From Gracilaria domingensis (lineage: Eukaryota > Rhodophyta > Florideophyceae > Gracilariales > Gracilariaceae), in the NCBI GenBank assembly GCA_022539475.1, contig VCMS01000025.1:248001-312000 (forward strand): a stretch of DNA of 64,000 nt. Reading direction: 5' to 3'. The stretch's first letter is position 1. The number at the start of each line of letters is the position of its first letter. Of the stretch, positions 1 through 64,000 are shown piece by piece. Below the pieces are notes generated by a model that was not told the origin of the DNA, did no database searches, and saw only the letters and a program-made list of their open reading frames with translations. Both the position numbers and the translations under genes were made by a program.

Positions 1-1446
1 AGTAGCAAGGTCTAGTCCCGCAAAATGACCTTTAGCGTTATCCTCTTCCAATTTGATGATACAGTCTAGAGCATCATGCCCGCTAGTCTCTGCAAGCGTC
101 TTTGGAATGACCAGCAGAGCTTCGGCGAAGGCATTGACTCCGAGCTTGGTCTTACCGGTTATCCCCTTATTGGCGAATTTCTTTAAATGTGCATGAGCAG
201 CAACTTCAAACGCACCAGCTCCCGGTAACACACATTTGTCTTCCAGGGTATTCTTTACAGCACGCAGTCCATCCCGAATTGCATCTTTCATTTGCGTGAT
301 CGTGTGCTTATTGGGACCACGTAGGAGCACAGTGCAACTGAACGGATTCTTCACTTCTTCAACGAACGTGTACTTATCGTCTTCGTGAACTTCTTCATAA
401 ACAGCCCCTGCGTATCCCAGATCATCGACTGTTAGGCCTTCGACGGAATTTACTGGAATACCACCGCAAGCCAAAGTGATTCGTTCCATATTCCGGCGTT
501 TTGCTCTTCTCAAAGCTAGGATCCCTTCCTTGGCAAGCATATCTAAGGACATAGGATCGATTCCTTTCTGGTTGATAACGACAAAGGACTTGTCGGTACC
601 ATCACAAACCTCCTTCTTCAGCGCAATAACCTTCTTGACAATGTCATCGACCACGGCTCGCTCGGCCTCTACTAAACGTTCACGTTGTTCTGCTGACGAA
701 TAGAAGAACCCAGACTGCACTTCAGATTTTTCGTGCTCCATACTTACATTACATGTCAAAATGTATGCGTTCTTTACACGCTTTGGCATATCTGGATGAC
801 GACCACCATGGTCTAAAACGAGACCTCTAACTAGACGTGAACCTCCAGTGGCCATACTCAACACAGGCATGATCTCAACCATATGAAGATCAATTGGCTG
901 ATCTTCGCGAGCAACCGTTATCACTGCATCGGTGACGACTTCAGAGAGGTTAAGCGCTAGTTTCTCCTGAAGCTTTGTGAGTAAAGAACATCTCGCTACC
1001 GATACCAACAGCTCACGCTCAAGTTTGATCTCAATCTTCTCACCTTCCATCCATTTCATCACCTCAGCCTTCGCTATATCGAAACCATCTACAATGATGC
1101 GTGGATGCAGCCCTTCGATCAACAGCTGTTCCGCTTTCTTCAGAAGTTCCCCGATAATTAGGACGGTTGAAGTGGTTCCATCCCCGCAAATATCGTCTTG
1201 AGCAGATGCAGCTCTGGCAATCATACCACTAGTAGGATTCTGAATTTGCATCTCATCCAAGAGCACTTTTCCGTCTTTGGTGATCTTAATATCACCTGCT
1301 CCGCTGACAAGCATTTTAATCGTTCCATTTGGTCCTAGGTTAGATCGGAGAACTCCTTGTAATCCTTTGGCAGCAGCGATCGTCGTGTGCAGCGCAATCC
1401 CCCGGCGAGACACCTCTGCCCCAGGATTCAGTAAACGAACCGACAT
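1..1446 (-). CDS. CCT6: T-complex protein 1 subunit zeta (CCT6), C-terminus cut by window edge
   Basis: The minus strand reads open from the ATG at 1446 to base 1 (482 codons), so the last 50 or so residues are outside the window. The protein is a group II chaperonin subunit, one of eight in the cytosolic TRiC/CCT ring that folds actin and tubulin using ATP. The N-terminal ATP-binding segment [19 protein letters not shown] is followed by GDGTTSTV, and later come DHGGRHPDM, a [16 protein letters not shown] segment and [12 protein letters not shown]. The order and spelling match the zeta subunit better than other CCT paralogues. No frame break is seen. It is transcribed away from PRP8, with 544 bp between the two starts. 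Confidence 0.95.
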
Positions 1447-1990
1447 TTCTCTTGTTGTTATAGATGCCCTTCGTTAGTCTCTTGATCGACTAGCAGAGGG
1501 TGTATCACATTGCGTTTCAAAGCGAACTCGATCCGTGGCAAAGCCGGACGGATCAATGCCATTGAGTTCGCCACGAACAAACTACAAAACATGATTTTAG
1601 ATCCCAAAACGTTTTAAAAGTTTTAAGAAAAATTAGCACCACCCCGAGAAAAGCATGGCACAGCCTGTGCCGCACAGGTGCCCTCTTCAACACATTCCAA
1701 ACGGTCAGCGTTGTTTGATCTTCAAAGAATCTTCGGTGTCTCTCGCCTGCTCCGCGAGTGTGGGAGAATCTGCGACCGCAAGTTTGCGGTTATTGTTAAA
1801 GCCACAATCGCGAACCTTTGCACGCGCTTAACTGTAACTCTCGTCATTGCAGTTACGAAGAAAATCAGTCAGCGAAGACCGGAAAGTCCACCAAACTCTT
1901 TGAACTGCGCTACAATCTGGGTTGCTGCCCGTACGGATGGCATATATTGGATTTCGTTCGTTCATAACAGTCGATTAGAAGATTAAGAAA
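1447..1990. promoter_or_regulatory. Divergent intergenic region between CCT6 and PRP8
   Basis: These 544 bases separate the two outward-facing starts and must hold both promoters. The short open frame at 1678-1986 begins without an ATG and resembles nothing known, so I read it as PRP8 leader sequence. No convincing TATA box or repeat is seen. Confidence 0.5.
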
Positions 1991-4900
1991 ATGGGGATTT
2001 CTAGTGTTCGAAAGAGAAATAGGGTTACTTTCAATCTTGGAAACGAGGTTGAACCCGCAAACACCCGCCTGCAAAAGGCACGTCTAGCAGCCGAGCTTGA
2101 GTCGGAGGACATATATCCGAATGGTACTCAACATAGTCCGGCGAAGAAAGCTCGCGTCTCAGGACAAAGCAAGAAGGAAAAGAGATGGCGAAAGATGGTG
2201 AAGACACCGTACAATGACAACATGAAATTTGCCTTTTCTGGAATGCAGAAAGAGGACTTACCTCCTGAGCATTTACGGAAGATCATGCGCGACCACGGAG
2301 ATATGAGCTCGAAGAAGTTTCGCCGCGATAAACGGGTTTATCTTGGAGCACTTAAGTACATGCCACACGCTCTTCTCAAGTTACTCGAAAACATGCCAAT
2401 GCCATGGGAACAGTATCGTGATGTAAAAGCACTGTATCACGTAACAGGAGCAATAACATTTGTCAACGAAATTCCCAGAGTTATTGAGCCTATATACCTC
2501 GCACAATGGGGGGTGATGTGGATCATGATGCGTAGAGAAAAACGTGATAGAAAGCATTTTCGACGAATGCGTCTTCCTCCATTCGACGATGAAGAACCCC
2601 CCATTGATTATGCCGACAATATACTCGATCTGGAGCCCTTAGAGGCCATCCAAATGGATTTAGAAGCTGATGGCGAAGATGCACCAGTGGCGGACTGGTT
2701 TTATGAACATAGGCCTCTCTCTGATACTCCGTATACAAATGGGCCGAGTTATCGGAGTTATAGGCTTAATCTTCCGATAATGGCTACACTTCATAGACTC
2801 GCATCTCAGCTCCTTTCAGACATAGTCGATCCCAATTACTTCTATCTTTTCGACAAGAACGCTTTCTATACCACTAAGGCGCTCAATGTCGCTCTGCCCG
2901 GTGGCCCAAAGTTTGAGCCCATGATACATGAAGGAATCGACAGCAGAGAGTTAGATGATGATGATTGGAACGAGTTTAATGATGTCAACAAGCTCATCAT
3001 TCGGAGGCCTATCAAAACGGAGTATCGCATAGCGTTTCCATTTCTTTACAATCATCTGCCGAGGGGAGTTTCACTCTCTAGATATCATTCCCCAGCTGTG
3101 ATGTACTTGAAGCCCGAGGACCCTGATCACCCGGCGTACTACTACGATGCGATTCTCAACATTATCCCTCCAAGTAGAAAACAACGGCGGTCGTCATCTA
3201 CCCGAACGAAGAGATCAAGGTTTTCTTCAGCCCCAGGTCAAGAAGAAACCTTTACAGAACTGCAGTTACCAAATTCATTTTCCTGGAAAACTGAGGTTCA
3301 AATGGAAGAAGAGGACGAAGATAATTGGGACGAAGAGATAGAGATGCCTTCGCCGTTTTCACCGTTTTTGGAAAACGAAGAACTCTTCACTAGTTTGACT
3401 TCGGCGGGGATTGGACTATTCTGGGCACCAAGGCCTTTTGCTGTGCGAACTGGTCAATGTAGACGAACGATGGATGTGCCCTTGGTAAGTCCCTGGTTTC
3501 GTGAAAGATGTCCACATAACGTTCGCGTAAAGGTCAGAGTTTCCTACCAGAAGCTCTTGAAAAACTTTGTTTACAATGAGCTTCACAGGAGGAAGCCAAA
3601 GTCTAGGTCTCGCAAAAGTCTTTTCAAGGCTCTGAAGAACACAAAGTTCTTTCAGCAAACTGAAATTGACTGGGTTGAAGCTGGACTACAGGTATGTAGA
3701 CAAGGACATAATATGCTGAATCTTCTCATATCTCGGAAGGGTCTATCTTATCTTCATCTTGACTATAACTTTAATTTGAAACCGATCAAAACTCTTACAA
3801 CGAAGGAACGTAAGAAATCTAGGTTGGGTAGCAGTTTCCATCTTGTCCGCGAAATCTTGCGTCTCACGAAGCTTGTCGTTGATTGTCATGTTCAGTACAG
3901 ATTAGGGAACGTGGATGCCTTCCAACTGGCCGATGGTTTGCAATACACTTTCAATCATGTTGGGCAGCTCACAGGAATGTATATAGATACAAGTACAAAC
4001 TCATGAAGCAAATACGGAAATGCAAGGACATAAAACATGTCATATACCAACGCTTCAATGTAGATCCTGTTGGGAAAGGACCCGGCTGTGGCGTTTGGGC
4101 TCCTTCGTGGCGTATATGGCTGTTCTTTATGCGAGGAATTATTCCTTTGCTAGAGAGATGGCTCGGAAACCTCCTCGCGCGACAGTTTGAAGGAAGAAAC
4201 ACCCGTGGGGTTGCGAAGACCGTCACTAAACAACGTGTTGAGTCACATTTTGATCTAGAACTACGTGCTCAGGTTATGAATGATATTCTAGAGATGATGC
4301 CCCCGGGAATTCGAAATACGAAGACACGGACTATTGTTCAACACCTATCAGAAGCTTGGCGATGCTGGAAGAGCAATACACCATGGAAAGTTCCTGGGCT
4401 TCCGAAACCTGTGGAGAATATAATCATGCGATACGTTAAATCAAGAGCTGACTGGTGGACAAATGTTGCTCACTTTAACAGAGAAAGAATTTTGAGAGGA
4501 GCGACAGTGGATAAGACAATCGTGAAAAAGAATCAGGGTCGAATGGCACGGTTATGGTTAAAGGCCGAACAAGAACGCCAACAAAATTATCTGAAGGATG
4601 GGCCGTACATCTCGATCGAAGAAGGCGTCAAGATGCATCGTGCGATGGTTCATTGGCTTGAAAGTCGTCGCTTCGCACCAATTCCGTTTCCTCCGTTGTC
4701 TTACAAGCACGATACAAAGCTGCTGATTCTGGCTTTAGAACGCTTGAAAGAACAATACGCCACCCAAAGCCGTCTTGATGCTTCTCAGCGAGAAGAACTT
4801 GGAGTAATTGAGCTTGCATATGATAATCCCCATGAGACGCTTAGCCGCATCAAACGACATTTACTAACTCAGCGTGCTTTCAAAGAAACAAAGGTGGATT

Positions 4901-7900
4901 TCATGGACAATTATGATCATATTATCCCTGTTCACTACGTGGATCCTATCGAGAAGATTACAGATTGCTATCTGGATCAATATTTGTGGTATGAAGCTGA
5001 TAAACGCCGACTGTTTCCAAATTGGGTCAAACCTGCTGACTCAGAACCCCCGCCACTTCTCGTTTACAAATGGGCATCCGGCGTAAACAATCTTCATGAA
5101 ATTTGGGAAACGAAACATGGTGAAACTGTTGTCCATCTGCAATCCAGATTTGATCAAATGTCTGATAAGATAGATCACTTGCTTTTGAATAGGATGCTTC
5201 GCCTTGTCATGGATCACAACTTAGCCGACTATATCACTGCAAAGAACAATGTGAATGTTTCATTTAAGGATATGTCTCATACGAATTCGTATGGATTGAT
5301 CCGTGGTTTGCAGTTTTCTTCGTTCATTATGCAATATCATGGCTTGATGTTAGATCTTCTCGTTCTAGGACTTCAACGCTCGACGGAGCTTGCTGGACCA
5401 CCGACCATGCCAAATGAATGGTTAGGCTTTGAAAATATTGGTATGGAGATTGCTCATCCCATTCGCATGTACTGTCGTTATGTGGACAAGGTTTACATGG
5501 TTCTGCGATTTGATACGGAAGAGTCAAAGGAGCTTGTCCAGAGATATTTGACTGAGCATCCTGACCCGAACAATGAGAATATAGTTGGATATCCGAACAA
5601 GAAGTGCTGGCCTCGACAAGCAAGAATGAGACTGATGAAGCATGATGTGAACCTTGGAAGAGCTCTATTCTGGGATATTAAGAATAGAATTCCTCGCTCA
5701 GTCACAACGTTGAACTGGGACGATTCTGCAACTTTTGTGTCTGTGTATTCCAAGGACAACCCCAACCTTCTCTTTGACATGGTTGGGTTTGAGGTGCGAA
5801 TTCTGCCTCGACTTCGTGAGAACGGACTTGAGTCGGGTGTACCTCCAGTTAAAGACGGTGGAGTATGGACATTACAAAACGATACTACTAAAGAAAGGAC
5901 GGCAACTGCTCAACTGCGTGTGACTGAAGAGGGCATAAGTGCCTTTGAGAATCGCGTGAGGCAGATCTTAATGTCCTCAGGGTCTACCACTTTCACAAAG
6001 GTAGCAAATCGATGGAACCAAGCGCTGGTTGGGCTTATGACTTATTACAGAGAAGCGGTCACTAGCACGCAAGAGCTGTTGGACGCTCTTGTGAAAGCAG
6101 AAAGTCGGGTTCAAACTCGAATCAAGATTGGACTGAACTCCAAAATGCCCTCCCGGTTTCCTCCTGTTGTGTTTTACTGCCCGAAGGAACTTGGTGGACT
6201 TGGTATGCTATCAATGGGTCATGTTCTCATCCCCCAGTCGGATCTAAGGTATTCGAGACAAACGGATGCTGGAGGAATCACTCATTTTCGAGCGGGAATG
6301 GGCAATGATGAACAACCAATCCCAAACTTGTATAGATATCTCCAACCATGGGAAGCGGAATTCACAGACTCGCAGCGTGTATGGGCTGAGTATGCCATGA
6401 AACGTGCGGAAGCGATGGCTCAAAATCGTAGGCTTACCCTCGAGGATCTTGAAGATAGCTGGGATCGTGGAATTCCAAGAATCTCTACTTTGTTCACAAA
6501 GGATAGACATACTCTGGCCTATGATAAGGGATGGCGCATTCGCGTGGAATTTAAGAAGTACATGTACACTAAATCGGATTCTTTCTGGTGGACACACCAA
6601 CGGCATGATGGTAAGCTATGGAACTTAACAAATTACCGGGCGGATATGATACAAGCGCTCGGAGGTGTCGAAGGAATATTGGAACACACACTGTTTGCTG
6701 GTACTTTCTATCAAACGTGGGAAGGCTTATTCTGGGAGAAAGCATCTGGTTTCGAGGAGTCTATGAAGTTTAAACGTCTCACTCACGCCCAACGATCTGG
6801 TCTAAATCAAATACCAAACAGAAGATTTACTTTGTGGTGGAGTCCGACTATAAATCGATCCAACGTATATGTTGGTTTTCAGGTACAGCTTGATCTTACT
6901 GGCTGCATGATGCATGGGAAACTACCGACACTGAAGATTTCTCTAGTGCAAATCTTTCGAGCTCATCTCTGGCAAAAGATTCATGAGTCGTTAACAATGG
7001 ATGTTGCTCAGGTTCTTGATCAAGAGCTAGATTCACTCGAGATAGAAACCGTGAAGAAAGAGACCATTCACCCTCGAAAGTCTTACAAGATGAATTCTTC
7101 TTGTGCTGATCTTCTGTTGGTTGCTGCGTACAAATGGCCGGTTTCCAAACCTTCCCTACTATCAGCCAACCCAGCAAATGATGATTTTATGTCTAGCACA
7201 GACAGCGGAACGACCACAAAGTATTGGATTGATATCCAGCTTCGATGGGGTGACTACGATTCTCATGACTGCGAGCGATACGCCCGTGCAAAGTTTCATG
7301 ACTATGTCACTGATAACATGTCGATATATCCGAGTCCCACGGGGCTACTAATTGCTTTTGATCTTGCATACAACCTATACTCTGGCTTTGGGTGCTGGAT
7401 TCCAGGGATGAAGCCATTGATTCAGCGTGCCCTCGCGAAGATCAACAAGGCCAACCCGGCTCTCTACGTTCTCCGCGAAAGAATCAGGAAATCGTTACAA
7501 CTATACTCCTCTGAACCAACGGAGCCATACTTGAATAGCCAGAACTATGGTGAGCTCTTTGGCAATCAAATCATATGGTTCGTCGATGACACTAATGTGT
7601 ATCGGGTTACAATTCACAAAACATTTGAGGGAAACCTTGTAACGAAGCCCATCAATGGGGCAGTCTTCATTTTCAATCCGAGAACTGGACAACTGTACTT
7701 AAAGATAATCCATACATCTGTATGGCAGGGACAGAAACGTCTCTCCCAGCTAGCAAAATGGAAGACTGCCGAAGAAACGGCGGCCTTGATTCGTTCTCTG
7801 CCAAGTGAAGAACAACCGAAGCAAATCATCGTTACCAGAAAGGGTATGCTCGATCCGCTGGAAACACATCTTCTGGACTTTCCAAATGTCGTCATCAAAG

Positions 7901-9273
7901 GGTCGGACTTGCAGCTGCCGTTCCAAGCCCTTCTGAAGGTTGAAAAGTTTGGAGACTTGATCCTGAAAGCATCTGAGCCAAGAATGTTGCTCTTGAACGT
8001 ATTCGACGACTGGTTACGGACGGTGTCGCCGTTTACAGCCTTCTCTCGACTCATTCTTATTTTAAGAGCGTTACACGTGAACATTGAGCAGACAAAGATT
8101 ATTCTTCGACCGAATGTCAACGTCACTACCGAACCGAATCACGCTTGGCCGACATTGTCGACGGAGGGATGGATGGCTGTGGAAATCGCGCTGCGCGATC
8201 TTATACTTGCCGACTATGGGAAGAAGAATAACGTTAATGTTGCGAGTCTCACTGAGTCGGAGGTGCGAGATATTATTCTTGGTGCAGAGATAGCACCTCC
8301 CAGCGCCCAGAGACAGCAGATGGCAGAAATTGAGAAAGCGGCAAAAGAACAAAGCCAAATGGCAGCGACAACAACTAAAACAACGGACAAACACGGGAGT
8401 GAAATGGTTGTGGTTACAACTTCGAATTATGAACAAAAAGTGTTCGCATCGAGAACCCAGTGGCGAGTTCGAGCAATTTCTACCACCAATCTCCACTTGA
8501 GAACACGCCATATATTTGTTCCCCAGGATGGAATTTCCGAGACATCGTCGTCATTGACCTATGTTGTTCCTCAGAATATTTTGCGGAAGTTCATCGTAAC
8601 AGCTGATTTAAGGGCGCAAATCGGTGGCCTTCTCTTCGGCAAGACGCCATCGGACAATTCCTCAGTTCGGGAGGTACGATGTATAGTACTTCCCCCTCAA
8701 GTGGGAACGCATCAAAAAGTTTCCATGCCAAACAGTTTCCCCGAGCATAATCTCTTGGAGGATTTGGAACCACTAGGTTGGATACATACCCAACCTGGTG
8801 AACTCTCACAGTTGGCCCCAGTTGACGTGATCATGACTTCCCGTATGGTTAATGAGTTCACCGGTCTTGAAATCGATACTGCTATTGATTTGACTGTTTC
8901 GTTTACTCCTGGCTCATGTTCTCTAAACGCTTATAAGCTTACCGAGACCGGTCACGAATGGGGTCAACATAACAAGGAGGCGGACGCTATTTCATCTATT
9001 CCGCCTGGATATGCAAGTTCCCATTACGAAAAGGTTCAGCTTCTTCTCAGTGATCGTTTTCTAGGCTTCTTCATGTGTCCCGAAGACGGGGCTTGGAACT
9101 TGAACTTCCAAGGAGTTAAGTTTAGCCCGAAAAAGCCCTACTCGCTTCATCTTCGTAATCCCAATCCTTTCTATCATGAAAGTCACAGGCCTATGCACTT
9201 CCTGAGTTTTGCTGGTGCAAGTGTTGCCGATGCAGATTCAGAAGTCGAAGGATACGAGGATCCGTTTCAATGA
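1991..9273 (+). CDS. PRP8: Pre-mRNA-processing-splicing factor 8 (PRP8), with one frame break
   Basis: PRP8 is the U5 snRNP protein that scaffolds the spliceosome active site. About 2,425 codons match it end to end: an N-terminal region with [21 protein letters not shown], the highly conserved middle (RRGATVDKT-like, [27 protein letters not shown]), the reverse-transcriptase-like and linker regions, the endonuclease-like part, the RNase H-like domain around [20 protein letters not shown], and a C-terminal MPN/JAB1 domain ending near 9270. The ATG at 1991 follows an in-frame stop. The first frame ends at 4008, and the rest of the protein continues in another frame from about 3986. The family sequence [10 protein letters not shown] shows that two extra bases (TA) sit in TATATA at 3980-3985. 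Everything else is colinear, so the gene is probably functional and the break is either a sequence error or a recent lesion. Confidence 0.95.
3980..3985 (+). other. Two-base frame break (TATATA) in PRP8
   Basis: The family consensus needs ATG TAT AGA TAC here, but the window has ATG TAT ATA GAT AC. Removing one TA restores colinearity. The bases GTATATAG cannot be an intron because they are far too short. Confidence 0.85.
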
Positions 9274-9355
9274 TAGGGAAACCTTGTCTGAGGTTCTAAG
9301 GTATGAGTACACATAACAAGACTTCGTTAAAAACAGAATGTAAAATATCCTGTGA

Positions 9356-11743
9356 TTATACAAACAAATACATCGATCTACTTTGCTTGGAGACCATTTT
9401 CTTACACCTCCCATTTCCAACTATTCTTTCTAAGGAGAAAGAATCATAACTGTTGTACAAAGCGATTGAATGTACTGCTTGACCTGACTCAGCTGCTTCA
9501 GCTGTCATATTGAGCAATTCTGGATAGAATATGGCATTTTCTGGCAAGGAATACCACACCAAAGTGTTCGCCCCGCGAATCCAATACCGCCAATAAAAGT
9601 GAAATCGTTCCGTCATTAATACCATAGAAACTGATCCATCGAATAACATAGACCTTGCTCTGGACACTTCGTTCGGCTTTGAGTATTCACACATGCTTGT
9701 GAATCTGATCGAAGGATCTTCACTTGCCAGAGCGACAAGCCTGTTCCGCACCCGGACATAATCGAAATATGCCGGGACGACAATAATAGATCGGGAATTC
9801 ACAAACGATCGAAGCTGTGGAAGCACATTATCAAAAAAGAACTCCAGACGAGTGTCGAGGGCTTGTAGTGGTGAGTCTACGTCAGGGAGCTTGAAAAAGG
9901 TTTGTCTCGCACTCACAATAACATCGGTTGTTGTGCCGTGCTCTCGCGGTGCTTGCACTACCTGCACTTTACCATTATGATTTGAAAGCCTTCGGAACAT
10001 AGAAACAAATTCAGACTTGCGGTACTCAGACAAAACAATTGTTTGCCGAAACTTGCGCATCAAACCATCGAGGCACCAATCTCGAACTCGAGAGAAATCA
10101 GTATCTCTTGTGCTGGACGGCACTTGGTTCATCATGGATACGGTCTGCTGCAAAGTCTCCCAGTTTTGCATGGAAAATATATGAAGACCATCGATTACGC
10201 AGATTTCTATGGAGCTTAGAAAGTCCGAATTTGCTCCCTCAACCTTCGGCTTTCCAGTTTCAGATCCAATCTTCGACCTCCATTCAACTGCTTCTTCCTT
10301 TCTTTGCTTCTCCAACTTTGCTTCGATATCTTTCCCGCTCGCTTTCTCCGCAAGCAAACGCCTTAAACCCAATGGGGACGCGATTATGATATCACTAGAA
10401 TAAAAGTCATTGTAAAGCTTCATGCTCTTCTTCGTGAAAGCAATCCCGAGTTTGAAGTCATCGTCAATGTTCCCTCGGAAGGTTCTGCGATAATCCTCTG
10501 GTTTTCGACGCTTCTTTCCAGTCAGAGAGTGGTCATCATTTCCACCAATGCCGTGGTCTTCATCCTCATCTTCCGTCACGTCCGGGGCAAATTCGGACTC
10601 AAACCTATCCTTGTTTGCTATTTGGGAAACATCGGTTTCAGAATCGTCTACTCCGACAGCCAAAGCCTGCAAACTTTTAACCACTTCGTACGCTAGATTC
10701 TTCATTGGTAAAAGGATCAAAACTCTCGCTCTGCAAAAGCCTTGGTCTTTCTCAACTTCCCAACCTTCAGGAGGATTGATCAGCTTGTAATCATTGCGAA
10801 GTACGCGACTGCCACATCTGAGAACATGAGAAAGACAATGTACCGTATACAGTTTTCGAAGCAAATCATCATCAGTTCTCGAATACTTCGCGCACAAGAG
10901 AATGTCACGATATTCGCGGACGACGGCAATGAAGGCGCGGTGAAGTTTTGAAAGCCTTCGGCCTTTCATACCGGGCGTTTCCGGAAATTCGGTTTCCATC
11001 ATTGTTTTCCATTTCTCGAAAAGGGACGGGCGCATCCCTAACTTCACGTCGTCGATACCCGCAAAGTCATGCAAAACGAGGTCGGAAAACGCTGGAAAGT
11101 GTGTATGCGGAACCGAGGCAGAAACGCGTCCAAGACCAGCAAACGTCCCTAGTACTTTCGTCTTCAGCTCAATATCCTGTGGCACAATATCTGACCTGAA
11201 ATGACGATTCTCTCTAACAGCGGCAGCAATATTTTCCGCCATTAGTCGTTTAAGAGAAGGCTCTGTACTATTGATAGCATCTGTTTCTCCTTTCTCTTTC
11301 GCTGCACTCTCAGATCCATCTTCTCGCACACCTTCTATTGTCGATGAATGAATCGGCTCCTCTAAGTGCTGATCATTATCAGCATGCGTAGCTCGGATTG
11401 TCTCCCCATTTGTCGGCTTAGAGTCTGACTTTAACGAGACAAGCAAGCTTTGGTATATAGACTGGCGATTTTTCACTTTTCGAGCTACTGCCCGGCCTTG
11501 AGGGTCTTCATCTTCTTCCAAAAGCAGGGGATAATCTTGGCTTTCTTCTACTTCCAAACTTTGATTACTGTTCGAAACGCCTCCCACAAAAGTGCTCTTC
11601 CGAACTCCTTGCCGTGCCAGAATGGCAGTTTCAATCTTTTGTTGTTTCCTTTCCCTTCTTTCCGCGACTTTGACAAGAGTCTGCTTACTTGCCTTTTTCT
11701 TCCTAATTCCTTGGGCTTTCGAGGATCTTCTGTTTCTCCCCAT
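9356..11743 (-). CDS. UTP25: U3 snoRNA-associated protein 25 (UTP25/DIEXF family)
   Basis: This 795-residue open frame matches UTP25, a nucleolar small-subunit processome protein needed for early 18S rRNA processing. It has a degenerate DEAD-like helicase fold without working ATPase motifs. Visible marks are a lysine/arginine-rich N-terminus, an acidic linker, then the family core: KLHRAFIAVVREYRDILLCAKY, CRARVLILLPMKNLAYEVV, the DDFKLGIAFTKKSMKLYNDF segment, YSSDIIIASPLGLRRLL, and C-terminally VLMTERFHFYWRYWIRGA. The start ATG at 11743 gives a basic nucleolar-type N-terminus. It is convergent with PRP8 (82 bp between stop codons) and divergent from PHB1. Confidence 0.9.
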   Translation of the reverse strand: MGRNRRSSKAQGIRKKKASKQTLVKVAERRERKQQKIETAILARQGVRKSTFVGGVSNSNQSLEVEESQDYPLLLEEDEDPQGRAVARKVKNRQSIYQSLLVSLKSDSKPTNGETIRATHADNDQHLEEPIHSSTIEGVREDGSESAAKEKGETDAINSTEPSLKRLMAENIAAAVRENRHFRSDIVPQDIELKTKVLGTFAGLGRVSASVPHTHFPAFSDLVLHDFAGIDDVKLGMRPSLFEKWKTMMETEFPETPGMKGRRLSKLHRAFIAVVREYRDILLCAKYSRTDDDLLRKLYTVHCLSHVLRCGSRVLRNDYKLINPPEGWEVEKDQGFCRARVLILLPMKNLAYEVVKSLQALAVGVDDSETDVSQIANKDRFESEFAPDVTEDEDEDHGIGGNDDHSLTGKKRRKPEDYRRTFRGNIDDDFKLGIAFTKKSMKLYNDFYSSDIIIASPLGLRRLLAEKASGKDIEAKLEKQRKEEAVEWRSKIGSETGKPKVEGANSDFLSSIEICVIDGLHIFSMQNWETLQQTVSMMNQVPSSTRDTDFSRVRDWCLDGLMRKFRQTIVLSEYRKSEFVSMFRRLSNHNGKVQVVQAPREHGTTTDVIVSARQTFFKLPDVDSPLQALDTRLEFFFDNVLPQLRSFVNSRSIIVVPAYFDYVRVRNRLVALASEDPSIRFTSMCEYSKPNEVSRARSMLFDGSVSMVLMTERFHFYWRYWIRGANTLVWYSLPENAIFYPELLNMTAEAAESGQAVHSIALYNSYDSFSLERIVGNGRCKKMVSKQSRSMYLFV

Positions 11744-12337
11744 GTCACTCGATAATCAATTCTAGAGATAAATTCAACCTACGAGTGAATGAAAAGGTCT
11801 AGTCTCGAATAGTTTCAATCATTGCACATGTAACTCTATTCGTTGCGTGCGAGTGGGGAACGTTACGCAGTGCGGGACAAGTTCCTACTTCATCATGAGG
11901 ATATGATCAAAACAATCTTGGTGTTATGTCGACGTTTTATAACAACCCCCTGAGGGAAGCTGACCGGTTACCCGCACCTTAGGGCGGCGGAGTGCAACAA
12001 ATCGCCAGTTGACACAGCAAATAGGCACAACCACTTAATTCGATTATAATTTACGACACCAATTTTAAAAAAATGGATATATATAGCCGCAGTATTCAAC
12101 ACTCAACCACATGCTTATACGTGTACAGGGCGAGGTATGGATTTAGATCTACCGCGCCGTCTGTCGCCAGTGGCAACTCGCCACTGCGACGGATCTGTGA
12201 GAACTCCGCAGGGGGCGGCAATTTAGCATTCCATCGCCGTCGACAGTAGATCTTCTTCGACCTTCACGGCACTCTGTGAGTGAGAAAAAGTGCGATCCGA
12301 AAGATCTTGGTTTGCAGAGAATCGATTATCTTCAGAA
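11744..12337. promoter_or_regulatory. Divergent intergenic region between UTP25 and PHB1
   Basis: These 594 bases lie between two outward starts. An AT-rich stretch with GATATATATAG at about 12072-12084 could serve as a TATA-like element for PHB1, 250 bases upstream of its ATG. No other structure is clear. Confidence 0.4.
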
Positions 12338-13255
12338 ATGTCTGGCGGAGGTTCAACTCAGGTGCTCGCCAATGCACTTGGTCGTCTTGCGCGATACTCG
12401 GTGGCGATAGGCGTTCTTGGAGGCGTGGCACAGAGCTCGCTGTACGTAGTGAACGGGGGTGAAAGAGCTGTAATATTCAACAGGTTCACTGGTATTGAAC
12501 AGCATGTTCGAGGTGAGGTACGTGTATTTTTATCGGTGCGACAGAAGATGATGATATGCTTGAATGAGATTCTGACTTGATGTGAAATGATACAGGGAAT
12601 GCATTTTAATATCCCGTGGGTGCAAAAACCGGTGATCTTTGACGTTCGAACTCGTCCTCGTGCGATCAGTTCTGTGACAGGAACGAACGATTTGCAGATG
12701 GTTAACTTAACACTTCGTGTTTTATCCAAACCGACAAAGGACCAACTGCCAACGATTTACTCCAGACTGGGACCAGACTGGGATGAACGTGTTTTGCCGT
12801 CGATTGCAAATGAAGTACTCAAAGCAATCGTTGCGCAATACAATGCGGAGCAATTGCTAACGCAACGTGAAAAGGTTTCCAGGCAAATCAGAGAAACGTT
12901 AACGGCGCGTGCGAAACAATTTCATATTGAACTGGACGATGTTTCTATGACGCATCTGACGTTCGGAAGGGAGTATGCCTCTGCCATTGAGGCGAAGCAA
13001 GTGACGCAACAGGAAGCTGAGCGATCCAAGTACATCGTGCAAGTAGCTGAGCAAGAGAAGATTGCAGCGGTTGTGCGAGCGGAGGGTGAAAGTACAGCTG
13101 CGCAAATGATTTCCGACGCAATGGCTAAGAGTGGTGATGGTTTGCTGCAACTCCGAAGGATTGAAGCGGCGAAGGAGATTGCGTCTACGTTGTCTAGGTC
13201 GAGAAATATTGTGTACTTGCCGAAGGGGTCAAACGTTCTGCTGAATATGGGATAG
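12338..13255 (+). CDS. PHB1: Prohibitin 1 (spliced)
   Basis: The gene joins 12338-12517 and 12596-13255 into 279 residues. Prohibitins form ring complexes in the mitochondrial inner membrane that act as scaffolds for proteases and cardiolipin domains. The N-terminal hydrophobic segment ([20 protein letters not shown]) anchors the protein. The SPFH/band-7 domain follows ([11 protein letters not shown], then [20 protein letters not shown]), and then the coiled-coil region with [17 protein letters not shown]. The [13 protein letters not shown] and [10 protein letters not shown] segments are those of PHB1 rather than PHB2. Exon 1 is exactly 60 codons, so the intron is phase 0. The length matches the family. 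Confidence 0.95.
12518..12595 (+). other. Spliceosomal intron of PHB1 (78 nt)
   Basis: The donor is GAG|GTACGT and the acceptor TACAG|GGA. Removing it joins the prohibitin frame exactly (VRGE then GMHFNIP). Confidence 0.92.
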
Positions 13256-13919
13256 AGTTGAGCCGCTCAAGCAAGAGTTTTTTTGTGTAGCGTTTTGTAA
13301 AAGCGTGTCGGTGCATTGACTGCGTGAGCTGGCAGACTTGTACCTTACACACCCGAGACGATGGTGCTGTGATACGCAGTGGCATGACTGTCCGTAACGC
13401 CTTTTCCCGCCGCTGCGGAGGAACGGGCCGGCCCTCTGACGGCCGCGTGGAAGAACAAGTTCTTGAACTTACATGGTAAGTTATTCAGAACAAGCGGAGC
13501 ATGCTGCGTTTGCCTCCCCTGGGGAGCACCCGTTGTGATAGATGCAGGTGATACGAAGGTAGATGCGCTTGTTCGTACAGCTTGCCGGCGTGGAATTCGA
13601 GGCAGTGTTCGCACGTGACGCGCGACGTGACGCGTGCCCTGGCGCGCCCACACGCGCGCGTGGACGACGGTGCGGTGGGCGATGTTTTGTCACGCTGTTG
13701 CTCTGTTTCGTACAATTCATGCTGGCGCGGCGCTGTGTATCGCTGTTGGAGCGTTTAGCACTTTGCGCCTTGCTACCTTCATAACACGCCCCTTTGCTCC
13801 GCTCAAGCTCTCTGCGCCTTCCGCTCCGCGTGCCTTGTTCGCGGTCCGTGCCTCGTTTGCTTGAGCCTTCGCCCTCTTTCTCTGTTCCTTGCCGTGTTTG
13901 TTCGCCTTTGTTTCACAAG
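13256..13919. other. Intergenic, GC-rich, PHB1 to PITP
   Basis: The middle of this spacer (about 13380-13800) is rich in CpG and in GCGCG, unlike the flanks. It carries several overlapping short open frames on both strands that resemble no family and differ in every frame. I see no supported gene. Confidence 0.5.
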
Positions 13920-14887
13920 ATGCTGATTAAGGAGTATCGTATTTCCATGCCAATGACTTCTGCGGAGTGTAAGTACTCGGTCTCGACGGATCAGCCTGTC
14001 TGCGTTGCGTTTGTTTCTCTGCGCGTAAGTTTGCTCCCTGATGCTGACTCTGTGAGCCGTTTCGTCTGTCTGCGCGCTTCCTAGATTACATTGCGCAGTT
14101 GTACATGGTGGCAAAGTCCAGTCAAGAAGAGACTGGCAAAACCGCGGGAGAAGGCATTGAAATCGTTCGCAACGAGCCGTTTGATCATACCTCAGATGTC
14201 AACATCTACAAAATGCCTCCCGGCCAATATACCGAGAAAATCATGCATTTGAAAAGCAAGTTGCCAAAGTTCATCGCCATGGTGGTGCCAGATTCAATGA
14301 CCGACATTGTAGAAAAGTCTTGGAACTCTTTTCCGTGGTGCAAGACTGAGTACAGCAACGCGTTTTTCGGCGAAAAGTTCTACATGTCTGTTGAAACCAT
14401 GCATGCCGATGACAGAGGTACACAGGAGAATGCTGTCAATCTGCCCGCTGAGGACCTTGCTAAGCGTAAGGTCGACTACTTGAACATTGCTTGTGAGGAC
14501 TCCTCGGTGCCGATGGCTAAGGGTGAAGACCCTACCAAGTTCCTCTCTCAGAAGACGGGCCGCGGAAATCTCAGTAGCACGTTTATGGAGGATCATGATC
14601 CCATTATGACTTGCTACAAGGTTGTTAAATTGCGTTTCAAGGTGTTTGGTTTACAGACCAAGGCTGAACAGTGGGGTCAACTGTACGGCATCAGGAATCC
14701 GTTTTTGGAGTATCATAGAAAGATCTTTTGCTGGATTGATGAATGGTATGGTATGACCATTGATGACATTCGTGCAATGGAGGATAAAACTGCTGAAATA
14801 ACCAAGCAGAAGCTTGAAGCTTCTATCCGCACCAAGAGTACTAAGGAACGAAAGTCTCAGAGCTGGATTAAGTCTAATGCGGCATGA
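13920..14887 (+). CDS. Class I phosphatidylinositol transfer protein (spliced)
   Basis: Exons 13920-13968 and 14085-14887 give 283 residues. Exon 1 encodes MLIKEYRISMPMTSAE, and the split codon completes YYIAQLYMVAK, matching the PITP-alpha/beta N-terminus. Further family marks are NEPFD, a GQYTEKIMHLKSKLP segment, SWNSFPWCKTEY, the GTQENAVNL segment, KTGRG, and a C-terminal DEWYGMTIDDIRAMEDKT. PITPs are soluble proteins that exchange phosphatidylinositol and phosphatidylcholine between membranes and supply lipid to phosphoinositide kinases. The 116-nt intron (13969-14084, GTAAGT...CTAG) follows codon 16. An open-frame reading alone would miss exon 1. Confidence 0.93.
13969..14084 (+). other. 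Spliceosomal intron of the PITP gene (116 nt)
   Basis: The donor is GAGT|GTAAGT and the acceptor TTCCTAG|ATTAC. Splicing regenerates the family-conserved TAT codon in EYYIAQLY. Confidence 0.9.
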
Positions 14888-15738
14888 ATCTTTCTCTTTT
14901 TGATCTATGGAGTGTGTCTATATTCGACGTTGACATTTTCACCGGCAATTCGAACAACAACAGAAGTCTCGTCATAACCTTGTAAAATGCGGGAGATAAC
15001 TTTACACTGTTTGCCAAGCTTGTAACATTATGAACCATCCCGTTCGTTCATCTGTTGCACTCTGCTTGCTGTTGGTACTTGACATTAATTTTTGGAGAAG
15101 CATATGTCTGACACACAGCACAAGTTGCGTTTTTCTGCCCGAACAATGCGTTCGCAGTGATGATGATTTGCCCATGTCGAATGATTATTGGGCAAGCAGT
15201 TCTTTGCTCTTCATGGGTAGGGCATCTCTCGTATCAGTAAATCAGTATATGAGCCCTTGAAATTGTTTATACTTTACTCATCCAGCGCTAATAAATGTAT
15301 CTAGATATATGACAATGTTTCATATCATTTGAGGACCAACAAAGCGGCATGCATTGAGCCCCGCCGTTTCAAGTTGCAATAAAGCTGTATTTCAAACCGA
15401 GTAAAAGCCATGACCATGGCCAAGCGATATTGAATTGAAATGCCTTCTGCTCTAGTAGCTCTACATGTCTATCACATCCAGGGTGAGTTCGAGAGGTGGA
15501 CACCCAGCAGTGAAGGGATGTCGAACCCAAAATGGGCTCATCTCGAAACATAAACATATCATGAATTAATGGATGAATTCCACGAGAGGGTAGATTTCGT
15601 TCTCCTCGTTCTGTGTTGTAGTGCCGTTCCTTGACACACACACTGCTACCCTTATAGCACTCTCATATTGTTCACCACTACAACTCTTGCTGTAGTATTG
15701 CATCGCTCTGAGAACAAACTGCTTTTCGTTCCAATCCG
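14888..15738. other. Intergenic, PITP to glycosyltransferase-like gene
   Basis: These 851 bases contain AT-rich sequence with short frames (15030-15260 plus, 15369-15641 minus) that lack family similarity. They presumably hold the PITP 3' end and the promoter of the next gene. Confidence 0.5.
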
Positions 15739-17772
15739 ATGGTCATATCAAGAAGGAGTTCGCAGGGTTGGTCACAAGCAGGGCAGAGGAAACGATATGT
15801 TATATCTCGATATTCACTTACGGCGGGAAAAAGTCCGTATACGGTCAGATTCTGGCTAAGATGCTTCTTCTTTTCCTCAATTCTGACTGTCTTCGCATCC
15901 TTAAAGCTGTCATCAACTCTTCTTCATCGCATTAAGGAAGTACCCGCCAAAGTCCATTCGTCAGCTCCCTTTCGTAGCACTGTCGAAATTCGTCATTTTG
16001 ACTATTCCTCTTCCGAGATCCAATCCGGGACTTCTCTTCTAACAGCTTGCCAAAACGACCACGAGAAGCTTCGAAGGTCTTTATCAACTTGGGTTCAGCA
16101 ACACGGCTTGAACGAAATTGTCATCGTGGACTGGGGATCTACACCTCCGCTGCAATACGTTGTGGAGGAGGTTGACATCGATTTTGAAAACCATGCCCCA
16201 ATCCACGTGGTGCATGTCCAGAATGTTACCCAATGGATCGCGTCTCATGCATTGAACTTCGCCTTTCAGTCCGCTCAATACTCTCGGATTCTGAAGGTTA
16301 GCTGCTCACATGCACTGGAACCCGGCTTTGTAGAACATCATCAGCTTCAACCGAATAGTTTTGTAGCAGGAGGTTCCCATCTTGAGCGCATAAGAGATGA
16401 GGAAACACTGAAAGATATCTTATTCATAGAGAGAAAAGCGATAATCGAGATTGGTGGCTACGACGAGCGACTTCAGGAAAGCGGAAGTGAACGTGAAGAT
16501 CTTATTGAACGTCTATCTTCGAAAGGGATGCGCAGAATGAATCTTGATTACGACAAAATAAAGGTCGTTGAGAAACATACCCGCGACGAGGACTCTCTAA
16601 CTTCCCATTCAGATCGCGTGGCCCTGGAGATTGATCTGGAGTTCAGAAAAGGAACGGCTGCGTGGAACCCCCTTGCGTTCAACGAAAGTGCGATTCTAGG
16701 ACGGAAAATCCTCGAAGAGCAATGTCGGACTACGAAGTCTTTCAGGCACCCCCTTGTTTATTACTCTAGTGTCAACAGGTCAAGAGGTGTGGCGTCATTT
16801 CGTGAAATCGCTACCCCTCATCATTTGCAGTCAGTAGAACAAGTCGTTCTTTCAAGGCATCTTCAGAGAGATTTCAGCCTCCCGGACTGCTTTCTGCGCA
16901 ACTTGGATTTGCCTTCACAGCAACATCTTTTTGCCTCTTTGTATAATCGAAGTACACCCATCCCGGGAACAAAACTCATAATTATTCATTGCTTCTCAAG
17001 TATTCCGTCGCGAATCAATCTTTTGCTTTCAGGTTTGATTCTTTCGAAACAAACAGGGCGTGTTCCAATTGTTATGTGGGAGAGAGGTTTAGATCACAAT
17101 TCAACGAGGTTCAACAGCCTTTTTGAAGTACCACAAAATGTTGTCTTACTTCAAGATTTCTCCCCAGACAGTGCTTCTCACTGGGAGAAATGCCAAGGAA
17201 AATCTTTCGCAAGCGATGTTGCGTTGCAGTCTGCGGGACAGAAGCCAATACTCTTCAGAGAGAAGCAACAAACGGTGGAATACGTGAAGACGGATATGCC
17301 TGTACAGAGTAAGAGCGTCAAGCTGCTAAACAGCAAACTGTTAGCAAAAGCGTTCAATGGTTTGCAATTGGGAGTCAAAATTGAACATGCTCTAAGAAGC
17401 TTAAAGGATGTCGGACTCGAGTCATCGATTGGTGTATACGTTGGTGCAAGTCTAAAGGGCGAAACTTCTTCTCATGCAGGCAATCTAGAAATCTTCACAG
17501 CTGTACAGGAAGAGATAGCTAGCATTAGACATAGACAAAAGAGCGGAATGGAAGCCAAAGTGTATGTTGACGCGAGCAAGATTTTTGTGCATCGATTCCA
17601 CAAGGAAGAAAAGAGAATGATAGATAATGCATGGCTGCTCGAATCAAGAGACAACGAGTTGGCGTTCTCCGACTACTTAACTCGTATTGTTGCTCTTTCC
17701 AGGACGGAGACATTCTCAAGCTTCTCTGATGACGATACTAGTATGCTGATTGAGTTATTGCGAAGTTCGTAA
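15739..17772 (+). CDS. Type II membrane glycosyltransferase-like protein (GT2-type N-terminal domain)
   Basis: This 677-residue frame starts at an ATG and has a short basic cytoplasmic tail and one membrane anchor (about residues 36-55, RCFFFSSILTVFASLKL), the layout of Golgi glycosyltransferases. A GT-A fold region follows: SLLTACQNDHEKLRRSLSTW, then EIVIVDWGSTPPL, then the acceptor-side motif GGYDERLQ with the downstream acid pair in GSEREDLIERL, as in chondroitin-synthase and galactosyltransferase C-terminal domains. Where a metal-binding DxD is expected (ILKVSCSHAL) the acidic residues are absent. The C-terminal half (from about residue 400, TKLIIIHCFSSIPSRINLLLSG) looks like a second domain that I cannot name. 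A role in cell-wall or matrix glycan synthesis is inference. Confidence 0.6.
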   Translation: MVISRRSSQGWSQAGQRKRYVISRYSLTAGKSPYTVRFWLRCFFFSSILTVFASLKLSSTLLHRIKEVPAKVHSSAPFRSTVEIRHFDYSSSEIQSGTSLLTACQNDHEKLRRSLSTWVQQHGLNEIVIVDWGSTPPLQYVVEEVDIDFENHAPIHVVHVQNVTQWIASHALNFAFQSAQYSRILKVSCSHALEPGFVEHHQLQPNSFVAGGSHLERIRDEETLKDILFIERKAIIEIGGYDERLQESGSEREDLIERLSSKGMRRMNLDYDKIKVVEKHTRDEDSLTSHSDRVALEIDLEFRKGTAAWNPLAFNESAILGRKILEEQCRTTKSFRHPLVYYSSVNRSRGVASFREIATPHHLQSVEQVVLSRHLQRDFSLPDCFLRNLDLPSQQHLFASLYNRSTPIPGTKLIIIHCFSSIPSRINLLLSGLILSKQTGRVPIVMWERGLDHNSTRFNSLFEVPQNVVLLQDFSPDSASHWEKCQGKSFASDVALQSAGQKPILFREKQQTVEYVKTDMPVQSKSVKLLNSKLLAKAFNGLQLGVKIEHALRSLKDVGLESSIGVYVGASLKGETSSHAGNLEIFTAVQEEIASIRHRQKSGMEAKVYVDASKIFVHRFHKEEKRMIDNAWLLESRDNELAFSDYLTRIVALSRTETFSSFSDDDTSMLIELLRSS

Positions 17773-18410
17773 TATAGCTGATCGATTGTCTTTACCCCAA
17801 TGTAGATGTCTACGTATACTTAAAACCACTTTAATCTTTGCACAATGAGGTTTCTCTGGTTCCTCTTTTTTCGGCATTCTCTTACAACACATCATCGATG
17901 CACGAAGCATTCATCTTTCATCATCGCGACCCAGATTGACGCTTGGAGTGAGGACATTAAATGCTGCCCCAAAATTAATTTTTTGAAGTGGTCGGCAAAT
18001 ATATGGCCTGATCAGGCAAGTGTCTCAAATCTGTCACAACACATCGTCCTGCACCCGAGTGGATTGCATGTGAACCTGAAAAGTTGATCCGTCGCGGGAG
18101 TTCCAATATGCGGCTGTCGAATACGGTATAGTCTGAAGTTCAACTCTTTACCAGCAGGGGTTTGGAACAGAAGGGTGCGTCTTCATAGCCTTGATTGGTA
18201 CCCCTAAACACAAGTCATTGATCTGTGGAAGAAAACTGTTGGCCCGTTTCTTCGCTTCGTCGGTTGTGAAGAAGTTCTAAGAAGCATTTCGACAAGAGTA
18301 CAGGATATCTTCAAGGGTTAATTTTCTTTACCGAAGACCGTCTATAGCCTGCTAGGCCTTCTTTCCTGCACACGTTGGCCGATGATTTTGTGTAGTATGT
18401 GAGCTGCACG
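17773..18410. other. Intergenic; possible 80-residue secreted peptide ORF at 17845-18087
   Basis: The spacer contains one ATG-started frame of 80 codons beginning MRFLWFLFFRH, which looks like a short signal sequence. There is no family match and no second line of support. The rest is featureless. Confidence 0.3.
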
Positions 18411-19888
18411 ATGACGAAGAATGGAGCTCAAATTTCCAATGTACTACGCATTACCGACGTGAACGACTTTCTTGCTCCATCTACAGCTTGTGTGCTACCT
18501 TTGGAAGGAGGAGCCCAACCTTCTTCAAATGGGAAAGCAGATGTTATCAAGATTGGAAATGAGCCTGCGGGTTCAGTCTTAACTCCAATCATACCTACTC
18601 AGACTCCCATATCGGGAGTGGCCAAGGCGAAAGTCACCATAAGCGACTGCCTTGCTTGCTCCGGTTGTGTCACGTCAGCCGAGACTGTTCTATTGTCCAA
18701 TGCGAGCCTTGAAACTTTCAGGAGTTTTGTTCAACTTCGCGACGAGTCTCAGCTGAAGAGCTTTTCCGTCGTTGCCCTTTCGCAGCAATCTGTCGCCTCA
18801 GTTGCAGTGCATTTCGGGCTTCAACTGACAGAAACGGCTAGGAAACTAACAACCTTCTTGAAACAAGTACTATGTGTTGATGTTGTTCTGGATCTCTCTC
18901 TCCCACGTCACCTTTCACTCATCGAAGCGAGCAAGGAATTCATCGAGAGATTTCGTTCTGGGAAACAACTCACAATTACCTCTAGCTGCCCAGGCTGGGT
19001 AACTTACGCGGAGAAGACTCAGGGAAACGTAGTTCTGGACTGTGTGTCATCCGTGCGATCCCCGCAAGGCATGCTTGCATCATTAGCCCCATATCTTCGA
19101 CCGCCGGGCGAAGAAAGGATAACTTGGGTATGTGCCATCATGCCATGCCATGATAAGAAGCTTGAGGCAAGCAGGCCCGAGTTTGTTTCAGAGGAAGACG
19201 GGGAACGAATTTCGAAGGACATCGACTGCGTCTTGACTACGAGTGAGCTTCTTGAGCTTCTTGAAGAGAATCAGTTTGATTTACCATCAGCACCTGAGAC
19301 GAACTTGAATTCGAAGTTTTCCGCTTCAAGTACTGAGGAGTTTGGAGTTAACGTAGGAAGTAGTTCGGGTGGATATGCCGAATTCATTCTCAGAGCAGCA
19401 TCGAAGGAACTTCTAGGAGTTGACTTACCCGTAGGTAATATTATCACTGAAAAAGCAAGTAGATCGGGGGATCTACGCACTGCTACTGTATCTAACAAAG
19501 GGGGAGAAAGTCTTACTTTTGCTACAGCATATGGATTCCGATGTTTGCAAACTATTTTGCGGAAGATACGACAAGGGCAGTGCAAGTACCATTATATCGA
19601 ACTTATGGCATGCCCCGGAGGGTGTACGAATGGGGGGGACAAATATCACTACCTGAGGATGCAAGTGGTGATCTAAGGAGCTGGAAACATCAAACGGATA
19701 GCCATCTGAAAAGGGTAAACTCTGCTTTCCATGCTGCCCCAACTGTACCGAATCCACTCACGCTTCGTGTCGTCCAACAGCTGTACGAAGAAATGGTGGC
19801 CAATGAGGGTGATTCAAATGCACAGGATCCTTTCATGATGCAGGTGCAGTCCCGAAAAACAGATAGTTTGGCTTCCCTGTCATGGTAA
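18411..19888 (+). CDS. NAR1: Cytosolic Fe-S cluster assembly factor NAR1 (IOP1/NARFL), with one frame break
   Basis: NAR1 is an [FeFe]-hydrogenase-like protein of the CIA pathway that helps hand Fe-S clusters to cytosolic and nuclear proteins. The ATG at 18411 gives the typical start with VNDFLAPSTACVLP. The N-terminal cluster cysteines are in DCLACSGCVTSAE. The H-cluster-like cysteines lie in TSSCPGW, MPCHDKKLEA and MACPGGC. The first frame stops at 19676, but the conserved continuation GGGQISLPED lies in the next frame, so one G is missing from the seven-G run at 19632-19638. The true C-terminus ends at 19888 after the LYEEMV segment. All domains are otherwise intact. Confidence 0.93.
19632..19638 (+). 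other. One-base frame break in a G homopolymer of NAR1
   Basis: Family sequence after MACPGGCTNGG requires GGACAA (G-Q), which needs eight G where the window has seven. A homopolymer base-calling error is likely. Confidence 0.85.
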
Positions 19889-20103
19889 TCTGTCTATCTC
19901 TCTTTCTTTCTTTATGTAAACCGTAGAGCTGATTACGTCTCATATGGGTTTTCTTAAGACCCAACGACTTGCCTCTACATCGTAACCATCGGATAATATC
20001 GTTTACGAGGATTGGGTGGAAGGAGCCGAAGATCACCTCCATACTCGTGCAAGCTCGCCAACGCACGCATCAAAGGAGCACAATAGCAGCAAAGAAGTAC
20101 AGC

Positions 20104-20150
20104 AAGTCAACGTTAAGGACACTAAAATCTGACGTCCTTAACGTTGACTT
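20104..20150. terminator. Perfect 17-bp inverted repeat between convergent NAR1 and CSN5
   Basis: The arm at 20104-20120 is exactly complementary to 20134-20150 with a 13-nt loop. It sits 57 bases past the CSN5 stop and 216 past the NAR1 stop, so it falls in the 3' untranslated region of one or both transcripts. A 3'-end stem-loop is the simplest reading; the terminator label is inference. Confidence 0.5.
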
Positions 20151-20206
20151 TCTGTATCTGTTTAATGTAAATCCCTCGTAGGACAGTTAACTTTGGGGCA
20201 CGCGAG

Positions 20207-21229
20207 TCAATTCTTACTGTGTGATGGACTGAACATCGCGTTCTTGATATACATAGACATGATAGATTGAACGTGCTCACTACAGCACTTTTGAGCATCC
20301 TTCGCAATCTGGTCGAGCTGACCACCGCCTTTGCCGCTAGCGGATTTCTTTTCTGACAAGTAGTAACCACTGCGTCCGTGAGGGTTGCCTTTCTCCAATT
20401 GCTTCTCTGCTTGCTTAACCTTGTTTGAGATGTCTGTTAGTTGCTGAAGAACATAATCTTTGCTCTGGACCAGTGGGGACGTTGACAACGCCCTCGCCCA
20501 GTACTTGTTCCACAGAAGATCCAAAAGTGTAGCATCAAGCGTGCTCTTGAAGTAAGACACTTCAAGTGGGTAGTAGTTGTTGCAGTGAACACCAAAGTCC
20601 TCAATCTTATTCAGCGGAATCGTTTGATACTCGTTCACACCCTCTGTAGGAGGTCTGTATTGGGGAGGGTACGTGCGAAACGCGCCCAGATCGACCTTTC
20701 CAGCAGAAATCGTTCGGACTGGATCGACCACTATCGCCAGGAACGGGTCCTCGAACTGCTGATGGATCTTCTGAGTTTCTACGTCTATACCACTGAGCCA
20801 GCAACCATATCCAGGATGGGAATGATACCACCCGATAATGTTCTCTCGTCGTAGGACTTTGTTGCATTCCATGCTGTACTGAACAAGAAACTCCGTTGCT
20901 GCTTGTCCTGCACTCACTCTTGTCTCAGTTCCTTCGACCGGAAGCGGGAAAACATCGATTACTATAAAAGCCCTGTCAGCGACTTTTCCCTGTATGGATC
21001 CCATCACTTCGATGGCACCACCCGAACGAGCGTGCATCGCCATTTTGATTAAAGCAACAGCAGATATGTGTACATCTTTAAACCAGTTGGGATCCTGGGA
21101 CCACGGCTTCTTTTCTCGTAGCAGTGCTTGTTCTTCATCATCGTAAAAATATCGGGCATCATCTTGAGCACTCGTTGGCGATATGTTATTCTCGACTTCG
21201 AAGGCACGACGCGCATCAACAGAGTTCAT
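20207..21229 (-). CDS. CSN5: COP9 signalosome subunit 5 (deneddylase)
   Basis: CSN5 is the catalytic subunit of the COP9 signalosome and removes NEDD8 from cullins. The 340-residue frame has the MPN+/JAMM metalloprotease motif complete: Glu74 in EVMGSIQGK, then His136, His138, Ser146 and Asp149 in HSHPGYGCWLSGID, coordinating zinc. The C-terminal helical region (LTDISNKVKQAEKQLE) is the part that binds CSN6. The length is typical of the family. It is convergent with NAR1 and divergent from PNG1. Confidence 0.96.
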   Translation of the reverse strand: MNSVDARRAFEVENNISPTSAQDDARYFYDDEEQALLREKKPWSQDPNWFKDVHISAVALIKMAMHARSGGAIEVMGSIQGKVADRAFIVIDVFPLPVEGTETRVSAGQAATEFLVQYSMECNKVLRRENIIGWYHSHPGYGCWLSGIDVETQKIHQQFEDPFLAIVVDPVRTISAGKVDLGAFRTYPPQYRPPTEGVNEYQTIPLNKIEDFGVHCNNYYPLEVSYFKSTLDATLLDLLWNKYWARALSTSPLVQSKDYVLQQLTDISNKVKQAEKQLEKGNPHGRSGYYLSEKKSASGKGGGQLDQIAKDAQKCCSEHVQSIMSMYIKNAMFSPSHSKN

Positions 21230-21742
21230 CCTTTCGCTGCTTTGTGCGCCGTAGTTGATAAATGAGTGTAGGAGCTCACAAATTCAGCTCCGTAAGACTG
21301 ACCTTGGCGCTGCCTCTACAACGTGCGCGCTAGTAGAGAAGACGAATGAATGAACGATGCTTGATTCTTGAACGTGACGCGCGAGGCCCTGCCCCTCAGG
21401 CGGTAGATATCTTGAGGATATAAGGCTACCTTTGGTTCGTGTAGTGTATTTCCATCTCCGCGTAGACTTCCGACTTGATACAGAGCATAACAATTTCTGC
21501 ACACGTTTTTTGTTGGAAGGGCACTCTGAAGGGGACACCTCTTAGGCTGCATGCACCGGTGCACTGATTCGCTCTTCTTTTTCCGCATGCGTTGCTTCCA
21601 TAAACAAAAAATATCATTTGCATCAACTGGGGTAGAAGGATAGCCTTATACTCTCTTCACGAGTTATGCCAGAGACCAATGGTAGTGTAAAGACAGACGT
21701 CTACGTTCAGCGAGGAAAGGCAGCGGTCTGCGCTGCTACGTC
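21230..21742. promoter_or_regulatory. Divergent intergenic region between CSN5 and PNG1
   Basis: These 513 bases separate two outward starts. Several short minus-strand frames overlap here in different phases and none resembles a family. Shared promoter sequence is presumed. Confidence 0.4.
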
Positions 21743-23035
21743 ATGGGCGACTCGTTTACTTTGAAAGTGGGGCCGTCTTCGTCGTCAAGCCAACAAAGCT
21801 CAGTCGAAGTGGATGTGCAGGTCGATGAGACCACCTTATTGGACCTTCGATATCAGCTCTTTTCTCTGACCGATATTGCACCAGAGCGCATATATCTTCG
21901 AGCTAACGGCGTCGTCATTCATCCAAATGATGACACAGACTCTACCAAAACGCTTTCAGATGCTGGCATATCAAAAGAAACATCGTTGCTGTACTCTGAT
22001 GGTCCCCTTCAAGAGGCGCCAAAATCTGAAACAAGTCAATTCGTAAGTCTTGATGATGTTCGACGAGCTTTGCAACGAGTTAAAGTTCAGCCATCAAGTG
22101 CCCCCATAGACCCCAACACGAAGAGATTCCTGTCAAGAGTGAAAACGTATTGGGAATCAATTTTGGAATATGAAGATCCTGCGTTGCAACAGAAGGCATT
22201 GAAGGTCGTTCCCGTGGACCATTTGACGAAATTGGCTGAAGAGGCCTTTCGAAAGAAGGAGTATCCTAGTTTTCGCCATGCTTTTTTCAAACAGGTTTTG
22301 CATTGGTTCAAGCACACTTTCTACACTTGGGTTGATGTTCCAGATTGCTGGTCATGTGGGAAGAAGACGGCATTGGCGGGGACAGAACAACCATCTCCAT
22401 CTGAAACAAAATTTAGAGCTAGTCGCACAGAAGTGTTTAGCTGTGCTTCTTGCGGAGCGGAATCGCGTTTCCCTCGTTATAATGATGCTGCAAAACTTCT
22501 CGAAACAAGAAGAGGCAGATGCGGGGAATGGGCGCAAGCTTTTACGTTAATAGCCCGATCTCTCGGATTTCGTGTCAGAGCCGTACACGACTGGACTGAC
22601 CATGTGTGGACCGAGGTGTATCTACCTGAAGATTCTACAGGTCGCTGGGTGCACGCCGATTCATGCGAGGATATAATGGATGAACCGCTATTATACGAAA
22701 AAGGTTGGGGCAAGAAGTTGAATTACTGCATTGCTACTGGTGTGGATGTCGTGCTTGACGTAACGAAACGATATACAGAGAATTATAGTCAACTGAAAGA
22801 GAGACGAACGCTGGCAAATGAACGTGTTCTGCAGCAAGGATTGTATTCGCTGCATTTGGAATCGCTTGGGTACAAACACGGGTCAGAGCGACAAGATGCT
22901 GAGGTGCGATATGCCAGGGAGCTGGAAGACCTGAATGTGGCTCACAAGAATGAAGGAGAGGCTGACTTGCCTGGAAGGCAGTCGGGTAGTGCGGCATGGG
23001 TGCAGTCAAGAGGCGAAGACGGGTCAAGCAAGTGA
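21743..23035 (+). CDS. PNG1: Peptide:N-glycanase with N-terminal ubiquitin-like domain
   Basis: PNG1/NGLY1 removes N-glycans from misfolded glycoproteins exported from the ER before proteasomal breakdown. The 430-residue protein has a transglutaminase core with the catalytic triad: Cys260 in RCGEWA, His287 in TDHVW and Asp306 in HADSCED. Two CxxC pairs (CWSCGKK and CASCGAES) form the structural zinc site just before it. Residues 1-80 look like a ubiquitin-like fold (DLRYQLFSLTDIAPERIYL, then LSDAGI). The animal PUB and PAW domains are absent, as in yeast and other compact forms. The C-terminal tail is short and charged. Confidence 0.93.
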   Translation: MGDSFTLKVGPSSSSSQQSSVEVDVQVDETTLLDLRYQLFSLTDIAPERIYLRANGVVIHPNDDTDSTKTLSDAGISKETSLLYSDGPLQEAPKSETSQFVSLDDVRRALQRVKVQPSSAPIDPNTKRFLSRVKTYWESILEYEDPALQQKALKVVPVDHLTKLAEEAFRKKEYPSFRHAFFKQVLHWFKHTFYTWVDVPDCWSCGKKTALAGTEQPSPSETKFRASRTEVFSCASCGAESRFPRYNDAAKLLETRRGRCGEWAQAFTLIARSLGFRVRAVHDWTDHVWTEVYLPEDSTGRWVHADSCEDIMDEPLLYEKGWGKKLNYCIATGVDVVLDVTKRYTENYSQLKERRTLANERVLQQGLYSLHLESLGYKHGSERQDAEVRYARELEDLNVAHKNEGEADLPGRQSGSAAWVQSRGEDGSSK

Positions 23036-23412
23036 TTTTAGATGCGCTAGCTTTTGTTAGGATCCATCACAAAACGCATGTAACAATGTGGTATCGCGCA
23101 AATATATGGTTGCTCTTTGAATAATTGGAGGCAGGAGTGCCTAAAATGAAGAGCTCATGAAAGATGAAGAAGATTGCGGCGCTTTCACTTCATCAATTGG
23201 CGGAAACACACGTCCGATAGACCATTTTTACCGGTAGTACTCGTTCAGTCGCATTTACGTGACTCCGCTACGGTTGACCGTAAGCAAACGAAAGGATATC
23301 AAAAACGACCATCTCAAACATGAAGAGAAGCATGCTTGGATACGAAGGGCGAATAACGGAAAGTTGGGCAAGCATTGATCGGCTGAGTGGTACGAGGTGG
23401 TTTGGCAAAGGA
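23036..23412. other. Intergenic, PNG1 to small membrane protein gene
   Basis: These 377 bases hold the convergent 3' ends. Nothing else is visible. Confidence 0.5.
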
Positions 23413-23559
23413 TTAGTTAAGCTTCTTGAGCGGGTCGTTGGCGTACAACAGAGTGTCCGTAGAGGGATCCATTGAAGTTAGGGCGAGAACAGAGCCAATG
23501 GTCAACAAGATGAGACCAATGCTGCTCCAGAAAACGATTTGAAACATTCCAACCTCCAT
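23413..23559 (-). CDS. 48-residue membrane protein resembling the ATP6AP2 C-terminal segment
   Basis: An ATG at 23559 opens a 48-residue frame, MEVGMFQIVFWSSIGLI with LLTIGSVLAL, ending MDPSTDTLLYANDPLKK and two more residues. It has one transmembrane helix followed by a short tail. In V-ATPase accessory subunit ATP6AP2 (renin receptor) the C-terminus has the same layout: a helix, then MDP, then an acidic residue and a tyrosine (DSIIY), then a short basic end. That part of ATP6AP2 sits in the V0 proton channel. The frame is open upstream of the ATG for about 40 codons, so an N-terminal exon or leader is possible. Identity rests on a short motif. Confidence 0.5.
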   Translation of the reverse strand: MEVGMFQIVFWSSIGLILLTIGSVLALTSMDPSTDTLLYANDPLKKLN

Positions 23560-23590
23560 GATGACTCTGGTTGTGGTGGCGAGAGGCAGG

Positions 23591-23618
23591 ACGCGCTGGG
23601 TAGGACGCGCTGGGTAGG
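23591..23618. repeat. Two tandem copies of a 14-bp unit
   Basis: The unit ACGCGCTGGGTAGG occurs twice head to tail in the 5' region of the small membrane protein gene. Confidence 0.8.
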
Positions 23619-23965
23619 TAGGGGAGCAAAGCGGTCTGCTGTTCGTTCATCAACGGAAATGCGCAACCGCAATGTAAATGGAGAAACGTGTACTCGTTTT
23701 CGTTGAATTGCACTCTGCCATTTGGCTGACCAATCACAGGTTTACGGCGATGACTCTGGGAAGATGACGGCTGCTTTTGGGCAGCGCCTGTCAGACGCCG
23801 TCAAGAGTCAGTCTGGGGCGAGCAGTAAGGCGGAATCTCAGCCTCGAGGGCTCCGCTGTGCTGCGGTCATAGACCGTGCAGCAATGCCAGGTGAACCAAC
23901 AGCATCGAGGCAGACACAACCGTCAGCACCAGCCTTCGCTTCCAGGCGTGCTTCCTCCCCAGCCG

Positions 23966-24829
23966 ATGATTCAGCGGCTCGGCTTCTCTTGGCTGCCTCT
24001 GCGTCGCAAGGGGAGCGCGGTTTCTGTGAAAAAGATGACCAAACCCACAGCAGAGAGGAATGTGCCCGCGCCATCTGCCAAATGGGATGTGCTAGTGTTG
24101 CTCGTGCTCATCGCGTTGTTGGTATACGTTGACGTGTTTGTGCCACCATACGTGCGACCTGTCAATTTGGACGATCCGGCCTATAAGTTCCCTCACATTC
24201 CAGACATTGTGCCTGCTGGCGCAGTGGTCGTGATCAACTTTTTCGGTCCCCTTATACCATTGTTTCTAACGCATTTCCGAACGCTAAGATTTATTAGACC
24301 CTTGTTTCTAATATACACACTGTCTCTCTTCGAGGCAAACATTCTAACCATGTTGATTACAACTGTCTTCAAAGCTATTGTTGGTAGGCCACGTCCGCAT
24401 TTTTCCAGCGTTTGCGAATCATATGCTCCAAACGTGGAGAACCTCTGTGTAGGTCACGAAAGCGCTGTCAGAGAAGCAAGAAAGTCTTTTCCGAGCGGTC
24501 ATTCGTCGTTATCATTCAGTGCTGCCACCTTTGTATTTCTATACCTAACACTTCGTCTTCGAATAGGCGAGGTAGATGCACCAGCCAGATTAGGGAGGAT
24601 GGTGGTGGCTATCCTACCAATGACTGGCGCGGGACTCATTGCTGTATCGAGAACGATTGATTACCATCACCATTATTCCGATATTGTTGCCGGTACTGCC
24701 ATGGGAGTATCCATTGCCGCGTTTGTGTTTTGGAGCCGAATGAATTCTATGTCGAAGGCTATGCAACTTGCAGATACAGAAAGAAATGAGTATATACCAG
24801 TTGCTGTCGTAAACGAGGATTCAGTATGA
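23966..24829 (+). CDS. PAP2-family lipid phosphate phosphatase
   Basis: This multi-pass membrane protein carries the three phosphatase motifs: KAIVGRPRPHF, PSGH, and SRTIDYHHHYSD with the active-site histidines. It also has several hydrophobic segments (WDVLVLLVLIALLVYVDVF, VVINFFGPLIPLFL, FVFLYLTL). Members dephosphorylate phosphatidic acid, lysophosphatidate or diacylglycerol pyrophosphate at membranes. The first ATG in frame is at 23966 (287 residues). The ATG at 24035, just before KPTAERN, is an equally good start. Confidence 0.9.
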   Translation: MIQRLGFSWLPLRRKGSAVSVKKMTKPTAERNVPAPSAKWDVLVLLVLIALLVYVDVFVPPYVRPVNLDDPAYKFPHIPDIVPAGAVVVINFFGPLIPLFLTHFRTLRFIRPLFLIYTLSLFEANILTMLITTVFKAIVGRPRPHFSSVCESYAPNVENLCVGHESAVREARKSFPSGHSSLSFSAATFVFLYLTLRLRIGEVDAPARLGRMVVAILPMTGAGLIAVSRTIDYHHHYSDIVAGTAMGVSIAAFVFWSRMNSMSKAMQLADTERNEYIPVAVVNEDSV

Positions 24830-26242
24830 CGCATGACGCATCAGTCTGACGAGTCGGTATAAAGATGAAAGAGTCGAGTAACCGACGTGACAAATCATGC
24901 AGAATGTGATCACGAAAATGGCTTTACGTTTCCAGCTACAGGGTAGTTGTAACACGAAAGAAGCCCAACATGGTATGACGACATTTTGAAGAGATCCAGC
25001 TGTGATGAAATTTGTCGACGAAAGGCACGAAAGGCGCCAAGCACATTTGTGATTTCTACAGCTCTGTGAACTTTGGTTGAAAATAGGCTGCTATTACAGA
25101 ATGAAACGTTCGAGGTTCATCGCATCCATGGTCTCCTGTTAAGCATAGAAAATCTAAAAGAATCAGAGCTAGGAAGGCTTTGAGCAGGAGAACTCGGTAC
25201 TGAAATGGTTTCGTAGATGAAAGGGGCAGCCCTCAGAAAGAAAAGGGTCAAAGTTAAAAGTAAAAGGACCGTGACGCGATTCGATCGAAATTGACGTATC
25301 CTTGTATGAGAAGCAGTGACGCCGTTAGTTTTCACAAACTACGAAGATAATATGCCCTAAGAATGTTATGATTGACATATGTGGAACCGTGTACTCACAT
25401 CTTCTTCGGGGAAGCCGTTACGGGTAGCAAAGGGCACGCGGCTTCTTCATCGAGCTCCGTTGTTGGCATTTTGGTTGTAGGATTCAATTGTTGATACATA
25501 TGTTGAGGACGTAGTATCGCTACAGAAAGCAGTTAAACAGGGGTTTGACCTGCCGTAAGGACAGAGTTGATACACATGTTTACTGTGATGGTCTACAGCT
25601 CGTTGATGATCAGGTCAAGAGCAAGCTGCCTGGGCCCATACTACCCCTCGTGGTCCGTTGGATGATTATGAATCCAGCAAATGTACAAGGGTAGGTGGCA
25701 TGTCTCGTGCGTCAGAGGATGGCTCCAATACAACTCGTGACAAGCGAGTTCTTCGAGCAGGCTAGGAATGACACAGAATGGCATAACCCACATTGTGGCG
25801 CACAACAGCACGGGGCATTTGGTGAGGCCCAATCAAAATGCATACAGTTCGTAACTCAACATTGCCACAACACACCGTTGATGCAGATTAGCATGGTTCG
25901 AAGTCCGAACGTATGATTACAAGGGTATAGATGGATGGTCGTAGACCGCTTCTTAGAAGCTAAGTTCAAAGGTAGCCCATGATGATTTCAAAGTTCGGGG
26001 AACGGTGCCTCTTCACGAAACACCCTTCTGGCCTTCCTGAAGAGAGAGAATAATCTAAATATATAATACTCCTGTAGTTTCGGAATAGGGAACTGAGGAC
26101 CAAAGTAAAGACGAAGAAACAACCTTCCCCAGACTCAACAGCTTTTAAAGCAAGACTTGCAAACTCGACTTTCGCATCCAGAGTAAAGCAACACCTTTTC
26201 ATCTGGCGTGAGTTCCAGTTCTCACTTCAGAACGTTAAGTAA
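24830..26242. other. Long intergenic region with one possible small gene
   Basis: These 1.4 kb lie between PAP2 and the MFS gene. Apart from the candidate spliced small gene at 25117-25469 (minus), I see only short frames on both strands (25641-25916, 25966-26202) that lack plausible features. Confidence 0.45.
25117..25469 (-). CDS. Possible small single-pass membrane protein with one intron
   Basis: An ATG at 25469 opens 23 codons (MPTTELDEEAACPLLPV...) up to a consensus donor GTGAGT at 25398. An acceptor ACAAG after a pyrimidine-rich run ends at 25301, and the joined frame continues to 25117 (84 residues). It encodes a basic stretch (IRQFRSNR) and one strong membrane helix (VTVLLLLTLTLFFL). 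The layout is a small tail- or signal-anchored protein. I recognise no family, and the splice pair is predicted by eye. Confidence 0.3.
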
Positions 26243-27553
26243 TCACTCTACAGCTTCTAGGTCCATGGGTGCTTCGCAAGGACGTTCGACAAACTTTGAA
26301 GATCGCGAGAGAGCACACGAAGCAATCACACCAGTCACTGCAAGTGCCGCCAGCATAAAAAATGAAGCAATGTATTCACCTGTGATGTCTCGCAGGGCAC
26401 CAACTCCCACATGAACAATGCTCATTCCAAGATTTTCAACAGCTTTGTAAACGCCCAACGCAAGCGGCACAATTGCATCTTCTACAGAAAGAGCAACGGA
26501 ACTCATTAACGTGACGGGTGCAGCACCAAAGCCAACTGCTATAGATATCAAACCGAGGTACAGGAGAGTTGCGGATGAGATTGATTTCATCAAGGAAACT
26601 GAGCATAGAAGGGCGCCCAGGGTGAGCAAGACGCAGCAGCTGGCCAAAATGTAACCACGATGACCAGTTCTATCTTGCAGAACTCCAAATAATGGAGATG
26701 TAAAACCGGCGTATAACAGAAGCCCTCCAGATAGTAACCCAGAGTGTATAGGATTCCACCCAAACGACGTTCGAAACGCATCCGGCGCGAAGTGTATCAG
26801 TGTGAACACTACACTCGCTACAACTAACCAGTCATATGATATAAGCCAAAACGGAATTGTAAGCTTCTTCATCATCATCTTCAGGAGACCAATGGACGGT
26901 ATCGCAAAGGATGACACCGTTTGCGGGTTGAGTCTTGAGTACGCTACGGTTGCCAGAAATGGTGGTATGCAGAACAGTACTGAACACCACATGGCAAAGT
27001 TCAGATTGAACTTATCGTACAAAACCGCTGGAAGAGTTAATCCAATGTACGAGGCCAGCCGGCTGACTAGAAGCATCGCACCAAAGCCTATTCCAGACTG
27101 TGATCGAAAGCATTGTGCTATAATAGCTCCTTGTAGAGTGGTAAGCGCTCCATCGCATAAACCAAAGAGAAAACGACCAACTACGAGAAGTCCGTACGAC
27201 GAATGCGCAACGCCTAAGGCGCAGAGAACGGTAGAAAGCATGATAAAAGAAGATAAGAGTATGGCCGACGGTGCGTAAGGAAAGCAACTCAAAGCCACAC
27301 CGGAAACGACAGGCAGAACGATTCCAGGAATTGCTTGTGAGGAGAACAGAAGTCCATATTCGATCCGTTGCAAACTGAGGGCCTGAATGATAGCCGGACC
27401 CAAGGAAGAGAGTGAATGCTTGTTGTAGTGGGATCCTATAGTGATAAGGGACGTAGTGAAAAGCAGTATACCTCTATTGCACGAAACCTCGGCAGATGAG
27501 GGTTCAGTCTCACTGGATACCGCTTGATAATTGCGCTTGTCGGACTGAGTCAT
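26243..27553 (-). CDS. Major facilitator superfamily transporter, MFSD1-like
   Basis: The frame encodes a 436-residue protein with about twelve hydrophobic segments and the MFS half-repeat layout. The loop GRFLFGLCDGALTTLQGA after the fourth segment and the central break after the sixth (YSRLNPQTV) are typical. The start is the ATG at 27553 (MTQSDKRNY); the upstream open sequence has no ATG. The second half contains FGVLQDRTGHRGYIL, the equivalent of the conserved loop between segments 8 and 9. Overall it most resembles the MFSD1/lysosomal dipeptide transporter branch, but the substrate cannot be read from the sequence. Confidence 0.8.
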   Translation of the reverse strand: MTQSDKRNYQAVSSETEPSSAEVSCNRGILLFTTSLITIGSHYNKHSLSSLGPAIIQALSLQRIEYGLLFSSQAIPGIVLPVVSGVALSCFPYAPSAILLSSFIMLSTVLCALGVAHSSYGLLVVGRFLFGLCDGALTTLQGAIIAQCFRSQSGIGFGAMLLVSRLASYIGLTLPAVLYDKFNLNFAMWCSVLFCIPPFLATVAYSRLNPQTVSSFAIPSIGLLKMMMKKLTIPFWLISYDWLVVASVVFTLIHFAPDAFRTSFGWNPIHSGLLSGGLLLYAGFTSPLFGVLQDRTGHRGYILASCCVLLTLGALLCSVSLMKSISSATLLYLGLISIAVGFGAAPVTLMSSVALSVEDAIVPLALGVYKAVENLGMSIVHVGVGALRDITGEYIASFFMLAALAVTGVIASCALSRSSKFVERPCEAPMDLEAVE

Positions 27554-28335
27554 AATGCTCGTGTCACAGAAATTCAACTTGGACGACGCGTTTGCTGTCC
27601 AGAGAGAGTAGTTTGAGTGTACTAAAGACTCAAATAGCAGAGCTCGTGTGGAACTCTAGCAGCAGCGGGTATTCAATCCTTAGGGGCTAACATATTATCC
27701 CTCCTCAACCATACGTTGGCTCTCAGCATGCCGCCAGTCTTCCAGCAGCTGGCCTGCGCTCGCGAGCGTAGCAATGACCGTACTCTCTTGCACAGTATCA
27801 TATCATACAGTACAACACACTTTCGAGTACCGACGGTACACTTCAGATCAATAATTGAGATTTGTAGTTTTATTACAACATTCTGCATGTCTTAGACGCA
27901 TTATGCTCTGATCGGGAGTTTGGAATGATCCTCAGAATTGATATGATACCAACGGTACTGTAGTACCTGAAGCTGGTATCCCTCTTCCCGTCGGTAGAAG
28001 CCATTTGCAACTCACCATAACAGGAAGGGACGGTCCACATCGTCGTGAAAGATGCAATTAGGTCTCTGAAAGGGGAAAACTTGTTCTCGCTCAAACCAGG
28101 TTTGCAAGCTGAGGATCGCATGCAATTCACGCAGCCACAGAACCAGACTACTTCCGAACTCCGTCTTCTCTTGAGGGCCGGTTGCTCTTCTATTGCGTAA
28201 TTGTTGAGTCTAATCGCAATTGACAGCGCAATACTCCCCACGAAAGCACTCAGATATAAACACAGAGCAAAGAGCCTTCACGCTTTCTGCGGAACAGCTT
28301 ATATTAGCATTCTGCAAACGAGACGAATAGTTTCA
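27554..28335. promoter_or_regulatory. Divergent region between the MFS and PrmA-like genes
   Basis: The 782 bases hold both promoters. A frame at 27873-28241 (minus) opens at GTG only and has no features. Part of the sequence before 28336 is open in frame with the PrmA-like gene and could encode an N-terminal targeting extension if a non-ATG start or an upstream exon exists. Confidence 0.4.
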
Positions 28336-29295
28336 ATGCCGCTTCACCGAATTCAAGTATCCATCCAATTTTCTGAGGAGGCTAATTTCATCTCAGACTT
28401 TCTCTTTGAACTAGGCGCTTTATCAGTCTCAGTTGAGGACGGCTTTCGTGGAACTGATTATGAAACTCCCATTTTTGACGAACCTCCACTATTAGGGACA
28501 CTGGCTGCGAAACCAATTCCAATACTCTGGAAGAATGCCAAAATCTCTGCTCTCTATCCAATCCAATGTGACATAGAACAACTTACAATGCTAATCGCAA
28601 CGGAATTCAACCTCGTCGAATCGCCCATATTCTCGTTAGAAAGCGATCTGTTCGATGAGAAGGATCCAGACACATGGATCCGAGAAGTGCAAGCGTCGTT
28701 TGTGCCGATTGTTGTTGGGCGAATTCGCATCTCGTTCCCATGGCACGACGTGGATCCTTCGTTCACAAACATCAAACTGGAACCAGGATGTGCTTTTGGC
28801 ACTGGTGAGCATCCCACAACGAAACTCTGTCTAGGTTGGCTTCAAAGGACGATTAAGCCCAATATGACGCTACTGGATTTTGGAACCGGAAGTGGGATAC
28901 TGGCGATTGCAGCCGTTTTATTCGGTGAGGGTATCCATGCAGTTGGAGTTGATCTCGACGTGAATGCCGTAAGCACTGCGATATCCAACGCTAAGAGAAA
29001 TCATGTACTGGATGATGTTGTATTTTGCGAAAGTTGCGATGAGCCTCAAGGTAAGAAGTATGATGTTATCGTGGCAAACATTTTGGCAGAACCTCTGAAG
29101 TGGCTCGCAGCTAAACTGGTCTGTCAACTGAAGCCTGGAGGTTACATCGGCCTCGCCGGTGTTTTGTGCTCACAAGCTGTAGACGTCATGCAGAGTTATC
29201 AGCGTGAAGGAATTGTTCTTGAACAGGCGGAGGTAGATAACAACTGGGCACTGCTGATCGGAAGAAAGCCTGCAAGCCAACCCAAACACGAATGA
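28336..29295 (+). CDS. Ribosomal protein L11 methyltransferase-like (PrmA family)
   Basis: The 319-residue protein starts MPLHRIQVSIQF and has the PrmA layout. An N-terminal substrate-recognition domain is followed by LEPGCAFGTGEHPTTKLCL, then SAM-binding motif I LLDFGTGSGILAIAA, an acidic ribose-binding position in AVGVDLDVNAV, and the active-site-region motif VANILAEPL. PrmA trimethylates lysines of bacterial-type ribosomal protein L11, so a plastid or mitochondrial role is likely. The frame stays open for 45 codons upstream without an ATG; that stretch could hold transit-peptide sequence. No break is seen. Confidence 0.88.
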   Translation: MPLHRIQVSIQFSEEANFISDFLFELGALSVSVEDGFRGTDYETPIFDEPPLLGTLAAKPIPILWKNAKISALYPIQCDIEQLTMLIATEFNLVESPIFSLESDLFDEKDPDTWIREVQASFVPIVVGRIRISFPWHDVDPSFTNIKLEPGCAFGTGEHPTTKLCLGWLQRTIKPNMTLLDFGTGSGILAIAAVLFGEGIHAVGVDLDVNAVSTAISNAKRNHVLDDVVFCESCDEPQGKKYDVIVANILAEPLKWLAAKLVCQLKPGGYIGLAGVLCSQAVDVMQSYQREGIVLEQAEVDNNWALLIGRKPASQPKHE

Positions 29296-29412
29296 ATCGT
29301 TTGTACAGGAATTCGAAGCAATGAAAATGTCCCGACTCTCACACAGAAGTAAATATCTGGCAATTGGAGGTACGACGATGTAATTTTTGAGAAAGAATGA
29401 AAGCAGGTTGAC

Positions 29413-29452
29413 GTCGCGACGGCCTTAGGAAAAACTACGCACTGTGAGGAAC
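29413..29452 (+). repeat. Left copy of a 40-bp inverted repeat pair
   Basis: The 40 bases starting GTCGCGACGGCCTTAGG and ending CACTGTGAGGAAC are the reverse complement of 41300-41340, with one mismatch and a two-base gap. See the matching entry. Confidence 0.85.
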
Positions 29453-29747
29453 AGCGAAACCCAACTTCAATAAATTTATTGCTCCCGAAGAAAATTTTCT
29501 CCCACTTACCGTCGTCCGTTTCGTGCGTGACAGCGAGAGCTACACGCTAAATACTGTGCCACTTTATAGCGGTACGAGCTTAATTTTCAGCGTCCATTGA
29601 ATATTGACGCTATTCATTGCCTCCGATGCTTCTGATTCTCCACTTACGATACGTTAGATTCTCCCACGTTGCACACTCAAACAGAACCGTGGAATGCGCT
29701 CGTACGTCTTTGCAGGACAACACGATTTGCAATTGCGTTCCACAAAA

Positions 29748-29780
29748 CGCGCCACAAAAACGCGCCACAAAAACGCGCCA
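29748..29780 (+). repeat. 13-bp tandem repeat upstream of the hAT transposase
   Basis: The unit CGCGCCACAAAAA occurs twice in full (29748-29760, 29761-29773), followed by a partial third copy CGCGCCA. Subterminal repeats of this kind are bound by BED-finger transposases in several hAT families; a link here is inference. Confidence 0.8.
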
Positions 29781-30163
29781 TGATAACCTAGGTCAAAGAA
29801 AGTTTACTGGTGCTAATCTGGCCTATTTTGCTGGAGTTCTCAGCGAGAACAAGTTCACTCAAATGGCGCCAACTCACCCCATGTGTTCTATTCCAGTTCC
29901 GTTCGTTAAAGGTTCAACAAACTTGGTTCCTACTCTCCGGACCTCCACTCTCGCGTACTTAGAGCCACCCGCAGCCGTTTGCCGTCGCCATACTCATCTC
30001 TCAAACCAGTTGCGTCTCGTCAACCCGCCCGACTATCCGCATACCCAAATCTATGCCGCTCTTCGTAGTCCTTGTTCAACGCAACTCAAGCTTTTACGAC
30101 CCGCATGCACAAGTCATCGTGCAATTATCTGAAAAGTCACCTGCTTAGCGCTCTCAGAATTAT

Positions 30164-32572
30164 ATGTCGACAAACAACAATACCGAAGCGCATAATTCTG
30201 AGTCGTCTACCACCCGCAAGGTAGGACGTAAACGCAGCTGGTGGCTGAGAGAATGCTTCTCGTTACAGCAAGACAGCGATCCTGCTATTCAAACGGAGAA
30301 CGTCTACACCACCTGCAACGGCTGCGGGTGGCAGACGAAGGCGGAGACACCAAACGCGACTCAACTGGGAAACCACCTGCTGCAGTGCAACTTCACATCC
30401 TCTGACACCCTAGCCAGGCTGCTAAAGTCTCCCTCGCCCCTACGCGCATATCGCAGATTGGGTTCATCTTCCGAATGTTTCGAGATACCAATAACTCCTT
30501 CTAAGGTTAGTCACCAGGAAGGTGTCAGCTCAACTGCCAGAGCTGTTGTGCTGAGAAACGAAAGAACTCAGGCGGAAGCAATAGGAGAGACAGATCAGAA
30601 AGCTTTGGCGAAGAAGGTGTCACGATTGCATGATCTACTTACACGACTTATCGTGCACAATATGTTGCCGTTCAGCATCTTAAGTAGAAACGAAGATAAG
30701 AATGAGCTCATCAAAATTATTAAGCTGCTTGACCCTCGACTTGAACGCCATGTACCAACTATCGAACGTATGGCTACAAAAAACATAGAAGGATATTACG
30801 AGACTCAATTGAAATTGGTTAAGTCATCAATAGCTTCCTCTCTCCGTCAGACATATGGTACTCTGATTTTTGACGGTTGGACAGACTGTAACTCTGAGAG
30901 TGTTGTGAATGTCCTCCTGACAATTACTGGGGTTAACCGTTCGAGACTTACTTATTTTCTAAGATCAGTGTATACGGGATCTACGAGCTGCGACGCTATG
31001 TTTTATGCTGACATTGTTGACTCTGTATTCAGGGACTTTGGGGATATGAAGCGAATTACGGGAGTCGTGAGTGACAACACTGCCTCTTGTGTGAAGGCGA
31101 AGGAAGAAATTGTGAGGAGGTACAACCACGTTATCGCTGGGCAGGACCAGACCCATGTTGCTAATCTCCTTATGCAAGATGTAGGTGGGCTACAGTGGGT
31201 ATCTGATATACTAGTTACAGTTTCTGGGGTGGTGAATGATTTGCGCAAACATTCAAAGCTGTATTTTCGCTTTAAACAGTTGAAGGATCAGTTCAACGTG
31301 GGTCTCCGTAATTCTGGGTACCTCACAAGTAATAGGGAGTTGGATCAGTACGGAAGAGTGGCTCCAATAAGAACGGCCGTCCTGCCCATGAAGATGGCCT
31401 CCACGCGTTTCGCAAGCGCGGAAGGAATGCTACACTCCTTTATCAGAGGTAAGCCTATAAACCAACAGTTAGTGGACTGTACTGACTTTCATAGTAGTCT
31501 TTATGGCAACAGAAACACCCGCCGGCGAGAAAACTTTGAAGCTATCGTTCGAGACAACACTTTATTTGAGAAGTGCGGGGACATATATTATGTACTTCGA
31601 ATCATGCGGCAATACCTGCGCGTATTCGATGACGATAGTTCCGTCATATCTGAAGTTTTTCCTGCCACACGACAGCTTGAGCAGAAACTACGAGTTCTGC
31701 CACTGACGTCGTTCTTCACATTAGAGCGAAGGGAGGAAGTTCTGGCCTGCTTCAGCAGTCGAATGAAGGAGGAAACGCGAAGGATTCCTTTACTGACATC
31801 TCTTCACTTGGTAGCGTACTTCCTGGACATCCGCAGCATAAACGACGACGTCACCGATTATAACGCGCAGGTGTTGAAGCAAATCCGCGCGTTCGTTTGC
31901 TCAGAGGTGTTCCCGCCGACGCAAAAACTGTCCAGTTCGGGCGGTGTCGACGGCGCTGTTCACCGGATGTTTGAAGAATTTAGCTTTACCCGGTTGTCTT
32001 GGCGGTCTCAGGCCGATAACCCCACGCAAAGGGAATCACTCATGGCATTCAAGAACATTCCTGTGCTGTATTGGATGCAGTTCAGAGGTAATTCCTGTCT
32101 AAGAGAGTTTTCTCTTCCGGTTTTGTCCGTAAGCCCGTCATCGGCAAGTGTAGAAAGGAGCTTCAGCCTTCAAGGAAGGATTAGAACTCCTTCCCGCAAC
32201 AGGCTTCACCCACTTAAAGTGGAGAAAATGATCTTCTGCGCCTTTAATCGGGCTCTGGACTCCCAGAAACGACAGCCTCAGAAGCGCGCAATGAGGCCTA
32301 CTTGCACTCGCGTTGCCGATCCGAGAGTATCGGACACTCAAGAGCACACAGCCCCGACACCACTAGAAATGACAGTAACGGATCCTGGTGGAACAGAAGA
32401 CTTCGTTTCTTATTTTGATATGGAACCAACTGTTGAAGATATCAACGAAGACGTCAATGATGAGGAGGCCGTAACAGAGGTCATTATTGAGTCGGCGTTC
32501 TCGGATGTAGAGAATGAACAAAGCGAAGCTCACCTTCCTGACTCAAATATTATGCGCAGCCTGTTTGCATAA
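30164..32572 (+). CDS. hAT-superfamily transposase, full-length open frame
   Basis: This is an 802-residue uninterrupted frame from an ATG. Residues 43-80 form a BED-type zinc finger (TTCNGCGWQTKAE, then NHLLQC). The RNase H-like core has its first acidic residue in IFDGWTD (about residue 238) and its second in GVVSDNTAS (about 302). The C-terminal dimerisation region has the hAT signature VLSVSPSSASVERSFSLQGRI with the third acidic residue, followed by RNRLHPLKVEKM. The acidic C-terminus (about 745-802) is long. No inactivating change is visible. Target-site duplications and terminal repeats were not found by eye, so I cannot tell a mobile copy from a domesticated one. Confidence 0.9.
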   Translation: MSTNNNTEAHNSESSTTRKVGRKRSWWLRECFSLQQDSDPAIQTENVYTTCNGCGWQTKAETPNATQLGNHLLQCNFTSSDTLARLLKSPSPLRAYRRLGSSSECFEIPITPSKVSHQEGVSSTARAVVLRNERTQAEAIGETDQKALAKKVSRLHDLLTRLIVHNMLPFSILSRNEDKNELIKIIKLLDPRLERHVPTIERMATKNIEGYYETQLKLVKSSIASSLRQTYGTLIFDGWTDCNSESVVNVLLTITGVNRSRLTYFLRSVYTGSTSCDAMFYADIVDSVFRDFGDMKRITGVVSDNTASCVKAKEEIVRRYNHVIAGQDQTHVANLLMQDVGGLQWVSDILVTVSGVVNDLRKHSKLYFRFKQLKDQFNVGLRNSGYLTSNRELDQYGRVAPIRTAVLPMKMASTRFASAEGMLHSFIRGKPINQQLVDCTDFHSSLYGNRNTRRRENFEAIVRDNTLFEKCGDIYYVLRIMRQYLRVFDDDSSVISEVFPATRQLEQKLRVLPLTSFFTLERREEVLACFSSRMKEETRRIPLLTSLHLVAYFLDIRSINDDVTDYNAQVLKQIRAFVCSEVFPPTQKLSSSGGVDGAVHRMFEEFSFTRLSWRSQADNPTQRESLMAFKNIPVLYWMQFRGNSCLREFSLPVLSVSPSSASVERSFSLQGRIRTPSRNRLHPLKVEKMIFCAFNRALDSQKRQPQKRAMRPTCTRVADPRVSDTQEHTAPTPLEMTVTDPGGTEDFVSYFDMEPTVEDINEDVNDEEAVTEVIIESAFSDVENEQSEAHLPDSNIMRSLFA

Positions 32573-32797
32573 ATAACTTCAATGATACTTACCTTTGTTG
32601 TGTCCACGCGGTCGTGCCGAAGCAACAAATGTTCAGATGGTGAGCGTTTTGTCTTCAGGGGTACTCACAAGGTTCAACTCTGAGCTCATAATAATGTGGT
32701 AAGGCTAGAGTTCCTTTTCTCACTCTACTTCTTGTTTCCTTCTTCCCCTTTGAAGGTAGAAACGATCTGCGTCTGGTGCTGCGTGCTGGCCTTGACC

Positions 32798-33556
32798 ATG
32801 GTTAGTTATGTCGTCAGTCGTGGTGCTATGAATGCCACGTCCACCGGTATTGCCACTGTCTCTGCGCCGGCTTTGCCGGCTTTGCCGCAGTTTCCGTCCA
32901 AGGTGCAGCTTCCTGAACGAATTCAGTCGTTCGTGAGACCGTTCACTCAGTCGTTTGGAGTGGTATTTTTGTCCGAGTTTGGTGATAAGAGTATGTTTGC
33001 CACTGCTCTTATGGGCATGAAACATGGTCCATTTTTTGTTTTCCTGGGAGCGTTTGCTGCTTTGACTGTCATGACCTTCATTGCATGCTTCTTGGGGCAG
33101 TTGATGCAGTACTTATCATCCACCGTTACACATTATTCTTCCATCGCATTGTTTGCTTTCTTCGGATTGCAAATGATCCTACAAGCCAGAAATTTGAGTG
33201 ATACTCCCGGCACGGGCGGAGGCGAACGCGCGGACGCTGAAGAATTGGTTGCACAGACGACGGTAGCCAAGTTGCAAAGTCCATTGTCTGTTCTGGCCAA
33301 GGCAAGCTCGCTCATATTTGTGGCGGAGTGGTGTGATCGATCCATGATTACTACAATGGCACTGGCAGTCGGCGGAAATGTCGTGGTGGCTATTGGCGGT
33401 GCTACATTGGCAAACGTGGTGTTCACGGGAATGGGGGTTTGTGCGGCTATGTTGGTGGCAAGTGCCATCTCCGAGAGAATGGCTGCACTTGTCGCGGGCA
33501 TGTTGTTCGAGTTCTTTGCCGTGTTTACGTATTTGGATGGGCCAGAAGGCCAATAA
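32798..33556 (+). CDS. GDT1-type (UPF0016/TMEM165) cation/proton exchanger
   Basis: The two family motifs are present, one per half: SEFGDKSMFAT and AEWCDRSMITT, each at the start of a membrane segment. They are separated by a loop with GGGERADAEELVAQ. Members move calcium or manganese into the Golgi or, in photosynthetic organisms, across chloroplast membranes. The ATG at 32798 gives 252 residues. The frame is open upstream to 32696 without an ATG, so a 5' exon or leader is possible. This host gene is stranded between the hAT and Mutator-like elements. Confidence 0.88.
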   Translation: MVSYVVSRGAMNATSTGIATVSAPALPALPQFPSKVQLPERIQSFVRPFTQSFGVVFLSEFGDKSMFATALMGMKHGPFFVFLGAFAALTVMTFIACFLGQLMQYLSSTVTHYSSIALFAFFGLQMILQARNLSDTPGTGGGERADAEELVAQTTVAKLQSPLSVLAKASSLIFVAEWCDRSMITTMALAVGGNVVVAIGGATLANVVFTGMGVCAAMLVASAISERMAALVAGMLFEFFAVFTYLDGPEGQ

Positions 33557-35370
33557 CATAATGCGCTCTTTACCCGTTAGTACAATGACATCGTAAGGTG
33601 TGCTGCTATCCGATGGTTAGAACGGAGGCGGCAGGAAGGCGCCAAATGGTTACGGCAGCGAGTATTTGATTTGCTGCTGCTGTTAGAGTGGCTACGGGTT
33701 GTGGGCTGAGTAGGCTGACACTTTCGGGATTTATGACGACAATAAGCATTCTCCGATGGCTTCCTATCTACTCTCTCGTGAGAAGGCGCTTCAAAAAGAC
33801 AAAAAGAGTAACCAAAATCAGCAGATAGCGATAGAGAGGAAGAGTGAGCGTATGAGGCGAAAGCGAGGCGAGGAACGTTTTCGAAGCGGTTGTACCTCAA
33901 CTGTTCGGCTAGTGGAACACACGAAATTGTGGAATTCGTATATGGTTTGGGGAGTATTTAAGAACTAGGAGAGAGTAAGGAGGATTTGATGCTAACAGGA
34001 CGCACACACGCGTTGTAGCATCGGACAGTCGGGAGCAGCCATTAAATTACGGAGTGGTGTTTATGTGAATGTGATCTTCCATCAGCTCGGGCCTCGAAGA
34101 GGAGAAGAATACCGGGTGCAGTTACGTGTGAGCTTGAAACAGAAGCCATTCGGGAGGAAGCTTTGGTTGTACGAAAGCGGGTTCAGAGGGTATGACCCGG
34201 CCCGGTTCCGGATGCAAAAGCTGGTGCTCGCCAAAACGAGGGACGAAATTGGGCTCGATCTGAGGTGGGTGCATGCTGCATCAGCACTAGAGACTATAAG
34301 AGTGACGATCGCTACACATGCCTTTTCCGACAGCAAAGTACGAACCACAATGTACCAAGAACTGCCTGAGGGAGACTACATATCTTTCTAATTGTAGTGC
34401 AATAGAAAGAGTTAATGCTGGCGTTGGATTGTGATGCGGTGAATACCATTCGAGATAAAGGGATACGTAGGCAAGATTGAAGAGGTTTTATTTCTGAGTT
34501 TCAGGCTATGCAACACGAGAACTTATGCTATGAGCTATTTAGATAAAGACATATGTTCATTCGTTTTGTTCAAGTTAGACCTGATCTCATTCTTCGAGTT
34601 TTGCAGCGAGTGATCTTTCTCACATTGGTTCATGAACTTCGTTTTCTCTCCAGCGTTGTCGTTTCTAGAGTACAACATTTAGATTGTTAGTTTAGCATGG
34701 TAAAGAAGAACTTGAGACCACATTCATTGAAAACTTACTGTGAAACATGCAGACACCCGCCTTCCAAATGACACTTTGTTGACAAGATCTTGTTCTGACA
34801 TTTGCACCTGTGATTAGTAACGAATCCAGGTGTGTACAAGGGACTGTTGGCTGGAACGAGCGGGTTCGTGGTAGATAAAAGTCTTGTTCTGGATTCAATA
34901 TGATTTGACTGGTGCTGTTGCTCGTCTGAGGTAGTTATATTTTGCATGGTGAGGATGCAATATTGCGAAAACGATCAAGAGCTTGGAGAAGATGGATGAA
35001 GACAAAAGGATGTGAAAGATGGGAATGAGTTCCACGATTGTATAGCGTGCTAGAGCTGAAGCTAGTTCAAAACTACACAGTTCAAACTTTCATCTACAGT
35101 GTATATGTGTTTCAAGTTGTGTCAAGCAAACAGTTTGCAACAGTGTTGTTTAACTTTCATAACGTTGTCTTGCTATTGGTGAAGCAAGTGACGTAACGAA
35201 AGGTAGAGTTACTCTGTATATGCATGACTTCGGAAAGACTGTGACAAGTTTTTAATCTTTTCTCAAATAGAAGAACATTGTGACAGACGAATGTAACAGA
35301 CAAAGTTTTTGTCTTCAAGGGTGTCACGAGGGGGGTTGATGAGAAAATTTTTTCAAGTTGTGCAACACTG
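33557..35370. other. Spacer before the Mutator-like element, with one exon-like frame
   Basis: A frame open from 34001 to 34391 (plus) follows TGCTAACAG, a good branch-point and acceptor sequence. It encodes a coherent stretch including KQKPFGRKLWLYESGFRGY and ending EGDYISF. I do not recognise it and cannot place a first exon; the ATG-started frame at 33756-33968 is one candidate. From 34400 to 35370 the sequence is AT-rich with nothing visible. Confidence 0.3.
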
Positions 35371-35637
35371 GTGAGGAACGTACAAAAAGTGCCACAGAAC
35401 CTCTCAATCTATGTAACAAATTACCGTAGATCCTCACCTGACAGAGTAACGCCTTCAAAGCCTCCCAGCGCCCTCCACTGCCTCGTAGCATCGCCAAGTG
35501 TCTGGTTCCTCTGATTCTCTTGCCTACATTGGTACTACAAGTCCGCGACCACTCGATGCGTGACAAACCACTCACCCGCAACAGGGGCCACCACCGGCGC
35601 CGTGGGCGCCGCTGGCGGCATCTGCTCCTCGTGAGTC
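35371..35637 (+). repeat. Left terminal inverted repeat of the Mutator-like element
   Basis: It is complementary along its length to 41044-41308, with scattered substitutions. The inner end (35570-35637) is itself an imperfect palindrome around GGCGCC-GTG-GGCGCC. Confidence 0.88.
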
Positions 35638-36152
35638 ACAACTTCTCTTGTTTGAAAAGTCCGCGCATTTTCAACGCTTATCATTAGAAGTAGTCTTTCA
35701 TTCTATCGAGAACAGGACCCTGTCCAGAAACCAAACTTCAATTTACGTGCTCAAAACCCACCAAGCCCCCGGCCAGCACGAAGCGCCCGCCGAGCACGTC
35801 CGACAGGTTGCCGTCTGCAATCTGCGTGCTCATGTATCCGAGTTTGAACATCGCCTGCACTGGCATCGTGGTGCCCTGTGTCCAGCAATATTGCTCCGAA
35901 ATGGAGATTGTGGCCACCGACAGCAGATTGTTGCCGTTCATGTTGCAGATCATAAATGATAAGAAGCAGTGAATCATCGTCAATTACGTCTCCATGGCTT
36001 GTAGGCTTTCGCGCCGCGCAGACCCCGTGTAGAGCACATTTTTGCTAGAGTGGGTTTCTTAATTCGACAAACAAGAAGTTCGTACGGTTCATCTTTTACC
36101 TTAACCACCGACAGACAAATGCAAATCGAATCTAACATTATCTACCCTGTGG

Positions 36153-38846
36153 TCATTTTGCGCGCTTATAGTGGTTTTCTCCATGATCTATTGTTTGTAA
36201 TGCACGTTGGATTGCCTGTCCTGGGGTTTGAATTTGAGAGGCTTGAACAGTAGCAAGAAGTGTTGCGGCTTGCTGATCGGCCGGTCGCTGGACGGGATCG
36301 GTACTAGCGATCTTTTGCTTCTTTGCAGGCCCTTTTCGTTCGAGACAAGAACGTTTTCGCTTTTTGCAAGCTTTGCCGAGACCGGCATTAGGGTTATTGA
36401 TAACCGGGTGTTTCTGCCGCTCGCTAGTGGCTGTGTTTGGGATTGTGAGCGCTGGCGACCGAGACGTCACTGGAAGATGTGTTGTCTGTCCGTTTGTATA
36501 CCGCCCTGAATTAAGTTGTTCTAAAGCATTGCGAAGATATTGCTTGAGGCTTTCAACGGCCACTTCACCGTACGTCTGCGCCACTCTGTGCATTTGATCA
36601 CAGAGGGCTTTACAATCGGAGTAGCTTGCGTACTAGGATAATTCATTCCCACTTTGAATTCTTCTACCTGATTCCTTTTGAGCAGAACGCACCGGAGTCG
36701 CATTGCAGCCTGCAGATGCGCTTGCAGAGAGGTTATTCGGAGCTTTTGTTTGCGTGTTCAGCCTTTGGTGGACCTCTTGATTGAGAAGATTCTGCCTTTC
36801 ACTGGAATCAGTCCCCATGTTCGCTCTCAGCTGAAGTATTTCTATAACTGGCCACTTCAGAGGATCTCGACAGCAGTACCTGTGCCAAAGATCCTCTATT
36901 CAAAATCGCATTGAAACTGCGTTGCGCACCTGAGGCCATCGGTCTCATACGTCATTGTATGTGACGAACAGGTGCGTGATATGACAGCAAGGGATGCCAG
37001 TCGCAGTGGTATCGCGACATGTGCAACCACCAACAATAGAGCTTGTATTCAAAGATGGCAGTTTTGCAAATAGATAGGTATTGTATGTCTCCGGGATTCG
37101 ATTGGGTTCATTGTAGGATCTCCGAATCGTAAACACGGGAAATGGTTGCTCAGAGGATATGTCAAGATCCTCCATATCTAGATGAAAGTTGAATGGGGCG
37201 TCTCGTGTCGGTAAGACGACTGCATCAACGACCTGAAAGTACGCTGAAAAACGAAAGCTTGACTGAAGGAACTTCTGTATACTATACGCCGTGTAGTTTT
37301 GGACGACGGGTGTGGAAGTTTCCATTGTCAATGGAAGTCCTGACAGGAGTAGCTTATTCCGGAGTGATGTGTCAATCATTGATGCTTTCTGATCCTGCTC
37401 CTCTTGCTGGCGCTCAGTGATCTTTCTCATCGTCAACGGTACATCTGCGAGGGGTACGTCATTAGATAGAACGTATTGGCGATATCGTGAATGTGACTAT
37501 TCAGAATAGCCGCTTCCCTGGAAGAAAAAGCGTCGCGGGAGGCTAACGTCTTTGTTGCATCGGATGAGCATTTCGGGGTTCTCATGTTATAAGAATTTAT
37601 ACCACCGAGGTAAAGACGCATTAAAGCTTGTGAAGAATCGTTGTTCGATCGCAGAGCGCTGTTGTTGAAATTGCTCCATCTTAGTACTCTGCCTCAGGTT
37701 GTGCAATGCGTTGCTCATATCTTCTCTCCAGTCCGTCCTACCAATCTTCTTGCACCAGCGCTCCGTGTTTGTGTTCTGGTTCTTATTTATGTGCCAGTCA
37801 TCTAAAGTAATAGACGACAGCGGAAACACCTGACGTAATGCCGCAATTAGTGCAGTGCACTGATCGATGGCGAAGGAGCTAGGGGAGATCTGCACGCAAT
37901 CCTTGAATCGCTCCAGGAACTAGACAAAACTTTCCATTGTCTCGTTCACAATATAACCCATGAAATATGTTCTTCAGTGTCCCGCGTTTTCTCTCCCATT
38001 TAACGAAATCAATGGGATATTGAAGCGATTCGCCACGGATTTGCAGTCAACTGACACACCTGGGACCATTCCGAAACGCTCATAATCCCTTCCCCACTTT
38101 TCCAAGCTTCATGTAACAAACTGCAACTCATTATTACCTCCTGTATCACAATAAACCTTGTTCCCTCGGTTCTGAGACTGAAGTAATAACAAATTCTGAT
38201 ACAATCGTGAGCATTCGTGTTGTTTTGGGTACCGCGTGTTGGATATATACTTTAGACGTTTCCTAAACAGGGTCTTGTCAATTTTCACATGAAATTTATC
38301 CTCGACTATGGCCAGTACAGTATTGTACCGAAGATGAAGACTGTGTCATAAGTGGAGCGCTTCGCGTCTCATCTGGGGTGACATCAGGGATCGAAACTGG
38401 GAGATCCGAGGAGCATGATTGTGAGAAGCCTTGGAAAAGTTCGGCGATAGAGTAAACTTGTTGTTCTCCGATGTAGACACCCTGACGCGGCGTAACGTAA
38501 ACATATACGGACATTTGTATTGCTCATTATGTAGTAAGGAGCACTGCAGGTATCCGCGAATTAAAACCTTCTTCCCCTCGTGCTCGGTATATTTCGAATC
38601 GCGAATGTAAAGTTTGTAGCCGAAGTTATCCACAATTTCCTGTAGATGCTGGAGAACCTCATACGAGCCGACAGCATCCATTTGGTCTAAGTATGCTGCA
38701 AACATTCTACGTACCAATTCTTCATCATCAGCGCAGTTCTCCAGCAATGTGCTTTCCTCTGATCCTCCATCTTCACTTGTGCTATTAGTTTCCTTCAGTG
38801 CCAATGATGCACGAGGCGGACTGTTTTCCGGAACTGCAGTGGACAT
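36153..38846 (-). pseudogene. Mutator-like transposase, interrupted by stops
   Basis: Reading from 38846, the N-terminal part has a FAR1/WRKY-GCM1-type zinc-finger region (GYLQCSLLHNEQYKCPYMF, then SKASHNHAP). The DDE core follows at about 37900-38300: first Asp in VSVDCKSVANRFNIPL, then NETMESFV, second Asp in SFAIDQCTAL, and FPLSSITLDDWHINKN. A SWIM zinc finger CTCRDTTATGIPCCHITH is at about 36990-37030. A basic C-terminal tail contains CKKRKRS. Stops interrupt the core in frame (TGA after RENAGH, TAG after NETMESFV), and frame shifts occur near 38340 and 37600. The protein would be about 900 residues and is not functional as it stands. Confidence 0.85.
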
Positions 38847-38895
38847 TGGCTTCAGAAATTAAATGGTTAGAACAGCGATCAGTCTCCTTATACGT

Positions 38896-40614
38896 TTAGA
38901 AAGCACTTACGGATTTTGGTTTCGCACTGTTTTTCGTCTTCTCAACAGCCGTCATCTCAATGACTGAGCTGTCATCTGATAGATCAACTGCTATAACAGA
39001 ATTTAGAGCGCTGCGTTCTACTGATCCACAACGTTTCTCGTTGTCATCGATAGCAATTATCTCCAATTCTCGTCTAGGACCACAACTGTTCTTCGACCGC
39101 ATATATTCCCCATCATCTCCCAATGCTCTGGATAGCCAGCCATAGCGGTTGGGTGGGAGAGGAGGCAACTGTCCCTCCATAAAATCGTCGTCATCTGAAG
39201 GGGTGGTCTTCTTCAACTCAGGCGGTATGAAATGGACGAACGGCACTTGAAAACCTGTTGGACAACTGTTCTTAACCGCATTCTTCACGGACTTTCTGCG
39301 TTTGTCCTTACTACCCCGCTCATTGGGATATAGTCGCATATGATTATGCGAACCAGACCTTGTGACTGTCCATCCACTACCGTCACTTCGAGCCTTTGCC
39401 AAAAACGATGCTTTACAGCCAGTGCCTGGGGGCTTCTTCTTGTACTTAAGGCACCTCAGTCTTGCGTTGAGCCGATACCCCTTTGACGCTCTCACCGTCT
39501 TACAGAATTGCACTCCGTATGCATAGCCTTCATCCTCACAGAGACTGTAGACATAGCCAGGCAAGTCGTGGACATGTTTCTCTTCCTCCTGTGTCTCAAG
39601 AGAATATTTTGGAGCCCCCTTTTCTGTTCCCCCAGCTTGTGCTTTCCTCACCACAGCGCTACGCTTTTCCATCTCATGAATTTCTTCTGCACGAGACCTT
39701 TCTTCTGATCTCTTCTTTGCAGTCATGGTTATACTACTCAGTTTACTGTTCCCTTTATGCCTCGAGGCATAAGTTCGCTCTCGACGGCCAATGTGCTCCC
39801 CGTCTATAATAAATTCATCAGCCACAGTCATTCTGTGACAGACGCCAATAACCATTGATATCCTAGCCTCCGCACATGCCCATCTGTAACGTTCGGTGAG
39901 ATCAGCCGCATGTCCGGGGGCAAAAGTAGCCTCAGGAATTAATCCTCTAGTACGCGCGAAATGGGACATCATCCAAAGAACGTATGCCCCACAACTGAAC
40001 GAATCGGTCTGTTTTCTGTAGCCCAGCACGTCCAGCATATAGTTATCTGTCGGATAACTTCATGTAATTGCTTTTTGCATAGCACACTCTATTATGGCCG
40101 AAACTAAACAAATACAGCCGGATGGACACTCCCATTGTAAACTATCCCCCCAGCACAATCTCCATTCCTGGTCAGTAACTCGTTCCGCGAAGATAGCACC
40201 CCAGTGAACATTTCGAACGTTAATAGGAACGATGATCTTGCACACTTTTCCTGGACTGAGGTACAACTTTTCCATAAACTGGGATTTAAATCTGTCTACA
40301 ATTATCAGCTGCTCCGCAGGAAGTAATGACTCGAACGTAGCTGCGTTGTGTCCCATTCGTACTCCAGAATCGACAGAGACAAATACGACACCATTCATGG
40401 GCTCCAGTTCCTACATTCCAGCTTTGATGAGAGTGTTACAAAACCAGCTTCTTTTCTGGCAAGAACTGATAAGACTGGGGCCCGTTACTCCTTTCGAGTC
40501 AATAGCATTACGGTAAACCATGATAAGGTGGTACCACAACTTTCGTAATTCATTGAACCCCTTATTTGTTGCTCTATTGAATGCGATACTGGTATTCAAT
40601 TGCAGCCTCTTCAA
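38896..40614 (-). pseudogene. Ulp1-type (C48) cysteine protease with FAR1/GCM1-like zinc-finger region, element-encoded
   Basis: Reading from 40614 in one frame, KRSWFCNTLIKAGM is followed by a TAG, then the protease core: catalytic His in VRNVHWGAIFA, Asp in CWGDSLQ, a TGA at 40060-40062, and then Gln and Cys in KQTDSFSCGAYVLW. These are the His-Asp-Gln-Cys set of SUMO-specific proteases. After the protease comes a zinc-finger-like block (ARLRCLKYKKKPPGTGCKA, then SGSHNHMR) and a C-terminus with hydrophobic-acidic runs (IIAIDDNE, VIAVDLSDD) that resemble SUMO-interacting motifs. Two in-frame stops make it a pseudogene, but the C-terminal 380 codons (40038 to 38896) are uninterrupted. More sequence may lie upstream at 40574-40864. 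Confidence 0.82.
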
Positions 40615-41043
40615 AAAAGCATCGAAATATACTTTCTATACATATAATTTCAGAAGGCTTCAGTTTGCAATCTGGATTGTTTTCGCTGTCTGGGTCGCCA
40701 GGTTTCTTCACAGGACGAAACATTTCGTCCATTCTATCACCAGAGTCCTCATTTCGGGGATCAATGAATCCGAAGGCTGCGTGATCCAGAGGATCATCGG
40801 GGGGGTATCTGACGGAGAGGTCATTTGACTTTCGAAACGACAGCATTAAAAACGACAGTGCCACTGCAATCTATAAAGCAGTTTGAAAGATCTTCCGTAA
40901 ATCAATCGCGATAGACTGTGATTCGTTTTGCAATGACGCTGTCGAGAGCGATGGCCAAGACAAAACCTCGAAATGTACAGTAGCAGAAATAATGACGGTC
41001 TGCGCTTTGTACGAGGCTCCACAAGGCGCTACTGAGCCCACTC

Positions 41044-41308
41044 ACTCACGAGCAGCAGGTGCCACCAGTGGCGCCTACGGCGCCGCTGGTGGCACCTGTT
41101 GCGGGTGAGTGGTTTGTCACGCATCGAGTGGTGGCGGACTTGTAGTACCAATGTAGGCAAGAGAATCAGAGGAACCAGACACTTGCGGTGCTACGAGGCT
41201 GTGGAGGACGCTGGGAGGCTTTGAAGGCGTTACTCTGTCAGGTGAGGATCTACGGTAATTTGTTACATAGATTGAGAGGTTCTGTGGCACTTTTTGTACG
41301 TTCCTCAC
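41044..41308 (-). repeat. Right terminal inverted repeat of the Mutator-like element
   Basis: Its outer end at 41308 mirrors the left repeat. The inner end is a 67-bp near-perfect palindrome: arms 41044-41075 and 41079-41110, 28 of 32 positions paired, loop TAC. Confidence 0.88.
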
Positions 41309-41340
41309 AGTGCGTAGTATTTCCTAAGGCGCGTCGCGAC
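41300..41340 (-). repeat. Right copy of a 40-bp inverted repeat pair
   Basis: It is the reverse complement of 29413-29452 apart from one mismatch and a two-base gap. Its first nine bases overlap the outer tip of the Mutator-like element. Confidence 0.85.
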
Positions 41341-42060
41341 TGTCTCCGCGGTCTCTGATTGTGCTCACGGCACCGGGATGATCCAAAAGCCCCATGCCTC
41401 TACGGTGAGGAATTTTCCTCACCGATTTTTCAGCGTGAGGCCGGGTGAATTATGGCAATTGAAGGAACGAGAATGTATTTTTTATCAGCAATTACGGAAA
41501 GTGGACGACGGCGAAATAACTTAGAGGGATCTCTCTGTCTTCCTCACACTCCTTGCCTGGGCGTGCCGCCGTCGTCTGCACACTTGCTTCTTCAGCAAGC
41601 GTCTCTTCGCTTCACACGCCCACAAAGACTGTCATATCGTTCCTCACATCTCGGCTCAAAAGAACACAGTCTACTTCGTTTGAGCAATATTGCTTGTACC
41701 CGCGCTGTACCTTCTGCGTGTTGATCAGCGCCTCACAACGTTCAAACACTTTGAGCACATCTCCTTGCAATACCAGACTGCATTGACCTCTCCTTTGTTA
41801 AGCCCGCCCCACACTGTGTGCCACATCTAGCGGCTCATAATTCTCACCAAACACATTCTTTCTGTGCTCAAACGCCTTCTGGCGTTCATCGGCAAAACAT
41901 CAGTGCCCTGCTGTACGCATTTGTCTCCCACCAAGCCATACCACGCAAAACTTGCAGCGTCCTTTCCGGAAATCTCTGCCAAACAATAGCGCAATCGTCA
42001 GTAGACATAGTCTGTCTCGAACAAAACGTATTCTTTCATTGCTCTTAGATTTTTCTGAAC
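41341..42060. other. 5' region of the YR retroelement, with hairpin at 41403-41424
   Basis: It contains a perfect 10-bp-arm hairpin CGGTGAGGAA-TT-TTCCTCACCG (41403-41424), a short hairpin AACGCC-TTCT-GGCGTT near 41875, and a palindrome TTTCCGGAAA near 41967. This may be the left end of the retroelement. The frame at 41452-41724 resembles nothing. Confidence 0.4.
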
Positions 42061-43216
42061 ATGACAGAGACGAACAACATTACTATCGACAACATTGTGT
42101 CACAGCCATTTGCTTCTCTTTCAAATCTCTGAGACGCAGAGTTGCAAGCTCTTATTGACGCCGCGCCATCATCATCAAAAGCGAACGTTACGAGTACCAC
42201 GACTCAAAGTGGAAAGCTTGTCGCAGTATTGACAATCCAAAGCTTCCTGCAAAATTAACGTAACCAAAGTTCAGAACAGGAGCAAGCTATGCAAAAGCTG
42301 CTGCAGTCGTCAGTTGAAAAACTACAAGAACTCTCCGAATGAGATCCAGCCGCTCTTCTGGGCCTTATGGAAAAATGTAAGCAGTACGACCCAACGCTCC
42401 GTTCGTTCAATCCAGAGGCCTCTGCAAAAGATCTTCTTCTTCGAGGGCTTCATTGGAAGATCTACGCTCCACAACATCAGCCTCAAACCCCTGTCAATTC
42501 CACTCCTGTAAGAGGCACACCTTCTCCTCATATGAATCCATCCCAAAGCAAGCTTCCCCCTCTAGAAGCTTTCTTTGAAAACCCAAATCTACAACCAGGC
42601 CAACCACGCAAGAAGCAAAGGCGCACCATTGGAGGCATCCCAATCGTTGACGGAGCTGGAAAAAACACAGCAAACCGCCCCGTAGGCCTTGGTGAATATC
42701 GGGGAAAAGCATTTTCCCTCCAAAATCTTACAGTAACAGAGATATTGGGCGGGGCAGATTCTCCAAGCTCTACTAAGAAGAGGAATAAACCTCGAACTCG
42801 CAGTAGCCAACATCGAATGGACGCGTGGAGCAAACAACGAAGTCATGGCTTCGGAAGCAGAATCCTTCACATTCGGAAGAATTCTCCACCTCTCACTGCT
42901 CCAATTCAACTCCATGCAGGAGGCTCTGGAAACTTGCACATGGATGGAAGTAGCACTGCGCAGATTGTACGCCCTCATATTCGTATAATCATCCATACGA
43001 AACAGAAGCGCCACTCGCGCTCAAGCCTGGGGAGTTGCCGTCCCCATTCTGGAAGCTTATCCGTCTACCAACGCACTCCTGCCGGAAATTGAAAGCCGCC
43101 TAAACCGTCAGTTTGCAACGGAGGTGAAAACCATAAACGCTTTCAAGTCTTCCAAAAACAGAGGCCCGAACCATCGATCGCAAAACCAAAGAGGCACAGG
43201 CGCGAGCCAAAAAGGT
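42061..43216 (+). pseudogene. Gag-like ORF of the YR retroelement, broken
   Basis: The frame from the ATG at 42061 (MTETNNITIDNIVSQPF) has three early in-frame stops (the first TGA at 42130-42132). It then runs open from 42367 with a proline-rich part and KKQRR. Near 42790 the coherent reading moves to another frame (LELAVANIEWTRGANNEVM, then SFTFGRILHLSLLQFNSMQ), with one more stop near 42985, and ends in a basic N/Q/G-rich tail. The helix-rich middle with a basic tail is what gag proteins of this order look like; no zinc knuckle is seen. Confidence 0.6.
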
Positions 43217-43218
43217 GA

Positions 43219-45441
43219 GGGAAACAACGCCTGATCGAACCCAAACATTGTACTTTCCCTATCAATCTCGCTGCAGCCCTTCCTTCTGTCGCATCCAAAA
43301 TTCCCGAATCCATTGCAGAGAGTTTAAACTTTCTATATGGTGGCCCCCACATCTCCAATAAGTGCAACACCTACCTGGTATCGACCCGTGCTGCCATCTC
43401 CGTCTACACAAGAATCAAAAGCTGGCTCGCAAACCTCCCCAACGACGAAAAAGCTGATACACTATCCGAAGGCGCTGTGATAAACAGCGAAAGCGAGCAA
43501 TTCAACTCCAAATATTGCAGCACAGCCTCCTGGGACTCCATCTTCAAGGAATTTCTCACCGTCGTCGACCATCCGCATTTCGAACGCGGAGCCTTCACCC
43601 CGCTTTGCGCGGAAAGAATTGACCTTCCGGACCATCCCAACCCAAACGGATTTATATCCTGGTCTACGCTACTTCCCAACTCTCAGCAAGCGATATTCAC
43701 ATGGGAGAATCTTCTCCATCTCTTTCGCTCGAAGCACACTTTCCAGGGACCTTGTCGGAAACCATCGGTACTCGGATCCAACCATGAGTACAGTGCTGTG
43801 CTCCTCAAAGCGCACAAAGCTGGCATGCTGGCTTGGTCGGTCGTGGATGAAGAAGAGGCTGTCTATCGATCACTAGCAGATGCAGTAACCATGTACTCCT
43901 TTGCAGTGACCAAAGACTGCCATAGAGACCGACTAATCAGTTGGACGAAGCTTCAAAACGATATTCTGCCTGATCCCCCTCACACAGATCTCCCTTGTCC
44001 AGACATGTTTCACTGGTATAACATGGGCACCGGTAATCTCCACTCTTTCTTCTTCGATATCTCGAAAATGTTCCACAACACCCCCCTTCCTCCAGAAATG
44101 GCGAAGATATTTCCGCTGCAACCACTCCCTATTTCTCAGCTCTCCACAGAGCTCATACAAATCCTCTCCCAGACCATGAAGCTCCCAACAAACGCTCTCG
44201 CCCTTCTTCGTCCTCCCCAGCAGACATTGCCCATGGGATACAAATGGGCAGTCCACATCGCCCATAGCATTGCAGATACTATCATCAACTGCGCCTTTTC
44301 TCTCTTTCGACGTCACCCTTTCTGCAACGGAGAACCACGTCTTCTGCAACTTTCCAGGGGACCCAATATTACCTACCACGACCCAGGAGACGCTATACGT
44401 TTACATATTATCGACGACATAAATTTCATCTTCAAGGACTGGGACGCAAGAGAGATACACACTTTCCAATGGATATGCTACTCGCGTTTTCAATCCCAAC
44501 GCCTGCCAATCAAAGCCAGCAAATCATCCCCACTCGGAACGTTCTGCAGTACCATAGTTCCTTTCATCGGATGGCGAATCAATCTCCAGCAAAAGATCGC
44601 TTTCTCAGACCCACAGAAAACTCTGGTTACACAGCGCAGGGCGTTTTCAATTGAAAAACACGAACAACTCTTCCTCTCCCTTGCCGAATCCTTAGCAGGA
44701 AAGCTAACATGGGCAGCACTTGGCAACCGGCCGCTCTTAGCCGTTCTCCTCAACACATATCGGTTTATCAAAGCCAGCAAGCACAACGATCCTCCCGCAT
44801 CACTTCAGTCTCGCGCTCAGGCTGAACTTCATAGATTAGCACACCTTCTCCCGCTTTCTGTCGTACAAATGAACAGCCAAATCGCACCCATTGTGCTTTG
44901 TTTTGATGCGTCCCTCGACGCAGGTGCTCTAGTGTACCACGAATCAACTTCATTACAGCTTGAGCGCCTGCTTTGTTCGTGGTACAAAGAACCCTCTGGA
45001 CTACACAGAGAATGCATCAAGCGTTATGTCGAAGATAAACCATGTAAAACAGCTTTCGTGCACAGATGGCACAAAGAGGACCATATAAACGTTCTCGAAG
45101 CTACAACAGCCTACCTTAGCCTCGAATGGCTAGCGTTCAGGAGAGTCCAGCATTCATGGTTCATTATTTTTGGCGACTCAATGGTTACAATTCAGGCCCT
45201 CAAAAGGGGAGATCATCTAGTCCAGCCATCGCCCCCCCATGCCGACGAATCGGAGGGATCTGTCTTGCGCACGACTTACATCCTCTCTTCTTCCACATCC
45301 CTTCTGCCCTTAACCCCGCCGACGACCCATCCCGATCTTATTTCAACTAGCGCACGTCCTCACCACCCAGCGCGGGAACCAAAGTCGAAATGGAAAAGGT
45401 TCGCAGCGTCACGCCCGCCGGACGACTCCTGTTCAAGCTAA
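43219..45441 (+). pseudogene. Reverse transcriptase-RNase H of the YR retroelement, frame break in RNase H
   Basis: The frame is open from just after the TGA at 43214-43216 to 45441. It has reverse-transcriptase blocks: DISKMFHNTPLPPE (palm Asp), LPMGYKWAVHIAHS, and the catalytic box IIDDINFIF in place of YxDD. RNase H begins PIVLCFDASLDAGALVYH and continues to FGDSMVTIQALKRG. The expected ending FHIPSALNPADDPSR lies in another frame (to 45350), so a frame shift falls at about 45210-45240 and the listed C-terminus is out of frame. This copy is probably inactive for reverse transcription. Confidence 0.85.
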
Positions 45442-45684
45442 GAATGCAGCACACACCCGGCGCCCGCCGGACCCGAACGACAGTGACCCCCATCAGGGCA
45501 TCTGTTTTACAGAATGAGAACAAAAGGTGGCGCCTTCGCCAATCGACATCTCGTCAAAAGATTCTGCGCACCTCGCGCGACCAGCACGGCAACCCAGTCG
45601 TCACGTGCTCACTACTAGAAGCCCCCTTCCTTTGAACCAATCACCTCACAAGGACCTTACCACACAGCGCTACCGAAGCAATTG

Positions 45685-46617
45685 ATGCATGCTTCGTTCC
45701 CTAAGAAGCTTGTAAATCTGCGCTTCTCGTTCATATCCTTTCTGAACAAGCATCTCCTCTTGCGAAACACGCTCAAGCCTGTCAGCCGTGCTAGATATAA
45801 CGAAGCACTGCAGAGCTTTCAGAGCGTTTTGCCTGTCGTACCGCCTTCCATCACGGATCTGGACGAAATGCTACTTCATTTCATCGAAGAGACTTTTGAT
45901 GTTTGCAATGCTCGTGGGCAAAGACAGAAAATGTCTAACTTGATTTGTGCAATACACCTTGTAGCACCTGCTACAAAAAAGAAACTCTATCTCTCGAGCA
46001 GAGCACTTGAAGGCTGGGACAACGCCAGACGTTCTCAATCATCAGTTCCTATTACAAAGCAGTTTGCCTTTGTCATTGCTGGTTGGCTCATAGCAAACAA
46101 AGAGTTTTCAGTGGCCGTTGCTCTCCTTGTTGCATGGAGTGGGTACTTGCGTGCTAGTGAGGTTCTACCTTTGTCACGGAGCCTTATTGCGCTTCCGGGA
46201 GACCCACGAATATGGACGTACAAGGATGGAACTGCTGGTGTGTGCATTAAGGACACGAAAACTGGTCCTTTTCAGTTCGTGCCGATATGCAAATCAGAAG
46301 CCGTAACTGCGCTCAAAGTCTTGAAAACAAACTCAGGTTACCCACTGTCTGATGAAATTAAGGTCTTCAACCTTTCGTATGCAACCTATAGCAAAAAGAT
46401 AAGTCTTGCTTGCAAGAAGCTCGGTATGCATCAGTTTCGAATCACTACGCACTCCGCCAGGATAGGTGGTGCATTGCATGACTACATTATTGGAATGTCT
46501 GCCGAAACATTTTCTATTACAGGAAGATGGAAATCGTTGTCGTCGTTGCGACACTATTTGACAAATGGAAGAGCCTGGAAAATGAAGCTTAAGGTTACTA
46601 CTGAAACAGAAGCTTAA
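45685..46617 (+). CDS. Tyrosine recombinase of the YR retroelement, intact frame
   Basis: The 310-residue frame from the ATG at 45685 has an N-terminal SAM-like core-binding region (NTLKPVSRARYNEALQSF) and a catalytic domain. The first catalytic Arg is in WSGYLRASEVLPL. The second box is THSARIGGALHDY (His-x-x-Arg), and then GRWKSLSSLRHYL carries the Trp/His position and the nucleophile Tyr. In this retroelement order the enzyme inserts a circular cDNA by site-specific recombination and leaves no target duplication. No disabling change is visible, unlike the upstream gag and RT genes. Confidence 0.88.
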   Translation: MHASFPKKLVNLRFSFISFLNKHLLLRNTLKPVSRARYNEALQSFQSVLPVVPPSITDLDEMLLHFIEETFDVCNARGQRQKMSNLICAIHLVAPATKKKLYLSSRALEGWDNARRSQSSVPITKQFAFVIAGWLIANKEFSVAVALLVAWSGYLRASEVLPLSRSLIALPGDPRIWTYKDGTAGVCIKDTKTGPFQFVPICKSEAVTALKVLKTNSGYPLSDEIKVFNLSYATYSKKISLACKKLGMHQFRITTHSARIGGALHDYIIGMSAETFSITGRWKSLSSLRHYLTNGRAWKMKLKVTTETEA

Positions 46618-46718
46618 TTAAAAAAATACTCGTCTCTTTTGGAGAAGGCCTGTTCTCATTCTACGTATCACAGAACTTGACTAAGTTTGTTTACTTCTAT
46701 ACTGGGTTGGGTAATTCT

Positions 46719-47094
46719 TCTTCTGTCTTGTACAGAAGAGCAGTGAAAACTCTTCACTGGATTGCATTGATTCAATGCAAAGTCAGCCTCTAGGCTGACA
46801 GAACTCAAAACCGAAAGATTCAAACTTGTTTGAATGTTCTGGCCACTGCAAGTGTGCAAAGTAAAAGTCCCATTTCCGCCAGCCTCGGCTCCGCGGTCCC
46901 ACTGTACGGTGATGCTCACCGTAGCACGCTGAACTCACCGAAACACCCCCCCTGCGGTACGAGATCAAAGTCGCAGATTTTCTCTTCACTACCACACAAA
47001 TGTTGAGTATTGCAAGACGTTTGTGATCCTTTTTCACTATACCGAATGAAAAGTGTGGCATTGGCTCGAAAAGTAGACACTTTTGTGCCGAGCC
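46719..47094. repeat. Array of consecutive perfect hairpins behind the YR retroelement
   Basis: Five stems follow each other almost without gaps: 46719-46726/46732-46739 (8 bp), 46741-46747/46753-46759 (7 bp), 46762-46770/46772-46780 (9 bp), 46782-46789/46792-46799 (8 bp), and 46818-46825/46828-46835 (8 bp, inside an outer stem 46800-46804/46836-46840). Further on are 46905-46912/46916-46923 (8 bp) and 47063-47068/47089-47094 enclosing 47069-47074/47079-47084. All arms are exact complements. Sequences differ between stems, so this is not a tandem repeat. It may be the structured end of the retroelement or a structured RNA. Confidence 0.8.
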
Positions 47095-47712
47095 CATACA
47101 GTCAGTGACGGGAGGTGGTTTTTATCTGCTTCCAAGCATTCAGAAAATTTTCGCAACTGGAAGACATCTAATAAAAACTATTACACTTGTAATGCATGAC
47201 CCCGTCAGTCAATCTCAAATGTAGGTTTTAGAAGCTGTCCGCTAACATTCCAAGCAGAACAAGAGAATTGATCGCACAAGAAACGAATCCACCAACACAT
47301 AACCAGTGGACTGATCTCTTTAAGTTTTGCCGCTCTCTGCAAATCGTTGCAAAACATGCAACCACTTCCTCTTTTCCATTGACCAAACTTTCATCTTCGA
47401 CTCTGAAGTACCTCTCTTATACTGACGTAATTTTGAAGCAAATTCGATATCCCTTTCTGCATTTGTTCCAACTTCAATATGTCTCAGTCGCATTCTGAGC
47501 AACGTTCAAGTTAATTTGATAGAATTGAAGAAAGTTGAAGTTCTGGGTCCAAACTTGAACTATTAAAATCACCTTCTGTCCGTGTTATAGAATTTATGAT
47601 AAGCTCCGAAAAAGATACGTCATGTGAAGGAAAGGAATCTAAATCACACTAAACAGGACAAAAGGTCAAGCGATGCTCATTATGTTACGGTTCAAAAATA
47701 CCAGATGAGAAA
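47095..47712. other. AT-rich spacer
   Basis: This 618-base stretch shows no supported gene, and the short frames on both strands are unremarkable. Confidence 0.5.
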
Positions 47713-50700
47713 ATGAGAATCATATCTTTAAAGCAAATAAAACCTTTCAAAAGCTTTCAAATCGAATTCACGGATATGAGTTACAAACCTTTTCAGTCTC
47801 TCCTTCAAGAAAAACTAGATTCAAATCAAAGAAGCCACTATAATTTTTTTGCTATTTCCCACGAATGTCGTCACGATTTTAAGATCATGTTGCTTTCCTT
47901 TAATGGTAGTTCGGACAACTCTGGTTTTTTTTCTACTTTTTCAACACCGGAGAGGTCACTGCATGATGTTCAAATTGCGACATCAAGTTATTGCGATCGT
48001 CTTCGTCGCCATGCCGAATCCAAGAACAACACCGAAGATCTGTGTAGGGCATGTTTCTTTTCAAGCAAAGGAAGTACGAAATGTTCAATTCCTGCTCTAC
48101 CTTTGTATCATTCTTCTAGGTTGGGCTCTCCAGAAAATAAACATTTGCAAAAGCAATGGATTACAACTTTCTGCAAGAGAAACTCACTGAAAATTGGCGA
48201 TGCACGCCAGATATGTGACACGGCGCTTGAAAGTTATTTCTGCACTGCCCATACTTCAAATATGTAGAATGCTCTTTCAGAAGCACGAGAATTGGCTAAA
48301 ACTTGTTCTGTTTGTCAGGGCACAATAATTACTAGACAGAAACGGCGTGTGGTCAAATTTGATTGGAAGCGTTTTATGGTTGATGAATCAGTCATGAGCA
48401 TGGTAGAGGATTCTATTGCTGTTTACACAGAAAACTGTGTTCGCCCTGCTGACATACGTCAGCTGTGTGATGGATGTCGCCCAGTCATACTGCGCCAGGT
48501 GGACATGGAAGATGTACGCCCAACGCTTCGCGTGAATTTCAGAAGTGGACCAACGTCGAATGCAGCGGTATATACTTCTGACAGAGGCTTTGATCATGGG
48601 CCTACTCCAAATAGTATAAAGGCTACCATTCGATATGTTCGTGATCTTCTTTGGGACAAGAAAAAGAAAACACTCGTCGTTTTCCTCGCTGATGCGCAAG
48701 CGTTTTACAACAAGTACTGCGGCCTTTCTAACGAACAAAATCACAGAATTGCCGACATCAGGACATTGAAGAAGTACATTTGCCCGTCGCTTGCTGCTAC
48801 CGATATTTTGCCAAGAGTTGCATCCAGAAAGATTGGAACAGTTTTCTATTGTGTACAGTCATTTGGTCTCGTTGCAGCAGATGCTAAAGCGTGTAGAAGT
48901 GAAGAGGTTACTCTCCTTCTGGGAGATCAATTTCAGATGTGGCAAGAACTCTCCGGAGTTTTCATGAGATTTCAGGGTCTGATACGAGCCTTATCATGGA
49001 GCCTGTCTTTCTTTATTAAGCTTGTTCCGAAAAAGCTTTGGCACTGTGAGATGATCGCCAACGATCCCCGTTGGCTGTTGAGAAGAGCAAAGTCACACGC
49101 AAGAATACTCGGTGAAGCCTATTACCAGCAGTGGTCATTTGATCCTACTGAGGTTCGTGATGACATAGAGAGACCATGCCACAGAGTGAACTGGCGTTAC
49201 CAATACGAACAATGCAAAGAATTGAGGCCACAATTCTTTGCTACTCGAACGGGAGAGCCAGGGGACCGCTAACGACCGCTGTGAACATCGCCGCTTGTGG
49301 GCAATCTAATAAAAGCTTCATGGACATTCTGTGCCGTGTCGGTGTCACAGCTTTCTATCAAACGGTTCACAGGTGGAGAGTTGGTGAAATAGAACACCGC
49401 CAGGCTGTCGGACCCTTTTCGACCCTGAATGAAGATTGTTTGCTTGTCGTGGGAATCGAGAACATAAACATTCAATCACGCAATCAACTGGCTGTTTTAA
49501 GTTCACGTTACGATGGGTACGATGAATTGACAAAACAGACACTGAATCCATCACTGAAGTTCAACTTCAGAGAGGATTTTATGGTCAGTAATATCGAAGA
49601 TAGGCTTCCTCTTGTTATGGATATCTCAAATGTTCGGGGCTTAAGACAAAACCGAGAATCATACATCGCAGAAAATTTTCCGGACAAGACTGATCCAGAT
49701 ACTCATGGTTTTCGCTACCTTGTTTTCGGTTTGGCAATATGAAACAAACGCTACCTTACTTCCGATGACCCCGAGGCACAACGACGTTCTCGCTCAGTTC
49801 TGCTGAGGTCTCTTAAAGGTCGTTCCAATGGGAAGGCTAGGGTAGAGTACGTTGACATTTCGCGCTGCAATTCCAACAGTATCATGGAGATAATCGATCG
49901 TTTGGAAAGTATTGAGTGCGTTTATAACCCGCGAGACCTCCGTAGGACTGGAGAAGACTATATCGTGGTAGTTGTGCACGGATATCAGCCGATCTTCAAA
50001 ATGCTTTGGAAACTGTGGTTAGCTCGTATGTGTCTTGCATTCAATGTGATGCTCCACGCGTCGTTGATCCCGACAAAGAAAATTTATGTCGGTGGATGGT
50101 GCCACTGCCAGGCGGCTTTCATATAGACAAAAAAGGTTTAATTTCCTTGGTGAAAGAATTTCTTGCGGGAAGTAGTATAGAAGAATTACTACAGTTTTCT
50201 GGACTCTCTCCTTCTGTTCAAAAGGTGTTCCATTCTTTTGGTCATTACCGTTCAAACAGAAGGTTTCTGTCCCAAGCTATGGTAGCTATGATCCTACGTT
50301 TGGATGAATCTTTGCTCTCAATGTCATCGGAGTACTCTAAACTACGAGACCAGTGCCTAACGCTCATAGAGGAAGAAGAAAGTTATGCTCAGCTGCCCAC
50401 TACGATGAATTCTGTGCAAAGAATCTGTGAGCACCAGAAAGAGTTGCCAAAAGAATGCAAGCTACAACTCGCTCCAACTCTTTCTCCGTTCACCCTCAGA
50501 GTCGGTAGATTATTTGTCGAGCAAGTATACTCCAAGGCACAGACGATGCCTAACAGGGATTTGTATGGCCGCTTCCAGATCTTGGAGCTTCTAGTACCGT
50601 GGATTGGATTTAGCACTTTGTCCAGAACAGGGCAGACAATGTTGGTGGACATATTTTGTTTTCGTGGGTTTGATGCACTGGACAAATAAGATAGGATACC

Positions 50701-53700
50701 TGGAGAACATGTTGTTTTACTCCTTCGTGAAAAAGGTTATGCCAAGATTTGTGCACCGAGCACTTTACGAGTTCGGGCACTACGTCGTGAACTTAAAATC
50801 AATCTTTAGATTCTGGTGACGTCAATTTTCATCTCGATGAATCGCAAGAAGTGTTGATTATTAGGGATGCTAAGAGAATGTGTGTGAATGGTCCTAACGT
50901 GATTTTCATTGATTGCACCGTGGATAATGGTGGTTGGGACGGCGAGCTCAACAATATGTAAGACAGTAGGGCTTTTACGAGGTTCAAAGCATTCCGATGG
51001 TGATTTGGATTTGGAATCAATGCAACACAGAGATGTGAAACGTTCTCGCTATGACAGAGAGAAACGAACAGCTCTGAACATCAGTCAATTGTTAAAATTC
51101 TGTACCGATCGCCTGTGGCTTAGCGAAGAGCACCTGGGTCGACCATTTCTGACTAACGTTCTTCCGGAAAAGCTCCTGGAGCTTAAGGATGATATTGCCG
51201 CTGCAAAACTACTCTCATCCCATGTTTTTGGTACCCACGCAGCCACGCTACATCTTTCAACGAAGATGTAGCAGGTGTTCGGAGATTTAGAATTTGAAGA
51301 GATTGAAGGGTACTTTGACGATGTGGTTAGGAGAACTCGGACGTATGATGTGAAGAAGATGAGGGAACATTTAACTACCTCGTTCCGAAGCAGGTCAATG
51401 TTTGATACTTTGGGTTCAGGTGTAGCCGGGAAGAAAGACCGCAAGAAGAATGACAACGTTAAGCGTGTAATGATCAAAAGAGTGGCGGATATATCCAGTA
51501 TGCAGGACAAAATAAGTGCTGTAATGGAGTCCTGTAAGAGTAAGGAAGAAACTCGGTACAAGGCTGCATCTTTGCTACGGAAACAAGTCCGAGATGTTAG
51601 TCATATTATGTCAGCTGAGAATTACGCGTTCAGGAAATGTATTGGATCAGATGCCCCGGTCAGAGAATTCGACTTTCGAAGCCAGCAGAAGCTTAATGTT
51701 TTGTGCAGTCTGCAGGAGCAGTCGTTCTCTTCGAAGGCCATAAGTCTAAGTTGTTTCTTCGTTTCTCAGAAGACGTAATCACACTTGAAAGGAGCTCGTT
51801 CCGTGCATTACGACAAAACGTCACACGTCTACGCGTATCTTTTTGTCAGCATGAGATCCAACACTTTTCTGGATTGTATTTCAGATAAAGTGAGAAGAAA
51901 AGTCTGCGACTTGCTGGGAAACGATGCTCAGGTTCACTTTGACATACTAGAGTTCCATATTCACTTGGATGTTGAAGATTATTTTCCGTCCCCAACTTCG
52001 GCAAAGCGAGCTGCACAGTATAACTGACTCCCAAAGAGAGATTTGAAGACATTTATTGAAAGAGATAAAGGTAATCTCGTACATCCTGCAACCCGAATCG
52101 CCAGTCATTCTTCAATCCCGAATTATGGTGACATAGAACCTCAACAATGTTTCACAATTGGGGATGAAATTCAGCCCAGTGGCTATGAAGTCGGAGACCG
52201 AGTCGAAAGAATTTAAAGCGCTGTGCAGAAGACTCAAGATTCTGATTACGAAATTATGGAGGAAAAGGAAGGCACAACAGAACAACATGCCCACTAAATT
52301 TTTTCTCGTCCAAATCGGGATCATCGTATTCCTGAGGACCTGAAGACGGATGTAGACTTCAACACTATTGGAGAGATTCATGGGGATCTGCTTTGAGTAA
52401 TTGGAAGAACTTTCAGTTCATAAAAAGTCTCCATGCTTTTCCGACGGCGAAGGCTGTAATTGAACATTTCCAAAGACTGAATAACTCTGTTAACGTTTAG
52501 CTAGATGGATGTTTAATAGCTCTACCGAAGAATGCAAGCTCACTATATATGAATAGCATTGAGTTTGTCCGTGCTGATAATTCCGTACGTCTTAGCGACA
52601 GTTTTTATAAGGGGAAGGAGGTATTGCTTGAACACTTCGACTCATTATGCTGCTGGGTGTTTAGCTCCGAGCAAGTAGTGCGTCACGTTAGTGGCGACTC
52701 TATACACGGCCAGTCTATAACACGTTTCGTTCACTCGATCTCGAGCATTACAAGACATGAATTTTCGAAGTCTGTCAAGAACCATCCTTGGAAATGTGTG
52801 CTCACATCAAATCAATTTGAAGGACCCCTGATCACAGCCGCATCGGACTGTCTTGAACCATTCAAAGTTTTATATCAAGTGAATTAAAAATCTGTGGCAG
52901 TAGGAAAGTTGAAGGAGGCAGTCAATAGATTTAGTGCATCTTTTGAAGAAGTGCTTCTTTGTTTCGCGTCATCCGGCTGCGCAGATTGCCCGTCTACGCA
53001 GCATGTAAAGCAAAATACTTTCATCAAAGCATTTATATGGTGCAAGAGGAACTTCGGAGGGTTGTTGGATTCTGAATTGCCACTAGGAGGACTATACGTC
53101 AACGATTCAAGCTCAGATAGAATCAAAATTTGGCGCTCAATGAAAGAGATGTTTGCCGTGGCTTACTATTTTCCGTCAAATAGAGCCAGTGACATTCCTG
53201 CAAATCTGGTTTTAGATATCAAGAGAAACGAAGAAGGTTTCATTCACAAGTTCCGGCAGCTTGTATCGAAAGACAATATTCGAGAGGTTCATCCATCTTT
53301 TGTCATTCCAGAGAGCTCGGACTTAGAGCTTCATTTTCCGGGGGCAGTTTCGACCGTGAAATACTGGCTGGGAAGTGAATCATATGAATATTCAAGATCA
53401 ACCTTACCTTCACTGCCCTGTCTGAGGTTTCGCAGCAATGGAGAACCGCTTCATAAGACTGAGAATAGCTTAAAGCACAGTGAACAAGTGCTAAAGAGCT
53501 TGGTTGTAACATGTGGCTGTTCAACTGGGTGCAAATTAGGTAAAAGCGGGAAAAGTCGATGTGCTTGTAAACCAAATGATCCCCCACTTCTCTGCCTTTT
53601 ACGTAAGTGCGGTCCTGAATGCGAAATAGAGGAGAAGCTTCTGGAGTTGATGGATTGTCGAATTCCGTATCAGACATGAACACAAATACACCGACAGTCA

Positions 53701-53900
53701 GATCAACTTCGAACCTTTTAGCATCAGTAAGTAGGGGGGAGGGCGAAGCGTTAGGAAGTCAAGTATTTAATATAATGCAAGGAGAAAACAATGATTTACC
53801 GGCGTATATCGTCCGATATGAAGATAGCCGAGAGGATGATGTGGTTGACGAAGATGTGGAATCAGAAATTAACGACGTCACTGCAATTGAATATAGCTAG
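47713..53900 (+). pseudogene. Large decayed gene with DUF6589-like core and C-terminal CXC motif
   Basis: Long coherent stretches follow one another on the plus strand, separated by single stops or frame shifts: TAG at 48265-48267, a shift near 49260, TGA at 49740-49742, a shift near 50000, TAA at 50687-50689, and stops at 51269-51271, 51776-51778, 52025-52027 and 52885-52887. The core has DNINIQSRN-like IENINIQSRNQLAVL, then WMVPLPGGFHIDKKGL, FLAGSSIEELLQFSGLS and RSNRRFLSQAMVAMILRLDE. These match the pattern of DUF6589-type proteins of invertebrates and fungi that behave as repeats. The C-terminus has a tesmin/CXC-like run VTCGCSTGCKLGKSG with RCACKP, followed by an acidic tail. N-terminal cysteine pairs (CSVCQ, CDGC) suggest a zinc domain. 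It is not translatable as one protein here. Confidence 0.6.
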
Positions 53901-56061
53901 TGGCATTTTCATTACAAAAGTCTATGCCCAGCACTCTTTGTACGGTGGGTTGTAGTCAACAGTTTTTATCAGTTTTGGAAACAAACAATAAACATCAATG
54001 CTAAGAATCTCTCCTGGACGTGCTCTTTGTACGTTCTTTACATACAGCAAGTTCCATACTTGTCTTTCTCTTTCTTCTACAATCTAAAATGCACTTATTT
54101 TATGAACGAAGACATGGAAGCAACACCTCCAGAATCATAGTCATATATCACAAGTCAGAAACGACGATGATAACCACGTTTTGACTCTCATTACATGCGA
54201 AACGCCACATATCTTCTAAATACGCCTACCAAGCAATTAGGTCCACATATAATGCTGACTTCGACACGTCTTTCTTTCTTCCTTCAGGCGTTAAGCGGTA
54301 AAGTCCAGTTCTTGAAATTGTAACGCAGATTCTGTTCAACATCTTGCGCGAGTCGGAAAGCAGCAGTATACAGCATCCAAATCTAAACATGAAATGTTCC
54401 CAAACGTTTTCTTGGCCCACAGCAGAAAACATTCCATGACGTCAAATGGAGCCGGGTACTTACGTCGATAATCCACATTTATCCATACGACAATACAAAC
54501 AGGGTCCGAAGAATATACTCGAGGCACAAATGGTGGCTCTCCAAAGTGTAATGTGTCAAGTTGATGCGAATAGAAACGATGTAGGTCTTTTGGTGATATG
54601 ACAGTAATTACCTCTCCACCTGCGATCGGATCATGTAAAGTGTTCCACAATAGCGTGCTTTGTGTGTACGGAAGAATCAATGCCCGAAAATAAGGTCTGT
54701 CTCGTCTCATACCTTTTGCAACAGCTTCGGCGACCAGTTCAAGAGAAAAGTCATCAAAAAAAACAGGTACCCCTGCCCCTCCCTCTACAACACTCTACAG
54801 ATTCCCATGACCCGACGGAGCCAAATTCTTTGTCAATAACGTCTGTACTACAGTAATGTGCAAGCACATTACACTGATTGAGTGCGTCTGCAAAGAGTCC
54901 GTGTGTGACATAAGCCACCGAAAAAACAGGTATTAGAAAGATCTTTTCAGGACGAACGGATTTACCCCTTTCATGATACTTTTGTATCGAGATTGCAGTG
55001 ATGTTCGTAACATTGGTGAGAAACTAGACGGAGGTAATTTGAAAGCCTTTCTTCAAATCTCGTGTCTCTCTAGGGAGATAGAGATAAACACCTGGTCACC
55101 GTACTCATCAGTCTATGAAACACTGAATCGTCCAGTAACTTGTTTCGATGGACAGTGCTCTTGTCGAATTTTCTTATGGTCATGAAACCGCGCTCGACTT
55201 GCTTGTCTTTTTTTGGGCGTCAGAAAAAGTTCTTTGTTCACTTTGATGTCTGCCGCAGAGCTAATAGATTCAGCACTTTGGGCATGAGTATCTTCTTCTT
55301 CTTTGTGATCGATTTTAGAGACGTCAAAATGAGAGCCGTTAACAAATATTGCTTAGATACTGACTTGTCGTGTGGGCGTTATCGTACGTTATTGGGTAGC
55401 TTTTGCCTACTCTGACGTCCTGAAGCTGTGGGATTTGGAGAAAAGCGTACCGCTGCAGGTTCCGAGCTTTGTGCTGTTCAAGACAACCTCGTCTGTGTTC
55501 TCGTTTTGCTAGTTAGGTGCACTAGAACACGATTATCAGACGAAATTAGTCAAAAAATCTGCAAAACTTGCGTATAGGGATATGTGCAAGCAATTAATTT
55601 CAATTTTTTGTATACTACGCTTTCATGTACTAGGGCTTTTTCTTCATTCAATGAAGAACAGTTGACGTACGCCACGATTGATAGTACATGTTCGCGAAAT
55701 GAAAGTATCAGACGTATTATTTGTCTTCGTCTGAGGACATCATGTGATGTCCACCTGTGCCGCCATATTTACGTTCGCTAATTTTCTGCAAATATTCTAG
55801 AATAGTCATCATTACTACGACCACCTAGTACAACATTCTTCTTATGGAACCGCGCGCATGCATCTCGCCAACCCCCTACCACTTCAAGTTGCATTCTACT
55901 TACAAGAGTCCACCGCCACCACCCTCCTCTATCTCCGCATCTGCGAAAGACAACGGCCCAAACCCTTTCGCCACATCATCGCCCCCTTCCACCTCATTTT
56001 CCTCTTCCTCCAAATCCTCCCAGCTCCACTTCTCCTGATATCCCACAACGCTGCTTCCCTT
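53901..56061. other. Repeat-zone spacer with one exon-like minus-strand frame at 54336-54790
   Basis: On the minus strand a frame open from about 54790 to 54336 reads coherently (FFDDFSLELVAEAVAKGM, then PIAGGEVITVISPKDLHRFY and VVWINVDYRRKYPAPFDV). It ends at a point where the sequence continues in other frames. I do not recognise it; it may be one exon or fragment of a decayed gene. The rest (53901-54225 and 54800-56061) is AT-rich with nothing supported. Confidence 0.3.
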
Positions 56062-56688
56062 CTACACCGGCTTCGGAACACACCTGAACCCAACCCTAGT
56101 CTTCTTCTTTTTCTCCATCTTCTCCATCTTCTCCTTTCCAACCTTCGGCCTCACTTCATCCTGCTCCACCTCTAGTTTCCTCGCCACAATTGGCCTCTTC
56201 TCCCCGTACTTCCTCTTTCGGCCACTCTTCTTTTCTTCGTTACCCGCAACAATTTCATCCTCACCCAAACTCTCCGTAGCCGGCACAACGTCCCTCAAAT
56301 ACTCATCTGCATCCACACTAGCCCCATCGACCCCGACCCCTACCCCGACCCCGTTCACAATCCTCATTTCAGGAGTCACCGGAGTACCCCGGACTTGACG
56401 TACATAGTCCCGCTTCTCACTGAAATCCTTCAGCTTCCCCTCTAGCTCCTGCACTCGACCGATCAACTCTTTTTGCCCATCCTTCAATCCCCTTAGCTCC
56501 CTAGCAACAAATCCTGTGACCTTCTTCGTCAGTCGACGAACGCCCTCATCAATGCGGGTCCCCATCGCCCCTGCGCACCCCAACATCGCCATGGACCACC
56601 AGTCCAGCTCATCCTTGTCCTCCCCTTCATCTTCCTCCGCAAAACTCCTCTTAATCTTCTTATGAGACCTCTCCCCATCGCTGGGATC
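56062..56688 (-). CDS. Charged coiled-coil ORF, unknown (possible last exon)
   Basis: The minus frame is open from 56688 to 56062, but the first ATG is at 56592. Before it the frame reads SDGERSHKKIKRSF, then an acidic run and DELDWW, which looks coding, so this may be a last exon. The part after the ATG has a helical coiled-coil (ELRGLKDGQKELIGRVQEL), a glycine-valine repeat (VGVGVGVDG) and a very basic C-terminus with KKSGRKRKYGEKR. No family is recognised. Composition suggests a nuclear protein. Confidence 0.35.
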   Translation of the reverse strand, partial: DPSDGERSHKKIKRSFAEEDEGEDKDELDWWSMAMLGCAGAMGTRIDEGVRRLTKKVTGFVARELRGLKDGQKELIGRVQELEGKLKDFSEKRDYVRQVRGTPVTPEMRIVNGVGVGVGVDGASVDADEYLRDVVPATESLGEDEIVAGNEEKKSGRKRKYGEKRPIVARKLEVEQDEVRPKVGKEKMEKMEKKKKTRVGFRCVPKPV

Positions 56689-56755
56689 TCACGGACACTT
56701 CACGTTCGAATGAGACTTGCCGCTCATGATCAGATTTCAATGAGCGGGAACGTAT

Positions 56756-56870
56756 CGGCAGGGAGAAGGGAAAGGAAACGACAAGGGACAGAAGGGAACG
56801 GGAACGGGAAAGGAGGGGCACGGAAACGGAAGGGATCCGAAACGGAAGGGATCCGAAACGGGAGATGACG
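56756..56870 (+). repeat. Purine-rich tract with a 16-bp direct repeat
   Basis: The plus strand is almost all A and G. Within it AAACGGAAGGGATCCG occurs at 56824-56839 and again at 56840-56855. Confidence 0.8.
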
Positions 56871-57225
56871 AAACTCTATTCGTGCGTAGGTGCTCCGTGA
56901 ACTTATCACGGCGCGAAAACCCTGTCATGTATGTACGCGCTTTCACCACCACTGTCTAGCACCCGTTCTTATCCCTGTGAAACAAGTTGTTTTTCAAAAA
57001 TAATTTCAAAAATTCTAGCCCAATTCCCCAGTTTTCAACCGTCTCCCCCTCTTCATATTACCAATTCTTCATCATCCATGTACCTCATTCCTTACTTATA
57101 TCAATGCCTCGTCTCATAGTATAGTATAAAAGCAACCAGTCTAATCAATCGTTTATGAAAACCATGTTCTCTACATGTCAGTAGCCTCCAATTTGAAAGA
57201 AGCGTAATAGTAGAGCTGTTTTCCT

Positions 57226-58364
57226 ATGTATTGTAACTCACAAACAGTCCAAGTTCTAACAGATAAATGGACCGCATCTCTACAACCATCGAAAGCCCCC
57301 TTTTCTCTCCTTTGGTACGAATTCGAAAACGAAACTGTTCCGCAATGGTCCTTCGCAATACACCAAGTACGGGAAATCCCGCTAAACAATCGACTGCGTT
57401 CTGTACGTATCCAGCTGGATGCTTTCCCACATGCAACGTACATCACTTCCAACAACTGCCTTCAGTTACAGTACGACTTCGATGCTGAAGAAGCTTCCAT
57501 TCGTAGGGTGCAAACTCTCATCACTCCCGCACTGCAGAATGAGCTCAATGAGCTCTATGAAATACTACCTGACACACCCCGTCACGAAAGTATTCTGGAG
57601 CACCCACCCTTTACTCACGCTATTCGAACACTCCCAGAGCTTTCAAATGATATATATCAGTCAAGATTCTACTCTCGGAATCCTCTCAGCGTGCTTTCGC
57701 CACCTTCAATGGTGTTATTTGCTGCATTGTTAACGGTAGCCATAGGCGCGCTTTACGGTATCATCAAGCCCGTCTTGGTTCAAGCGCTTCTATTCAAGCG
57801 CTCCTCTCGCCATGCTTAGCTAGATTTCACCATTCTCTACAGCATTCTGGAGACCATGTTACACATTATTCTCTTCGACCTCGCCTTTTCGCTACATACC
57901 GCAAGATACGGTACCCTAGCTCTCGGACCGATGATTCCTTCGCACATGACGAGCCCTCCTCCATATTGAGGAATAAATAATTGGGTATAGCGGTCGGTGG
58001 CCTTTTCGTTCTCAATCTTTCCATCTTCGTCACCTATCAACTCCGTCCATCCACGTCCAATCTTATTGATTCTGTCAGAACAGCCTCTATAGCTTTTTTT
58101 CCAGGTGGATTTCTATTCGGGCTGTTCACTATCTTCGTGAACGCACTCTCTATATTCTACTCTACAGGCAACACCTTTAACAACATTGAACCGCTCTCGC
58201 ACCGCGTAGGAACTCGATGGGAAAGGCTCTGTCTCTACATCCGTTGTGTCCTACACTCCTTCAGAAAGGCTCTCTTTTTCCATGATGTATTGCTTTCCAT
58301 CAGAATGTTTTTGAACAGAGTGGTCCCAGTATTCTTCGCACACACGCTTTTTAATTCGCTATAA
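57226..58364 (+). pseudogene. Remnant of a multi-pass membrane protein, unknown
   Basis: A 197-codon frame (57226-57819) starts at an ATG and ends in a membrane helix (PPSMVLFAALLTVAIGALYG). After its TAG the same frame continues with another hydrophobic stretch (ETMLHIILFDLAFSLH) to about 57970. The reading then moves to the frame of 57981-58364, which has further helices (VGGLFVLNLSIFVTYQL, FFPGGFLFGLFTIFVNALSIF). That gives at least four helices in one decayed gene. The soluble N-terminal part resembles no family that I know. Confidence 0.4.
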
Positions 58365-58775
58365 CCATCAGCCATTCGTATGTACAGAGGCATCCCCCCT
58401 CTTCTTACAAACACCATATTCGTTGCACTTCTTGTGTGTGCGGGTATCGTCAAGCACGAACCACGGGTCAACCTCAAGAGGTACTTCTGTGCACTCGGAG
58501 AGCATCCTAGACCCCAGACTCGGCATCTATTGCAGAAATAATTTAGACACTAGCTACGATAGTTATTAGTAGTACATAGATAAAGAACAAACATTGACCT
58601 CTTTCTTAATGAAGTCCCTTTGTGGAAACATATGAAACTATATATAGCACTTGTGACATAAGATTTTACGCAAAACAACAATCAATATCTGCAACAACAA
58701 CAAAACATGGTGACGACATCTCCGGATATCCACTCGTTAACTGCAATATCATAAAATCATAAATTCATGGCTCGT
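58365..58775. other. Spacer between two decayed genes
   Basis: AT-rich and about 400 bases long; it contains the probable 3' ends of both facing remnants. Nothing else is seen. Confidence 0.5.
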
Positions 58776-61700
58776 TCAGTTCTCCTCCCCATCCTCTGTC
58801 CCTTCCTCCATCCCCTGCGCTTCATAATTCTCGTCTTCTTCGTCGCTGTCCCCTTCCTCGACCTTCAACTCATCCTCTTCGTCCTCGTCCTCCCCATCCT
58901 CCACCGATTCTATGTCCACCGCAGGACCACCTGTGTTGTCCTTCATTCCCATGAGGTCGTCTTCTTCCACAAAAGTCGGTCGAAAATGGTGATTCAGATG
59001 AACTGCATCCGGCAAACTGTACTTCTCTGGTACCATATACATATGGTAGCGAAACAGTGGGTTTTCCGGAAATCTTCCATCTTTAGTGCCCGTACCGGCA
59101 TGAAATACATCCCCCTCCCAATAAACACAGACATAGGTGGGACAAAGAAATTTCTCACCACCATTCCTCGTGCCAACCCTTCAAATGCCTTTGCTGTTAC
59201 AGCAAAATGACCGTGGGATCCTTCACATATCCAAAGTGGGAACGACACAGTTCCGGAGACCATCACAAAGTACCCCGGGTTCTTCCCCTCCAGCTTGTCT
59301 TCGTTTGTCAAGGTCTCGAAGTCGGTATGTAGTTGCTGTCGCTGAAGCCACTCCGGTACATAAGATCCTTCCTCCGGTCTTCGGTGCATACATTCTCTCA
59401 TTCGGTTGCTTGTTGTCTTGTAGCCCCAACGCCGCACATATCTGACCAAGCCGAGCATCTAAAAACGCCCTCTTCTTCACAAGCAAACGCGTCTCCGGTC
59501 TATTCTCTAGCTCGTCCACTATACCTCTTCTCGTCGTCATATACCTCCCATTGTCCGCGTTGATTATAGAAATCCATGTAGTTCGGTTCTCTGGTACCCT
59601 GAGGTCTGGGGCTTCTTCGAAACTTTTTTTGAAGAAGTCCAATAACTCGACGCTTACATCCACACCGATGAGCTTGCTGGGACTTTCCGCCAACTTCAAA
59701 AGGTCGTTGTCACAAGCAAAGCCTTCCAAAATACAGAAACCTCTCTCCCGACGCCCAGCCTTCTTGTTCACAAAATACATATACGTGACGGAATCGTTCT
59801 TCACTGCCTCCGCCCATAGGGTCCCATCATCAACCTCCCCTTGTCCTAACGCCTCGTTGAGAAGCTTCTGACCCTGATACGCAGCATGCCAAAACACAGC
59901 ATGATGTACTCCTTTAAAGTCCTTCGGCTCGAGCAAATGTCCTCGGTGCTCCTTCTGGAGATGTATCGCATCCATCCACGGATATACCGACTTAATCCCG
60001 TCCACTCCAGGAGGCCACTTGGTAGGAACTGCTTTCAACAATTTCAACCACGAATCCCCCCCCTCGTAAGGTCCTTCGTCTGCTTTCTTCAGCCCGGGGG
60101 TAGAATTTCCGGGATTGTGTCGTCGAAAGGATCCGTGTCGTCTTCTCGCGTCTCAACATTCGGCGCTGAATCAGAGTCCGTGTCGCTGCTGAAGGAGATT
60201 TGATGAGCTTTGAGGAAGCTTCTGACCCCTTTCCCTCCAAGCTTACGCAGATGATTGATAACTAATGTTTCGTCTTGGGGCACTTTGCTTACTTTCGCCT
60301 TCTTCTGAGCCCTGGGGTTGCTAGCGCTCGTCATCTTCCTTCGTCGACGACTTTTCTGGTGCTCCTTCTCAACCCCGCACCACTTGGCTCTACTAAAACC
60401 ACGTCGCTTACCACTTCCTGAACGTCTTCCCTGCATTCTTCGCCTTAACAAGTTTAGAACGCGACGCCCGAGTATCCGGTTTAGTGACTTGGGTCCTGGC
60501 GTGGTCGCTTTTCCCCCTCCCGCCGTAGCAGACGGCCCCACAGTCGAATTGAAATCCACCTCGGCGGACTTCTTCAGCTTTTGACGAGCATAGGCCACCC
60601 TTCTCGATATCTTTCCGCCCCAAAGCTTCTTTGTCGCTGCAGTTTCTAGGCGTGCGGCCTGTGTGGCAAGATACTCACGAAGGCTGAGTTTCTCAAACCT
60701 AGTGACTTCAATCTGCATCTCGTACACTTCCTTCAGAGACAGTCTCTTTCTTTTCGATACTTCGACGGCCAGCTCATTTAGGGACCGGCAGCACATAAAG
60801 AAATACTTTCGTATATCTTCAAAGCGGCCCTTCAGTTTGGACTCTCGTCTTTCGCAAAATATGCTGCCAGGGCGTCCAGGTTGAAATCGGTTGTGTCCTC
60901 AGCCATAGAAAAGAACTCATCACTGGAGATACATGTAATACCAATTTCATTATACTCCCGAGACACATTTTCAAATGCTTCAGCAATCGAGGACTCTTGG
61001 CGACCTTCAAACCCATCTCCGCAAACCTCGATAGATGCCTAATATGGTACTGACCTATGATTCCGCATACAATTAAGGCACCCGCTACAGCGGTCCTTGT
61101 CATGTTGTTCAACACTTTCTTCTCCTCTTCAACCATCGCGGTTATAAAGGATACAATGGAATGAACCTTGTCAGCGAAGTTCATAAGTCGGGCCTGCTTC
61201 AGTCCATCGTTCAAAGCATTACCCAGGCTCAGAAGCCCCCTAGTTTTCATCTTTTGTCCATCCTTTCTCCTCCATAAGGAAACGGTAAGTCCTTTACACA
61301 ATTTCCTTATCTTTGCATCCTCCTCACATAGTTCCTTGAGTGCCACAAGACGATGAGCCCCATCTATGAGGATACACGTAACTTTCAGGCGATTGCCCTC
61401 CACCATCTCCTTCTCGGACTTACCCGTGATCAAAATAGCAAAACGCATCGTTCCAAGGGCCTGAAGAAACCCTTTCCTTCGAATCTCGCCTTCAAAGCTT
61501 CAAAATGCTCCCGAACTTTCCCTCTCACAGTTGCGTCCGGGATTTGGATTAGGTCGATGTCCACCTTCACGGACTCGTACTCATAATGTTCCAGGGTGAA
61601 CTTGAGCGACGCCAGACTCATATTCACGTCATCCGTAGGTAATTCATCACCTTCGTCGAATAGTTCATTGACGTTTCCAGCCAAGCTCTCCTTCACCAAG

Positions 61701-62655
61701 ACAACGTCATCATCATCCACTTCATCCACATCCACAAATTCCATTCTAGCTCCACTGCGACTCCCAGCCATTTCAATCGCTTCAGGAGTGCTATTTCTGG
61801 ACGACCCAGACTGCACATTCATCGCTGGTTGCTTCCGTAATGCAGAGACCGCACTCTCTGGAGTTGTGGTCAATTGTTCAGTTCCTACCTTTGTACCATC
61901 TTGGTCTTGCTTAGATGAAGTTTTAGGCACAGGCCCAGGCGCTGGGGCGGTACTTCCTTCCCCCTTTGTTCTTCTGTTGTTTGCCTGGTGTTTTGGCCTG
62001 GGCTACCTGAGGTGGCAACCGCTTCCCACTCGGTGTACGCGAGGGTTTCGGTGTTTCCGCCATACGCACTCGTTTCCCTCCTGTCGTGGACGCCGCATTG
62101 GTATGCCCTGATCCTCACTGGGCACCTGCGGCGTGGTGGTCGGAACGGTCTCACCCGAAGCCATGAAGTCCAAGTACCAAGCACAGAAACCCATCTTGTT
62201 TAAGTCCGCAACGGTCGTCGGAATGTAGTCTTCATCCGTACACTTAAAGGGATACGAGTACAATGTATGGAGCTCCTTCGATACATCAGCTCGCCATATA
62301 CCGACTATGTCCTCTCCCGGCTTTCCTTCCAGTTGTGACCATGCATTTCTCTTCGATAGTCTTTGGCGTCGCCGCCAGACTCGATGGCCACCACATCAGC
62401 CGTGCCAATTGGGACCTTTCCCCTCCATTCCCCGCGATAAGAAGCGTCACTTTGTCCCCCGGTGCTGGTTTCGCTTTCCCCGGGTTAGAGCTCATACTCG
62501 TCTACAGATTCTGTGCTTCCTCACTACTCTTCTTCCCTCCTTCTTTTGTCTTCTTCGCACTTCGAAGATGCAGCGCCATGGGGTTGCGAACTTTCCGCGG
62601 CTTTCGGGAGCGCCTCATCTGCAGGTTCCCCAATCCTCTTGGCTCCATTATATAG
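58776..62655 (-). pseudogene. ParB/sulfiredoxin-like multidomain gene, broken by frame shifts
   Basis: Read from 62655, the coherent segments are: a basic N-terminus (MEPRGLGNLQMRRSRKPRK); a module with PGDKVTLLIAGNGG and, in another frame, YIPTTVADLNKMGFCAWYLD; a linker; a ParB-like domain at about 61380-61560 (VDIDLIQIPDATV, GKGFFRPLERC, then after a frame change CILIDGAHRLVALKEL); an acidic helix-rich part; a basic linker (KSRRRRKM); a region at 59223-60100 with GFCILEGFAC and KLIGVDVSVELL; a cupin-like stretch (ICEGSHGHF, NFFVPPMSVFIGRG, YHMYMVPE); and an acidic tail ending at 58776. Frame changes occur near 62400, 62200, 61440, 61010, 60850, 60080, 59250 and 59030. The intact protein would have been about 1,290 residues. 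The ParB assignment is fairly firm; the others are inference. Confidence 0.55.
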
Positions 62656-62675
62656 CGTGTTTTAATTTAGCTTAG

Positions 62676-63199
62676 TCAAACACCTATAAAGGTTGAATGC
62701 AGAACATATCGGTAATCGTATAATGCTCTGATCACGTCAGCAAACGGCGCACCGGCTCAGTTTGAACAGGGTACATGCTTCGCTGTCGGTTGAAGTGTCG
62801 CACCCGTTCGTATCACAGATTTGTATTGCAGCTCGCGGGAATGCTCGCGTGAATATTCGCGTCACTTTGAAAGAGTGGTACAGGCCGTTAGAGAGGGTGT
62901 AGAAGGCTTAGATGCATACCAGACAGCATGATCAACCCTCACGGTTTCCCTCCTGGTACCCTCCTGTGGTGGCAGGATGCGACGCGTTAGACCGCGGTCT
63001 GAACACGTCGCATCCGGCCACCAGGGGGGTCACTACTAGGTGATTCTACACAAGTCTGCGTTCTACACCCGCTCTCGCAACCCTGTTCACACCCTCCTTT
63101 GTACGACTAACACCGGCTCAAATACGAATTTAGAATAACGGTTCATCACCGCCGTCTACCACTCTTTCGAGAACTCCTCCAGCGAGTTTCATCGCCACC
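62676..63199. other. Spacer between two outward-facing decayed genes, with large inverted repeat
   Basis: These 524 bases contain the inverted repeat at 62967-63023. No coding frame is supported. Confidence 0.5.
62967..63023. repeat. Nested inverted repeat (18-bp arms around a 12-bp palindrome)
   Basis: Arms 62967-62984 and 63006-63023 pair at 17 of 18 positions (TGGTGGCAGGATGCGACG outward). Between them AGACCGCGGTCT (62989-63000) is a perfect palindrome. Confidence 0.85.
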
Positions 63200-63238
63200 G
63201 TGTATTTCGCTTTCACGAGTTCTTGCGAGAGTTACATG

Positions 63239-64000
63239 GCGCCTGTCGAAAACAGACCCTCCTGTGGTCTTAGCAGCAGAGCGATGTCGACTAGCGCATC
63301 TTCCGTGGCATCTTCGGAGTCTAGCTCCGGTGAGAAGGATATTATGGCGACGCGCTTCCTTCGTTTGTTCAGCATACTTCTCGACCTGAGAGACTCGTTT
63401 GCGGCGTCTCGAGGAGGCATTGGTTCCCCTCGTCAGGTTGGATACACGGCTCTGGTTGAGTACGCTGTCTCAAACCGTGCCAGTCTGGCTTGTGCACGGG
63501 AATTTTCTCACGGATGTTACGAAAAGCACGTACGCAAACTATACGCCGCAGGAGCTGGTGAAGATAAGTACAGATGTTAGGTTCATAAGTCGGGTCTACA
63601 AGTATGTCCGTATCATTGACGTGGATGACTGGAGTCAGGATCGTCCGGTGAGGGATGTTTTCGAATGGAGTTTGGATAAGAATGTGGATGCGGGAATTCT
63701 TTTATGGAGCGTGTGTTCTGGAATGACTTATTCAAAGAGCTTGGTCCCGGATCCAAGCAGACGAAGAAAACTACCTTCCGGATTGAGCGTGCTACTCGTT
63801 TTCAGCAGTTGCTCTATCTATCCCTAGTGAAGCGTATCACTACGGAGAGGCGACTCCCAGTCGCGAAGAAGGCGAGGACTGCAACTGGTTCTCGAAGACA
63901 TGTGCCGTTTGTGGATGGTTTCGTCATGTCAAACCAAGAGCACATAAGGCGGATGTATTATGCTGTGCAAATGGTATGTCTAAGATGGGATTCCTTCGCT
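63239..64000 (+). pseudogene. Unrecognised gene, broken and cut by the window edge
   Basis: Coherent coding sequence starts near MAPVENRPSCGLSSRAMS (ATG 63236-63238 region) and has a serine-rich stretch. It runs to about 63520, then changes frame (TPQELVKISTDVRFISRVY, VRIIDVDDWSQDRPVRDVF), and near 63690 changes again (RVFWNDLFKELGPGSKQTKK, then LYLSLVKRITTERRLPVAKK) to the edge. Two frame shifts without many stops suggest recent decay. I recognise no domain. It points away from the ParB-like gene across a 0.5-kb spacer. Confidence 0.4.

Follow-up and report, generated by a model that had tools for sequence, protein, structure and literature searches.

A hairpin array downstream of a tyrosine recombinase gene in Gracilaria domingensis forms the B repeat of a split-direct-repeat retrotransposon

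The window (the whole stretch of 64,000 nucleotides that was analyzed, from a eukaryotic assembly of 78 Mb in 680 contigs) contains a tyrosine recombinase (YR) retrotransposon with the following layout:

41453..46866, plus strand: whole element, a YR retrotransposon in a single-B copy (5414 nt; 5' edge accurate to one base)
41453..41514, plus strand: 5' end, the part of A1 that can be aligned to the A1 of locus L034 (90%; A is ∼162 nt in L034)
42343..43092, plus strand: gag-like open frame, named by its position only (no Pfam match)
43219..45441, plus strand: putative reverse transcriptase (RT)/RNase H (RH) open frame (weak profile and Foldseek matches)
45619..46617, plus strand: tyrosine recombinase open frame (LRASE...HSARIG...GRW...Y; Cre-like model)
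46704..46711, plus strand: GGGTTGGG tract at the 5' boundary of B, a tract that recurs in structured copies
46709..46866, plus strand: B repeat, the hairpin module, recognized from B1/B2 pairs in relatives (5' boundary approximate)
46836..46866, plus strand: terminal motif GTTCTGG...AGTAAAA, the element end, from motif recurrence and an empty site

Pfam gave no match for the RT and YR proteins of the window, and support for both came through their relatives. When the RT frame was aligned with 8 relatives, RVT_1 was matched in 3 of the 9 members (best E value, 0.002) and DNA_pol_viral_C in 2 of the 9. A low-confidence structure model (pLDDT 46.9) led Foldseek to caulimoviral (CaMV) and foamy-viral RTs (best E value, 5e-4), and a search of PDB sequences with the RT profile returned a response regulator as its best match (E value, 0.015) and no RT. 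These matches point weakly to an RT/RNase H, a less well supported identification than that of the recombinase. For its part, the predicted YR structure matched Cre (best E value, 6e-8) and also the integron integrase 2a3v (E value, 7e-5), which ranked 50th, after Cre and others; the recombinase of one relative (L019) scored above the cut-off of PF00589, and the pattern R...HSARIG...GRW...Y was common to six aligned recombinase copies. Searching the genome for the recombinase gave at least 106 matches, a lower bound counted in gene pieces. No Pfam match to a methyltransferase domain was found in the RT, YR, and gag-like frames of the window, nor one to a Gag zinc finger in the gag-like frame (P0003).

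Within B, the following hairpins and one further strand of a predicted helix were located:

46719..46739, plus strand: hairpin 1 (8 bp, loop of 5), three pairs of which are changed on both sides in relatives
46741..46759, plus strand: hairpin 2 (7 bp, loop of 5)
46762..46780, plus strand: hairpin 3 (8 bp, loop of 3), one pair of which is changed on both sides in relatives
46782..46799, plus strand: hairpin 4 (7 bp, loop of 4), with stem letters largely retained and a variable loop
46803..46813, plus strand: proposed GGGTTGGGT partner, in a predicted closing helix that would give a multi-branched fold
46818..46835, plus strand: hairpin 5 (7 bp with a loop of 4, or 8 bp with a loop of 2)

A preliminary description of this DNA had placed five perfect hairpins of mutually unrelated sequence just 3' of the recombinase gene, and this was borne out. 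Thus, beyond the YR stop codon (46615-46617), five perfect stems of 7 to 8 bp lie within 125 nt (46719-46835), and no two of the five share their stem sequence. This is the only place in the whole window with five such stems in 125 nt; dinucleotide shuffles of the whole window (n = 40) reached a maximum of three, and local shuffles of 46600-47120 (n = 2000) a maximum of two. In total, the window contains 46 such stems (0.72 per kb), compared with a mean of 21.9 in the 40 shuffles. The proposal that 46600-47120 folds better than its dinucleotide shuffles also withstood the comparison (z of -3.57, with 0 of 100 shuffles as low), and z was -5.28 for 46690-46866 (0 of 300 shuffles as low) and -4.96 for 46719-46840. 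The stem said to enclose hairpin 5 (CAGAAC/GTTCTG) is present in the window but was left uncounted, because relatives such as L010 retain GTTCTG and lack CAGAAC. Minimum-energy folds included the closing helix in the window copy (L009) and, with other letters, in L026, L012 B1, L014, L051, and L017, while other copies were predicted to fold differently.

Searches against known RNAs gave little. Rfam returned 6 matches at E values up to 1 for window positions 40000-50000 (five micro-RNA and one lncRNA) and 2 micro-RNA matches for 18 of the 92 loci, all below the gathering scores; a known Rfam family was dropped as the identity of the array, since matches were subthreshold throughout. Searches for tRNA, tmRNA, and tandem repeats found none at the array locus.

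The ends of the element were read from an empty site and from related copies. Locus L005 matches the sequence obtained when the two flanks of the window element are joined (83% over 137 columns) and reads GGTGAATT-C-GTCCCATTT, while the window reads GGTGAATTA, the element, and then GTCCCATTT; by comparison with this one empty site, the window element lacks a target-site duplication. On the 5' side, the start of the window A1 matches the A2 starts of L034 and L035. As the empty site fixes the element end at 46866, the array is the 3' end of the element, and the stems at 46905-46923 and 47063-47094, which had been counted as its continuation, belong to the flank. This flank is somewhat folded too (46867-47094 alone: z of -2.19, 6 of 300 shuffles as low).

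The window contains two CGGTGA..TCACCG palindromes (0 in 100 shuffles), one on each side of the element (41403-41424 and 46907-46921). They are part of a host repeat family that the element entered, and the stem at 46905-46923 is included in it. In L005, an element-free locus, CGGTGA..TCACCG occurs twice (1541-1573). Two other features were observed upstream of the element. At ∼340 nt from it there is a 69-nt near-perfect palindrome (41043-41111; 33-nt arms, 88%, and a 3-nt center), for which Rfam gave only subthreshold micro-RNA matches, and on the minus strand, at 36945-37496, there is a frame with a weak subthreshold SWIM zinc-finger match, which we take to be possibly a piece of a MULE-type DNA transposon.

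The repeat structure became apparent in relatives. Family copies were compared over at least 7 kb (the window, L033, L034, L035, and L036; n = 5). L034 contains all four repeats, A1, B1, A2, and B2, with identities of 86% over 162 nt for A and of 88% over 158 nt for B, L035 has the layout B1-A2-B2, and the window copy, L033, and L036 have a single B each. Among 20 recombinase loci with 1.1 to 1.5 kb of downstream sequence, B1/B2 direct repeats were found in 4, namely, L011 and L012 (the copies that lie in L034 and L035, respectively), L015, and L020; the identity between B1 and B2 was 91% over 151 nt in L035, 93% over 165 nt in L015, and 100% over 197 nt in L020. In each of these loci the repeated unit spans the hairpin region, and therefore the array is the B repeat. 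With the empty site, these split direct repeats support the earlier suggestion that the array is the structured terminus of a DIRS-order element.

In the four loci, B1 and B2 start inside or adjoining a G-tract. At B1 the tract is intact in L012 and L020 and altered in L011 and L015. In front of B2, GGGTT is absent from all four loci, and the sequence there is C-rich in two of them (L011 and L012), not C-rich in L015, and differently G-rich in L020. Among loci L062 to L092, 15 of 31 lack a same-strand YR match in the 1.5 kb upstream, and at least 7 of these 15, though not all, show a C-rich tract before B (L066, L067, L068, L072, L085, L089, and L090). Such copies might fit A2-B2 remnants left after loss of the body of the element. 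Two further observations concern single loci: in L066 (C33), hairpin 1 of family III occurs twice in tandem within the B repeat, and in L020 the A2 between B1 and B2 contains the sequence TATATAAG, a possible promoter.

Structure in B is conserved while the sequence changes. In family III (15 sequences, 13 of them distinct, with L070, C369, and C370 left out), 93.2% of 249 cells in two hairpins were paired and 13 of 20 pairs were changed on both sides. The covariation was 0.492, compared with 0.227 ± 0.023 in shuffled and at most 0.129 in slid alignments; the number of further pair types was less striking, being matched by 26 of 500 shuffles. In family IX (11 of 18 sequences used, from a larger number of genome matches), 90.0% of 330 cells were paired and 12 of 30 pairs were changed on both sides, with further pair types matched by 106 of 500 shuffles. 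Its covariation was 0.309, compared with 0.197 ± 0.017 shuffled and at most 0.141 slid, a structure predicted from the tested alignment itself being favored over the slid versions by construction. In both controls by shuffling, relatedness was left in place. In family I, that of the window (8 sequences), 80.1% of 287 cells were paired versus 30 to 38% when slid, and the clear two-sided changes affected three pairs in hairpin 1 and one in hairpin 3; a fifth, in hairpin 5, depended on the alignment. Hairpin 5 appears broken in the family I alignment, which we take as an alignment shift around the longer loop of the relatives, because minimum-energy folds retain this hairpin in most family I copies. 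The two-sided changes support the earlier view that structure was selected and that the array did not arise by tandem duplication, and the compensation proposed there held in the relatives by pair counts with shuffled and slid controls, used in place of R-scape.

All the copies compared come from one genome. When 160-nt segments were folded at different distances from the YR match in 38 copies, those starting at +100 gave a mean z of -1.49, with 15 of 38 below -2, compared with 6 and 8 of 38 at the +0 and +200 starts; mean z at the other eleven starts ranged from -0.68 to +0.45. When each copy was represented by a single 240-nt segment, 22 of the 38 fell below -2 on at least one strand. These 22, together with L011 and L054, added by hand since their relatives carry the array, form a structured set of 24 copies. 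Among these 24, 19 contain a GGGTTGGG-type tract, where shuffles average 1.0 and do not exceed 4, and 16 contain G[TC]TCTGG, for which the shuffle mean and maximum are again 1.0 and 4. Neither pattern occurs in any of the 14 others (shuffle means of 0.1 for the tract and 0.4 for G[TC]TCTGG), and both were defined post hoc from the sequences themselves. The same layout thus recurs across families with different stem letters: a G-tract, hairpins, GTTCTGG, and a TAAAA-like end.

Some array-bearing copies folded poorly on the plus strand (z of +0.14 for L011 B1, -0.34 for L054, -0.99 for L015, -1.15 for L052, -1.67 for L051, and -1.69 for L014). Of six A segments, five had a plus-strand z above -2, although that of L034 A1 reached -2.63 on the minus strand. 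The window A1 (41453-41614) folded well (-2.52 plus, -3.72 minus), and the structure may therefore not be specific to B.

A recombinase tree of 20 copies grouped the array-less L021, L023, L024, and L025 at a support of 1.0, with an attachment that depends on the root. In L024 the YR precedes the gag-like frame, and the stretch behind its YR is therefore no element end. A 203-nt A-like repeat recurs in this locus, and the 146-nt stretch behind its second copy ends in AATAAAA and contains hairpins of 6 and 9 bp (z of -1.66, 17 of 300 shuffles as low). With the gene order read in one (L024) of the 14 array-less copies, it is suggestive that the array tracks the end of the element rather than the gene for the recombinase. 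L103, considered as proof of a structured end in the YR-first clade, was insufficient.

The acting strand was approached through G-U pairs, which were forbidden in the structure prediction, and departures from the majority Watson-Crick pairs were counted. G-U exceeded A-C departures by 64 to 38 cells (16:11 in family I, 15:7 in III, and 33:20 in IX) and by 29 to 15 columns (sign test, P = 0.049, for columns that are not independent). This excess leans mildly to the plus strand. Folding energy was similar on both strands in 22 copies (mean z of -2.99 on the plus strand, which folded better in 11 of the 22, and of -3.06 on the minus strand), and no general preference for one strand emerged from it.

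The element is a YR retrotransposon with split direct repeats, of the PAT/Ngaro/VIPER type, as it has the YR, an RT/RH (weakly supported), and, in relatives of the window copy, the repeats and lacks a target-site duplication. Elements of this type insert without target-site duplication, as the window element did. In the accessible parts of two accounts, the A1/B1-A2-B2 split direct repeats are given as a hallmark of Ngaro-, PAT-, and VIPER-like elements; these elements share with the family described here the RT/RH and YR genes and the order A1-internal-B1-A2-B2, and the model of their reverse transcription anneals portions of the repeats (PMC6681497, PMC9210276). DIRS1-like elements, according to the available portion of another source, use a 3-bp junction for integration and leave no target duplications; they too are YR retrotransposons, and the AAN-type 3-bp junction of DIRS1 resembles the TAAAA end found here (PMC3266345). 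In contrast, that group should have inverted terminal repeats and an internal complementary region, neither of which was found here: no inverted repeat joined the element ends or interior (seed of 11; alignment E value up to 0.01), the sole inverted pair within the element at seed 11 being one of 14 nt (46100/46741).

The array is thus shown, by its position and by the repeats of its relatives, to be B in a split-direct-repeat YR retrotransposon with the order A1-gag-RT/RH-YR-B1-A2-B2, of which the window copy has a single B. B is a compact multi-hairpin domain of ∼160 nt, with the G-tract at its 5' boundary, short stems, and a terminal motif that ends in a TAAAA-like run at the recombination junction; in some copies the G-tract is predicted to pair with a CCCAA-like stretch in a closing helix. 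On balance, we favor the reading that the plus-sense fold of B is an end signal for joining. Concerning the strand that acts, its binding partner, and the replication step, we infer the following. The plus-sense strand would fold, most likely as genomic RNA or else as plus-strand DNA copied from RNA. The RT or Gag of the element may then recognize the fold as an end signal, and the fold would present the B/A junction for strand transfer and circle formation; the recombinase would then act at the B/A junction to insert the circle. Counted in favor of a plus-sense end module were the peak of fold strength at +100, the coincidence of array and B, the two-sided changes, and the G-U lean, as well as the YR-first order of L024 with a weak fold behind its second A-like repeat. 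Counted against it were the equal strand z, the poor folds of some array-bearing copies, the value of -1.66 in L024, and the folded A1.

More tentatively, we regard B as a structured RNA that would act in cis, in which a GGGTT-GGG boundary would mark the start of synthesis or transfer and the rapidly evolving hairpins would position the B/A junction; the GGGTT half of this boundary stands before B1 and is absent before B2. A purine tract precedes the 3' LTR, and the G-tract at the B1 boundary recalls it. A folded 3' RNA used in priming or circularization, as had been suggested at the outset, is still a possible, unproven candidate.

Of the other explanations, an ordinary 3' untranslated region survives best, albeit as an unlikely one: the fold would stabilize the RNA or set its 3' end, with no special role in circularization. 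The array indeed immediately follows the final gene of the window copy and closes the element, but the B1/B2 duplication and the G-tract at or adjoining the repeat boundary suggest a link with replication.

The stems might instead form in single-stranded cDNA and be read by the recombinase or a host factor, as in integrons, where attC is a folded site beside the crossover of a tyrosine recombinase and the integrase recognizes the folded strand. The near-perfect Watson-Crick stems, with z equal on both strands, the adjoining recombination junction, and the match of the YR model to an integron integrase (behind Cre and others) would all agree with such a site. We nevertheless consider it improbable, given the mild plus-strand G-U lean and the absence of a common stem sequence or repeated core site; unlike attC, several unrelated short stems occur here in a retrotransposon, and reading of the fold by its recombinase is hypothetical.

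Template switching at quasi-palindromes can make or perfect hairpins, so that RT could have produced two-sided changes without selection. This mutational origin would suit the unusual perfection of the stems, the joint change of neighboring pairs (three adjacent ones in hairpin 1), the lack of strand preference in z, and the good fold of the window A1. It seems to us quite doubtful, however, as motifs recur at both ends of the module, the outer helix of family IX has no two-sided changes while the helix inside it has them in 4 of 4 pairs, and most A segments, copied by the same enzyme, lack a low plus-strand z, the window A1 and the minus strand of L034 A1 being the low ones. Finally, recombinase-binding palindromes in duplex DNA, another early suggestion, are very improbable, since, even with a junction nearby and each stem a palindrome, the stems share no sequence and it is the terminal motif and G-tract that recur between families.

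The split direct repeats are already known, and the structure-conserved end module in B appears to be new, in that no description of hairpin arrays in B repeats was found in the open-access literature searched. Such an array goes unmentioned for split-repeat elements in the accessible parts of five sources (PMC6681497, PMC4157794, PMC9210276, PMC3266345, PMC8969392). The Helitron 3' hairpin is also a terminal hairpin in a mobile element (PMC8969392), but canonical Helitrons have one hairpin, whereas many stems and a YR retrotransposon are found here.

In the accessible text of two sources, the step from RNA to integrable circle in split-repeat YR elements is explained by models deduced from how the repeats are arranged (PMC6681497, PMC3266345). 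A conserved folded module coextensive with one repeat offers a physical handle on this circle-forming step, and the hairpin module provides a signature by which to find element ends that escape comparison by sequence similarity. If B is indeed a cis-acting RNA, the DIRS order would gain a recognizable packaging or priming signal, one for which other lineages could be screened.
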